A stretch of DNA of 43,464 nucleotides from Candidatus Kaiserbacteria bacterium (GTDB lineage Bacteria > Patescibacteriota > Minisyncoccia > Phycocordibacterales > Phycocordibacteraceae): the NCBI GenBank assembly GCA_026396675.1, contig JAPLWI010000010.1:1-43464 (forward strand), written 5' to 3'. Positions 1 through 43,464 of this stretch are shown piece by piece; position 1 is the stretch's first letter, and the number at the start of each line of letters is the position of its first letter. The notes under the pieces were generated by a model. It worked only from the letters and a program-made list of their open reading frames with translations. It did not search any database and had not been told where the DNA came from. The position numbers were made by a program, and so were the translations under genes.

Positions 1-80
1 CGAACCGCCGCCTTGTGGCGGGCGTGCTCGGAATTGATTTCAAAATGCCTTGGCAATTCTTGGCGGGAATCCCACCTGTC

Positions 81-101
81 GCCCGCGCCGAAGGCGCGGG
101 C
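81..101. repeat. GC-rich perfect hairpin
   Basis: Nine-base arms GCCCGCGCC / GGCGCGGGC around a GAA loop. It lies just downstream of the minus-strand tRNA-Ala and has no T tract. The inner GCGCC-GAA-GGCGC recurs inside the 3D-domain gene at 27999-28011, so it belongs to a dispersed palindrome family. The rest of 1-128 holds no gene that I can support. Confidence 0.6.
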
Positions 102-128
102 GGGGCGAATTTGGAGTCAAATCAAATT

Positions 129-204
129 TGGTGGACCATAGCGGACTTGAACCGCTTACCTCGTCAATGCGAATGACGCGCTCTACCAGATGAGCTAATG
201 GCCC
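129..204 (-). tRNA. tRNA-Ala (anticodon CGC)
   Basis: Complete cloverleaf on the minus strand. The acceptor stem GGGCCAT/ATGGTCC carries the G3:U70 pair that defines alanine tRNAs. The anticodon stem CGTCA/TGACG encloses loop TTCGCAT, giving anticodon CGC. The T loop is TTCAAGT. The 3' CCA is encoded, unlike in the other three tRNAs here. Confidence 0.95.
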
Positions 205-245
205 GTGCAGGCGATTCTAACATATTTGGGTTATAGTATGTTCTC

Positions 246-319
246 GCGCTCTTAGCTCAGTTGGTTAGAGCGTACGCTTCACACGCGTAAGGTCGCAGGT
301 TCGATCCCTGCAGAGCGCA
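246..319 (+). tRNA. tRNA-Val (anticodon CAC)
   Basis: Acceptor stem GCGCTCT/AGAGCGC, anticodon stem TACGC/GCGTA with loop TTCACAC (anticodon CAC), T loop TTCGATC, discriminator A. No encoded CCA. It lies 32 nt upstream of tRNA-Pro on the same strand, so the two are probably co-transcribed. Confidence 0.95.
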
Positions 320-351
320 CCCGCCTCCGCTGAGCTTCGGCGAGGCAAGCA

Positions 352-422
352 CGGGCCGGAGTATGCCGGTAGTACGCACGCTTCGGGTGCGTGTAGACCG
401 GGTTCAATTCCCGGCGGCCCGA
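352..422 (+). tRNA. tRNA-Pro (anticodon CGG)
   Basis: Acceptor stem CGGGCCG/CGGCCCG, anticodon stem CACGC/GCGTG with loop TTCGGGT (anticodon CGG), T arm CCGGG-TTCAATT-CCCGG, discriminator A. At 71 nt it is short because the D loop is compact. No encoded CCA. It sits just upstream of glyA. Confidence 0.93.
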
Positions 423-457
423 CAACCAGTGAATTAAATAGCTATATTACGCGTATC

Positions 458-472
458 GTGTTATTATAACAC
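458..472 (+). promoter_or_regulatory. glyA -10 region, probably leaderless
   Basis: GTGTTATTATAACAC is a palindrome containing TATTAT/TATAAC, 4-9 nt before the glyA ATG at 477. No Shine-Dalgarno lies between them. Transcription should start at or next to the ATG. The palindrome could also be an operator. Inference from spacing only. Confidence 0.5.
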
Positions 473-476
473 TCAA

Positions 477-1718
477 ATGAAAGACGGTGCCATCGTAAAG
501 TTAATACGCGAAGAAACAAAAAGACAGGCGGAAACGCTTGATCTTATTCCGTCTGAAAATACTGTCTCACAAGATGTTCTAAAAGCGCTTGGGTCAGTTC
601 TTACGAATAAATATTCTGAAGGATACCCTGGCAAACGTTATTACGCTGGCAATGAATACATTGATAAAATCGAGAATCTGTGCCGCACACGAGCACTTAA
701 ACTTTTCCATTGTTCCCCTAAACAATGGGGTGTGAATGTTCAAGCATATTCGGGATCGCCGGCGAATATGGCCGTGTATTACGCACTTCTTCAGCCGGGC
801 GAAAAAATTATGGGAATGAGTTTACCGTTTGGTGGACATCTCACGCATGGTTGGAAGGCAAATTTTTCGGCTCGTTTTTATAAGTCGATTCAATATACTG
901 TCGGCCGGGATGGATATATTGATTACACAGCTTTGCGAAAAATGGCGAAAAAAGAACGCCCGCAAATTGTTGTGACCGGTGCTACCGCGTATCCGCGCGT
1001 CATTGATTTTAAAAAAGTTGCTGCAATCGCACACGAAATTGGTGCTTATTTTCTCGCGGATATTTCTCATGAAGCCGGGTTGATAGCTGCCGGCGTATAT
1101 CCGTCACCGTTTCCATATGCTGATGTAATTACAATGACAACGCACAAAACTCTTCGTGGACCGCGCGGCGCGATTATTTTCACAAACATAAAATCTAAAA
1201 TTGCGAAAAGAAAAAAATGCGATATCGCGAAGGAAATTGACCGAGCAGTGTTCCCTGGATTACAAGGAGGTCCGCACGATCATCAGACCGCCGCAATTGC
1301 CGTCGCGCTGCACGAAGCGGCACAGCCGTCCTTTAAAAAATATGGCCGGCAAGTTGCGAAAAATGCGGCATCGTTAGCTAAAGAACTCGCACGCTATGGG
1401 TTCAACTTAGTAAGTGGCGGCACTGATAATCACCTCATGCTTATTGATCTTACGAAGCAGAAAATTTCTGGTCGTAACGCACAAGATCGCTTAGAAAAGT
1501 CGGGGATTATCGTAAACAGAAACGCTGTGCCATACGACCAGCGTAAACCATTTGATCCTTCCGGAATACGCCTCGGCACACCAGCGTTGACCTCGCGTGG
1601 GATGAAAGAAAAAGAAATGAAAGAAATCGCAAAATTGATCCACACAGTGCTTATCAAAAACAAAAATGTTAAAAATGAGGTGGCGAAGCTTTGCCGGAAA
1701 TACAAAAATGATCGTTGA
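477..1718 (+). CDS. glyA: Serine hydroxymethyltransferase
   Basis: PLP enzyme interconverting serine and glycine while forming 5,10-methylene-tetrahydrofolate in the cytoplasm. At 413 residues it has full family length. Visible signatures are LIPSENTVS near residues 23-31, the GSPAN loop (93-97), ADISHEAGLIAAG with the cofactor-binding Asp195, and THKTLRGPRG with the Schiff-base Lys224. It overlaps folD by 11 nt, so the two form a one-carbon operon. The start has no Shine-Dalgarno but a -10-like box just upstream. The start is supported by the normal N-terminal length. Very secure. Confidence 0.97.
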   Translation: MKDGAIVKLIREETKRQAETLDLIPSENTVSQDVLKALGSVLTNKYSEGYPGKRYYAGNEYIDKIENLCRTRALKLFHCSPKQWGVNVQAYSGSPANMAVYYALLQPGEKIMGMSLPFGGHLTHGWKANFSARFYKSIQYTVGRDGYIDYTALRKMAKKERPQIVVTGATAYPRVIDFKKVAAIAHEIGAYFLADISHEAGLIAAGVYPSPFPYADVITMTTHKTLRGPRGAIIFTNIKSKIAKRKKCDIAKEIDRAVFPGLQGGPHDHQTAAIAVALHEAAQPSFKKYGRQVAKNAASLAKELARYGFNLVSGGTDNHLMLIDLTKQKISGRNAQDRLEKSGIIVNRNAVPYDQRKPFDPSGIRLGTPALTSRGMKEKEMKEIAKLIHTVLIKNKNVKNEVAKLCRKYKNDR

Positions 1719-2511
1719 TGGAAAAAATATTGCGAATACCCTGCTAGAACGGCTCGCGGAATTGCCGAAACCGAATAAATTTTGTGCAGCGGTTTTGGTC
1801 GGTAATGATGCCGCCTCTGTTAGTTTCTTAAAGCAAAAAGAAAATACTGCAAAAAAGATTGGTGTTGATTTTAAGATTTATCAGTTCCCAGAAGAAATAA
1901 AAGATGACGAATTACGAAGTGAAGTAGAAAAAATCGCGGCCGATGAAACCTGCGGCGGAGTTATCATACAGCTACCATTACCGAGTCATCTTAACCGGAA
2001 TTATATTTTGAATGCTGTTCCGCTAAAGAAAGATGTTGATGTTTTAGGCGAACACGCACTTGGTGCGTTTTATACAGAACAATCAAAGACGCTTCCGCCA
2101 GCAGTTGGCGTCGTAGAATTAATTTGCGAAACGCAAAAATATGATTTGAGTTCAAGCCGTGTTGCGGTTGTTGGTCTCGGACTCCTCGTCGGCCGACCGA
2201 TTGCGAATTGGATAATGCGCAAGGCAAAAGAAACCATACTTCTTCGCAGCACGAGCGACCTCGCGCTACTTAAAAACGCCGACCTAGTGATTACCGGCGT
2301 CGGCAAAGCGGGTCTTATAAAACCGGAGATGTTAAAAGCCGGCGCTGCTGTTATTGATTTTGGATACGACTCAATGCGCGGCGATTTTGATTCTACAGGA
2401 CTAGCATCTGACAATCAGCATATTTCTTTCTACACTCAAACCCCCGGCGGCACTGGACCAATCCTCGTCGCAAAACTATTTGAAAATTTCTATCGTCTTA
2501 ACGTGAGCTAA
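1708..2511 (+). CDS. folD: Methylene-THF dehydrogenase / cyclohydrolase
   Basis: Bifunctional enzyme oxidising 5,10-methylene-THF, the glyA product, to 10-formyl-THF. I chose ATG 1708 (MIVDGKNIAN), which overlaps the glyA stop. The longer frame from 1666 adds 14 residues that belong to the glyA coding region. The protein is 267 residues, slightly short. Motifs are GGVIIQLPLPSH, KDVDVLGE, a dinucleotide-binding stretch VGLGLLVGRP and the C-terminal TPGGTGPI. The active-site segment reads SVSFLKQK: the catalytic Lys is kept, but the usual Tyr is Phe. NAD or NADP preference cannot be told from sequence. Confidence 0.93.
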   Translation: MIVDGKNIANTLLERLAELPKPNKFCAAVLVGNDAASVSFLKQKENTAKKIGVDFKIYQFPEEIKDDELRSEVEKIAADETCGGVIIQLPLPSHLNRNYILNAVPLKKDVDVLGEHALGAFYTEQSKTLPPAVGVVELICETQKYDLSSSRVAVVGLGLLVGRPIANWIMRKAKETILLRSTSDLALLKNADLVITGVGKAGLIKPEMLKAGAAVIDFGYDSMRGDFDSTGLASDNQHISFYTQTPGGTGPILVAKLFENFYRLNVS

Positions 2512-2522
2512 TTTTGTGCTTG

Positions 2523-2560
2523 CACTGCGAAGCTCGTAGTAATCTACGAGCGAAGTAGTG
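2523..2560. repeat. Palindrome beside tRNA-Ala
   Basis: GCTCGTAG-TAAT-CTACGAGC (2532-2551) is a perfect eight-base hairpin with further pairing CACT/AGTG outside it. It falls between the convergent folD and tRNA-Ala and may help separate their transcripts. There is no T run, so a classical terminator is not supported. Confidence 0.45.
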
Positions 2561-2631
2561 GACCTGACCGGTTTCGGACCGGTTACCTCCTCATTGCAAA
2601 TGAGGCGCTCTACCAATTGAGCTACAGGCCC
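2559..2631 (-). tRNA. tRNA-Ala (anticodon TGC)
   Basis: Acceptor stem GGGCCTG/CAGGTCC with the alanine G3:U70 pair, anticodon loop TTTGCAA (anticodon TGC), T arm ACCGG/CCGGT. No encoded CCA. It lies 12 nt downstream of the ddl stop codon on the same strand. Confidence 0.95.
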
Positions 2632-2643
2632 GAGCTTTTTACT

Positions 2644-3606
2644 CTACCGCGAGAGCGCGAGATTTACCAGATGCGATAGAAATTCGTGAAATGGAACGCC
2701 GACCGCTGCGAGCGACTTCGGCATAAGTGAGTCGGCGGTAAGTCCCGGCAAGGTGTTCGTTTCAAGATAATAAACGCCTCTTGGAGCAACAATAAAATCG
2801 CTACGTGAATAATGGCGTAGACCTAAAGCGCGATGCATCACTTTCGCCGCTCGCTGTAATTCTTCTGCGCCAACTCGCGAGAATCTGCCTGGACAAATTT
2901 CGTGCGTCCTACCGCCATATTTCGCCTCATACGAAAAGAAATCATCGTCTTGTGGCACTATTTCAATTGGTGGAAGAGTATAAAGTTTTTCTCCGCGCAA
3001 CCCTTCCACAACACCAGCAGACGCCTCTTTCCCACGGATATATTCTTCAACTAAGACGTTTGGCGCGCCATCCGCAAAAAGTTGTTCAATTGCAGTAAGT
3101 ACCGGAGCATACCCGCCGACGATAGACACGCCAACCGACGAACCCCAGCCGATCGGCTTAACCACAACTGGTTGATGAAAATTGCGGATGATTTCTCGCG
3201 CAATATTTTCGCTCTCTCCAGCGTTCTCAACATACCGAAAATCAGGAGTGAAAAGTCCTGCTTCTTTCGCTCGCGTTTTAGCCATAAGTTTATGCATCGC
3301 GAGATATGAGCCGAATGAGTCAGCGCCAGTATAAGGAACGCCGAATTGTTCAAGGAGTTTTTGCACTTCCCCATCCTCGCCGTACTCTCCATGGAGACCA
3401 TTTAAAATAACATCAACTTGTCGCAAAATACGTTCTGGCAAAACTGGCCGACCACGATCGTGCCACTGTCCGTTTTTGTCAATGTAAATATCGTGCGTAA
3501 TGAATCGTTCTTCTGGAAGATTTGCGAGCATTGCCGCACCGGTCTTGAGTGATACCTCGTGCTCGCGTGACGGACCGCCTCGCAATACCCCGACGATAGT
3601 TTGCAT
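2644..3606 (-). CDS. ddl: D-alanine--D-alanine ligase
   Basis: ATP-grasp enzyme making the D-Ala-D-Ala dipeptide for peptidoglycan. The 320 residues match the family. GGPSREHEVSL holds Glu15. NGLHGEYGEDG is at 69-79. The ATP-binding Lys150 and the GSSVGV loop (155-160) follow. Tyr230, metal ligands Asp270, Glu282 and Asn284, and the TLPGLTADSL loop are all present, so the enzyme should be active. The gene ends next to tRNA-Ala. A TATACT box lies 6 nt before the ATG and there is no Shine-Dalgarno, so the mRNA is probably leaderless. Confidence 0.97.
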   Translation of the reverse strand: MQTIVGVLRGGPSREHEVSLKTGAAMLANLPEERFITHDIYIDKNGQWHDRGRPVLPERILRQVDVILNGLHGEYGEDGEVQKLLEQFGVPYTGADSFGSYLAMHKLMAKTRAKEAGLFTPDFRYVENAGESENIAREIIRNFHQPVVVKPIGWGSSVGVSIVGGYAPVLTAIEQLFADGAPNVLVEEYIRGKEASAGVVEGLRGEKLYTLPPIEIVPQDDDFFSYEAKYGGRTHEICPGRFSRVGAEELQRAAKVMHRALGLRHYSRSDFIVAPRGVYYLETNTLPGLTADSLMPKSLAAVGVPFHEFLSHLVNLALSR

Positions 3607-3612
3607 GTTTTT

Positions 3613-3618
3613 AGTATA
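3613..3618 (-). promoter_or_regulatory. ddl -10 box (leaderless)
   Basis: Minus strand TATACT, then AAAAAC, then the ddl ATG. With normal spacing the first transcribed base is the A of ATG. A good -35 is not evident. Confidence 0.55.
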
Positions 3619-3661
3619 ACAGAGTCATAAATAAGTCCTTCATGTCGGCACTTCACAGTAC

Positions 3662-3687
3662 TTGACATAATGATTTAGAAGTATACT
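3662..3687 (+). promoter_or_regulatory. Promoter-like TTGACA/TATACT
   Basis: TTGACA (3662-3667) and TATACT (3682-3687) lie upstream of the small gene at 3747. The spacer is only 14 nt, so either the -35 is off-register or the promoter relies on its -10. A leader of about 50 nt follows. Confidence 0.45.
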
Positions 3688-3746
3688 CTGTGAATAGAAA
3701 TTTTGCGAGAAGTACATTCAATTAACCTGAAAGAGGAGGAATCGAA

Positions 3747-4163
3747 ATGGGTACAGACGCTTGTGATGCGCCGTGCATCGTAAATACGGCAGAAGGATTT
3801 AGTCCTGTGTTCTGTCAAAAAGAGCTCGGTCATGTTGGAGAACATTCTTTCAACATGCTGGACCAATCCGGCAAAGAAGTTACTGTGGAGTGGAATTATC
3901 TTGGGCAAGTAACTGAAGTTGGCGATTTTGAACTCCCACCGATGTTGGATCAGCGCTGCAAGGACTGGGCTCATATTCCTTTGTTCAAAGGATTTTTGCC
4001 CACTCCGGAAAAACGGCAGTGGGGACCCAATCTGATGCTATTCTCTGTCCTGCAGAAACTGAAAGCAAGTTTCTGCTGCGGAAAAACTCCAGGACATGAT
4101 GGGCCACACATCAGAAGCGGAGTTTTTGGTCCACTAGGCATTAAATGGGAAATCAAATGGTAA
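3747..4163 (+). CDS. Small protein with two C-x4-GHxGxH motifs
   Basis: Function not recognised. The 138 residues contain two copies of C-x4-G-H-x-G-x-H, at Cys23...His33 and Cys111...His121, which look like paired metal-binding (probably zinc) knuckles. Two more Cys are at 6 and 10. There is no signal peptide or membrane segment, so it is probably cytoplasmic. The start is fixed by a strong AGAGGAGG Shine-Dalgarno. The gene has its own promoter-like sequence and a strong terminator and stands alone between ddl and tgt, so it looks like a self-contained cassette. Similar GHxGxH segments occur in small uncharacterised proteins of other bacteria. Confidence 0.8.
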   Translation: MGTDACDAPCIVNTAEGFSPVFCQKELGHVGEHSFNMLDQSGKEVTVEWNYLGQVTEVGDFELPPMLDQRCKDWAHIPLFKGFLPTPEKRQWGPNLMLFSVLQKLKASFCCGKTPGHDGPHIRSGVFGPLGIKWEIKW

Positions 4164-4166
4164 ACG

Positions 4167-4190
4167 AAGGGAGGTCATCTGACCTCCCTT
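4167..4190. terminator. Bidirectional rho-independent terminator
   Basis: Arms AAGGGAGGTCA / TGACCTCCCTT with a TC loop, then TTTT on the plus strand. It ends the 3747-4163 gene and, read the other way, lies just beyond the tgt stop at 4193. Confidence 0.85.
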
Positions 4191-4192
4191 TT

Positions 4193-5515
4193 CTATTTAG
4201 AATAATATTCGCGAACAAAATCCTCGCGATATTCGTCAAAATTCCCGTCAAGAATTGCCTCTCGCGCACCGGCGACGAGATCCAAGATAAATTTCAGATT
4301 GTGCATTGAAGCAATAGTCGCGCCGAGCATCTCACCACTTCGTAAAAGATGCGACATATATGCGCGAGTAAATCCAGATGTGATGGACTTCGTAAATCCA
4401 TCATCAGAGGATGGATTTACGAAGTCCCGACATTCCGAGAGCGGCGTGAAATCGGAGTGATATTTTTCATTTTTTAAATGAATCAAACCGTGCTTTGTGT
4501 AAATAGAACCGTGCCGCCCGAGGCGCGTTGCCGCGACGCAGTCAAAAAGATCCATACCATTCGCAATGCCTTCGAGAATATCTCCTGGCTCGCCGATGCC
4601 GAGAAAGTGCCGCGGCAATTCTTCGGGTAATTCGGCAACTGCTGCTGCAAGTGCGCCGCGCATATCTTCTTTTGAAAATGACCCGCCGATACCGATGCCG
4701 TCGAATCCTAAACGCGAAATCTCGCGTGCTGATTCCCTTCGTAAATCCTCGTGACGACCGCCTTGAACGATGCCAAAAAGTGCCTGTTTTTTATTCGCAT
4801 TAATATTCTGTCGATGCGTCTTCAGAGACCGTTCTGCCCAGCGATGTGTGCGCTCCATTGCTTCGCGTTGATATTCATATGGCTCGGTTGGCGAAGTACA
4901 TTCGTCAAACGCAAAAAATATATCTGCACCGAGTGCATGTTGTATTTCTACCGAGCGTTCCGGCGTGAAGCGGTGTAGTGACCCGTCAAGGTGTGAAGTG
5001 AAAGAAACGCCTTCATCATCAATGATTGCAAGTTGGCCATGTTGACTTGCTACTTCTTCATCAAAAACAGCGAGCCCATGTTTGGACTTCGTAAGTCCAT
5101 CATCAGATGATGGACTTACGAAGTCCTTCACATCATCGCGTGTAAATTTGGAAATGGTTTTGTTAAACGCAGCACCGAGAGAGAATACTTGGAAGCCGCC
5201 GGAGTCGGTCATTGTCGGCCCCCACTCCGCAGAAGCTCCGCGGGGCGAGCCCTTCCAATTCATAAATTTCGCCAAGCCGCCCGCGTTTTTTACAATCTCT
5301 TCGCCCGGCTGAAGATATAGATGATAAGTGTTCGCGAGCACAACTTCAGCGCCGAGCGCCACGAGTTGTTCTGGGAGAATTCCCTTTACGCTTGCTTTGG
5401 TGCCAACAGGAGCGAATGCGGGTGTGTGAATGGCGCCGTGAGGGGTTTCAATGACGCCAGCGCGCGCCCGGCAACCGGGCGCGCGTTGTTCTATTTTAAA
5501 ATTAATCGCTCCCAT
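4193..5515 (-). CDS. tgt: tRNA-guanine transglycosylase with four palindromic insertions
   Basis: Exchanges guanine-34 in GUN-anticodon tRNAs for a queuosine precursor. I chose ATG 5515; a GTG at 5518 adds one residue. The 440 residues exceed the usual 370-380. MTDSGGFQVFSL holds the catalytic Asp, and GMDLFDCV the nucleophile region. Four palindromes are translated in frame: residues about 11-19 (RAPGCRARA), 90-99 (SPRGASAEWG), 130-144 (KDFVSPSSDDGLTKS) and 363-378 (RDFVNPSSDDGFTKS). The last replaces the CxCxxC part of the zinc site, leaving one Cys and the His of SMHNLKF. The fold may survive, but zinc binding and activity are uncertain. Confidence 0.93.
   Translation of the reverse strand: MGAINFKIEQRAPGCRARAGVIETPHGAIHTPAFAPVGTKASVKGILPEQLVALGAEVVLANTYHLYLQPGEEIVKNAGGLAKFMNWKGSPRGASAEWGPTMTDSGGFQVFSLGAAFNKTISKFTRDDVKDFVSPSSDDGLTKSKHGLAVFDEEVASQHGQLAIIDDEGVSFTSHLDGSLHRFTPERSVEIQHALGADIFFAFDECTSPTEPYEYQREAMERTHRWAERSLKTHRQNINANKKQALFGIVQGGRHEDLRRESAREISRLGFDGIGIGGSFSKEDMRGALAAAVAELPEELPRHFLGIGEPGDILEGIANGMDLFDCVAATRLGRHGSIYTKHGLIHLKNEKYHSDFTPLSECRDFVNPSSDDGFTKSITSGFTRAYMSHLLRSGEMLGATIASMHNLKFILDLVAGAREAILDGNFDEYREDFVREYYSK
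4385..4427. repeat. REP-like palindrome inside tgt (zinc-site copy)
   Basis: Perfect 18-base arms (4385-4402 and 4410-4427) around a 7-nt loop. Each arm contains GGACTTCGTAAATCC or its complement. It encodes RDFVNPSSDDGFTKS. The flanking GGAATGTC recurs beside the copy in the cysteine desulfurase gene, so the mobile unit is larger than the hairpin. Confidence 0.85.
5084..5126. repeat. REP-like palindrome inside tgt (second copy)
   Basis: Perfect 43-nt palindrome with 21-base arms around a single A. Each arm holds GGACTTCGTAAGTCC, itself palindromic. It encodes KDFVSPSSDDGLTKS in the same reading frame as the other tgt copy. Confidence 0.87.
5220..5251. repeat. GC-rich repeat inside tgt
   Basis: Imperfect palindrome around ACTCCGCAGAAGCTCCGCGG. 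It adds SPRGASAEWG between FMNWK and the TDSGG motif, where family members normally have only a few residues. Recognised mainly as extra sequence in a conserved spot. Confidence 0.55.
5461..5485. repeat. GC-rich perfect palindrome inside tgt N-terminus
   Basis: Arms CGCGCGCCCGG / CCGGGCGCGCG, 11 bases each, loop CAA. It encodes RAPGCRARA where tgt normally has a short basic stretch before TPHG. Confidence 0.75.
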
Positions 5516-5537
5516 CACTCACAACTATGCCCTACAA

Positions 5538-6269
5538 TCAGAGCGTTGTCACTGTTGCAGAAATGCTGTTGTTATTCGTATTTGATTCTGGCGATTGAAG
5601 TTGGCGATTCGGGTCAATGGTGATGGTAATGGTGTGTGTGCCAGGAGTGTTATTGGCGAAGTGTACGATGTACTCGCTCGGCTGACCTGGAGCAAGTGAT
5701 GCTTGTGTGAAGCTCTTATTCGCAGAATTACTGCCAGAAATGTTCATCGCCCATTGTCCAGACACATTCGTACCAACATTTTTCACCAAGAATTTCACCG
5801 CGATTGGAGTGTTCACAGGAATCGTTGTAGCCGAGACGATGGCATTACCAGAACTGTATCCAATGGTTTCTATGATAATCGCAAGATCGGGCGAGCCGTA
5901 GTAATTCTGGATTGCAGGCCCATCGGCAATAGTTATTGAAGTTCCTGGAGTCCAATATTGTTTTGATATTGAAGTTGTCTTCACAGGCGTTGAAGTTGCA
6001 ATTGTTGAATCAGTTGAACTCGCCTCTCCGAAATAAATCACCGACGGCATCGTTGTAGAAACAGTCGGGGCACTGTTTTTAAATGTTGAAGCAAAAACTG
6101 AACCAACATACACTACGGCCGCACCTGTACGATTCACAATAATCGGCACGAAGCGCGTCGAATAGATAGCAAGCCACATACCCGCCACGACAAGCGCGAA
6201 GAAGCCAACAACCGCAAGGCCGTTCACTGCCGTCCGGCGAGGTCGCGAGATGGTTTGAAAGTTATTCAT
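5538..6269 (-). CDS. Membrane-anchored CARDB-domain surface protein
   Basis: Likely role in adhesion or presentation at the cell surface; no enzyme signature. I chose the ATG at 6269 (MNNFQTIS). The upstream ATG at 6290 directly follows a TATAAT box, so it would lie before the transcription start. A transmembrane helix (AVVGFFALVVAGMWLAIYS) spans residues about 18-38, followed by a Ser/Thr-rich linker and a C-terminal CARDB/Ig-like domain (PDLAIIIETIGY ... NNNSISATV) of about 105 residues. It continues the surface block shared with the next gene upstream. Confidence 0.75.
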   Translation of the reverse strand: MNNFQTISRPRRTAVNGLAVVGFFALVVAGMWLAIYSTRFVPIIVNRTGAAVVYVGSVFASTFKNSAPTVSTTMPSVIYFGEASSTDSTIATSTPVKTTSISKQYWTPGTSITIADGPAIQNYYGSPDLAIIIETIGYSSGNAIVSATTIPVNTPIAVKFLVKNVGTNVSGQWAMNISGSNSANKSFTQASLAPGQPSEYIVHFANNTPGTHTITITIDPNRQLQSPESNTNNNSISATVTTL

Positions 6270-6318
6270 ATGTGGTGTTATGTTTACCATATTATAATTT
6301 TTATGTCAAGACATTTGA

Positions 6319-8286
6319 TTATGCACCGAGAATCGCGAGTGCTCGGGTGAGAGCGAGCTTCGCGCCCGTCACGCTATCCGAATAACTCGAGTCAATCGCG
6401 GTCGTGAGTGAAGCGACGAGCTTCTCGAGGACTGGTGTCGAGAGTCGTGCCGTTCGACGCGCAATATCGGCATCGCAGGAAGTACCATCAACGCGGGCGC
6501 GATACACATCGTCGAGAGCGAAGACAGCGGCGCTGATTAGTTGTTCAGGTGCACCGCCTCCACGCACCTGTTGTCGAAGTCCTGCGAAGACACCAGCGCG
6601 ATCGCCTTCGATAAGCGCGATGGCAAATCCGCGAATATGCACAGGGACTCCGGTGGTACGCGCTACAGGAATATCCGCAGCAATCGGTTCAACATTTTCA
6701 TATATCGGTTCGACTTCTTCGTACACTGGCTCAACATTCACCTGTACTGGCTCGACATCAAGTATCGGTTCTGCGACGCGTTCGAGAATCGACGAAGAAG
6801 TGCGTTCTTCGTGTGACAAACTCTTCACGATATCTTCTATTGAAAGCGCGCCATTATGAGAGAAGGACTTGAATCCATCATACGAAGAATATCCGCGCGG
6901 CGCTTCGGGTGATTTTTCCACAGGAATCTCAACCGAAGCCGGCGCATGGAATGGAGCCGAATAAGCTGGAGCGCGGACTGGCTCTGGCGCGTTAAGCACC
7001 GCAGAGACACGAGCCATAAAATTGCGCGCGCGGCGATTCACAAACGGCACTGCACCAAAAAGAATCAGGTACGCGAGCGCGAGCGCGAAACAAATAAGCA
7101 CAAGCCAGTACACAATCGTACCAACTGGCCCCAAATCAAGACCAGTGTATGGAATCTGTGACAGCGAGAGATATGCGAGCGGCTGTGCGCCACCTTCAAG
7201 CGTTATGATTGGAATGATTGGATGGCCGCCACCACCACCTCCGCCGCCTCCACCTCCGCCACCACCTCCGCCGCCGGTCACAGTGAGCACGGCAGTACAG
7301 GTAAGTGTCTGCCCATTGGTCGCATGGAATGTACCTGTATAAGTGTATGCTTGTATTGCCGTAGGAGAAACAATTATCGATCCGGGAGTGGTTGTCCCCG
7401 TCGCAATACTGTTATCAATATCAACGGTTCCAATTCCAACACCTCCCCAAGAAAGTGTTGCTGAACCGCCGGTCGTGTAGCTAGCCGGCGAAACATCGAG
7501 CGTACAAGACGGACCGCCGCCTCCACCGCCACCATTTACCGTAACGATGGCTGTGCACTGCACAGAACCTCCAGCGCCGGTAGCAGTGCCTGTGTAAGTA
7601 ACGGTAGAAACTGGCGAGACAGATTTTGTACCGGAAGCGACCGGAGTAACGGAACCGATGCTGTTATCAATTGAAAATGAAGTGGCGTTCTTGGTTGTCC
7701 ACGAAAGTATGGATGAGCCGCCAGTCGTAATAGAAGTCGGATTCGCCACAAGCGTACAGGTAGGGGCTGGTGTAATTACTGGGTAGGTACAAATCACTCC
7801 TGACTGACTCGTCGCTTTCGAGTTGTAATTAATTGCTACTGGATCCATACAGCCGTAGATTACCGGCGGAGGAGGTGTTGGATAGGTGCAAGTCACTCCT
7901 GACTGACTCGTCGCATTTGGATTGTAGTTCGTAGCGGTACTGTCCATACATCCGTACACAATGACTGGAATTATCGGAACTGGAATCACAACTGGAACTG
8001 GCAATGGCTGTGGCGGAACAGGTGGAATCACTGGAGAAACAACTGGCGGAATAACCAGAGGCGGAACAACAGGAATCTCGCAACAAGGCGGGAGAATTGG
8101 GACTGGTGCTGGAACAGGAATATCGCAACATGGCGGCAATACTTGGGCTAAAACTCTAGCGGGTGTGGTAAGACCAGTCGCAAAAGCGATTGACATACCA
8201 AAAATAATCGTAAGAAGTACGGTAAAGAGACCGGTTAGAATCGGTCGTTTGTTCATATATGAGAAAACCTTGTCAAAATTTTTCAT
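6319..8286 (-). CDS. Large Pro/Gly-rich Ig-like surface protein with TM helix
   Basis: Unknown role, probably envelope-located. I chose ATG 8286 (MKNFDKVFSYM). The open frame runs to 8523 but runs toward the upstream gene; ATG 8256 is an alternative. In order: N-terminal hydrophobic export helix, a long Pro/Val repeat stretch, two copies of a YGCMD-x3-NYN repeat, two Ig-like domains each starting CTL and separated by Gly runs, a 17-glycine tract, a second membrane helix (IVYWLVLICFALALAYLILF), and a cytosolic tail with VEPVYEEVEPIYENVEP repeats and a helical end domain. 655 residues. The product resembles predicted proteins of other Parcubacteria in architecture only. Confidence 0.8.
   Translation of the reverse strand: MKNFDKVFSYMNKRPILTGLFTVLLTIIFGMSIAFATGLTTPARVLAQVLPPCCDIPVPAPVPILPPCCEIPVVPPLVIPPVVSPVIPPVPPQPLPVPVVIPVPIIPVIVYGCMDSTATNYNPNATSQSGVTCTYPTPPPPVIYGCMDPVAINYNSKATSQSGVICTYPVITPAPTCTLVANPTSITTGGSSILSWTTKNATSFSIDNSIGSVTPVASGTKSVSPVSTVTYTGTATGAGGSVQCTAIVTVNGGGGGGGPSCTLDVSPASYTTGGSATLSWGGVGIGTVDIDNSIATGTTTPGSIIVSPTAIQAYTYTGTFHATNGQTLTCTAVLTVTGGGGGGGGGGGGGGGGGHPIIPIITLEGGAQPLAYLSLSQIPYTGLDLGPVGTIVYWLVLICFALALAYLILFGAVPFVNRRARNFMARVSAVLNAPEPVRAPAYSAPFHAPASVEIPVEKSPEAPRGYSSYDGFKSFSHNGALSIEDIVKSLSHEERTSSSILERVAEPILDVEPVQVNVEPVYEEVEPIYENVEPIAADIPVARTTGVPVHIRGFAIALIEGDRAGVFAGLRQQVRGGGAPEQLISAAVFALDDVYRARVDGTSCDADIARRTARLSTPVLEKLVASLTTAIDSSYSDSVTGAKLALTRALAILGA
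7225..7275 (-). repeat. 17-codon glycine tract (GGN repeat)
   Basis: Seventeen consecutive Gly codons mixing GGC, GGT and GGA. Codon mixing suggests selection on the protein as well as slippage. It forms a flexible linker between the second Ig-like domain and the membrane-proximal segment. Confidence 0.9.
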
Positions 8287-8312
8287 TTTCACTGCCACTT
8301 GCGTGGCGTATA

Positions 8313-8358
8313 AAAAGGGAGTGAGTGTGGCGACTTGTTGAAAATTGCCGTCACACTC
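8313..8358 (-). terminator. Terminator after the secreted Cys-rich gene
   Basis: GAGTGTG / CACACTC arms (8323-8329, 8352-8358) with a long loop. On the minus strand they are followed by ACTCCCTTTTTATA. It separates the gene ending at 8367 from the gene starting at 8286. Confidence 0.55.
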
Positions 8359-8366
8359 TTTTCCCG

Positions 8367-9437
8367 TTAACGCGCCCATTCGCCCCAAGGCCAGTACAGT
8401 TGGGGCATACCTTTTGGAATCTCTCCCTGGGTATACCACACTGTGGCCTTTTTGATTCCCGATTTGGTGTTCAGATAGTCGAACCACCTGACACCAATTC
8501 CGTCCGAGTGACTGGCAATCCACTCTTCACGCTTCTCACCATACTCGGTCGCCTGCGCGAACGAGACCTCGCCTTTCGGAAGTTCCGGCCAGACGGTTTT
8601 GCCGCGGTCCAGACAAAGGACCGTGACAAATTTCGAACCTTTTTCCGCAACAAATGCGGGAAGGCGTAAAACGTGCTCGCCCGGCGCGGGAGCGTAGCTC
8701 CCTTTGAGTTGGACCGGTTGTCCAACTACTGCGACATCTGCAGAGAAGTCGCAGTGCATATTTTCGCACTCCTTCGCCCAGATACTTTCGAAGTCAGTTT
8801 CGCCTGCGCGTTTGACCCCGATACATTCATTGGAAACATCGGTGGGACCAAGAAGTGCGAATCTGACCGCAGTGTCCTGTGCTTTTGTGAAGAAATGAAT
8901 CTCCACACAGCGCTCCTTTATCGGCTTTTCAACCGGATTGGTGCAATCGCTGGCGAGTACGATCCTCTTTGTCTTCGGATCGACCCACACCTTCTCTTCT
9001 GACTTGAATGAGCGGGAGAGACAATGAAGAGTCGGCTTAAACGTGCCTTTGCCCGAGGGTTTCAGGCATGAAATCCAGTACTCTCCTCCTGGCGCTGGCA
9101 CTACTTCGAGCGTCCGCAAGAACGCCGGTACATTGGCAATCTCGGTGAGATTTGCTGCCGGATCCGACACCTTGAACATCTCAAAGTAATCGCTCGGTGT
9201 TGCACACGACCCGTCGCGCTTACAGCGAACAGGGTCTAGCATGCTAGTCCCTTTCGGATTCTTCGCGAGCGATGCCTCAATCTTGCTCGCGAGCTCCTCG
9301 GGGCTGCTAATACCGTGCAGAAACGGTTTCCCAGCCGGAGCGGCACAGGCGAAACAAACAAAAATGACAAGAATCGCCGCTATAATTCCCAATGCAATTA
9401 CAAATTTCCAACTTCCTATGATTTTTTTTATCTTCAT
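8367..9437 (-). CDS. Secreted Cys-rich protein of unknown function
   Basis: Not recognised. ATG 9437 is set by AAAGGAGG 5 nt upstream; a GTG at 9440 is less likely. The 356 residues begin with a basic N-terminus and hydrophobic segment (FVIALGIIAAILVIFVCFA), so it is exported or anchored. The mature part has about a dozen Cys (CKRDGSC, CENMHC and others), which suggests disulfide bonds and fits the DsbA-like gene at 17970. A hairpin GCCGCT-GTA-AGCGGC sits a few bases before the Shine-Dalgarno. It is one of five strong-SD orphan genes in the window. Confidence 0.75.
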   Translation of the reverse strand: MKIKKIIGSWKFVIALGIIAAILVIFVCFACAAPAGKPFLHGISSPEELASKIEASLAKNPKGTSMLDPVRCKRDGSCATPSDYFEMFKVSDPAANLTEIANVPAFLRTLEVVPAPGGEYWISCLKPSGKGTFKPTLHCLSRSFKSEEKVWVDPKTKRIVLASDCTNPVEKPIKERCVEIHFFTKAQDTAVRFALLGPTDVSNECIGVKRAGETDFESIWAKECENMHCDFSADVAVVGQPVQLKGSYAPAPGEHVLRLPAFVAEKGSKFVTVLCLDRGKTVWPELPKGEVSFAQATEYGEKREEWIASHSDGIGVRWFDYLNTKSGIKKATVWYTQGEIPKGMPQLYWPWGEWAR

Positions 9438-9450
9438 CACTGCCTCCTTT

Positions 9451-9465
9451 GCCGCTTACAGCGGC
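9451..9465 (-). promoter_or_regulatory. Hairpin next to Shine-Dalgarno
   Basis: Arms GCCGCT / AGCGGC with a 3-nt loop end immediately before AAAGGAGG of the 8367-9437 gene. It could modulate ribosome access or mark the 5' end of the mRNA. Confidence 0.4.
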
Positions 9466-9504
9466 TAATTTTTTATTGAAAGAACATCTCTCCTCTTTGC
9501 GGAG

Positions 9505-9544
9505 AGTCACGCGATTCCGTTAATTAAAACGGAATCGCGTGACT
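9505..9544. repeat. 17-bp hairpin spanning the sortase stop codon
   Basis: Perfect arms at 9505-9521 and 9528-9544 with loop AATTAA. The final codons and TAA of the sortase gene lie inside it. A smaller hairpin CTCTCC/GGAGAG (9488-9506) adjoins it. There is no clear U tract, so it may be an mRNA 3'-end stabiliser or a repeat rather than a standard terminator. Confidence 0.65.
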
Positions 9545-10204
9545 TTCAACAAAATCCGCGACGACAACAAATCGGTCTTCTTTCTTGGCGAACGAATCGC
9601 AGGTCGAGAGAGTGAGTTCTTTCCCCACAACCGAAAGCGGAATCACTGCGTCGTTCGCATTTTCCTTCGTCACGCTTTTCACTCGATAGGTATAAGCCAT
9701 ATCAGATGAATAGACGGTGACCGCATCTCCCGCTACGAGCTTCTGGATGCCATTGAATGTTTTATATGCCTGATTATTTACAATCGGCAGATAACTCGAA
9801 TGGCCGAAGAGGACAACATTGCCGTCTTCACCAAGTCGCGCAGAGGTCGGATATCTTACCGCGCCTTTCATCAATTCTTGGTCGAGAACTGTCGTGTCGG
9901 CTGTTGCTGGATTCGCGATAGTTGTCGAAAGATTAATCGTTGGAATCTCTATTTTCATCGGTAGTTCCGGAAGCATTGGTGTCAAAGCATTCAAGCTTAT
10001 CGCAGCAATCTGATTTGTCGCACCGCCTAATACATTTTCTCCGCCTTTTGCAAAAACTATAGAAGGCAATAAATCAAACCGAGCGAGCGAGATTACGCTA
10101 ACAAAGAACACGAACACGAAAATGCTAAGGAAGATTCCCTTCCTCAAATACGCTCGTTGACCCGCGCGGATAATCCGTGCGGTGAATGCAATAAGCCCCT
10201 TCAT
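9524..10204 (-). CDS. Membrane-anchored sortase family transpeptidase
   Basis: Cysteine transpeptidase that attaches or processes surface proteins. I chose ATG 10204 because a divergent promoter overlaps the longer frame; it gives 226 residues. One N-terminal membrane helix (FLSIFVFVFFVSVISLA) is followed by a linker with VLGGAT. The catalytic domain has His135 (LFGHSS), Cys202 (TLSTC) and Arg211 (EDRF), in the TLSTC style of class D/E sortases. No LPXTG-type sorting signal is visible in neighbouring proteins. It is divergent from the lipoprotein gene at 10323. Confidence 0.92.
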   Translation of the reverse strand: MKGLIAFTARIIRAGQRAYLRKGIFLSIFVFVFFVSVISLARFDLLPSIVFAKGGENVLGGATNQIAAISLNALTPMLPELPMKIEIPTINLSTTIANPATADTTVLDQELMKGAVRYPTSARLGEDGNVVLFGHSSYLPIVNNQAYKTFNGIQKLVAGDAVTVYSSDMAYTYRVKSVTKENANDAVIPLSVVGKELTLSTCDSFAKKEDRFVVVADFVESHAIPF

Positions 10205-10217
10205 ATCGTCTTCTACA

Positions 10218-10246
10218 TACATACAGCATCGTGTCAATTCTGTCAA
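10218..10246 (-). promoter_or_regulatory. Sortase promoter
   Basis: Minus strand TTGACA (10241-10246), 17-nt spacer, TATGTA (10218-10223). The start codon at 10204 follows a very short leader. Confidence 0.6.
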
Positions 10247-10256
10247 GCGCTTGACA
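10241..10256. promoter_or_regulatory. Palindrome of back-to-back -35 boxes
   Basis: TGTCAAGCGCTTGACA is a perfect 16-bp palindrome. Its two halves are the -35 boxes of the divergent sortase and lipoprotein promoters. A single bound regulator could control both. Confidence 0.6.
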
Positions 10257-10279
10257 AAATATAGTATATAGAGTATCCT
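10251..10279 (+). promoter_or_regulatory. Lipoprotein gene promoter
   Basis: TTGACA (10251-10256), 17-nt spacer, TATCCT (10274-10279), then an A-rich leader with AAAGGAGGT before ATG 10323. Confidence 0.7.
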
Positions 10280-10322
10280 CTCAAACAGATGTAAATTTGA
10301 AAACAAAAAGGAGGTCTTTTCG

Positions 10323-10871
10323 ATGAAGACAAAAATGAGTAGTTTGTGGATCGGATTCGCCATGTTAGTTGTGGCGATGATGTTGGGAGGTTGTGGCGCC
10401 GGACAACTCGTGAAGATTCCGCTGACGATGCCGGACGGTGAAAAGGCGACTCTCGTTGCTCACAATCAGACCGCGCCTGACTGGATGATACGAAGCGGAG
10501 CTATGAAGCTTAATTTCGTAGTGAGGGGCGATGTTTCTGAAAAGCAGCTTCTTGCTGTGGCACGCGTAGAGGATGCTTGCCGAATCTATACCAAGACCGT
10601 GCGGCCAAACGCTTTGGTCGCTGTGTTATCAAGCGGTGTGCTCTATGCCGCTGCAGGATACCTTGGCGTTGGGTTCGGATCGCAGGCATTTGCAGGAGCA
10701 GTGTTCAGCGAGTACGCAAAGTATGGTGCTATGGCAACTGGCGCCGCTGGACTTGCGAACGGCGTTATATCTCTCGGGGGTAAGACCTATACTTTCGAGA
10801 ACTGCGGGTCTCAGGTGTTGGGTCTGTTCCCCGGATACGATGTCCGGGTTCTCCAGAAAAGTCCGTACTAA
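10323..10871 (+). CDS. Predicted lipoprotein, unknown function
   Basis: Not recognised beyond export class. The start is fixed by AAAGGAGGT. The signal peptide ends in the lipobox LGGC with Cys24, so it should be lipid-anchored on the outer face of the membrane. The middle has a glycine/alanine-rich hydrophobic region (about residues 95-155), and two Cys (near 82 and 163) could pair. 182 residues. It has its own promoter and terminator and belongs to the strong-SD orphan group. It is transcribed away from the sortase gene. Confidence 0.8.
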   Translation: MKTKMSSLWIGFAMLVVAMMLGGCGAGQLVKIPLTMPDGEKATLVAHNQTAPDWMIRSGAMKLNFVVRGDVSEKQLLAVARVEDACRIYTKTVRPNALVAVLSSGVLYAAAGYLGVGFGSQAFAGAVFSEYAKYGAMATGAAGLANGVISLGGKTYTFENCGSQVLGLFPGYDVRVLQKSPY

Positions 10872-10883
10872 GGAGAGTACGGA

Positions 10884-10914
10884 AATGGGCGTCCTTCTAT
10901 GGAGGACGCCCATT
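10884..10914 (+). terminator. Terminator of lipoprotein gene
   Basis: Arms AATGGGCGTCCT / AGGACGCCCATT with a 7-nt loop, followed by ACTATTTT. Confidence 0.85.
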
Positions 10915-10925
10915 ACTATTTTAAG

Positions 10926-10944
10926 AACAAGGTTTAACCTTGTT
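10926..10944. terminator. Second, bidirectional terminator
   Basis: Arms AACAAGGT / ACCTTGTT, loop TTA, then TTTTTATTTTT on the plus strand. It lies between the lipoprotein gene and the convergent FKBP gene. Confidence 0.75.
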
Positions 10945-10945
10945 T

Positions 10946-11458
10946 TTATTTTTGTACTTTCAAAAGTTCCACTTCAAAGATAAGCGTGGAATTACCCGGA
11001 ATCGAACCATAATCATTTGGACCATAGCCGAGCGATGGCGGGACAACGAGCTTGCGTTTCCCTCCCACCTTCATGCCGACAACACCATCATCCCAACCTT
11101 TAATTACATTCCCTGCTCCGAGAGTGAAGGTGAATCCATTCGCGGTTTCCGGATGTTTTGATGAAGCATCAAAAACCGTGCCGTTCGTAAACGAGCCGAC
11201 ATAGTTGACGGTTACGCTATTGCCAACGGCGGCAACAGCACCTGTGCCAACAACTTCATCGGTCACTTGCAGTTGTGTCACATTTTCAGTTGGCATGGTA
11301 GTTGGTGCATTTGAATTGGTAGTGGTAGCTGTCTCGATTGTAACTTCCTGAGATGGCTGAGTCGAGATCGAGAAGAGCGACATCCCATTAAAAACAAAGA
11401 AGAAAATAACTACAGCGAGTGCGAGTGCAACGGCGATACCGGTTTGGGTTGGGTTCAT
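10946..11458 (-). CDS. Membrane-anchored FKBP-type peptidyl-prolyl isomerase
   Basis: Catalyses cis-trans proline isomerisation, here on the outer face, to fold exported proteins. N-terminal membrane helix (IAVALALAVVIFFFVF), a Thr-rich linker, then one FKBP domain of about 105 residues with VTVNYVGSFTNGTVFDAS, GNVIKGWDDGVVGMKVGGKRKLVVPP and LGYGPNDYG. 170 residues. It lies 7 nt downstream of the DUF5663-like gene, so the two are co-transcribed. Confidence 0.95.
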   Translation of the reverse strand: MNPTQTGIAVALALAVVIFFFVFNGMSLFSISTQPSQEVTIETATTTNSNAPTTMPTENVTQLQVTDEVVGTGAVAAVGNSVTVNYVGSFTNGTVFDASSKHPETANGFTFTLGAGNVIKGWDDGVVGMKVGGKRKLVVPPSLGYGPNDYGSIPGNSTLIFEVELLKVQK

Positions 11459-11465
11459 AGAATAA

Positions 11466-11759
11466 TTATTTATTAAATTCTTTAAATCGCTTCACTTCAT
11501 CGGCAACCGCGGCTTTCGCCAACTCCTCGTGTTCAGGAACTTCCTTGTCAAGAAATGTCTTCAGCGCCGCCGCATCGCCTGTTTCAGCGATCTTAGCGAA
11601 TTCACTTCGCTTCTCTTCAGAAAGTTTACTGAGCACCGATATCGTCGCGGCCTTCAACGCTACCTCGCCGAACTGCGCTATAAGCGTCTTTTGTTCTTCT
11701 GGTGGAAGACCGTTGATACCGAGGTCGGTGGCGATGGCGGCGGTTAATTCATCTTGCAT
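11466..11759 (-). CDS. DUF5663-like small protein
   Basis: Function unknown; probably cytoplasmic and helical. I chose ATG 11759 (MQDELTAAI). The ATG at 11768 is formed by the end of a TACAAT box, which lies 7 nt before the chosen start and implies leaderless translation. The 97 residues carry the features I recall for DUF5663: LPPEEQ, then LISxxGEVAL-like and LSEEKRSEF segments, then DKEVPEHEEL. The family name is from memory. Confidence 0.7.
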   Translation of the reverse strand: MQDELTAAIATDLGINGLPPEEQKTLIAQFGEVALKAATISVLSKLSEEKRSEFAKIAETGDAAALKTFLDKEVPEHEELAKAAVADEVKRFKEFNK

Positions 11760-11779
11760 AGGTGGCATTGTATCATTTA

Positions 11780-13708
11780 TTATTGAATAAGTTTCCCCAG
11801 TTCATCTGGTTCAGGTGCTTTCATAAATGATTTGAAGAATCCGAAGAATCCGCCGGTTCTCACCGGTGTACCAACGGGAATTACTTTACCATCAACAAAA
11901 CCCCAAGGAATGCGATACATACCGCTGTTGTCAGCGGTGCTGTAAACAATTTTGTCCGGATTGGCAATAAGATAATTCTGAATTACATTAGCCTGCTCTG
12001 TCGTTGAACCCCCAAACGCGAGCAGGTGTTTGCCGACCGCATCGGCATAAATATGCGGTTCGGAAATTGATACTTCAAGACCAGAATTATTTATAATGCT
12101 GTCGGTATAAGTACTATTACGAGCCGCCTCGGACCATCCGGCAGTATGTTCTTGGGTTTCGGGGGGAGGAGCAATTGGCGCTTCAGGATGTGTAGCAGAT
12201 ACTGTTTCAACTGGAGGTGTTGGTTGAGTTTCTGGACGCGGGGCAGGTGCTTCTGGAGCAGGAGCCGCTGGTGGCGCTTCAGGAATTTTTTCGGCTGGTG
12301 GTACGGTTGAATGTGGACCTGGATATTCTGGAGACGTCGGCTCTTGTACAGATGACGACGTCCCTGCAGGAGGTGGTTCAGTAACTGGAGCAGAAACAGG
12401 CGTTTCGGTCAAAGGAGTAACTGGCGTTTCTGGATGGTAAGCGGGAGTCCAATGATCTTCAACACTACCGGTAGTATCAATCTCAATATTCCCATGCGCA
12501 TCAAGAGTCATTGTGTCGTCGAGATTGATTTGGATACTCTTACCAGTAGCAGTATCAAAAAATTCATGTTTTTCGGCGAGGTCATGCACAAGTTTGTTTA
12601 TTGAGTTTTCATCTGAGTTGATGAGCTTCGCGAGATCGCTATCAGGGTCAAGATTTGGTGGTTTAACAAATCCAGATTCGTGAACCTTATTCCAGAGCTG
12701 CTTCGCCATGTATTCGTAGCCATGGCCTGATGACGCATCAACTGAAATTACGGGCAATTCAGATGTGACAGGAATTTCTGGCGCCGCTTGAATAGCGGAT
12801 ACTCCGGCAACTTCGTACGCATAAGGATTTTCTAGCGGAGTTTCGTATGCATAAGAAGGATTTTGCGTAGCGGCTGGTACAACTGTAGTATGACCGAACG
12901 CGTGTCCGAGCCAATCAGAAAGTTTTTCCATTGCATAACGACCAGCGATCGCAGTTCCGCCCATATACACAGCGCCAAGTACGGCAGCGTAAGTATTTTT
13001 AAATTTGTCAGACCTTCCTTCGAGCTTCACGCCGAAGTATGTTGCATCTTTATTGACGGCAAGTTTCTCTTCCATTTTCTCGCGGCGCTTCAACGCGAAG
13101 CCAGCACCACCAAGCACGCGCTGTCCGTACATAAGGCCTGCAAGAGTAGATGCGAGCGGCGGGAGTCCGGCTGCGGTTGCGAGCGCACCGCCACCAATTA
13201 AAGATGCAGTGATGTACGCCTTCTGGCGAAATGGTAATTTGTTATAGCCCTCAACAAGTTTCTTCAAATCAGTTTTTAACTTCTCGCCCTTTTCGTCGAG
13301 CGTTTTGCTCCTGTCTGCGAAGTAACTCGCGTAATCTTTCGCTTTTTCAGCGCCTGTTTTTATTTTCCCAAATGATTCTGCAGGATTCGCAACCATATGT
13401 GCGATTCCCTCACCAGCGGCTTTGAAATCGCCGACGACATCCAAGCCAATTTTTTTCAAACCATTGCCGAGTTCAGTGCTCCGATTAGTTAAATATTCCT
13501 TTGCTTTTTCTATTTTTTCTTTCACTTCTTTCGCACCTTCAGGAAATTTATCAACGAGTCCGCGTAATTTCTCGCGCCACTCTGACTGCGTGCTTTCGGT
13601 GTTTTCTTTTTCCTCTTGTTGTTCTAGCGCAATTTTAATATGGTCAAACTCTGGACCACTGAAATCAAGAAGATCTGAAGCTTCTTCTCTTGGTTTCTTT
13701 TCAGACAT
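11780..13708 (-). CDS. Large coiled-coil / Pro-rich membrane protein, partner of the ATPase
   Basis: Not recognised. 642 residues. The first 175 are charged and helical (KEVKEKIEKAKEYL...). Two hydrophobic segments follow near 170-205 (ITASLIGGGALATAAGLPPL) and 245-265 (YAAVLGAVYMGGTAIAGRY). A long Pro/Glu/Thr-rich stretch spans about 430-530, and a small C-terminal domain ends GFFGFFKSFMK. It starts 4 nt after the stop of the ATPase gene, so the two are an operon. It may be a membrane platform or substrate for that ATPase; this is inference from position. Confidence 0.7.
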   Translation of the reverse strand: MSEKKPREEASDLLDFSGPEFDHIKIALEQQEEKENTESTQSEWREKLRGLVDKFPEGAKEVKEKIEKAKEYLTNRSTELGNGLKKIGLDVVGDFKAAGEGIAHMVANPAESFGKIKTGAEKAKDYASYFADRSKTLDEKGEKLKTDLKKLVEGYNKLPFRQKAYITASLIGGGALATAAGLPPLASTLAGLMYGQRVLGGAGFALKRREKMEEKLAVNKDATYFGVKLEGRSDKFKNTYAAVLGAVYMGGTAIAGRYAMEKLSDWLGHAFGHTTVVPAATQNPSYAYETPLENPYAYEVAGVSAIQAAPEIPVTSELPVISVDASSGHGYEYMAKQLWNKVHESGFVKPPNLDPDSDLAKLINSDENSINKLVHDLAEKHEFFDTATGKSIQINLDDTMTLDAHGNIEIDTTGSVEDHWTPAYHPETPVTPLTETPVSAPVTEPPPAGTSSSVQEPTSPEYPGPHSTVPPAEKIPEAPPAAPAPEAPAPRPETQPTPPVETVSATHPEAPIAPPPETQEHTAGWSEAARNSTYTDSIINNSGLEVSISEPHIYADAVGKHLLAFGGSTTEQANVIQNYLIANPDKIVYSTADNSGMYRIPWGFVDGKVIPVGTPVRTGGFFGFFKSFMKAPEPDELGKLIQ

Positions 13709-13712
13709 ACTT

Positions 13713-16505
13713 TTACTGCGAGAGATAGCGCTCGCGAATCATATTTTCAACAGTAGCACGATCACGACCGTAGGTGAGCGAAGAAAGGTGAATAAGATCG
13801 TCCACCTGCGCCGGATTTGCCGCAGGCAAATCCGGCGTCTTCATATCAAACGCCTTTTGCGGCACACCGGATACGAGGATTTTCACATACGCATTGCGAT
13901 TTTCTATATTAACGAAGTCACTGGCTTCAAAAACCGGTGCGAATTGTTTTGCAAAAAATTCGGCATCTTCTTCGCCGACGCGGAAAATCGCCATATTGCC
14001 GACATTCCCGAAGACGGCATCGCGTGTTTTATCCTGAATTTGCGCGAGGAACTGGTGCGCCATTGAAAGTGCCAATTTATATTTCCGCGCTTCCGAAAGA
14101 ATCCCCGGAATTGAATCGGTTGTCACATTCTGAAATTCGTCGATGTAGAGATAGAACGGCGGATACGACGTCGTGCCCGCCAGCTGGCGGGTGTCAGCGC
14201 GCGACAAGGCCGCCATAAACAACTTCCCGACGACGATAAGCCCAAGTAGGTTCGCGTTTCTTTCACCGAGACGACCTTTGGAGAGATTGATGAGCAAAAT
14301 CTTTTTCGTATCCATCACCTCGCGGAATTTGAATGATGATTCCTGTTGACCGACGATCGGTCGGATGAAATCGTTCGCAGTGAAGTCATCAAATTTGTTG
14401 GTGATGTATGGAACGATATTTTCAAGTGCGGCATCGCCGCCTGCCTTCGTCGCAATTTCATTCCAGAATTGGCTTACAATCGGATTCATGCATTTCTCCA
14501 ATTTCTCGCGGCGGAAATCGCTATTCGCGAGCACGCGTGCGATATCGAGCATTGTCGAACCGCTTGAAGGATCTTCCATCACGAGCAACGTGGCGTTGCG
14601 GAAATATTGTTCGAACGCAGGACCCATACTCTCCGGCACATCGCCATACAAGCGATGAAAGATTGCAAGCAATTCGTTCACGATGAATGTTTTCTGCTCC
14701 GGTCGCGAAAAATCGTACTCCAAGAAATTGAGGCCAAACGGACGCGAGAGGTCAGCCGGATCAAAATAAATGACATCTTTATACCGCTCGGGCGGCACAG
14801 CTGCGAGAATATCCAAAATGTCAGAACCGTGTGGATCAATAAAACAGCATCCTTCGCCGTTTTTAATATCCTGCATAATCATTGATTTCATCAGGCCGGT
14901 TTTACCGGTTCCTGTCTGACCGATGATGTAGAGGTGACGCAGACGATCTTCCGGATCGAGATACACGAGTGTTTCTTGCCCGCGATAATTATTGATGCCG
15001 AGTAACGCGCCTCCGCCAGCTGGCGGATTGCGGAGTTCCAGAGGCGCGGGTGCATGCGTGAAGCGCGCTTGTTTTAGGTGCGGAGAAGATTCAATCCCAG
15101 ACGGTGGAAAATGGTAGAGAGTGGTCAATTCACGAAGCGACAAAGGAAGTGCCGATCTGTCAGGCATACGGAAGGAGAAATCTTCGCACACGAGTGCTGT
15201 CTGCTTGTTATTTGATGTGCGTTCAAATTTCAATTTATTTCCCTGCGTATTCGAGAATTGGTTGAATGCTGATTCTATCTCGCCGAGAACTTGATCTGCC
15301 TTCCGTTCGTCACTGGACGAAACGACGAGTCGGATAGTCGTGCCAACAATTGGCGTCGCGATTTTTTTCTCAACCTGTTCGATATACGCTTTGTTCTCTT
15401 CAACCTGCCGTGTTTCGGCTTCTTTCGCCTTTTGTTCATCTTTCGGTTTGTTTGAAAAAAGTGTGCGGCTGATGTCTCGTGCGAAGTCGCCGAGTGCTGT
15501 TTCTGGAGTGCTGAATGCCGATTGACGCTTTTCACCTTTCCGTAATGCTTGGAGAATTTTTTGGTAATGTTTCGTATACCGTTCATCACGCGGTTCAATA
15601 ATAATCTGCAACGCCGCTCCTTCTCCAGTTTGTTCTATTTTAGCGAAGGCATTTGTAATTGTGTTAATCGGGTCATAATCGAAGTCAGTGTAATCCTTGA
15701 GCGGCAATGAAGGATGTTCAACGAATTTCGCAACTGATACGAGTACAGAACCGGTTGAAGCAAAAATATTGTAATCGGACGGTTGTAACACTAATTCGGC
15801 ATTCGGAAAAATAGCGAGAAGTTGCTTTTCAAAAAGAGAACACTTCCCTTTCGGTATCGCAGCGTAGAACTGAAGTTCTGAAGTATGTGCGGGGACGGCG
15901 AGCTCAAGCGCGAAATAGTTTGGATCGCTACTTGAGGCGTCAGCGACTGAGAGAAGCCCTGAATAAAATTGCTCCATCGCAGAAATAAGTTCCTTCAACG
16001 ACTTCGCGCGCACTTCGCCAGCTGGCGAACGGCTCTTTGGACCCGGAAGTGAGATTTCATACAACGCCATGTGAAGCGCTTGAAACTGTGGTGCTTTCTC
16101 ATCCGCCTCAAGTGCCGGTAATCCGGCTGCAACATACCTTACGAGAAAGCGATGGAAATCGTCAGTAATATGCGGATCGTGCAATTTCTCAAGCACTGAA
16201 AGTGTGTTTTTTATCCCTTTTTCTTCCATTGTTTGTTGGAGGCCTTTAATTGTTTGTTCGCTATCACCGAGATTTAATTCAGCGAGAATCTTCTCGGCAA
16301 TATCATTTATCGCTGGTTCGCTAGCGCGATATTCAGGCGCAAGTATTTCTGGAGAAACAGCGTGGTGTTCATGAATTTGCTCTGAAATAATTTTTACGCG
16401 TTCAAGAGTTCCGGTTTTCGCGATTTCTTTTTCTTTATTCACAACCTGCTCGCGCAAATACGCGAGTTCTTCTTCAGGCGTGGACAACTTAGGTGTGGAT
16501 TCCAT
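13713..16505 (-). CDS. VirB4/TraD-like type IV secretion or conjugation ATPase
   Basis: Hexameric P-loop motor of the VirB4/TraG/HerA group, likely driving DNA or protein transport at the membrane. 930 residues. Walker A GQTGTGKT is near 529-536, FIDPHGSD follows, and a Walker B-type LYIDEFQN has Asp789-Glu790. The N-terminal 450 residues are unique, with coiled segments. No relaxase or pilin is in the window, so conjugation is not shown. Four palindromes are translated in it, giving DLPAANP, DTRQLAG, NPPAGGGA and SPAGE. A TATACT box 7 nt before the ATG suggests leaderless translation. Confidence 0.88.
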   Translation of the reverse strand: MESTPKLSTPEEELAYLREQVVNKEKEIAKTGTLERVKIISEQIHEHHAVSPEILAPEYRASEPAINDIAEKILAELNLGDSEQTIKGLQQTMEEKGIKNTLSVLEKLHDPHITDDFHRFLVRYVAAGLPALEADEKAPQFQALHMALYEISLPGPKSRSPAGEVRAKSLKELISAMEQFYSGLLSVADASSSDPNYFALELAVPAHTSELQFYAAIPKGKCSLFEKQLLAIFPNAELVLQPSDYNIFASTGSVLVSVAKFVEHPSLPLKDYTDFDYDPINTITNAFAKIEQTGEGAALQIIIEPRDERYTKHYQKILQALRKGEKRQSAFSTPETALGDFARDISRTLFSNKPKDEQKAKEAETRQVEENKAYIEQVEKKIATPIVGTTIRLVVSSSDERKADQVLGEIESAFNQFSNTQGNKLKFERTSNNKQTALVCEDFSFRMPDRSALPLSLRELTTLYHFPPSGIESSPHLKQARFTHAPAPLELRNPPAGGGALLGINNYRGQETLVYLDPEDRLRHLYIIGQTGTGKTGLMKSMIMQDIKNGEGCCFIDPHGSDILDILAAVPPERYKDVIYFDPADLSRPFGLNFLEYDFSRPEQKTFIVNELLAIFHRLYGDVPESMGPAFEQYFRNATLLVMEDPSSGSTMLDIARVLANSDFRREKLEKCMNPIVSQFWNEIATKAGGDAALENIVPYITNKFDDFTANDFIRPIVGQQESSFKFREVMDTKKILLINLSKGRLGERNANLLGLIVVGKLFMAALSRADTRQLAGTTSYPPFYLYIDEFQNVTTDSIPGILSEARKYKLALSMAHQFLAQIQDKTRDAVFGNVGNMAIFRVGEEDAEFFAKQFAPVFEASDFVNIENRNAYVKILVSGVPQKAFDMKTPDLPAANPAQVDDLIHLSSLTYGRDRATVENMIRERYLSQ
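13809..13837. repeat. Palindrome inside ATPase gene
   Basis: Perfect 13-base arms CGCCGGATTTGCC / GGCAAATCCGGCG, loop GCA. It encodes TPDLPAANPAQ near the C-terminus. Confidence 0.75.
14176..14191. repeat. CCAGCTGG-core palindrome inside ATPase gene
   Basis: Perfect 16-bp palindrome CCCGCCAGCTGGCGGG, encoding part of DTRQLAGTTS just before the Walker B-type motif. Confidence 0.75.
15012..15027. repeat. CCAGCTGG-core palindrome inside ATPase gene
   Basis: Perfect 16-bp palindrome TCCGCCAGCTGGCGGA, encoding NPPAGGGA ahead of the P-loop domain. Confidence 0.75.
16014..16029. repeat. CCAGCTGG-core palindrome inside ATPase gene
   Basis: Perfect 16-bp palindrome TTCGCCAGCTGGCGAA, encoding SPAGE in the N-terminal domain. 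Third member of this family in one gene. Confidence 0.75.
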
Positions 16506-16512
16506 TTATTTC

Positions 16513-16518
16513 AGTATA
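16513..16518 (-). promoter_or_regulatory. ATPase gene -10 box (leaderless)
   Basis: Minus strand TATACT, then GAAATAA, then ATG at 16505. The upstream TTGTAC is 14 nt away, too close for a normal -35. Confidence 0.5.
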
Positions 16519-16595
16519 ATGCATAGCCGCCTGTACAAGGAGTGCGAAGGTGCTAAACTGCCGCTTTTTCTATTTTTCTGATAGGATGAAAGTGA

Positions 16596-17219
16596 ATGAC
16601 CGAATTTTTTACTGCGATTCTTCATCTCGACCCGATGGCTATAGTAAAGGCGGGTGGATATATCGGTATCGCGATTCTTGTCTTCGCCGAGAGTGGAGTC
16701 CTGCTCGGTATATTTTTCCCTGGCGATTCGGTTCTTTTCGTCGCAGGACTTCTCGCTGCTGGCGGATTTCTTTCATTCTGGCCGTTGGTTTTGATTGTCG
16801 TTTGCGCGGCGATAGTCGGCGATTCGGTCGGCTACTGGTTTGGTGTTAAGGCAGGCAATGCATTTTTCAAACGCCCGGACTCGCGATTTTTCAAACAAGA
16901 ATATGTTACGCGCACGCAGAAATTTTTTGAAAAGTATGGTGGTCGCGCGATTATTCTCGCGCGCTTTGTACCGATCGTTCGCACTATCGCGCCGATTCTC
17001 GCCGGTGTTGGCACGATGCACTACCGCCGCTTCCTTTCATACAATATATTCGGCGGACTTCTTTGGGGCGCTGGAATGGTCTCGCTTGGTTATTTCCTCG
17101 GATCGGTGATTCCAAATAGCGAGAAATATGTGTTTCCTATCACACTCATTATCGTCGTAATTTCCTTCTTCCCTATTATCGCCAATTTCGTTTGTAATAA
17201 AAAGACAGTTCAATCATGA
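16596..17219 (+). CDS. DedA / VTT-domain membrane protein
   Basis: DedA-family integral membrane protein; members act as lipid scramblases or in membrane homeostasis. 207 residues with about five hydrophobic segments. Family marks are ESGVLLGIFFPGDSVLFVAGLLAA, the acidic GDSVGYWFG, and FVPIVRTIAPILAGVG with the conserved Arg. No strong Shine-Dalgarno precedes the ATG. It converges with the ZIP gene 10 nt downstream. Confidence 0.92.
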   Translation: MTEFFTAILHLDPMAIVKAGGYIGIAILVFAESGVLLGIFFPGDSVLFVAGLLAAGGFLSFWPLVLIVVCAAIVGDSVGYWFGVKAGNAFFKRPDSRFFKQEYVTRTQKFFEKYGGRAIILARFVPIVRTIAPILAGVGTMHYRRFLSYNIFGGLLWGAGMVSLGYFLGSVIPNSEKYVFPITLIIVVISFFPIIANFVCNKKTVQS

Positions 17220-17229
17220 ATCATGATGA

Positions 17230-17970
17230 TTATACCATCTGCACAATCGCGTAGATCACGAATGCACCGAGAAGCGTCATGATTGTTGTAAGCGCACGAG
17301 GATGTCGGTGGTGACTCTCGGGAATAAGATCGCTTGCCGATAGATAGAGAAATGTACCGACAAAAATGGCGAGCACGAGTCCTATGAATGATTCAGGAAT
17401 GCGAAAGAACAATGTTGAGACAACACCGAGAACTGGAGCTACCGCATCTACAAATAACCACCTGAACGCCTGCCAGCGGCTTCCTTCATTTCGCAGAATA
17501 AAGCTCACGGTATTGATGCCGTCGGAAAAATCGTGCGTCAACACCGCGGTTGTAACGACAATGCCGACAATCGTCGATGCTTGGAAACTGACTCCAATCG
17601 CGATGCCATCAAGAAAGCTATGTGTGGAAAGTGTAAGCGCTCCGAACGCTCCGCGAGATCCACGAGGTGACACCTTACGATTTTCGTAAGGTGTCACCTC
17701 GTGGTCAGTGTGCGTATGTAGAAGAATAAGCCGGTCTAAAATAAGATAGCCGAAAAATCCGAGGGCGATAAATAACGTAACTATTGAAGCATCGTGCCAG
17801 CCATTTCCAAGCTTGATTGCCTCAGGAAGAAGGTCAAAGAGTGCGACGCCGGCGACTGCACCAGCAGAAAATCCTAAAATGAGATGTAACCGATCACGGA
17901 ATCGTAGCGCGAATAAGCCGCCGACTAGAGTCGCGACGAATGCGGCGCAACTAATTAAGACAACGGTCAT
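17230..17970 (-). CDS. ZIP-family metal transporter
   Basis: Imports divalent metals such as Zn2+ across the cytoplasmic membrane. 246 residues, about eight helices. Helix signatures THSFLDGIAIG and LTHDFSDGINTVSF carry the His/Asp metal-site residues, with LLPEAI earlier. The loop after the third helix, normally His-rich (HTHTDH), contains a translated 45-nt palindrome (residues about 89-104, EVTPYENRKVSPRG). Its ATG shares one base with the stop of the upstream dsbA-like gene, so translation is probably coupled. Confidence 0.92.
   Translation of the reverse strand: MTVVLISCAAFVATLVGGLFALRFRDRLHLILGFSAGAVAGVALFDLLPEAIKLGNGWHDASIVTLFIALGFFGYLILDRLILLHTHTDHEVTPYENRKVSPRGSRGAFGALTLSTHSFLDGIAIGVSFQASTIVGIVVTTAVLTHDFSDGINTVSFILRNEGSRWQAFRWLFVDAVAPVLGVVSTLFFRIPESFIGLVLAIFVGTFLYLSASDLIPESHHRHPRALTTIMTLLGAFVIYAIVQMV
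17660..17704. repeat. GGTGTCACCTTACG-family palindrome inside ZIP gene
   Basis: Perfect 21-base arms (17660-17680, 17684-17704) with loop TTT. The core CCTTACGA...TCGTAAGG is shared with elements at 26846 and 43116-43194. It is in frame in a variable loop. Confidence 0.87.
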
Positions 17971-18689
17971 TACTTCAACAATGCATCAATTGCCGTTTGG
18001 AAACTTGCGTATGGATACGCTCCCGCAATTGCCTGCGTACCAATAACGAAAGACGGCGTTGCGTTGATGCCGACTTTAGCAGCTTCGGCTTTGTCGGCGT
18101 CCATCGCTGTTTGGTAGATGCTCATATTTGCTTTTACATCCGCAGCGACTTTTGCTACATCAATGCCAGGAATAGTTGCGGTAAGTTTGTCGATAGACAC
18201 AGCGTTGCCGAAACCCTGATCGCCTTCTTCATCCTGCGCGGTGTACATCGCGGTACGCCACGCGAAATATTTATCAGGATATAGTTTCCAGATTGAGCGG
18301 CTGTAGACAGCACCTATGACTGAATCATTGCCGAGAAATGCAAAATCCATAAAGACGATTTTTACTTTTCCAGTGTCTACATAATTTTTGATAATTTCGG
18401 GGAAAGCTGCTGGTGTAGTTATTTGAGGAATACCGCCAACTTCAAATGCTTTACAAAAAGTGCATTGAAAGTCAGACCAGAACGCAATTGTAACCGGTGC
18501 GTTTGCCTGACCTATAAAAGGATTCCCGTCGATTTTCACATCCGCAATATTTACTTTCGGTGCTGTTGGGGCTTGCCCTGAGCTTGCCGAAGGGTGAGAA
18601 CCGTTCCAAATTACTGCGCCTGCTATAAAAAGTCCAGCGAGTATAACTGCGACTGGTAAAAAGAATTTATTGGTTGTTTCGTTGTTCAT
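17970..18689 (-). CDS. DsbA-like membrane-anchored thioredoxin
   Basis: Thiol-disulfide oxidoreductase acting outside the membrane. I chose ATG 18689 (MNNETTNKFF), giving 239 residues. N-terminal anchor (FLPVAVILAGLFIAGAVIW), linker, then a thioredoxin fold with Cys76-TF-Cys79 after FWSDFQ and the cis-proline segment INATPSFVIG. The linker contains HPSASSGQAPTAP, the translation of a dispersed repeat. It probably oxidises the Cys-rich exported proteins. Operon with the ZIP gene. Confidence 0.92.
   Translation of the reverse strand: MNNETTNKFFLPVAVILAGLFIAGAVIWNGSHPSASSGQAPTAPKVNIADVKIDGNPFIGQANAPVTIAFWSDFQCTFCKAFEVGGIPQITTPAAFPEIIKNYVDTGKVKIVFMDFAFLGNDSVIGAVYSRSIWKLYPDKYFAWRTAMYTAQDEEGDQGFGNAVSIDKLTATIPGIDVAKVAADVKANMSIYQTAMDADKAEAAKVGINATPSFVIGTQAIAGAYPYASFQTAIDALLK
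18568..18598. repeat. Dispersed repeat in dsbA-like linker
   Basis: CTTGCCCTGAGCTTGCCGAA followed by GGG, with a CTTGCC direct repeat and weak CCCT/AGGG pairing. It is translated as SASSGQA, a peptide I associate with repeats in environmental genomes (from memory). Confidence 0.45.
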
Positions 18690-18721
18690 ATGCAGGAGAT
18701 AGTACCATCTCCAATTGCGAC

Positions 18722-18749
18722 TTGACAAATATGTTGAGTCGTGTATACT
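18722..18749 (+). promoter_or_regulatory. Promoter of beta-barrel-like gene
   Basis: TTGACA (18722-18727), 16-nt spacer, TATACT (18744-18749). The divergent dsbA-like gene has TTGTCA on the other strand over the same bases, so the two promoters overlap. Confidence 0.72.
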
Positions 18750-18785
18750 AATGGTAGAAATCAATTAAGTTCCTGAGGAGGAAAA

Positions 18786-19376
18786 ATGAAGAAAATATGT
18801 TCTTTGATAGTTGTGTTAGCAGTTCTGCTTCCCTTCTTCGCACTTGCGACAGAGACGGAAACAGAGAAAGAAGAATTGGGTTTCTGGTTTGAGACCCAAG
18901 CGGTAGGAAGCAACAAACCGTGGAAGGCAATCGGCTGGTATGAACCGCCGACAAAAGGCCAGTTTGGATTCTTTATGTTGGCAGAGTATGAGTCCGACGG
19001 TTATCGCTCGACTTATGCAGGTCCAACATGGAAACCTATCTCATGGTTTCGGGTTGGTGCTGGAGTCGGCGCAGAACAAGCACCGGAAGAAAAAATCAGA
19101 TCAATCCGTGGAGCCATGTTCTTCGAGATTGATCGTGAAAAATTCAATGTATTCGCGATCTTCGAAAATGGAGGCACTGGACCGTGGCACAAAGTCACAG
19201 CCACTTACAAACCGAACGAGAAGTTCGGCATTGGCGGGATGAAGGAGACCGATCTCGGCGTTGGGCCGAGAATCGAATACAACATCCGAAAAAATGTGCA
19301 GTTGTGGGTAGCGATACTTCACGACATCGACACAAAAACGAACACACCAATGTTCGCCATCAATTTTTCGTTCTGA
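18786..19376 (+). CDS. Secreted protein with beta-barrel-like pattern
   Basis: Not recognised by name. The start is fixed by GAGGAGG. A typical signal peptide (MKKICSLIVVLAVLLPFFALA) precedes a mature part of about 175 residues made of alternating polar/aromatic strands (GFWFETQAV, WKAIGWYEP, FGFFMLAEYE, WFRVGAGVG and others). It ends in FAINFSF with a C-terminal Phe, the pattern of outer-membrane porin-like barrels. That is odd for a lineage thought to lack an outer membrane. It has its own promoter and terminator and is one of the strong-SD orphans. A soluble beta protein is the alternative. Confidence 0.72.
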   Translation: MKKICSLIVVLAVLLPFFALATETETEKEELGFWFETQAVGSNKPWKAIGWYEPPTKGQFGFFMLAEYESDGYRSTYAGPTWKPISWFRVGAGVGAEQAPEEKIRSIRGAMFFEIDREKFNVFAIFENGGTGPWHKVTATYKPNEKFGIGGMKETDLGVGPRIEYNIRKNVQLWVAILHDIDTKTNTPMFAINFSF

Positions 19377-19385
19377 TGGTAAACC

Positions 19386-19413
19386 AAAAGCCCTGACTTC
19401 GGTTGGGGCTTTT
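19386..19413 (+). terminator. Terminator of beta-barrel-like gene
   Basis: Arms AAAAGCCC / GGGCTTTT, then ATTATTT. Confidence 0.8.
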
Positions 19414-19422
19414 ATTATTTAT

Positions 19423-19437
19423 GGGTTTACGAAACCC
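19423..19437. repeat. Short TTACGAA-core palindrome
   Basis: GGGTTTACGAAACCC, an intergenic half-unit closely matching the repeats flanking the RAYT gene. Confidence 0.6.
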
Positions 19438-19442
19438 TTATT

Positions 19443-20495
19443 TTATTGATACTGAATATAAATCGGAGCGGGAGTAAGAGCGAGAACTTCGGCAGGTGTG
19501 AGCATACTGACACCGGTCGAGGGCGACGCGTTGTCGTTTTTATAAAAAAGTTTGATACCGGTGAACTGCACAGGTTCTGATTTGACTGTCCTTAAATAAG
19601 TATTCTGTTTTTTCGCTTTCGACCCGAAGCCATCCATATCCATCACAATCTGTATCTCAGACAATGTCTGTATTTTTTTATAGTTCGTCACCATATCTTG
19701 CGTAAAACGATGCACAACAAGAATCTTCGGCGGCAGATGATTATCGCGCACGATGCCTGCGAGATATTGTGCCGCATAATTTATATCAGCCGCATCCATA
19801 GTGCCGATGACCGTACCGGGAGAATTTCCGAATTTCATAGAGAATTCCGGATCAATGGCGAGATGAACTTGCGGCATTTTCAAATATTTTTCCAACATCG
19901 GGAGCTCGTGCTGTACTGTACTCTTCCCCACCTGCACATCGAGAATCACAATGCCATTTACCTGATGGGCGAGGTCGAGCGCATGATCTATTTGGTCATC
20001 CGGCATTCGGAGAATGTACTTCCCTTCTTTCCCGGCACTCGCTTGTGCGACAACCGCAATGTATTGAATTGCTGGTACAACCGGAGTCGTAGGATCAGCG
20101 GATTTCCAATGCTGCATTTCTGTCTTAAGCATCGCGAGCATTTGATCAGTTGGATATTGCCCGAGCACGCCCATTCCTTTGGAATAAAAATTCCCATAGT
20201 ACGCGACAATGCGGTTGAACGGCAGAATCGCGCCCGCGTCGGGATATGCAGTCTTCACTGGCCAGAGTCGTGGCGTGGTCGTAGAGGTTGAAGTTGCGTT
20301 AGGGTCAATATGCGCAAGCGCGAGAAGTCGTGCATCATAATCAGCCCGATCAAGCGCCGGCAATGGTATAAATTTTTCCGGATTATCAGCTGCTTCCGAA
20401 CGGTATTCCATTGAAAAGATATTTGAGAAAAACAACAGATACACGAGAGCGAGTATGACGACGCCTGCGCCTATGAGCAATATCTTGCGTGACAT
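19443..20495 (-). CDS. Exported protein of unknown function
   Basis: Not recognised. 350 residues. An N-terminal membrane helix or signal (ILLIGAGVVILALVYLLFF) is followed by a Thr/Ser linker (NATSTSTTTP) and an alpha/beta domain with repeated strand-type segments (VVPAIQYIAVVAQA, NGIVILDVQVG, VHLAIDPEF, KILVVHRFT, IQIVMDMDGFG). The pattern recalls a TIM barrel such as a glycoside hydrolase, but I see no catalytic signature. It lies 12 nt after rpmG on the same strand and may be co-transcribed. Confidence 0.65.
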   Translation of the reverse strand: MSRKILLIGAGVVILALVYLLFFSNIFSMEYRSEAADNPEKFIPLPALDRADYDARLLALAHIDPNATSTSTTTPRLWPVKTAYPDAGAILPFNRIVAYYGNFYSKGMGVLGQYPTDQMLAMLKTEMQHWKSADPTTPVVPAIQYIAVVAQASAGKEGKYILRMPDDQIDHALDLAHQVNGIVILDVQVGKSTVQHELPMLEKYLKMPQVHLAIDPEFSMKFGNSPGTVIGTMDAADINYAAQYLAGIVRDNHLPPKILVVHRFTQDMVTNYKKIQTLSEIQIVMDMDGFGSKAKKQNTYLRTVKSEPVQFTGIKLFYKNDNASPSTGVSMLTPAEVLALTPAPIYIQYQ

Positions 20496-20507
20496 AACGA
20501 AAGCTTT

Positions 20508-20663
20508 TTACTTCTTCACCTCTTTGAAAACGACACGCTTGCGGAGGGTGGGATCGAACTTCGTAAGTTCTATTTTACGTTCGACTTTTTTCTTATTTTT
20601 CCGCGTCCAGATAATATGCTTGGACTTCGTGGACTTCAATTTGAGAAGGCGGTCTTGTGACAT
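20508..20663 (-). CDS. rpmG: 50S ribosomal protein L33
   Basis: Component of the large ribosomal subunit. The 51 residues begin MSQDRLLKLKSTKSKH, followed by IIWTRKNKKKVERKIELTKF and DPTLRKRVVFKEVKK, a clear L33 pattern of normal length. It lacks the Cys pairs of zinc-binding L33 types. No Shine-Dalgarno; a TAGATT box ends 6 nt before the ATG, so it is leaderless. It lies between clpB and the exported-protein gene. Confidence 0.93.
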   Translation of the reverse strand: MSQDRLLKLKSTKSKHIIWTRKNKKKVERKIELTKFDPTLRKRVVFKEVKK

Positions 20664-20669
20664 ATTGCT

Positions 20670-20698
20670 AATCTAACAGAATCTACAGATTTAAGCAA
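20670..20698 (-). promoter_or_regulatory. rpmG promoter, leaderless
   Basis: Minus strand TTGCTT (20693-20698, overlapping the clpB stop), exactly 17 nt, TAGATT (20670-20675), 6 nt, ATG. One of the clearest leaderless arrangements here. Confidence 0.65.
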
Positions 20699-23369
20699 CG
20701 GAAAGCTCTTTCTTGGTGTTTCTCCTAACCATCTTCTTCTTCACTTCAAAATGCGGTTCATTATTCTTTATAGAGATTGTGACTGTGCCCCCTTCCATTA
20801 CACCTTGCGCAACCATAAGCGACGCGAGCGGTGTCAGTATCTTGTCTTGAATCACGCGACGCAATGGGCGTGCACCATAGAGTGGATTGTGACCTTTCTC
20901 CGCGAGCCACTGCCGTACATCAGACGAGAATGCGAGCGCAATTCGCTTCTGTGCGAGTCGTTGTTTTACTTCGTCAATTTGATTATCAACAATTTTGATA
21001 AGTGAATCCTTCTCGAGCACATCAAAAATAATAATGTCATCAAGTCGGTTTAAGAATTCTGGGCGGAAATGCTCTCGCAAAGCGCTCATAACTTTTTCTT
21101 TCGTCTCTTCATAGCGCATTGCATCAGTGGCGCCGGCGGTGCCGAAGCCGATATGTGCGAGACGATCAATAAATTCGCCGCCGATATTACTCGTAAGCAC
21201 GATAATCGTATTCTTGAAATTGACCTTGCGCCCTTTACCGTCGGTTAAATGCCCAGAATCCAGCACTTGTAAGAGAATGTTAAACACTTCAGGATGTGCT
21301 TTTTCAATTTCATCGAATAGCACCACTGCATACGGACGATGACGAATATGTTCGGTCAGAGTACCTGATTCTTCGTAGCCGACATAGCCAGGAGGTGCAC
21401 CGATAAGTTTTGCAACTGAATGCTTCTCCATAAATTCGCTCATATCGATACGCACCAGTGCGTCTGTATCGTTAAACATAAATTCCGCGAGCTTCTTTGA
21501 AAGCTCGGTCTTCCCCACGCCTGTTGGACCGAGAAATAGAAATGAACCAATTGGACGATGCGGATCACTGATACCAACGCGCGAACGTTTGACGGCATCA
21601 GTTACTTTCTTAACTGCATCGTCTTGGCCGATGATACTGCCTTTCAGTTCATCCTCCATGCGGCTTAGTTTTGCCGCCTCTTCTTCAAGCATGCGTGCGA
21701 CCGGAATTCCAGTCCAACGGCTAACAACTGACGCGATATCTTGTTCAGTCACTTCTTCGTTCAATACGCGACGAGATTTCTGGAGTGTCTTCAAACGCTT
21801 TAATTTTATCTCAAGATCTTTTTGAAGATGTGGGATATGCCCATAACGAATTTCCGCGACCGTGCCGAGATCGGCGGCGATTTCAGCATTGTCCGCTTGT
21901 ATCTTGAGCGATTCGAGCTCGGTCTTCGCCGCGCGAATACCGCTAAGTACTTCCTTCTCATTTTTCCATTTAAGTTCAAGCTCGCTGGTTTTTTCTTTTA
22001 AATCGGCTACTTCCACATCAATATCTTTAATACGTTCTTTAATTTCTTTGCTTCGTTCACCTTCCAAATCCTTTTGAAGTGCCTGCCGCTCAATCTCAAG
22101 ACGACGAATTTTACGATCGGTTTCTTCGAGCAGAGGCGGTTTATTTTCAAGTGCGATGCGCAGTCCCGATGCGGCTTCATCGATGAGATCAATTGCTTTG
22201 TCCGGCAAAAAACGATCGCTGATATAGCGGGAGGAGAGTTCTACCGCGGCAATGATAGCACCGTCGGTAATGCGTACACCATGGAAAAGTTCATATTTGT
22301 CGCGCAGACCACGAAGAATTGCAATTCCATCTTCGACTGATGGTTCTTGGACAAATACCGATTGGAAACGGCGCGTAAGTGCTGCGTCTTTTTCTATATA
22401 TTTTTGATATTCTTTCAACGTCGTTGCACCAATGATACGAATTTCACCGCGCGAAAGTGAGGGCTTTAACATATTTGCAGCGTCCTGTGCGCCCTCGGCA
22501 TTCCCGGCTCCAACGAGCGTGTGAAGCTCGTCAACAAACAAAATTACTTTCCCTTCTGCGCGTGCGACTTCTTTCATTATGTTTTTCATGCGCTCTTCAA
22601 ATTCACCGCGATATTTGGTGCCTGCAATCATCATTCCGAGATCAAGCGATAGCAATTCTTTTCCTTTTAGCGATTCTGGGACATCACCCGTCGCCATCCG
22701 TGTTGCAAGCCCTTCTGCAATCGCCGTTTTCCCGACTCCCGCTTCGCCGATAAGCACTGGGTTATTCTTGGTGCGGCGCGCGAGAATCTGAATAACACGA
22801 TTTATCTCCACGTCGCGTCCGATAACCGGATCGAGTTTGTTTTCTGCAGCGAGTTTCGTGAGATTGCGAGCGTATTTAGTAAGTGCTCGGAATTGTTTCG
22901 GTTCTGAAACTTGTCCATCTTTGGAGTTTTTCAATTCTTTGAGAACCGCGAACGCCGCGGTCTGAGTTATTGAAAATCGCGCAAGAATGTCAGAGGTATT
23001 CCCAGGATATTCAATGATGGCGAGGAAAAGATGTTCTGTACCGACAAAAGTGTCGTTTATGCGCGCTGCAATTTTCCCGGAGACCTCAAGCGCTTGGGCG
23101 AGTTCTGGAGTCAGATAAATCTGATAGGACGGCGATAGCACGGTCGCACTTTCAGGTGCCTCAAGATGTTCAAGTACAGTGTCTGCAAGCATGATGGTGT
23201 CAACCTCCATTCGATCAAGCATAGAGAACACCAACGACTCTTCCTGCAATACAAGAGCCGCGAGTAAGTGCAGTGATGACACATGATTCTGCCCGCGTTC
23301 GATAGCGAGTTCATGTGCACGGCGCACTGCTTCTTTCGCTTTGGCTGTGAAATTATTGAATGGGGGCAT
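20691..23369 (-). CDS. clpB: ClpB-type AAA+ chaperone with an IGF loop
   Basis: Two-ring unfoldase. 892 residues: Clp N-domain repeats (1-150), first AAA+ module with Walker A GEAGVGKT (208-215), a long coiled-coil middle domain of about 120 residues (roughly 405-525) as in ClpB, second AAA+ module with GPTGVGKT (614-621) and the ClpB/ClpC C-terminal domain. Unexpectedly, Ile740-Gly-Phe lies between TSNIGGEF and FRPEFLNR, where ClpC/ClpA carry the ClpP-docking tripeptide. It could therefore be a degrading partner of ClpP rather than a pure disaggregase. It starts 4 nt after the pseudoprotease gene. Confidence 0.93.
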
Positions 23370-23373
23370 ACAA

Positions 23374-24141
23374 CTAATGCGCTGCAGTTGATGTTGCGGT
23401 TGTCGAAGTAGCGGTCAGAAGCGTAGTGATAATGTCCGCGCTAATAAGGAGACCGGGTGTTATTCCCGCGCCGATACCGACAAGATTGCCTGATAGATCA
23501 ACCGCCGCGCTACCAGCGCCGATATCTGGAAGTGTTGTATGAATACCTGATTTACCAACGCGTGCGACAATGCCGGTGGCAGCAGAACCGTCGGCGCTTA
23601 GGGCGAGTACGGTTTCACCAAGTTTCAACTCGCTCGCCGTTCGTAAAGTAGGTGATGACGTTTTTGGCAATACTGCACTGTCCGCAAACCCATAAATCGC
23701 AATACCTTCGCCTTGATGCGCAAGAGACGCTGCGATGTATATATTACCCGGGAATCCAATTAAAACTTCTTTCGGTAAGGCATCTTGCGCCGCGGTTGCA
23801 ATAGCGCGCGCCTTAGGAAGATAGGTACCAATAGAAATCGCCAGAGTTGAGGTGCCGGTTTTAGCAGAATAAATGGTCACTGTGCGAGTTGCATCCGCTC
23901 CGATTGCCGCCATAACAAGGTCTTGGTTTGACGGTGCAGGCGCTTGAATAATCGCGGCCGGCGCTGCTTTTGCAACTGTTTCTATCGTACGTTCAACAAC
24001 GTGGTTCACCGTCTGAGTGACAAATGGCGGTGCTTGATCAAGAAGAGAAACAGTCAAAATACCGGTTGCAACCGACATGACAAAATTCACAAGAATCGTG
24101 AGCAATATGAGTTGTGATTTGGAAAGTTCCTCTATATTCAT
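23374..24141 (-). CDS. Membrane-anchored trypsin-fold pseudoprotease
   Basis: 255 residues with an N-terminal membrane helix (LILLTILVNFVMSVATGILTV) and a domain resembling HtrA-type trypsin-like peptidases: LAISIGTYL, KLGETVLALSADG, TLPDIGAGSAAVDLSGNLVGI. The last aligns with the GNSGGP active-site segment of the family, but the nucleophile position reads Ala, so catalysis seems lost. It may bind peptides at the membrane. It is in an operon with clpB. Fold assignment is from motif resemblance. Confidence 0.65.
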   Translation of the reverse strand: MNIEELSKSQLILLTILVNFVMSVATGILTVSLLDQAPPFVTQTVNHVVERTIETVAKAAPAAIIQAPAPSNQDLVMAAIGADATRTVTIYSAKTGTSTLAISIGTYLPKARAIATAAQDALPKEVLIGFPGNIYIAASLAHQGEGIAIYGFADSAVLPKTSSPTLRTASELKLGETVLALSADGSAATGIVARVGKSGIHTTLPDIGAGSAAVDLSGNLVGIGAGITPGLLISADIITTLLTATSTTATSTAAH

Positions 24142-24147
24142 GTATCT

Positions 24148-24176
24148 ATAATGCTACCGCTGACTATTACTGTCAA
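24148..24176 (-). promoter_or_regulatory. Pseudoprotease-clpB promoter, leaderless
   Basis: Minus strand TTGACA (24171-24176), 17-nt spacer, CATTAT (24148-24153), 6 nt, ATG 24141. Confidence 0.6.
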
Positions 24177-25345
24177 TCCACCATGGTTCCGATAGTACTG
24201 TCTTGGCTGACGAACGCAACTGCTCGCGCAAGCGCCTTTCGGAAGCGAACAAACGCACGCGGGCGAATGTCCGGACCCCAAGAAATGCGCAACGTCGCAC
24301 GAGCGCGCGTTGTGTCTCCAGTCAGAGCAAATACCGCACGCGAGCCATTTTCAGAATCGGTCTCGCACGCACTTCGTGTAGAGACCGCGAACTCTTCTTC
24401 ATCAAGAAGCGCAACGATATAGTCAGTGTCTCGGTTCGGTAAGGAAATGTTGAGAATGTTAGAGGATTGGACACGGCCTTCATTTATATATACGGTCGGA
24501 AGTGTATTTTTGATGAACTCAATAAGTTTGATTCGTTCTATCTTCGCACTCGCACAAAATTTCTCCCGGCCGACAACTGCGGCAGAAAGATCAGCTGCAA
24601 AGTTTCGTGCGAGTTCAAACGGTTCGCTACCAGGACGTAATCCCCTTTCTTGTCCGCCGCCGCGGTACAACGGCTCTAGCGGAATGGTTCTATGCGCGAT
24701 GAGTGCGCCGATGCCGCGCGTTGTTCCTACTTTTGAAGAATCAAATGTCAGCATATCCGCGTCAAAATGCGCGCGAGAGATTTTTTCTGTGAGCGGCGCC
24801 TGACTCGCGTCGACGTGCAGAAGAATCCCTCGCTTCGCTCGGGATGGCTCGCGTATGACGCTCGCCACTTCTCTCGTGTTCCATACAGTACCCGTTTCGC
24901 CACATACAGCGTCCATCGAAATAAGAACTGTTTCTTTTCGTATCATTTTTTTCAGTGCTTCAATATTGACGCGATAATTGGCAATTGGCAGTTCTTCTAT
25001 TTCTACTCCTTCTCGCGAAAGTAATTTTATATTTTCAACTACAGATGCGTGTGCACTCGGCAGATACAGGACATGTAACGTGGACTTACGAAGTCCTGAC
25101 ATTCCGAATCCTGATATTAGGGACTTCGTAAGTCCTCGAACCGACCCGAGTATTGCGAGGGCATTTGCTTCGGTCGCACCGCTTGTGAAGATAACGTCAT
25201 CTGGCTGTACTTCAATCAGTCGCGCGATATCTGCACGCGCCCTCTCAAGCTGCTCTCGAGATCTTCGACCTTCCTCGTGCGGTGACGATGTATTTGCACT
25301 CGCACCCGCTGCACGATCGAGATTTATTGGCGTTGTTTTAAACAT
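24173..25345 (-). CDS. Cysteine desulfurase-like aminotransferase
   Basis: Class V PLP enzyme releasing sulfur from cysteine for Fe-S or tRNA thiolation. 390 residues. TSGATEAN (55-62), His99, Asp179 in LHVDASQ, Lys205 (SSKVGTTRGIGAL), GGGQERGLRPGSEP and the Cys327 loop (STRSACETD) are present. The usual His before the Lys is Ser, and the N-terminal region is short, so it is divergent from IscS. Two palindromes are translated: residues 71-88 and about 167-174 (PSRAKRG). Its start lies 3 nt below the PAP2-like gene stop. Confidence 0.85.
   Translation of the reverse strand: MFKTTPINLDRAAGASANTSSPHEEGRRSREQLERARADIARLIEVQPDDVIFTSGATEANALAILGSVRGLTKSLISGFGMSGLRKSTLHVLYLPSAHASVVENIKLLSREGVEIEELPIANYRVNIEALKKMIRKETVLISMDAVCGETGTVWNTREVASVIREPSRAKRGILLHVDASQAPLTEKISRAHFDADMLTFDSSKVGTTRGIGALIAHRTIPLEPLYRGGGQERGLRPGSEPFELARNFAADLSAAVVGREKFCASAKIERIKLIEFIKNTLPTVYINEGRVQSSNILNISLPNRDTDYIVALLDEEEFAVSTRSACETDSENGSRAVFALTGDTTRARATLRISWGPDIRPRAFVRFRKALARAVAFVSQDSTIGTMVD
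24825..24845. repeat. Short palindrome inside cysteine desulfurase gene
   Basis: ATCCC / GGGAT arms around TCGCTTCGCTC, translated as EPSRAKRG just before the conserved LHVDAS strand. Confidence 0.6.
25082..25135. repeat. REP pair inside cysteine desulfurase gene
   Basis: GGACTTACGAAGTCC (25082-25096) and its complement GGACTTCGTAAGTCC (25121-25135) flank 24 nt that include GACATTCCGAATCC. The same CATTCCGA flank adjoins the tgt zinc-site copy. Translated as GLTKSLISGFGMSGLRKS. Confidence 0.85.
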
Positions 25346-25347
25346 AG

Positions 25348-26028
25348 TTAGATGCTCGGTCGTTCTTCTGGCTTGATAAGGAAGTATTCACGGTGGAAGA
25401 GATATTTTGAAATGTTAAATATACCGTAGGCCATAAATGGCGCAGCGAACACATCAATTGAGTAATGCACATGGGCGACAAGAACCGATATCCCAAATAT
25501 GAAAGAAACTGCAAAGCAGATATACCGAATTGTTTTTTTCTCCCAGAAAATAAGCGCCAAGAAATACGGCACGCAAGTATGACCTGAAAAGAATAACCCT
25601 GTTTGGAAATTAAAAAAGAGATACACACTATCGAACGCACCAAGACCCGGCTGTATATGATCTGGATAAATACCAATATGCGTAAGCGACATAAAAAGCG
25701 CGCGCGTTATGATGAATAGAGCTAATGTTTTCATCGTGAAAAGGACATAGCGCGATTGTGAGAGCACATACAAAATTCCTACGACAATCGCAATCAGCAT
25801 TCCTTCAACAATAATCGGATTCAAATCAACGACTGGTAGATTGTCTAAAATAATATCGCCGACATACGAAGAAGTCGGGCGAATCGCGTACGCGTGGGCA
25901 TAGACGAATGCGAAATGATTAGCAAGAAATGAAACGCTGAGAAGTATAAACCCCGTTATAAGTGAAGGCAGCCGTTCACGTTTGAACAGATATTTGTAGG
26001 TGGCGTGATATCTCTGAAGTATTTTCAT
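25348..26028 (-). CDS. PAP2-C (sphingomyelin synthase-like) membrane phosphatase/transferase
   Basis: Six-helix membrane protein of 226 residues. GLFFSGHTCVPYFLALIF and VAHVHYSIDVFAAPF match the SGHT and H-x2-YSxDV active-site motifs of the PAP2-C / sphingomyelin synthase-like group, with an upstream Arg in TRALFMSLTHIG. The likely substrate is a lipid phosphate or phospholipid headgroup; which one cannot be told. An extended -10 (TGTTATACT) on the minus strand serves it. It precedes the cysteine desulfurase gene by 2 nt. Confidence 0.8.
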   Translation of the reverse strand: MKILQRYHATYKYLFKRERLPSLITGFILLSVSFLANHFAFVYAHAYAIRPTSSYVGDIILDNLPVVDLNPIIVEGMLIAIVVGILYVLSQSRYVLFTMKTLALFIITRALFMSLTHIGIYPDHIQPGLGAFDSVYLFFNFQTGLFFSGHTCVPYFLALIFWEKKTIRYICFAVSFIFGISVLVAHVHYSIDVFAAPFMAYGIFNISKYLFHREYFLIKPEERPSI

Positions 26029-26036
26029 ACGGGGGG

Positions 26037-26065
26037 TTGCTTATAAGTATAACAAATGCTATACT
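26037..26065 (+). promoter_or_regulatory. cspA-type gene promoter
   Basis: TTGCTT (26037-26042), 17-nt spacer, TATACT (26060-26065). The divergent gene's TATACT lies at 26046-26051 on the other strand, inside the same interval. Confidence 0.68.
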
Positions 26066-26071
26066 TTCCTA

Positions 26072-26167
26072 CATCAACCAGCGCTGGATCCAAAAGAAGT
26101 CGGGATCGAGCTTCTATCTTCGGCTACTGATTTGATATCTTAATCAAGCACTTATCTTATCTGCAGT
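26072..26167 (+). promoter_or_regulatory. Long 5' leader of cold-shock gene
   Basis: About 95 nt of untranslated leader with no Shine-Dalgarno and potential hairpins (CCAGCGCTGG; GAAG...CTTC). Long structured leaders act as RNA thermosensors in known cspA genes; here this is inference. Confidence 0.45.
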
Positions 26168-26377
26168 ATGCAAAACGGTATAGTAATCAAAATGAACGAG
26201 AAGGGTTTCGGTTTCATCAAAGTTGATGGATCGAACGACGGCGACAAGGACCTTTTCTTCCATTCCAACGAGCTCAAGAACATTTCGTTCACGGAGCTTA
26301 AGGAGGGAGATAAAGTTTCTTTCGAAATCGGCGACAGCCCGAAAGGCCCGAACGCTCTTAATGTCAGCAAGGTCTAA
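26168..26377 (+). CDS. Cold-shock domain protein
   Basis: 69-residue single-stranded nucleic-acid chaperone. One CSD with RNP1 KGFGFIK and RNP2 DLFFHSN and the usual length. Own promoter, long leader and strong terminator. Paralogues cannot be distinguished. Confidence 0.95.
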   Translation: MQNGIVIKMNEKGFGFIKVDGSNDGDKDLFFHSNELKNISFTELKEGDKVSFEIGDSPKGPNALNVSKV

Positions 26378-26392
26378 CTCGTTAGATTAAGG

Positions 26393-26419
26393 AAACGCCC
26401 CGCTTTTGGCGGGGCGTTT
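26393..26419. terminator. Terminator of cold-shock gene
   Basis: Arms AAACGCCCCGC / GCGGGGCGTTT, loop TTTTG. Symmetric A/T flanks let it serve the convergent cupin gene too. Confidence 0.9.
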
Positions 26420-26420
26420 T

Positions 26421-26813
26421 CTATTCAGAAGTTATGCCATCAAAATGCTCCTCTTGTTCGTCCGCTTTGGTTGCCTGAATCGTTCCATCTTTATGATTCG
26501 GCGGTGAATAGAGAGTGTAGAGTTTCAACGGTCCGCTGCCGACGTTGACGACGTTATGTTGCGCTCCCGCTGGGACTATCACAGCGTCGCCATCCTTTAT
26601 TTCATGCTCAACGCCATCAATAATTACCTTTCCTTGTCCAACTTCAAACCTGAAAAACTGGTCTACGTTTTGATGCACTTCCATGCCGATTTCTCCGCCC
26701 ACCGCAATGCTCATTAATACCAACTGACTGTGTGCTCCGGTATAAACAACTCTCCGATAATCAGTATTATTTTTCGTCTCTTCTTCAATATGTGTTACAT
26801 ATCCTTTTTTCAT
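26421..26813 (-). CDS. Cupin-domain protein (sugar isomerase-like fold)
   Basis: 130 residues, one cupin barrel: GGEIGMEVHQNVDQFFRFEVG (motif 1 with His and Glu-like ligands) and VPAGAQHNVVN (motif 2). It resembles small mannose-6-phosphate isomerase-type cupins; substrate unknown. TACAAT lies 8 nt before the ATG, so it is probably leaderless. Confidence 0.88.
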   Translation of the reverse strand: MKKGYVTHIEEETKNNTDYRRVVYTGAHSQLVLMSIAVGGEIGMEVHQNVDQFFRFEVGQGKVIIDGVEHEIKDGDAVIVPAGAQHNVVNVGSGPLKLYTLYSPPNHKDGTIQATKADEQEEHFDGITSE

Positions 26814-26832
26814 ATTTATTTATTGTAGCACG

Positions 26833-26869
26833 CGCGAAATTCGCAAGGTGTCACCTTACGGAGATTTCG
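26833..26869. repeat. GGTGTCACCTTACG element at a gene end
   Basis: Imperfect palindrome around AAGGTGTCACCTTACGG with CGAAAT/ATTTCG outer arms. The TAA stop of the next gene lies inside it. Same family as 17660 and 43116-43194. Confidence 0.6.
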
Positions 26870-27500
26870 GCCATTCGAGGAAGGATCCGGCTTTGAGTTC
26901 CATCGCGTCGGCCTTGCGCACGAAACGCCAATTCTTTTCCGGTATAAGTTGATATCTCGCCTGCTCATCAAGAGCATCAGCAATGTTGTACAAATCCTTT
27001 TCGGTCGTAATCCAGTCAGTGCCGAAGCGCCGCATATCGAGCGGCTTAGAATAATATTGAAGCGACTTCACGCCCGTTGCGTTTGAGAACCATTCATGAA
27101 AATAAGAGAGTGCGAGTTCGCGCGGCGTGCGATACGCAGGGTCGCGGAATCGTATTGTCGCGTGATTCGTTTTGCTGATAGCGCCGATTCGTCCGTTACG
27201 TTTATAAAGTGTGATGACATGATCCACATCATCACCGCCGAATCGCCCCGAGAGATTCATAATAATTGGCGGCTCGCCATGAATCCAGAGTGCGGCGGCG
27301 GCGAAAAGAGCACCTTCAATACAATGGGATTTATTCTCACGAAGCACGCGACGCGGCGACATGTGCGTATCGCCTTTTGTTTCGTAATTTATGGGAATTG
27401 AATCAAGAAAATTCTGAATCAAAATCGGCGTCGAAAGTTTCTCCAGAATTTTGTATTCATCCAGAGTAAGTCCTGATTGTGGAAAGGTGAGACGCTTCAT
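26856..27500 (-). CDS. Transglutaminase-like predicted protein
   Basis: Not firmly recognised. 214 residues, no export signal. ENKSHCIEGALFAAAALWIHG, then DDVDHVITLYKRNGRIGAISKTNH, resemble the Cys/His layout of transglutaminase-like cysteine peptidase folds. The start has TACACT 8 nt upstream and no Shine-Dalgarno. Confidence 0.6.
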   Translation of the reverse strand: MKRLTFPQSGLTLDEYKILEKLSTPILIQNFLDSIPINYETKGDTHMSPRRVLRENKSHCIEGALFAAAALWIHGEPPIIMNLSGRFGGDDVDHVITLYKRNGRIGAISKTNHATIRFRDPAYRTPRELALSYFHEWFSNATGVKSLQYYSKPLDMRRFGTDWITTEKDLYNIADALDEQARYQLIPEKNWRFVRKADAMELKAGSFLEWPKSP

Positions 27501-27519
27501 ACGCCTCTAGTGTACCAAT

Positions 27520-28086
27520 TTATTTAACTGCGAGTGGGGCGCTTCCGTCTTTAACAATCGCGGCAAGTTCGGACTGTGTTTTTGGCATACGAGTATGAGT
27601 GAGATCGATATGACCAACGACACGAATTACTGCGCCATCGCAATTGCCAAGTATTGTGCTGGCATTTCTAACGCTTCCATCTACCGATGTATAATTTGAT
27701 TTCGTACTAAAAAGGACATCAATGTAATCTGTATACCGTGCGTTCATCGTATCCGCGATAACACGATAACCGATAATCGATGCAACTGTTTTGTATCCGC
27801 AAAAATCGTCTGTTACCGGTGGGTTTTTTATTTCAATAATAGTGCCAAACGGAAGTTCTTTCGCGAGATCCTGCGAACGCGCCGCGATAATTTCAGGGTT
27901 TGAGTATGCGCCGGATGCCGTAACGAATGGGTCGGCGTCGGTTTGCGCTGGCACAGCATTATAAGCGGTGAGAGTCACCGTGTAGTCGGGCGATGTTGGC
28001 GCCGAAGGCGCACTCGCGGAAGCCGGTAAGGTCATAACCGCGCCCGATAAAAGAAAAAGGCCCATAAGGGCTCCTAATAGTGGCAT
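27520..28086 (-). CDS. Exported 3D-domain (double-psi barrel) protein
   Basis: Signal peptide (LLGALMGLFLLSGAVMTLPASASA) then a domain with VTLTAYNAVPAQTDADPF, TASGAYSNPEI, LPFGTIIEI and DTMNARYTDYIDV, the Asp motifs of 3D/RlpA/MltA-like barrels, which act on peptidoglycan. 188 residues. SAPSAPTSP after the signal peptide is partly the translation of a GCGCC-GAA-GGCGC hairpin. It is divergent from the GH130 operon with interleaved promoters. Confidence 0.82.
   Translation of the reverse strand: MPLLGALMGLFLLSGAVMTLPASASAPSAPTSPDYTVTLTAYNAVPAQTDADPFVTASGAYSNPEIIAARSQDLAKELPFGTIIEIKNPPVTDDFCGYKTVASIIGYRVIADTMNARYTDYIDVLFSTKSNYTSVDGSVRNASTILGNCDGAVIRVVGHIDLTHTRMPKTQSELAAIVKDGSAPLAVK
27999..28011. 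repeat. GCGCC-GAA-GGCGC hairpin in 3D gene
   Basis: Same core as 85-97. Translated within the linker after the signal peptide. Confidence 0.5.
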
Positions 28087-28131
28087 TGAATTTATTTACC
28101 GAAATAGCAAGCAGCTACCTCGTTATTTGGT

Positions 28132-28172
28132 ATATTAGCATATTGACAATTTCATGTCAAGCGTCGTAATAA
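28132..28172. promoter_or_regulatory. Interleaved divergent promoters with inverted TTGACA
   Basis: TTGACA-ATTTCA-TGTCAA (28143-28160). Rightward: TTGACA 28143-28148, 18 nt, TAATAA 28167-28172 for the GH130 operon. Leftward: TTGACA 28155-28160, 17 nt, TAATAT 28132-28137 for the 3D gene. The promoters overlap, so initiation may be mutually exclusive. Confidence 0.6.
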
Positions 28173-28282
28173 ACGCGAAATATTCTCGCATGATAATACT
28201 ACGTGCGTTCGGAAATGAGAGATTCTGTGCATTATCCTCACCTACGAGTGCCCAGCGAATGCTATTGTGAAGAAAGCTTTGT

Positions 28283-29464
28283 ATGGACATTCTCTTTTTG
28301 ATACACATCATCGCACTGCTCTTTTCTTTCTTCGTTATTGGAGCGGTTCTTGGTGCCGTCTTCTCTGAAATCTTCCGACACAAGATTGTCGTAGTCGTGC
28401 GGCGACTTTTGCTCAACAAGTCCGACTCTAATCCAATCTTGAAACCTGGAACCAATGTTTGGGCTGCAGAAGCAGTAATGAATCCGGCTGCTGCTTTTTT
28501 TGATGGTCGCACACATCTTATCTATCGTGCTATCGGTTCTGATGGTGTTTCTCGACTCGGTTATGCGAGCAGTGCCGATGGTATTGTTTTCGACAAACAA
28601 CTTCCCTATCCGGCTTTCGTCGCAACGAGATTGCATCGGTCTCATATGCACAATATTGAACGTAGGTATTCCCTTACACTATATCCATCGGGTGGCAGCT
28701 GGGGTGGTTGTGAAGACCCGCGAATGGTGATGATTGACGGTCGCGTATATGTCACTATCAATATATTTGACGGCTGGAATTTCATTCGCGTCGCGTTCAT
28801 CTCGATTGCAGAAGATGACTTTCTCGCGGAGCAATTCGACAAATGGGAAGGCCCGCATCTTATCTCACCTCCGGGACAAATACATAAAAATTGGGTATTG
28901 TTCCCAGAAAAAATCGGTGGTCGGTTTGCAATTTTGCACAGCATCACACCAAATGTAGAAATTGCTTTCCTCGATGATATTGAAAATGTCGGTATCACCG
29001 AACCATTTGTCGAGAGCTGGGTCGGCGCGCGCGACTGCCTACCGGCGAGAGATGATTCATGGGACAGCTTTGTTCGCGGTGCTGGCCCACCGCCAATTCG
29101 AACAGATCGCGGATGGCTTCTTTTCTATCATGCGATTGATAATCGTGATCCTGGCCGTTATAAACTCGGTGCGATGTTGCTCGATCTCGCTGACCCGACA
29201 AAAGTGCTTTATCGTGCTGCCGCGCCGGTTATTTCTCCCGATGAGTACTACGAAAACGACGGCAAGCCAGGCATTGTCTACGCATGCGGCGCGGTAGTCC
29301 GCACCTCGACTGAGCTCGGGACAGGTGATAAAAAATTGTTCGTTTATTACGGCGGAGCGGACAAGGTCGTCTGCGTCGCGACCTCACCGCTGAACCACTT
29401 CCTTGATGCTCTCGTTGAAGGAAGTCAGGCATCCCTCACAGCAGTGCCAGCGCAAATTGTTTGA
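28283..29464 (+). CDS. Membrane-anchored GH130-like glycoside phosphorylase
   Basis: Five-bladed propeller enzyme of the GH130 type, whose members phosphorolyse beta-mannosides to mannose-1-phosphate. 393 residues. Residues 1-35 are a membrane helix (FLIHIIALLFSFFVIGAVLGAVF), unusual for the family. The catalytic domain runs from SNPILKPG to about 375 with GGCEDPRM (the Asp is the general acid), YRAIGSDGVSRLGYA, FPEKI, LFYHAID and YYGGADKVV. First of four tightly packed genes. Confidence 0.88.
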   Translation: MDILFLIHIIALLFSFFVIGAVLGAVFSEIFRHKIVVVVRRLLLNKSDSNPILKPGTNVWAAEAVMNPAAAFFDGRTHLIYRAIGSDGVSRLGYASSADGIVFDKQLPYPAFVATRLHRSHMHNIERRYSLTLYPSGGSWGGCEDPRMVMIDGRVYVTINIFDGWNFIRVAFISIAEDDFLAEQFDKWEGPHLISPPGQIHKNWVLFPEKIGGRFAILHSITPNVEIAFLDDIENVGITEPFVESWVGARDCLPARDDSWDSFVRGAGPPPIRTDRGWLLFYHAIDNRDPGRYKLGAMLLDLADPTKVLYRAAAPVISPDEYYENDGKPGIVYACGAVVRTSTELGTGDKKLFVYYGGADKVVCVATSPLNHFLDALVEGSQASLTAVPAQIV

Positions 29465-29467
29465 CAT

Positions 29468-30529
29468 ATGGAGCAAAAAACATATTTCGAGCATCCAGAT
29501 AAAGCGGTTGGGGACAATCGTTTCAGTCATATGATGGCGATAACACTTGACCCGCGTTCTAAATACAAAGAAGGAATCATCCGCTGTATCACGAGCCGTA
29601 GCGGGGATATTGAGTTTCGTGGATATGTCGACCGAAGTGTACTTTACAAAGTGAGTGGCGATACATTAGAGAAGTTCTCTATTGATAACCAGCTTGTTAT
29701 AAAGGGCGCGGAAGAAATGGTGCAACGACTCGGCGGAGATTTGTGGGATTTTATTGGATTTGAAGACCCTGATATTTGGATTGATGAATTAATGGGGAAA
29801 ATGCATTTGTATTTTACAATTGCTCTTATCAGCAAAGATCGGTCAAAAGCACATTCAATTATTTCTCTGGGACATGCTGAGGGGGACGATCTTGATTCTC
29901 TTTCGATGACCGCTCCCGTATTGCTGGGAGATAAATATGAGTATTCAAATCACAAGGCAAAAGAGATTTCCGTCGCGCCAATAAACAAAAACGGCGTCCG
30001 TTTGAATCTCTTTGAATCAGGAGACCGTCGCAAAGACCCTTACTACGATACGAGCAAATTCGGCAAAGACACTTCATTTTCAACAGTGCGTGTCGCCATT
30101 GCAAAAGATATGAGTAAAGAATGGGAGTGGGGAGAAATCGTTTTCCATCCTGCCGATCATAAAATTCCGTGGATTGCGGAGCATGCGTCGCCGGGTCCGC
30201 TTCTGCCGCGTTCATTTATTAATATTGGGGCTGATAAATTGCTCGGCATTATGAATGGGCGCGAAGCAAGCAGATTAGATGCTGCGAACAAGCCGATTCA
30301 TTATCGAAAATTTTCAATCGGACTTTTTATCTATAATTATGAAAATGGGAAAATAGAATGGGTATCGCCAGAACCGCTTATCCGCGATAGTGAAGCGAAA
30401 ATAATTACCTTCGCTAGCGAATTCGTGGAGACGAAATCTGGTGAAGGAATTTTGTATGCTCATGTTGACGACTCTTTTGTACGCGCATACACACTGTATG
30501 CTGAAGGTATTCGAGCATTGCTCCCTTAA
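29468..30529 (+). CDS. Divergent beta-propeller glycosidase-like protein
   Basis: 353 residues starting 3 nt after the GH130-like gene. Propeller-type repeats with IGFEDPDIW in the place of the GH130 GCEDPR motif: the Asp is kept but Arg is replaced. The domain matches GH130/GH43-like folds only loosely, so it may be a diverged or non-catalytic partner or have another specificity. No signal peptide. Confidence 0.7.
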   Translation: MEQKTYFEHPDKAVGDNRFSHMMAITLDPRSKYKEGIIRCITSRSGDIEFRGYVDRSVLYKVSGDTLEKFSIDNQLVIKGAEEMVQRLGGDLWDFIGFEDPDIWIDELMGKMHLYFTIALISKDRSKAHSIISLGHAEGDDLDSLSMTAPVLLGDKYEYSNHKAKEISVAPINKNGVRLNLFESGDRRKDPYYDTSKFGKDTSFSTVRVAIAKDMSKEWEWGEIVFHPADHKIPWIAEHASPGPLLPRSFINIGADKLLGIMNGREASRLDAANKPIHYRKFSIGLFIYNYENGKIEWVSPEPLIRDSEAKIITFASEFVETKSGEGILYAHVDDSFVRAYTLYAEGIRALLP

Positions 30530-30531
30530 TT

Positions 30532-32511
30532 ATGTTTGTCATTAGACGAGAACCACATAATCCGATACTCGCACCGCTTCAAGAGCGGCCGTGGGAGTCA
30601 GTGGCGACCTATAATCCTTCTGCTGTGCGTACCGAGGATGGCGTGCGGCTGTATTATCGCGCGCTCGGTAATCCGAGCGCGCTTGCGACACCGCTTGCTG
30701 AAATGTCGACTATCGGCACTGCTTTTTCCGAGGACGGTGTCCACTTCCATTCGCGACAACAGATTATTATGCCCAGCGAATCGTGGGATCAATTCGGCTG
30801 TGAAGACCCGCGTGTCACATTTTTTGAAGGTCGTTGGTATTGTTTCTATACTGCACTCGGCGGTTACCCTTTTGGTCCTGACAATATTAAAGTCGCGGTC
30901 GCTATTGGTGACTTGCCAGACAATTTCATCGAGCGACATTTGATTACGCCCTTCGACGCGAAGGCCGCAACAATTTTCCCCGAACGCATCGACGGCGACA
31001 TCGTGATGCTCCTCACCGCGCACACTGACTGGACGCCAGAACATCCGCGGCCGACCATCGCGCTCGCTCGCGCAAAGAAAATCGAGGACTTTTTTGATAC
31101 AAACTATTGGAACGAATGGCACGACCATCTCGCTGACCACGCGCTCGGCGATTTGCGCCGCGATAACGATGTTCACATAGAAGTTGGTGCATCGCCTCTC
31201 TTGACTGACGCGGGCTGGCTGCTCATTTATTCTTACATTCAGGATTATTATGACGAACACAAACGCATCTTCTCGATTGCGGCCGCGCTGCTTGATGCAA
31301 AAAATCCGCAAAATGTTATCTCGCATACCGAATCAATTCTCGTGCCGCAAGAATTTTATGAAGAATATGGTCTCATCCCGCACATCGTATTCCCGACGAG
31401 TGCAACCATCGACCCTTCGACTACGCTCGGGGTAAGCGACCGACTTGAAATATGGTATGGCGGAGCCGACACGGTCTGCGCGAAGGCGAGCGTGAAATTG
31501 CATGACCTCCTGCGCGCGCTTGACCCAAATCGGCCTGCGCGTACCTTCACTCGAGCGCCAGAAAATCCAATTCTTTCGCCGCAAGGCAACGGATTCGAAA
31601 GCCGCGAAGTGATGAACGCCGCAGCGATTGAAATTAACGACTCGATTTATATTCTCTATCGCGCGATGGACGCGGAGAACACCTCTACCGTCGGACTCGC
31701 GATTTCTAAAAACGGCGTCGTTATTGACGAACGATTACCGGAGCCAATTTACACTCCGCGCGCTGATTTTGAAATGAAAAAAGGAAGTCCAACTGGTAAT
31801 TCTGGTTGTGAAGATCCACGCATTGTGCGTATTGAGAATACGCTTTACCTGACTTACACGGCATACGATGGCGTCCATCCGCCATCCGGTGCGGTCTCGT
31901 CAATCAGCGTTGATGATTTTCTCGCGCGGAAATTTGAGAAATGGAGTATGCCACTCATCCTGACACCTGATGGTGTTGATGATAAAGACCTTGCTCTCCT
32001 GCCTGAAAAAATAAACCTGTCCGGTCAGGATGGAAATTATTTGCTTTATCATCGCATTAATAATCAGATTTGTGCCGACCTTCTACCCGACATTGTATCC
32101 GGTAAACGGGCGAGCCGATGTATAGAAATCATGGGCCCGCGACACGGCATGTGGGATGGAGTGAAAGTTGGTGTTGCCGCACCACCGATTAGAGTCGGCC
32201 TGCCCCCTGACCGGGCAGGTGGCCAGGGCGACAAATGGCTAATGATTTATCACGGTGTGTCGCGCCACGCCCGCTACCGCCTAGGCGCCGCGCTTCTCGA
32301 CACTGATGGTCTTACTGTTCTCGCACGTACTGCAGACCCGATTTTTGAGCCACTTGAGAAATACGAGAAAGAAGGAACCGTTCCAGACGTTGTCTTTTCT
32401 TGCGGCGCAGTTGTATGTGGCGATACTTTATATCTCTACTACGGTGCCGCCGATAAAGTGCTCGGCGTTGCGACGGCGTCGCTCGCGCATATTGTTGATT
32501 CCCTTTCATAA
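30532..32511 (+). CDS. Tandem GH130-like protein with two catalytic propellers
   Basis: 659 residues formed by two GH130-like domains (about 1-325 and 335-659), each with its own acid motif (FGCEDPRV near 84-91; SGCEDPRI), FPERI/LPEKI and WYGGAD / YYGAADKV ends. Such duplication is unusual for the family. No signal peptide. Two dispersed repeats are translated inside it (DPSTTLGVSD and PPDRAGGQG). It overlaps the next gene by one base (TAATG). It likely phosphorolyses mannosides in the cytoplasm. Confidence 0.87.
   Translation: MFVIRREPHNPILAPLQERPWESVATYNPSAVRTEDGVRLYYRALGNPSALATPLAEMSTIGTAFSEDGVHFHSRQQIIMPSESWDQFGCEDPRVTFFEGRWYCFYTALGGYPFGPDNIKVAVAIGDLPDNFIERHLITPFDAKAATIFPERIDGDIVMLLTAHTDWTPEHPRPTIALARAKKIEDFFDTNYWNEWHDHLADHALGDLRRDNDVHIEVGASPLLTDAGWLLIYSYIQDYYDEHKRIFSIAAALLDAKNPQNVISHTESILVPQEFYEEYGLIPHIVFPTSATIDPSTTLGVSDRLEIWYGGADTVCAKASVKLHDLLRALDPNRPARTFTRAPENPILSPQGNGFESREVMNAAAIEINDSIYILYRAMDAENTSTVGLAISKNGVVIDERLPEPIYTPRADFEMKKGSPTGNSGCEDPRIVRIENTLYLTYTAYDGVHPPSGAVSSISVDDFLARKFEKWSMPLILTPDGVDDKDLALLPEKINLSGQDGNYLLYHRINNQICADLLPDIVSGKRASRCIEIMGPRHGMWDGVKVGVAAPPIRVGLPPDRAGGQGDKWLMIYHGVSRHARYRLGAALLDTDGLTVLARTADPIFEPLEKYEKEGTVPDVVFSCGAVVCGDTLYLYYGAADKVLGVATASLAHIVDSLS
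31413..31437. repeat. Dispersed repeat in GH130 domain 1
   Basis: CCCTTCGACTACGCTCGGGG followed by TAAGC, weakly palindromic, translated as PSTTLGVS near the end of the first propeller. Confidence 0.5.
32199..32219. repeat. Dispersed palindrome in GH130 domain 2
   Basis: CCTGCCC / GGGCAGG arms, 7-nt loop, with outer GGCC repeats. Translated as GLPPDRAGGQG between two strands. Confidence 0.6.
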
Positions 32512-33257
32512 TGAACAAACTCATTGTTTTTGACTTAGATGGAACGTTAACTGAGAGCAAACAGCCGCTCGACAGCGAGATGGCATCGCTCGTTGCGAAA
32601 CTTCTTGCTGTCACGAAAGTCGCGGTCGTCTCTGGCGGCGCGTTGCCGCAATTTTTGAAACAGGTGTTCGCACGGCTTCCGAATGATGCGAATTTCGCAA
32701 ATCTTTATTTATTACCGATATCCGGTGCTGCACTTTATGAGTTCTGCGAAGTTGGTTTGGGAAAGATTTATGAAGAACGCCTTTCAGAAAAAGAAGCGCA
32801 CACTATAGAGACCGCGATGCGCGAAGCGGCGAAGGAAACTGGTCTTATCAACTTCTCCGAACCCGCGTGGGGCGAGCGTATTGAATACCGCGGCGGTCAG
32901 GTAACAATGTCGGCACTCGGACAAGAGGCCCCGCTCGCCGAGAAAAAAGCGTGGGATCCCGATCACGCGAAGCGCCGAAAACTGCAGGCGGCTATCGCTG
33001 CACGATTACCAGAATTCTCGGTCGGAATGGGCGGTGCGACAACAATTGATGTAACAAAACGTGGCATTGATAAGGCCTACGGCATCCGGCAACTTTGTAA
33101 ACGCCTCGGCATTCCTGAATCCGAAGCGCTCTATGTCGGCGACGAACTTATGGCTGGCGGTAATGATGAAGCCGTGTATAAAACTGCCGCGCAAACAAAA
33201 AGTGTAAAAAATCCTGCTGAAACTGCGAAGATTATCAAGTCGTTGCTTTTAAATTAG
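32511..33257 (+). CDS. HAD-superfamily phosphomannomutase-like phosphatase
   Basis: 248 residues. HAD motif I FDLDGTLT, motif II SGG, a cap region with NFSEPAWGERIEYRGGQVTMS, and GGATTIDVTKRGIDKAYGI then VGDEL. The order resembles eukaryotic-type alpha-phosphomannomutase and HAD-IIB phosphatases. Last gene of the GH130 operon: it could convert mannose-1-phosphate from the phosphorylases to mannose-6-phosphate, or dephosphorylate it. Mutase versus phosphatase cannot be settled. Confidence 0.83.
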   Translation: MNKLIVFDLDGTLTESKQPLDSEMASLVAKLLAVTKVAVVSGGALPQFLKQVFARLPNDANFANLYLLPISGAALYEFCEVGLGKIYEERLSEKEAHTIETAMREAAKETGLINFSEPAWGERIEYRGGQVTMSALGQEAPLAEKKAWDPDHAKRRKLQAAIAARLPEFSVGMGGATTIDVTKRGIDKAYGIRQLCKRLGIPESEALYVGDELMAGGNDEAVYKTAAQTKSVKNPAETAKIIKSLLLN

Positions 33258-33287
33258 AAAACCCCGCGACAACAAGCGCGGGGTTTT
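33258..33287. terminator. Bidirectional terminator after GH130 operon
   Basis: Arms AAAACCCCGCG / CGCGGGGTTTT with an 8-nt loop. It also serves the convergent gene at 33303. Confidence 0.9.
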
Positions 33288-33302
33288 ATCGCGGAATTGG
33301 CA

Positions 33303-33671
33303 TTAATTCCAGCATGGGTAACAAGGGCAACGGCGTCCTTCTCTGTCTCCAATGCAGTCGAGGAATGGGGTTAGACGACTCTCATCATCTTCCTTAATTT
33401 CCCATTGTTCTCCCGATATCTTTTCAGCTATCAGGATTTGCCGTTCAGGAGAGAACTCGATGATTTTCCACTCATCCGAATCCATTCGAACCGACAAACG
33501 AGTAGTCATGTTGGTAAATGTCGCAGCGGCGACGCTACCAACATAGTCGAATAGTGTTGTTATCTCATCGACGATTTTTTCTCTAAAGTTACGGGATTCC
33601 GTGTATGTCTCTCCGCCAACAATGATGGAAACTTTAAGCGGTCCGTGGAAAGGATCATCTAGCGATTTCAT
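33303..33671 (-). CDS. Small orphan protein with Cys-rich C-terminus
   Basis: Not recognised. 122 residues, no export signal. It ends CIGDREGRRCPCYPCWN, with a CxCxxC tail that could bind metal. The start is set by AAGGAGG 5 nt upstream, after an A/G-rich leader and a clean promoter. One of the five strong-SD orphan genes. Confidence 0.75.
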   Translation of the reverse strand: MKSLDDPFHGPLKVSIIVGGETYTESRNFREKIVDEITTLFDYVGSVAAATFTNMTTRLSVRMDSDEWKIIEFSPERQILIAEKISGEQWEIKEDDESRLTPFLDCIGDREGRRCPCYPCWN

Positions 33672-33730
33672 ATTGCCTCCTTACTTTTTCTTTTTCTTTT
33701 TTTATATTTTACAGATCTAATCTGAAATTA

Positions 33731-33759
33731 AGATTAACATATCATCTAGCCAGAGTCAA
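33731..33759 (-). promoter_or_regulatory. Promoter of the 33303-33671 gene
   Basis: Minus strand TTGACT (33754-33759), 17-nt spacer, TAATCT (33731-33736). Confidence 0.68.
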
Positions 33760-33769
33760 TTTGAAGTTA

Positions 33770-33788
33770 AGCGAAGTCAGACTTCGCT
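33770..33788. repeat. Palindrome upstream of RAYT
   Basis: AGCGAAGT-CAG-ACTTCGCT, perfect eight-base arms, about 70 nt before the first RAYT-flanking repeat. The rest of 33672-33886 shows no gene. Confidence 0.55.
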
Positions 33789-33857
33789 ACTGTTGTGCAA
33801 AAAACTAGATTTTAAGCCATATTTTCATAATCAAAGCTCTATATCTTGTAAAAAAGT

Positions 33858-33880
33858 TGAAAGATTTCGTAAACCTTTCA
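33858..33880. repeat. 5' REP of the RAYT gene
   Basis: TGAAAGATTT-CGT-AAACCTTTCA, 9 of 10 pairs. Read in the RAYT frame it gives KDFVNLS, matching the peptide from the tgt copies. Confidence 0.78.
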
Positions 33881-33895
33881 TGTATTATGGAAGGC

Positions 33896-34579
33896 ATGGA
33901 ATTATGGCATGTATTAAATCACGGGGTTGAAGGACGAGACTTATTTCTTGACACACAAGATTACGCGCGTTTTGTGCATAATCTCTACGAATTTAATGAC
34001 TCTGCTCCTGCCGATAATCTTTGGCGCCTCTTTGATCCGTCTGGAATGAAAGATTTCGTAAACCCTTCATTTAGAAAAGCGAGACGGCTGCTAGTGGACA
34101 TTCACGGTTGGGTACTAATGAAGAATCATTATCACCTGCTCCTTTCAGAACGCGCGGAGAACGGAATCAGTTTATTTCTTCGCAAATTGAATGTTGGCTA
34201 TTCGAATTATTTTAATGCACGCTACAAGCGTCGCGGAACTTTATTCCAAGGTCGCACAAAAAAGATTTTGATAGAAAATGAATCGCATTTCTTATACATT
34301 CTTCATTATTTGCATCTTAATCCTCTCGATTATCTTGAGGGTGCCAAGGAATGGCGTCTACGAAACAAGAGTGGAATCAAGAACATGAATGATGCACTGG
34401 AGTATCTCGACTCATATCGCTGGAGCAGCTATCTGGACTATATTGGGAAAAAGAATTTTCCGTCTGTTATTACGACTGCATTTTTTAATAGTTCACTTGG
34501 CGACTACCGCACCTCGCTTAGCGAATATCTTCGCGATGCCGAATACGATAACGACTTCACCAAGCTGATGTTTGAATGA
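33896..34579 (+). CDS. REP-associated tyrosine transposase (RAYT, Y1/IS200-like)
   Basis: Single-strand DNA transposase of the HUH Y1 class, the type thought to mobilise REP palindromes. I chose ATG 33896 (MELWHVLNHG); ATG 33887 is possible, and the longer frame starts with TTG inside a repeat. HVLNHGVEGRDLF, the HUH-type NHYHLLL and YSNYFNARYKRRGTLFQGR are diagnostic. A REP is translated within it (MKDFVNPSF, from 34045), and its stop codon lies inside the 3' REP. About 227 residues. It appears intact. Confidence 0.92.
   Translation: MELWHVLNHGVEGRDLFLDTQDYARFVHNLYEFNDSAPADNLWRLFDPSGMKDFVNPSFRKARRLLVDIHGWVLMKNHYHLLLSERAENGISLFLRKLNVGYSNYFNARYKRRGTLFQGRTKKILIENESHFLYILHYLHLNPLDYLEGAKEWRLRNKSGIKNMNDALEYLDSYRWSSYLDYIGKKNFPSVITTAFFNSSLGDYRTSLSEYLRDAEYDNDFTKLMFE
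34045..34071. repeat. REP inside the RAYT gene
   Basis: AATGAAAGATTT-CGT-AAACCCTTCATT, 10 of 12 pairs, translated as MKDFVNPSF in frame with the transposase. Confidence 0.78.
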
Positions 34580-34611
34580 AAGGTTTTGAAAGGTTTACGA
34601 AACCTTTCATT
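34575..34611. repeat. 3' REP of the RAYT gene
   Basis: Nested palindromes: outer 12-base arms AATGAAAGGTTT / AAACCTTTCATT and inner GAAAGGTTT-ACG-AAACCTTTC. It contains the RAYT stop codon. Confidence 0.85.
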
Positions 34612-34908
34612 TTTCATTTAGAGCGCATGAGGCGGACTAGGCGGATTGTTTCAAATGAATGGCGGCCACCGAGTGAATGGAAAACGGGCGAGAGGCGATC
34701 GCTCTTTTCATCTGAGAGCGCTTCATGTATTTCGTCAACAACACTAATCGGGACGAGATGTGCGAAGTCAGCGCGCCTTAACTTCCCTATTTCTGACAAC
34801 TCTTCCAAATGCTTTACGATAGTGCTCATTGTCAGTCCACGCGCTTTCGCTGTCTCTTTTAAACTTCTTGTATCGCGCGCGGCTTGAAGCGTTTCTGCAA
34901 GTCGACCA

Positions 34909-34933
34909 GGAAGTCCGGCGGAGCCGGACTTCC
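34909..34933. repeat. Palindrome at the helicase frameshift
   Basis: GGAAGTCCGGC-GGA-GCCGGACTTCC, perfect 11-base arms. The 25-nt element is not a multiple of three, which fits insertion breaking the frame. Confidence 0.85.
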
Positions 34934-35414
34934 CACTTTCCATCAAACCACGCCCCACCCATTGCCTTCACAAACTTCTTCTGCATATCAATTACTTCTG
35001 CCTTCGACATTTCAGCAAACGCATCGCGCGCCGCGTCTGACGCGGCGCGAAAATCCCTGTCCTTCTTCAAAATTTCCGGATGCACTTCGAGCGCGCGTTC
35101 ATTCAATCCAGTGAGATATACCCCGGAGAGCCGCCGCACTCTAGAGAGGGCGACATAGCCCTGTCCATATTCAAACGCCTTTGAGAGATCCATAATCGCG
35201 GCGTCCATACTCATTCCTTGGCTTTTATGCACCGTCATCGCATAGGCGAGCCGGAGCGGAATTTGCGAAATGCTCGCCTTCACTTTTCCTTGTTCTTCAA
35301 GTTGCCACTCCATTGGCTCGGTCGTTATTTTCAAACCATCTTTTGTTTTTATGATGGGCGAACCGTCTGCACCCCATCCACTCACAATACCAAGCGTACC
35401 GTTTACGAACCGCC

Positions 35415-35451
35415 CTTTGTGGCCCGAAGGTCCCGAGTAAGTCGAGGGGGA
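35415..35451. repeat. Repeat-like insertion in helicase motor
   Basis: Encodes STYSGPSGHK between MFTKN and RFVNGTLGIV, where PIF1 proteins normally have only a few residues. Palindromic character is weak. Confidence 0.45.
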
Positions 35452-36314
35452 GTTTTTTGTGAACATTACCGCCGCGCTTTCTTTCAATTCAAGAATTTCT
35501 GGCGAGAGACATCCGCGCATCAAACCCTCCACGAGCGAATCCTTGCCCTTTGAACTCATATGGAATTTTTTCGCTTTGCCGGAAATCTTTTCAAGCTCTG
35601 CCGCATTGATTCGATCAACGTCGGCATTATGCGAAAAGAGTTTCGGTGCCTCACATTCGTTCGGCATCTCCGACAAGATTACTTGTCTCGATACAAGTTG
35701 TTCGCGATGCACTTCTTCGACCTCGCCCGACCGAATCGCCGAAAGTATGCCGAGAAATTCAGCATCGTCCTGTCTATACTGTTCTGTGAGGTAACAGATA
35801 ATTGGATTCAATTCTCGCCAGACCGGCGATGCGAATGCGAATTCAACATCCTTCGCGCGTGACACTGGCGGTAACTGGAAAAAATCTCCAACTAGAATAA
35901 CTGTGAGCCCGCCGAATGGTTTATCAACGCGTCGCACCTCGCGGCATATTGAATCCGCCATCTCGAATGTTGCCGCGCTAAGCATCGAGATTTCTTCAAT
36001 AATCAGTACCTTCGCTTTCGCAATCCGCTTCGCGATATGTTCTTTACTCGCGATTCGGTCCACATCAGCTCTCGTGAGCGAATCACTAACGCCGATGCCA
36101 CTCCACGAGTGAAGCGTCATACCGCTAACATGCGTCGCCGCGATGCCAGTCGCTGCAGTTACCGAGGGTTCAATTCCAGAGGCACGCAACCATGCGATAA
36201 ATTCATTTATCGTGTGCGTTTTCCCACTTCCGGGTTCACCGGTAAGGAAAACGTTGGCGCCCGTTTTTAATATTGTAAGCGCCTCGCTTTGTGTCATCCA
36301 AACACTTTATCAGT

Positions 36315-36686
36315 TTAGCCCAGATAGAACAGGAATAGCCCAGCGATGACCGCGACAAGTCCGTAGAGATTAAGTTCACCGAAAATCTTTTTACTGACCA
36401 TTTTCTGCAACGTTCCTGGAATGAATATGTAGGCCAGTCCTTTCAGAAAAACGAGCCATGCGAAGATGGTGATGACCGTACGCCAAGTTCCATCCCAAAT
36501 ATTATTCTGAATAAGCAAAAGTACCGATAGAAAGATCAAAATAATACCGGTCAGATACACGATGGCCGGATGGCCGAAAAAGTCCTTAAGCAAGTGCGGA
36601 ATTGTTTTCCCGCGGAAAATCAGAAACAAGCCGCTGACAATCAAATACACTCCCAATATTTCCGCTGTAACAAGTGAAATATCCAT
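36315..36686 (-). CDS. Small four-helix membrane protein
   Basis: 123 residues, four hydrophobic segments (LGVYLIVSGLFLIF, IVYLTGIILIFLSVLLLI, VITIFAWLVFLKGLAYIFI, LYGLVAVIAGLFLFYL). No catalytic motif. Function unknown. Confidence 0.75.
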   Translation of the reverse strand: MDISLVTAEILGVYLIVSGLFLIFRGKTIPHLLKDFFGHPAIVYLTGIILIFLSVLLLIQNNIWDGTWRTVITIFAWLVFLKGLAYIFIPGTLQKMVSKKIFGELNLYGLVAVIAGLFLFYLG

Positions 36687-36711
36687 AACGAATGGCTAAT
36701 TGTTAATTCCT

Positions 36712-37632
36712 TTATTGTACCATCCTCCATTCGGAGGATATTTGTATCCTTGGCGCATCTTTACTATTGAAAAATAACAGCCCGACCAGAACCAGAAGAA
36801 TAAACAGACCACCAGCGATAATTTCCACATATTGAATACGAACTTTTACGACAATAGCAATAATGAGCAATATACAGATGATTGCAGCAAGAATGGAAAG
36901 AATGTAAGTGATTGTGAGTGTTGGCGATGTGGCGATAACTTGCGTCTGCACGCCGAGCACTTTGGCTGCTGGTATCTCAGTGACTGTTTCAGCCGATTCA
37001 GCAACAGAAGACGACGCAGTTACGACAGCGACTTTCTGCGACTGTGATGAAACAGTTGTTGGAGAACCGAAAAACTGAACGACAAACGCTGTTTCCTTCC
37101 CTTGATACATTCCGCTCGCAACGCCGATGCCAACTTGTGTGTATTGCGGTTTTACGATATTCGCGTGATGAGCTGGAGACGTCATCCACGCACTTTCAAC
37201 ATTCAATGAATCAGTGAAGTTCACCGCAAGATTCTGACCTGCATATTGGTATTTATATCCAACTAAATTGAGCCAGTACCACGGATCCTTGCCGTCTGGA
37301 CTAATGTGCGAGAAATATCCTTTCGACGCCATATCGTTCGCGGCGGCCTGCGCTGCCTGTGTGAGTTGTGTATTTTCAATCACCGCAGAAAGATTGTTTG
37401 CTGCACGGTCTTCATTCGTGAGAGAAATAAGCGCCCCAGGGAGCACTGCTCCGAGAAAATTCGTGTGTGGAAACACGATTTTAATTTGAGTGAGATACGC
37501 ACCCTCAAGAACGATGACCGCGAGCACGATACTCGCTACTGATGCGAGACGGAAAATGTGTGGCTTGTAGCCATTCCGCTTGTGCGGAAGAAAATAGTGG
37601 TGAAGCCGGTTAAGGATTGAACGCTTGCGCAT
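36712..37632 (-). CDS. CAP-domain (SCP/PR1-like) membrane protein
   Basis: 306 residues: basic cytosolic start, membrane helix (IFRLASVASIVLAVIVLEGAYL), CAP domain at about 67-190 (LTNEDRAANNL, GYFSHISPDGKDPWYWL, AGQNLAVNF, WMTSPAHHANIV, GIGVASG), a Ser/Val linker with AAKVLGVQT, then two closing membrane helices. CAP proteins are extracellular with varied roles; the bacterial YkwD type is wall-associated. It carries the shared VLGxxT motif before its anchor. Confidence 0.9.
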   Translation of the reverse strand: MRKRSILNRLHHYFLPHKRNGYKPHIFRLASVASIVLAVIVLEGAYLTQIKIVFPHTNFLGAVLPGALISLTNEDRAANNLSAVIENTQLTQAAQAAANDMASKGYFSHISPDGKDPWYWLNLVGYKYQYAGQNLAVNFTDSLNVESAWMTSPAHHANIVKPQYTQVGIGVASGMYQGKETAFVVQFFGSPTTVSSQSQKVAVVTASSSVAESAETVTEIPAAKVLGVQTQVIATSPTLTITYILSILAAIICILLIIAIVVKVRIQYVEIIAGGLFILLVLVGLLFFNSKDAPRIQISSEWRMVQ

Positions 37633-37657
37633 GCAAGCTTAATAGTACCAGATGTTA

Positions 37658-40600
37658 TTACTCTCCGAGCGCGGTGCGAACTTTGTCTATAATCGCTTGA
37701 TCAACACCGAAGGATTGGAGAACGGTGATAATAGAATTTACCTGCGAGGTCGTGAGGTTTGATTTTGAGGAGGTTTCCGGAGTCGTCGCAATGATTCCTT
37801 TGTTGAGTTCAGCGCGGGTCAAAGAGCCGACGGTGCCGGTCTGGACGATATGGTGCGCCTTTTGGAAGGCGATGACTGCGGCCCTGGTTTGTGCGCCGAA
37901 ATTGCCTGTGGCGCCTGCCGATATTGCGTACCCCGAATCAATAAGTAATTGTTGGAGTGCCGTCACATCGCTGTTTTTCGAGCCGACACTGAGATTCTTC
38001 GTGAAGTTGTATGTTGCCGCACCGAGTACTTGGCCCTGATTAAGAGTTGGTGAACCCGTGGTCGTTACCGTCCTAGGAATACAAGATGTCGTGGCAGTAT
38101 TCCAGACAAAACCGTCACCGCATCCGCCCCCGCCTCCGCCAGTAGAATTAGTCGTCTGTGTATAAGTCGCGAAAGTTGTGAAGTGTTTGGTCCAAATTAC
38201 GAGGTCCGAACCGTTTGCGGCATCGATTTTACACTCGCTGTCTGCGTCGAGAGCATCACCAGCTACTTGAGTGTCCGCGCTACAGGTGTTGGTGATTTCA
38301 GTAAATGCTGTACCAGTTCTAACATAACCAGCTCTCTTGCCGGCTTGCCCGACGAGCAAAATTCTCACCGCTTTACTGAACGATAATTTTTCTCCAGAAA
38401 AACCAACTTCAATCGCGGTGCTGAATGTTTTTGTTTGTCCTGAAGTTACCGGCAAGTCCACTGTTGTAACTGTCGGAGCAGCTATAACGCCGTTCCAGGT
38501 CGTACTAGCGGAAGTCACGATTGTTGAAGCAGGAATTTCTACATCGGTGTTGTTCGCATTCGCCGATGTGATAGTGATCGCCGGCAAGGTTCCTGTTCCT
38601 CCGGTAATGAATGCGCTCACATCAATCGTCGGATTGGTCGTGCCACTGCTGATGGTGACATCCACTGCTTGCGTTGGATTTGTGATAACGACTTCTGGGG
38701 TAGTTGAATCAATCGTCGCGTCGCCACTCGCGTCTGGTGCCTTTTGAGTTTCTTCTAGAACAGTCACTTTCACTGCATATGCCTGTGTCGTTGAGTTCGC
38801 GACTGTAACTGTGTAGGTACTTGTCGCGGTGAAATCCTTGGTCGATCCGGAAGTTGGGCTTATTGATGCTCCGGTAATCGAGATGGTCGGAACGAGTGTC
38901 GTCACATCCGTCCCGTGAGGAACATTCACTGCGATTGTGTGAGCCGTTTCGTTAATGACGCCACTCGCCGCAGGCGTTGCAAAACTGAAAGCGGTGATTG
39001 CTTTAATATTGCTTAAAGTCGTCTTTGCTTCATCAATATAATACGGCTTAAAGGTAACACCGCTGGTAATTTTTGCCGCTACTGTTGCTAATACCGAACT
39101 GCCCCACCAGTTGTTGGCGGCGTTTGCGGATCCTGCATAGACACTAAGATCGCTGTTACAAACTCCGTATTTTGGACTAGTACATGCTGTACCTGCGGAA
39201 TCGTTGCCAGTAATTTTATTATCCTGCAACACGAATGTCGCTCCAGTTGCACCTACTTCAACGCCAAAGTCGTTGCTGAGAACACGGTTATTGTTAAACT
39301 CAGCGGTCTGCACATTGGCGGACACGCCGCCTGAGTGATTATCGTGAATGTAATTATTGTTGATTTTTACACCAGTGGCACCGCCATCTATAACAATGCC
39401 AGCATAGCCATTCACATCGTAAATTTCGTTGCCATCAATATTGGCGTTTGTCGCGGCAGTGTTAATTTGAATGCCCCTCTCACTCACATCGTAAATCGTG
39501 TTTCCATGAATGCTGAGACTTGTACCGCCGGCCTGCGCCAAGACACCGTTATTACCAGTCCCAATGCCGTGTATCGTGTTAAGACCTACATCTGCTGTAC
39601 CGGAAAAATTGCCGAGATTAATTCCAGCATAAGTTGAACCGTCAATAGTGTTTCCGGTAATTGTAAGATCGTGAGGTCCAAAGAACTCCATCGGACGAAC
39701 AGTGTTAGTTAGTGTGTTGTCGGTAATTGTAAGGTTGCCATTGTTATAAGCCGTAATACCTCCAAATGTCTGATTGGAAATCGTGTTGTTCGCTATGGTG
39801 GTAAGCCCAGTAATGCCCGGAGGCCCATCAAATTGTATAGCGCGTTGTCCGCCGGCGATGGTGTTGTACTTTATTGTGTTGCTGCCCGTTCCTACATCGG
39901 ATTGCATGTAGATTGCATAAAGAAGTCCAGTACCGCTCGTCGCCATGGTGATAGTATTTCCATCTGCCGATGTATTTCCACCGATGGTATTGAGATTAGA
40001 ACCATTGCTAAGACCGATTCCGGTTACATCGGCGCCGTTGGTGGGGCCGTTAATCGTGTTGCCCGATACTGTGTTACTGTCCGCGTCGGACAATTGAATA
40101 GCTCGGTCAACATTGTGTGTCAATGTGTTATTGGCGATCGTCGTATTATTAGCAACATCTAGCTCAATTCCGATGAAGTTGTCATGGATTTGATTGGCGT
40201 CGCCCGAACCACTGCCGCCGATAATTACATTGTTGGAGTTAGAAATCAGAATTCCATAACCGGTTGGCGAAGTTCGTGTGTTGCCGGAAATATCGTTCCC
40301 TTTTATCGTTTCAATTCCGCCGCCGAATGCCAAGATTCCGTAGCCCGCGTTGGAACCTGTCAGTACATTGTCATGAATTGTCACATTTGGATCAGCCGCC
40401 GATCCATTGTCTCCGTCAGCATCTATTCCAAACGAGGTGTAGTTGCTGATGGCGTTATCATCAACAGTGAGTGTGGAATTGCCTTCCACCATAATCCCAG
40501 AGTTGTCCGTAGCCGAGCCAAAATTCTGTATGGTACTTGAGAATAAACCAGCAGTCGTACCGCCAGCATCGAGAACATCCCCAAAGAAAACGCCGTCAAA

Positions 40601-42232
40601 TCTAGTTGTGCCACTCGTTTTGTTTTTCCCGTTGGCGTCAATCGTAAAGCCCTGGATGCGAACATCAATCGTTGAACTAAGCGCGTAGGCCGCAACGACA
40701 TAGTCGTTGGTTTCAGCTCCTCTGTTCGTTGAGCGTGCCACACTGCCAGTTCTTATGGCCGGAGCAAGAATTGTTGTAGTTGTTTCGCCAGCGCCAATAA
40801 GATCCAAGGACTTGGTAATTGTTATCTGTTCTGTATATGTCCCAGCTGAAACATTAATGGTGTCGCCGGAATTCGCAGCATTAATAGCCGCTTGAATGGT
40901 ACCGTCGTCATTTGGTCTCAATGCATTAACATAGACGGTATCCGCACTCGGAGCTACTTGTCCACTGATGGTAATGTCTTTTGTGCCAAAGATTGTCGAA
41001 CCGTCATTCGCTAAAGCTTTCACCGTAACGGTCCCATTTGCAACCGCAGTCAGCAAACCGCTTCCATTGATGGTTCCGAAATCAGTTCCTGAAGTAATGG
41101 ACCATGTGACTGTTTTGTCGGTTGCCTCTGCTGGAAGAACCGTTGCACTCATCTGAAGTGTCCCGCCATTTGTAGAAATGGTGGTGGCGTCGCCTGCGCT
41201 CGTGACAGTAATTCCAGAAACTTTAGTTGGCAAATCGAATTGTGTGAAGTGAGAAGCAGAAAAAGATAGTTGCCCACTATTCGACCCGCCAGCTGAATAC
41301 GCGATGGAGTTCACAATTCCAGAGCCATCGATCACGGTGCCTCCGTCATTTTTTACAATTATGCTCGGTTGGCTCGTAAAGCCGAGTGCATCCAATCCAT
41401 ACATATAGATTTTTGCTCCTGTTGCATTCATATCTGCAGCAGTCGTAGAGTCAAACTTTATATGCCCAGCTGACATCTCCATCGCTGTACCGAGTGACTG
41501 CAAAACAGCGACTGTACTCGTGCTTGTCAGGTTTAATTCTTTTTCAAATACGATTTTTCCTCTTCCGGTCTTTTCGAAGTAAAGGGCTCCTGCACCTTCG
41601 GTGGCTGGTGTTGCTGAAGGATTAGCGAGTTCTCCCATATTTGTCTCTACTTCTGCATCATGCAAGTTAGAATCAATTGTACTTAACAATGGCGCTTTAT
41701 CTTGTTGCCCGGCATCATTGAACCAGCCCTTAGTCGGCGTTCCGATGGTCCAAGACGAAGGAACGGATCTGTAGGCGGATTCGCTAGTGGAACTAGGGGC
41801 GCCAGTTACATGTTCCCCACCGCCAAAACTTATCGAGCCATAACTCACGGCGTGAATCTGAACGCCGCTGGCATCATAAAGAGTCATCATGTCGCCTTCT
41901 TGATTGAAACCGCCTGTGGTCGGCACTATAACGACAAGACCGTACGCAGGAATAGTCACCGCGCCAATAGTTGTCGTAGCCGTTCCGCCTATATGAGCCA
42001 TTGTTGCGGTCTGTCCTCCAAAAGTTAAATCGGTGAGTTTCCATCCGGACAGAGAAATATCAGCACCGGTTGTGTTCTGAAGTTCAATCCAATCAGAACT
42101 TGAAATTCCATCGGAGCTAAACTCATTGATAATCACATCGCCAGGTGATGCGGCAAACACGCTCGGAGCAGCGGCACCGAACGCGAGAATTGAAATCAGA
42201 ACGGGCAGAGAAATACGCAGTGCATTTTTCAT
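37658..42232 (-). CDS. Giant surface protein: lamin-tail, Ig-like, beta-helix, peptidoglycan-binding
   Basis: 1,524 residues from ATG 42232; an earlier ATG at 42259 adds nine. Signal peptide, lamin-tail domain (about 28-150: GDVIINEFSSDG, DWIELQN), Ig-like BIG2 domain (about 333-424: GITVTSAGDATT, ATDKTVTWSI), a long right-handed beta-helix (about 429-1034: repeated NTI/GNTI turns), a further Ig-like domain (about 1076-1150), and a C-terminal peptidoglycan-binding domain (about 1412-1477: DVTALQQLLIDSGY, TRAAVIAFQKAH) preceded by QGQVLGAAT. It is probably wall-attached and may bind or process polysaccharide. Confidence 0.92.
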   Translation of the reverse strand: MKNALRISLPVLISILAFGAAAPSVFAASPGDVIINEFSSDGISSSDWIELQNTTGADISLSGWKLTDLTFGGQTATMAHIGGTATTTIGAVTIPAYGLVVIVPTTGGFNQEGDMMTLYDASGVQIHAVSYGSISFGGGEHVTGAPSSTSESAYRSVPSSWTIGTPTKGWFNDAGQQDKAPLLSTIDSNLHDAEVETNMGELANPSATPATEGAGALYFEKTGRGKIVFEKELNLTSTSTVAVLQSLGTAMEMSAGHIKFDSTTAADMNATGAKIYMYGLDALGFTSQPSIIVKNDGGTVIDGSGIVNSIAYSAGGSNSGQLSFSASHFTQFDLPTKVSGITVTSAGDATTISTNGGTLQMSATVLPAEATDKTVTWSITSGTDFGTINGSGLLTAVANGTVTVKALANDGSTIFGTKDITISGQVAPSADTVYVNALRPNDDGTIQAAINAANSGDTINVSAGTYTEQITITKSLDLIGAGETTTTILAPAIRTGSVARSTNRGAETNDYVVAAYALSSTIDVRIQGFTIDANGKNKTSGTTRFDGVFFGDVLDAGGTTAGLFSSTIQNFGSATDNSGIMVEGNSTLTVDDNAISNYTSFGIDADGDNGSAADPNVTIHDNVLTGSNAGYGILAFGGGIETIKGNDISGNTRTSPTGYGILISNSNNVIIGGSGSGDANQIHDNFIGIELDVANNTTIANNTLTHNVDRAIQLSDADSNTVSGNTINGPTNGADVTGIGLSNGSNLNTIGGNTSADGNTITMATSGTGLLYAIYMQSDVGTGSNTIKYNTIAGGQRAIQFDGPPGITGLTTIANNTISNQTFGGITAYNNGNLTITDNTLTNTVRPMEFFGPHDLTITGNTIDGSTYAGINLGNFSGTADVGLNTIHGIGTGNNGVLAQAGGTSLSIHGNTIYDVSERGIQINTAATNANIDGNEIYDVNGYAGIVIDGGATGVKINNNYIHDNHSGGVSANVQTAEFNNNRVLSNDFGVEVGATGATFVLQDNKITGNDSAGTACTSPKYGVCNSDLSVYAGSANAANNWWGSSVLATVAAKITSGVTFKPYYIDEAKTTLSNIKAITAFSFATPAASGVINETAHTIAVNVPHGTDVTTLVPTISITGASISPTSGSTKDFTATSTYTVTVANSTTQAYAVKVTVLEETQKAPDASGDATIDSTTPEVVITNPTQAVDVTISSGTTNPTIDVSAFITGGTGTLPAITITSANANNTDVEIPASTIVTSASTTWNGVIAAPTVTTVDLPVTSGQTKTFSTAIEVGFSGEKLSFSKAVRILLVGQAGKRAGYVRTGTAFTEITNTCSADTQVAGDALDADSECKIDAANGSDLVIWTKHFTTFATYTQTTNSTGGGGGGCGDGFVWNTATTSCIPRTVTTTGSPTLNQGQVLGAATYNFTKNLSVGSKNSDVTALQQLLIDSGYAISAGATGNFGAQTRAAVIAFQKAHHIVQTGTVGSLTRAELNKGIIATTPETSSKSNLTTSQVNSIITVLQSFGVDQAIIDKVRTALGE

Positions 42233-42333
42233 GTTTATAATTATTTTTATAAAAACCAAATAAACCTCCGGCGCCCCGCCGATGGATAGTAGAATTGTCT
42301 ACCTGTCTATCCCATTGTCAACTCTCTTGTGCG

Positions 42334-42362
42334 GTATAATAAATGTGAGGTAATTATCACCC
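42334..42362 (+). promoter_or_regulatory. -10 box and small inverted repeat before 42364 gene
   Basis: TATAAT near 42334-42339, then GGTAATTATCACC, a near palindrome just before the ATG. It could be an operator. A TTGTCA lies only 14 nt upstream of the -10. Confidence 0.4.
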
Positions 42363-42363
42363 T

Positions 42364-43113
42364 ATGCGCATCTTTTTTATCGCCTTTTCTGTCTTGTTTC
42401 TCTTCCCTATTGCCACGCATGCGGCAGATGCGTCAACGACAGATTCGACAAGCTCACTGCAGGCACCCGCCGCCGGCTTCGCCACTGCGCCGCTCTGGAT
42501 TTCAAAAGCGTCGCCTATTGATGGCGACGCGCTGAAACTATTCGCGGTGGTAAACAACGCTTCTTCGGCGACGGTGAGCGACACGGTGTCATTCCTCGTT
42601 GACGGAACAGCAGTCGGCTCGGCGAAAGTGTCTCTTGATGCCGGCGCGGCGCAGATTGTCTCTACCGCGTGGACTGCGGTGGCTGGTACGCATTCGTTGA
42701 CGGCTACTTTTTTTGGAACTGCCGCGGGGCCATTCTCGATAATGGTTGCTGAGGCGCCGCCGAAGCCAGTGGTGCTTCAATATCTCGACACCGCGATGAA
42801 CACAGGCAGTTCGGCACTTTCCGGAGCGCTCGCCGCCGTTGATAGCGCGCGGCAAAGTGGCGCGGATTATTTTGCAAAACAAATAGGCCTTGGTACAACA
42901 AGCCCCGCGCAACAAGGCCAAGTACTCGGAGCGGCAACCGAAAACCTCGCGAAAGCAGGCGCGGCTGCTGTAACCGCAGCAACATCTCACGGCTCTTTAT
43001 TTGATCGTCTGGCTTATTTCTTTTTCCAAAATCCAATCATTTTTTATCCAGCACTTATCATCCTCGTGTTCGTTGTATTGTGGATTCTATCTTGCGTCTT
43101 TTCTCGAAAATAA
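42364..43113 (+). CDS. Surface protein with Ig-like domain and C-terminal anchor
   Basis: 249 residues. Signal peptide (IFFIAFSVLFLFPIATHAA), an Ig-like/CARDB-type domain (KLFAVVNNASSATVSDTVSFLVDG...), an Ala-rich helical stalk with QGQVLGAAT, and a C-terminal membrane helix (FYPALIILVFVVLWILSCVF) with a basic end. The motif DNA matches the giant protein's at 24 of 27 bases. Function unknown. It is divergent from the giant gene. Confidence 0.8.
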   Translation: MRIFFIAFSVLFLFPIATHAADASTTDSTSSLQAPAAGFATAPLWISKASPIDGDALKLFAVVNNASSATVSDTVSFLVDGTAVGSAKVSLDAGAAQIVSTAWTAVAGTHSLTATFFGTAAGPFSIMVAEAPPKPVVLQYLDTAMNTGSSALSGALAAVDSARQSGADYFAKQIGLGTTSPAQQGQVLGAATENLAKAGAAAVTAATSHGSLFDRLAYFFFQNPIIFYPALIILVFVVLWILSCVFSRK

Positions 43114-43115
43114 TT

Positions 43116-43194
43116 CCGTAAGGTGTTTCCTTACGGCTCTGCGTAAGGTGACACCTTACGGATTTCCCCTCGCCGCGAGGTGTCACCTTACGGG
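43116..43194. repeat. Cluster of three GGTGTCACCTTACG palindromes
   Basis: Tandem units: CCGTAAGG-TGTTT-CCTTACGG (43116-43136); CGTAAGGTG-A-CACCTTACG (43142-43160); and CCTCG-CCG-CGAGG plus TGTCACCTTACGG (43168-43194). They lie just past the stop of the preceding gene. Same family as the copy inside the ZIP gene. This is a composite REP-type cluster and may also end transcription. Confidence 0.83.
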
Positions 43195-43236
43195 TTTACC
43201 TTCTGCTCCGGTTTAAATATTTTCTTCATATCTTGG

Positions 43237-43464
43237 CTAGGCACGATGCAGGCGATTCCAGATAATCGCCATGAAATAGCCGAGGATGGCACCGATAATC
43301 GATGTAACGACGATGAGCGTCACGGCCGCCGTAGCATCAAACGGCTTCACAACGAATGACAAGTTGAACATGTGCGCCCAAAAGATGAAGTCCATCAGTA
43401 TTTGTGCCCATCCGAACGCGACAAAAATGGACCAGACAAGATGTAAACCGCCGAGCAAAACTGC
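43237..43464 (-). CDS. Small membrane protein, 5' end outside the window
   Basis: The frame is open to the window edge (the first residues seen are AVLLGGLHLVWS), and a TTG at 43458 is only a nominal start. At least 75 residues with two hydrophobic segments (LVWSIFVAFGWAQILMDFIF; AAVTLIVVTSIIGAILGYFMAIIW). Function unknown. Confidence 0.65.
   Translation of the reverse strand, partial: AVLLGGLHLVWSIFVAFGWAQILMDFIFWAHMFNLSFVVKPFDATAAVTLIVVTSIIGAILGYFMAIIWNRLHRA

Follow-up and report, generated by a model that had tools for sequence, protein, structure and literature searches.

A putative mannose-1-phosphate and beta-mannoside module of intact and modified GH130 propellers in a Candidatus Kaiserbacteria bacterium

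The locus described here raises the question of what a four-gene operon of GH130-fold proteins and a HAD phosphohexomutase could be doing in a reduced and probably host-dependent cell: scavenging foreign mannosides, as the initial annotation had proposed, or building and remobilizing a mannan of its own. We analyzed a window of 43,464 nucleotides, that is, the whole stretch of DNA under study (positions 1-43,464, forward strand, of contig JAPLWI010000010.1, assembly GCA_026396675.1), from Candidatus Kaiserbacteria bacterium (GTDB lineage Bacteria; Patescibacteriota; Minisyncoccia; Phycocordibacterales; Phycocordibacteraceae). The operon probably specifies a cytosolic module acting on mannose-1-phosphate (Man1P), mannose-6-phosphate (Man6P) and beta-mannosides, whose reactions we infer from sequence.

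The operon and its GH130-fold propellers

The four open reading frames (28283-29464, 29468-30529, 30532-32511 and 32511-33257, all on the + strand) were found exactly where the initial annotation had placed a four-gene operon with 0-3 nt spacing, the genes being separated by 3 nt and 2 nt and then overlapping by 1 nt. Immediately 3' of the gene 4 stop lies a GC-rich, terminator-like hairpin followed by a T-tract (CCCCGCG-loop-CGCGGGG-TTTT; about 33258-33287, +), which was read from the sequence itself and is absent from the output of a pattern scan. A DNA repeat search, independent of profile searches, recovered four copies of the codons for the GH130 motif G-x-EDP, spaced 1050, 1040 and 1008 nt apart. 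These copies of repeat family D1, each covering the catalytic EDP motif on the + strand, fall one per propeller: in gene 1 (28705-28737), gene 2 (29755-29787) and domains A (30795-30827) and B (31803-31835) of gene 3.

Gene 1 (28283-29464, +; 393 aa) encodes a single GH130 propeller by its match to PF04041 (96.6 bits, 1.8e-27; cut-off 26), and its nearest PDB chain is Teth514_1788 (1.4e-40). It retains the catalytic Glu-Asp and the mannose-binding residues, and its phosphate-site Arg is replaced by Ser (S-type). Numbering residues by the Teth514_1788 chain and assigning a phosphate-site role to R161 and R/K195 by alignment, we found Ser and Val at the two test positions, with an Arg one position later, a pattern that departs from that of a phosphorylase. 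An N-terminal transmembrane helix (residues 9-27; 28307-28363, +; hydropathy 2.76, net charge +3 after the helix) bears out the membrane-anchored enzyme of the initial annotation; since the positive charges come after this helix, the catalytic domain is predicted to be cytosolic. Lys-rich tails occur in relatives.

Gene 3 matches PF04041 over two stretches (269.5 bits, 4.2e-80; cut-off 26), so that the proposed tandem duplicate is indeed a GH130 protein with two domains; its single-sequence fold model has a pLDDT of 33. Domain A (30532-31545, +) retains the catalytic Asp and the mannose-binding residues and has an altered phosphate site (R161 to Thr, R195 to His, G197 to Glu). Glu at 197 together with a non-basic residue at 161 recurs in 20 of 20 A domains, which form a monophyletic clade in our tree (support 1.0); domain A represents a conserved GH130 clade with a rebuilt nucleophile site. 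Domain B (31546-32511, +) has Arg and Lys at the two test positions, R161 and K/R195 being retained in all 20 B domains; its nearest PDB relative is the beta-1,2-mannobiose phosphorylase Teth514_1789 (4e-39), and it is predicted to be a beta-1,2-mannoside phosphorylase. In the tree, A, B and S are old, separate GH130 lineages, and the phosphate-site substitutions of domain A and gene 1 are conserved within theirs.

Gene 2 (29468-30529, +; 353 aa) had no match among the Pfam and NCBIfam profiles, PF04041 included, and remains unclassified by sequence. A fold search with its AlphaFold model (pLDDT 88.7) identified a five-bladed GH130-type propeller, the top 26 PDB matches all being GH130 or GT108 structures, Leishmania GT108 proteins among them; alignment to the GH130 profile was collinear and weak. 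Given this fold and the lack of a PF04041 match, gene 2 may act like a GH130 enzyme and yet is not filed as a member; it would represent a GH130-fold family for which Pfam has no model. Within the order it is patchy (6 of 247 genomes; relatives 55-62% identical). A match to DNA polymerase gamma (2e-7) covered only about 95 residues, found no support in the fold search and was rejected.

Across the four GH130-fold domains, both tested phosphate-site residues are kept in one, domain B. The label "GH130 phosphorylases" given by the initial annotation therefore fits domain B, but not gene 1, domain A or gene 2. The finding that the annotation had named as fatal to it, loss of the phosphate residues from all GH130 domains, was not made, domain B being intact. 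None of the domains reached the cut-off of the NCBIfam GH130 equivalogs (best 331 bits versus 450).

As for linkage, K143 and a Glu preceding the catalytic Asp are present in every cassette domain. At position 143, Teth514_1788/1789 and Lin0857, all beta-1,2 enzymes, likewise have Lys, and TM1225, a beta-1,4 enzyme, has Arg; by inference this position is equivalent to Lys199 of BT3780. The conserved Lys is a beta-1,2 determinant and the Glu a mark of GH130_NC (PMC4599007). Together, the +1-subsite Lys and the Glu point to beta-1,2-mannosides.

GH130 hydrolases, too, are recognized by having lost the basic residues of the phosphate site while keeping the other subsite residues (PMC4599007). This pattern is seen in gene 1 and domain A, and domain A has an invariant new Glu at 197 that might correspond to Glu268 of BT3780; the two could be beta-1,2-mannosidases like BT3780 or non-catalytic mannan-binding domains. 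We nevertheless regard this reading as very doubtful, as in every domain the NCBIfam BT3780 mannosidase model scores far lower than the phosphorylase model (for domain A, 49 versus 141 bits), and characterized GH130 hydrolases are secreted (PMC4599007), unlike gene 1 and domain A.

Hexose-phosphate enzymes and transport in the same genome

Gene 4 (32511-33257, +; 248 aa) encodes a HAD-IIB phosphohexomutase. Its match to PF03332, "Eukaryotic phosphomannomutase" (44.8 bits, 1.6e-11; cut-off 22.4), and its conserved motifs (DxDGT, R127, SALGQ, TIDV and GDxxxxGGND, with the catalytic Asp pair and GD/GGND invariant) agree with the alpha-phosphomannomutase-like HAD of the initial annotation; overall, however, it lies closer to alpha-phosphoglucomutase. 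Its best solved relative is the Lactococcus lactis alpha-phosphoglucomutase 4bnd (9.2e-40, versus 4e-14 for PMM2), a full-length match with a common S-A-x-G-Q cap motif, from which gene 4 differs in a PMM-like I-D-V motif and in having mannose enzymes as neighbors. The cap and specificity positions are mixed between alpha-phosphoglucomutase and PMM. Gene 4 is predicted to be a Man1P/Man6P mutase, possibly acting on Glc1P/Glc6P too, and its main substrates could be glucose phosphates. With GH130 proteins and a phosphohexomutase in one operon, the proposed link from Man1P to Man6P is plausible.

The mannose-6-phosphate isomerase that this scheme calls for has a candidate on a different contig, a ManC-type cupin (C18:49306-49650) that, like the cupins of relatives, matches the ManC/AlgA isomerase domain TIGR01479. 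Searches of the same genome returned no PGM/PMM, PGI or NTP_transferase match, in keeping with the reduced cell that had been supposed, and no homologue of the HldE-like nucleotidyltransferase of relatives; the assembly consists of 30 contigs, so these absences may be assembly gaps. Genome-wide, the transporter search covered the BPD permease and SBP_bac_1 families, and returned one BPD-type permease, adjoining its own ATPase gene and distant from the binding protein, and one sugar-type solute-binding protein (C18:22123) with no adjoining permease gene. The window ORFs examined included no importer or mannanase, such as a mannoside utilization locus would have, and the operon encodes no signal peptide.

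In the scavenging reading, beta-manno-oligosaccharides of a host or neighbor would enter the cell, GH130 would free Man1P without ATP, the HAD would convert it to Man6P and the cupin would pass this on to Fru6P for energy. Such a route agrees with what GH130 phosphorylases are known to do in anaerobes, where phosphomannomutase and mannose-6-phosphate isomerase are the following steps (PMC4264767); the genome has candidates for all three steps and the sugar-type binding protein. We consider it unlikely, however, given the permease placed by its own ATPase gene, an operon lacking signal peptide and mannanase, the inward-facing anchor of gene 1, the missing canonical phosphate site in three of four propellers, and the biosynthetic, nucleotidyltransferase-type partners found in relatives.

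The cassette across the phylum

A full-length tandem GH130 was present in 22 of 380 sampled genomes of the phylum, with a single GH130 immediately upstream in most fetched loci. In 12 of the 22 loci the tandem gene adjoins this HAD, a ManC-type mannose-6-phosphate isomerase cupin and/or an HldE-like nucleotidyltransferase (NT), and about half lack a linked partner of these kinds. The calculated adjacency probability, 2.5e-12, is indicative only, as it treats loci as independent and assumes a rough gene number; the calculation counted 23 loci, two contigs of one genome being taken separately. Some relatives carry them as fusions (NT-HAD, NT-cupin and cupin-GH130). The NT-cupin fusion of a same-family genome lies beside a GDP-mannose dehydratase and glycosyltransferases, and in one genus an ABC transporter immediately follows the tandem gene. 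Our literature searches returned no description of such a cassette in Patescibacteria.

These surroundings bear on another reading. Leishmania GT108 proteins have the GH130 fold, and GDP-Man-dependent transferases are among them. The modified propellers might likewise be glycosyltransferases whose mannose donor is linked to a nucleotide or a lipid and whose product is a beta-mannoside of the membrane or cell surface, with domain B recycling that product. The shared fold and the fold matches of gene 2 favor this, as do the anchor of gene 1 and the Lys-rich tails, the glycosyltransferases beside the NT-cupin fusion and the downstream ABC transporter. Yet no GT108 chain appeared among phmmer matches at E<=0.001, which gives no membership in GT108 by sequence, and no nucleotide-mannose source is known in the present genome because both an NTP_transferase match and the nucleotidyltransferase homologue are absent; we judge the reading improbable.

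A possible mannan economy

As a rule GH130 phosphorylases serve catabolism, and since phosphorolysis can run either way, the direction of flux cannot be read from gene content. The scavenging direction is nonetheless doubtful, with permease and binding protein unpaired, enzymes apparently cytosolic, and a partner set in relatives (nucleotidyltransferase, isomerase and mutase) that looks biosynthetic. We tentatively favor, with something short of even confidence, a full account in which synthesis would be the main direction and in which the reactions, the beta-1,2 linkage, the flux and the roles of the modified propellers are all deduced. Domain B would reversibly phosphorolyse a beta-1,2-linked mannan or manno-oligosaccharide, or elongate it with Man1P; the HAD would interconvert Man1P and Man6P, and the unlinked cupin would join Man6P to Fru6P. 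The three modified propellers (gene 1, domain A and gene 2), in which the mannose-binding site is retained and the canonical phosphate site is lost, would most likely take part in the priming, binding, transfer or trimming of mannan, with gene 1 working at the inner face of the membrane. It seems somewhat likelier that the cell builds and remobilizes its own beta-mannan, as a reserve or a surface or lipid-linked glycan, than that it scavenges foreign beta-mannosides. We identified no mannan primer or starter enzyme, which counts against synthesis, as does the missing nucleotidyltransferase.

The closest solved relatives, the GH130 beta-1,2-mannan phosphorylases Teth514_1788/1789 of Thermoanaerobacter, share the diagnostic Glu, Asp and Lys and the adjacency of GH130 paralogues, and their cluster is also tied to GDP-mannose metabolism (PMC4264767). 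Each of the two is a single-domain protein of its own with its phosphate site intact, and an ABC transporter is linked to them; the cassette, by contrast, fuses two domains in tandem, one of them altered, adds an anchored paralogue and an extra divergent propeller, and has no importer nearby. Leishmania mannogen, made by GT108 mannosyltransferases/phosphorylases, offers a likeness in its paralogous GH130-fold set and cytosolic beta-1,2-mannan chemistry around Man1P (PMC3290622, PMC8950772), but belongs to another sequence family and depends on GDP-mannose, for which we found no synthesis gene in this genome. The isomerase domain of bifunctional ManC/AlgA (mannose-6-phosphate isomerase/Man1P guanylyltransferase) is matched by the cupins of this genome and its relatives, whereas the fused cupins of relatives carry an HldE-like CTP_transf nucleotidyltransferase rather than the usual NTP_transferase.

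A broader and more speculative possibility is that Patescibacteria make and remobilize a beta-1,2-mannan, either inside the cell or linked to the membrane, as a bacterial counterpart of mannogen. They would do so with a cassette spread across the phylum, in which one GH130 propeller is intact and several are repurposed; the cupin isomerase and HAD mutase would feed it, and in some lineages the HldE-like nucleotidyltransferase would take the place of ManC. If true, a mannose polymer economy run by phosphorylases would persist among the smallest bacterial genomes without the ordinary sugar-nucleotide and hexose-phosphate enzymes, and would give a handle on carbon storage or surface building in Patescibacteria.

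Operon layout and a fourth propeller

The four-gene operon of the initial annotation was confirmed at 28283-33257 (+): genes 1-4 (28283-29464, 29468-30529, 30532-32511 and 32511-33257) are head-to-tail ORFs, with gaps of 3 and 2 nt between the first three and the last two overlapping by 1 nt, and sequence inspection revealed a GC-rich hairpin and T-tract directly 3' of the gene 4 stop. Pfam assigned genes 1 and 3 to GH130, gene 3 comprising N-terminal (A) and C-terminal (B) domains. Gene 2 had no family match in Pfam or NCBIfam. The top 26 PDB matches in a fold search with its structure model (built from eight homologues; pLDDT 88.7) were all GH130/GT108 (identity 9-15%, TM ≤0.67). A weak profile alignment to single GH130 proteins (E 0.016), collinear across 264 columns, pairs the EDP motif, the Lys segment and the C-terminal Asp region; a DNA repeat search revealed that EDP codons recur in all four propellers at a spacing of ~1.04 kb. 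Gene 2 has a sporadic distribution, being present in 6 of the order's 247 genomes and missing from four same-genus genomes, and its named relatives come from Patescibacteria and Nomurabacteria metagenome genomes.

Just 3' of the operon lies a REP-associated tyrosine (IS200-like) transposase gene (33857-34579), bracketed by 28-nt inverted repeats (33853-33880 and 34587-34614; element 33853-34614). Further along, 37658-42259 encodes a 1533-aa protein with Lamin-tail, Big_2, beta-helix/NosD and peptidoglycan-binding domains, adjoining a CAP-domain protein; it would be a large surface or secreted protein.

Phosphate site and linkage

Domains from 21 loci (20 single, 20 A and 20 B) were aligned with Teth514_1788/1789 (Teth514_1788 numbering). 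The mannose-site residues N29, E92, D93, K143 and D282 are kept in every aligned domain. By alignment with published descriptions, we infer that positions 161 and 195 are phosphate residues. The description of these genes as GH130 phosphorylases suits the B domains, which always retain R161 and K/R195 (n = 20), but not every propeller: A domains never retain R161 (T/S/A/G instead), have position 195 occupied by H or Q and invariably carry E at 197 (n = 20), and single domains of the window's wider lineage have S/N/A/T at 161, usually with Arg at 196, the position after 195. More distant single domains retain a basic residue at 161 plus K195. R161 and K/R195 are retained in 7 of 8 control GH130 proteins from other genomes, the remaining one being S-type like gene 1, in which Ser replaces the phosphate-site Arg. 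In GH130 hydrolases, three basic residues are swapped for carboxylic residues (PMC4599007). Because the A clade is monophyletic (support 1.0), apart from the B and S sequences, we regard the A-domain differences as old and maintained rather than decay.

The Glu preceding the catalytic Asp and Lys143 fit beta-1,2 enzymes: Teth514_1788/1789 and Lin0857 share this Lys, and TM1225, a beta-1,4 enzyme, has Arg in its place. The Teth514 enzymes have in common with BT3780 a conserved Lys (Lys199 in the latter) to which beta-1,2 specificity has been attributed (PMC4599007), and a beta-1,2 linkage is predicted for the cassette GH130 domains.

The HAD protein and cassettes in other genomes

The resemblance of the gene 4 HAD to phosphomannomutases held in part: it has the TIDV motif in common with PMM and matches PMM2 (56 bits), but 4bnd matches more strongly (140 bits) and its SALGQ motif is shared with alpha-PGM. 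The window's genome (640 kb; estimated completeness 100%) yielded a candidate mannose-6-phosphate isomerase, a ManC-type cupin matching TIGR01479. Searches there gave no match for PGI, nor for classical PGM/PMM and NTP_transferase, the latter two both matching in 14 of 14 control genomes. Since PGI had no match and the isomerase cupin is present, Man1P -> Man6P -> Fru6P would be the route leading to Fru6P. HAD homologues also turn up in many phylum genomes without the cassette. A homologue at G484:C94:775-1529, split in two pieces, one with an internal stop, is probably a pseudogene.

Full-length tandem GH130 occurs in 22 of 380 sampled phylum genomes, the window's included, usually with a single GH130 directly 5'. 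In 12 of 22 loci examined, the cassette adjoins one or more of three partners: the same HAD, the cupin or a PF01467 nucleotidyltransferase (nearest NCBIfam model, HldE domain II). Fusions join nucleotidyltransferase to HAD (locus L059), cupin to GH130 (L005) and HldE-like nucleotidyltransferase to ManC-type isomerase cupin (L075:6280-7152); the last, a possible ManC analogue, has three glycosyltransferases and a GDP-mannose 4,6-dehydratase as neighbours. Genome G239, of the same genus as the window's, carries a fusion of gene 1 with a B-type domain, lacking an A domain and followed by a HAD that is 76% identical. A DUF1361 membrane protein gene separates nucleotidyltransferase and cupin genes at L049:7039-7689 and L051:11844-12494. 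In two genomes of one genus, an ABC transporter (ABC_membrane + ABC_tran) lies directly 3' of tandem GH130 (L048:1027-2832, L051:6328-8112).

Predicted location and likely direction of the module

Positive charges follow the gene 1 helix, and its domain is therefore predicted to lie on the cytosolic side. In other families, the single GH130 proteins (L049, L050, L051, L052, L056, L059, L061) bear very Lys-rich N-terminal tails, which occupy the place of the membrane helix seen in the window's genus.

Scavenging of mannosides, as first proposed, is a serious rival to a biosynthetic role, yet the importer expected of it was not evident among the BPD permease and SBP_bac_1 families searched in the genome: the one BPD permease adjoins an ATPase gene, and the one SBP_bac_1 protein lies beside a type IV secretion pilin with no permease alongside. 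Given that relatives carry biosynthetic partners, that the anchor would face inward, that no importer is evident and that several propellers seem repurposed, we lean towards synthesis and remobilisation as the main direction. The repurposed propellers recall Leishmania mannogen (PMC3290622, PMC8950772). What the data support is a beta-mannoside/Man1P/Man6P module in the cytosol, containing a single good candidate for a phosphorylase.
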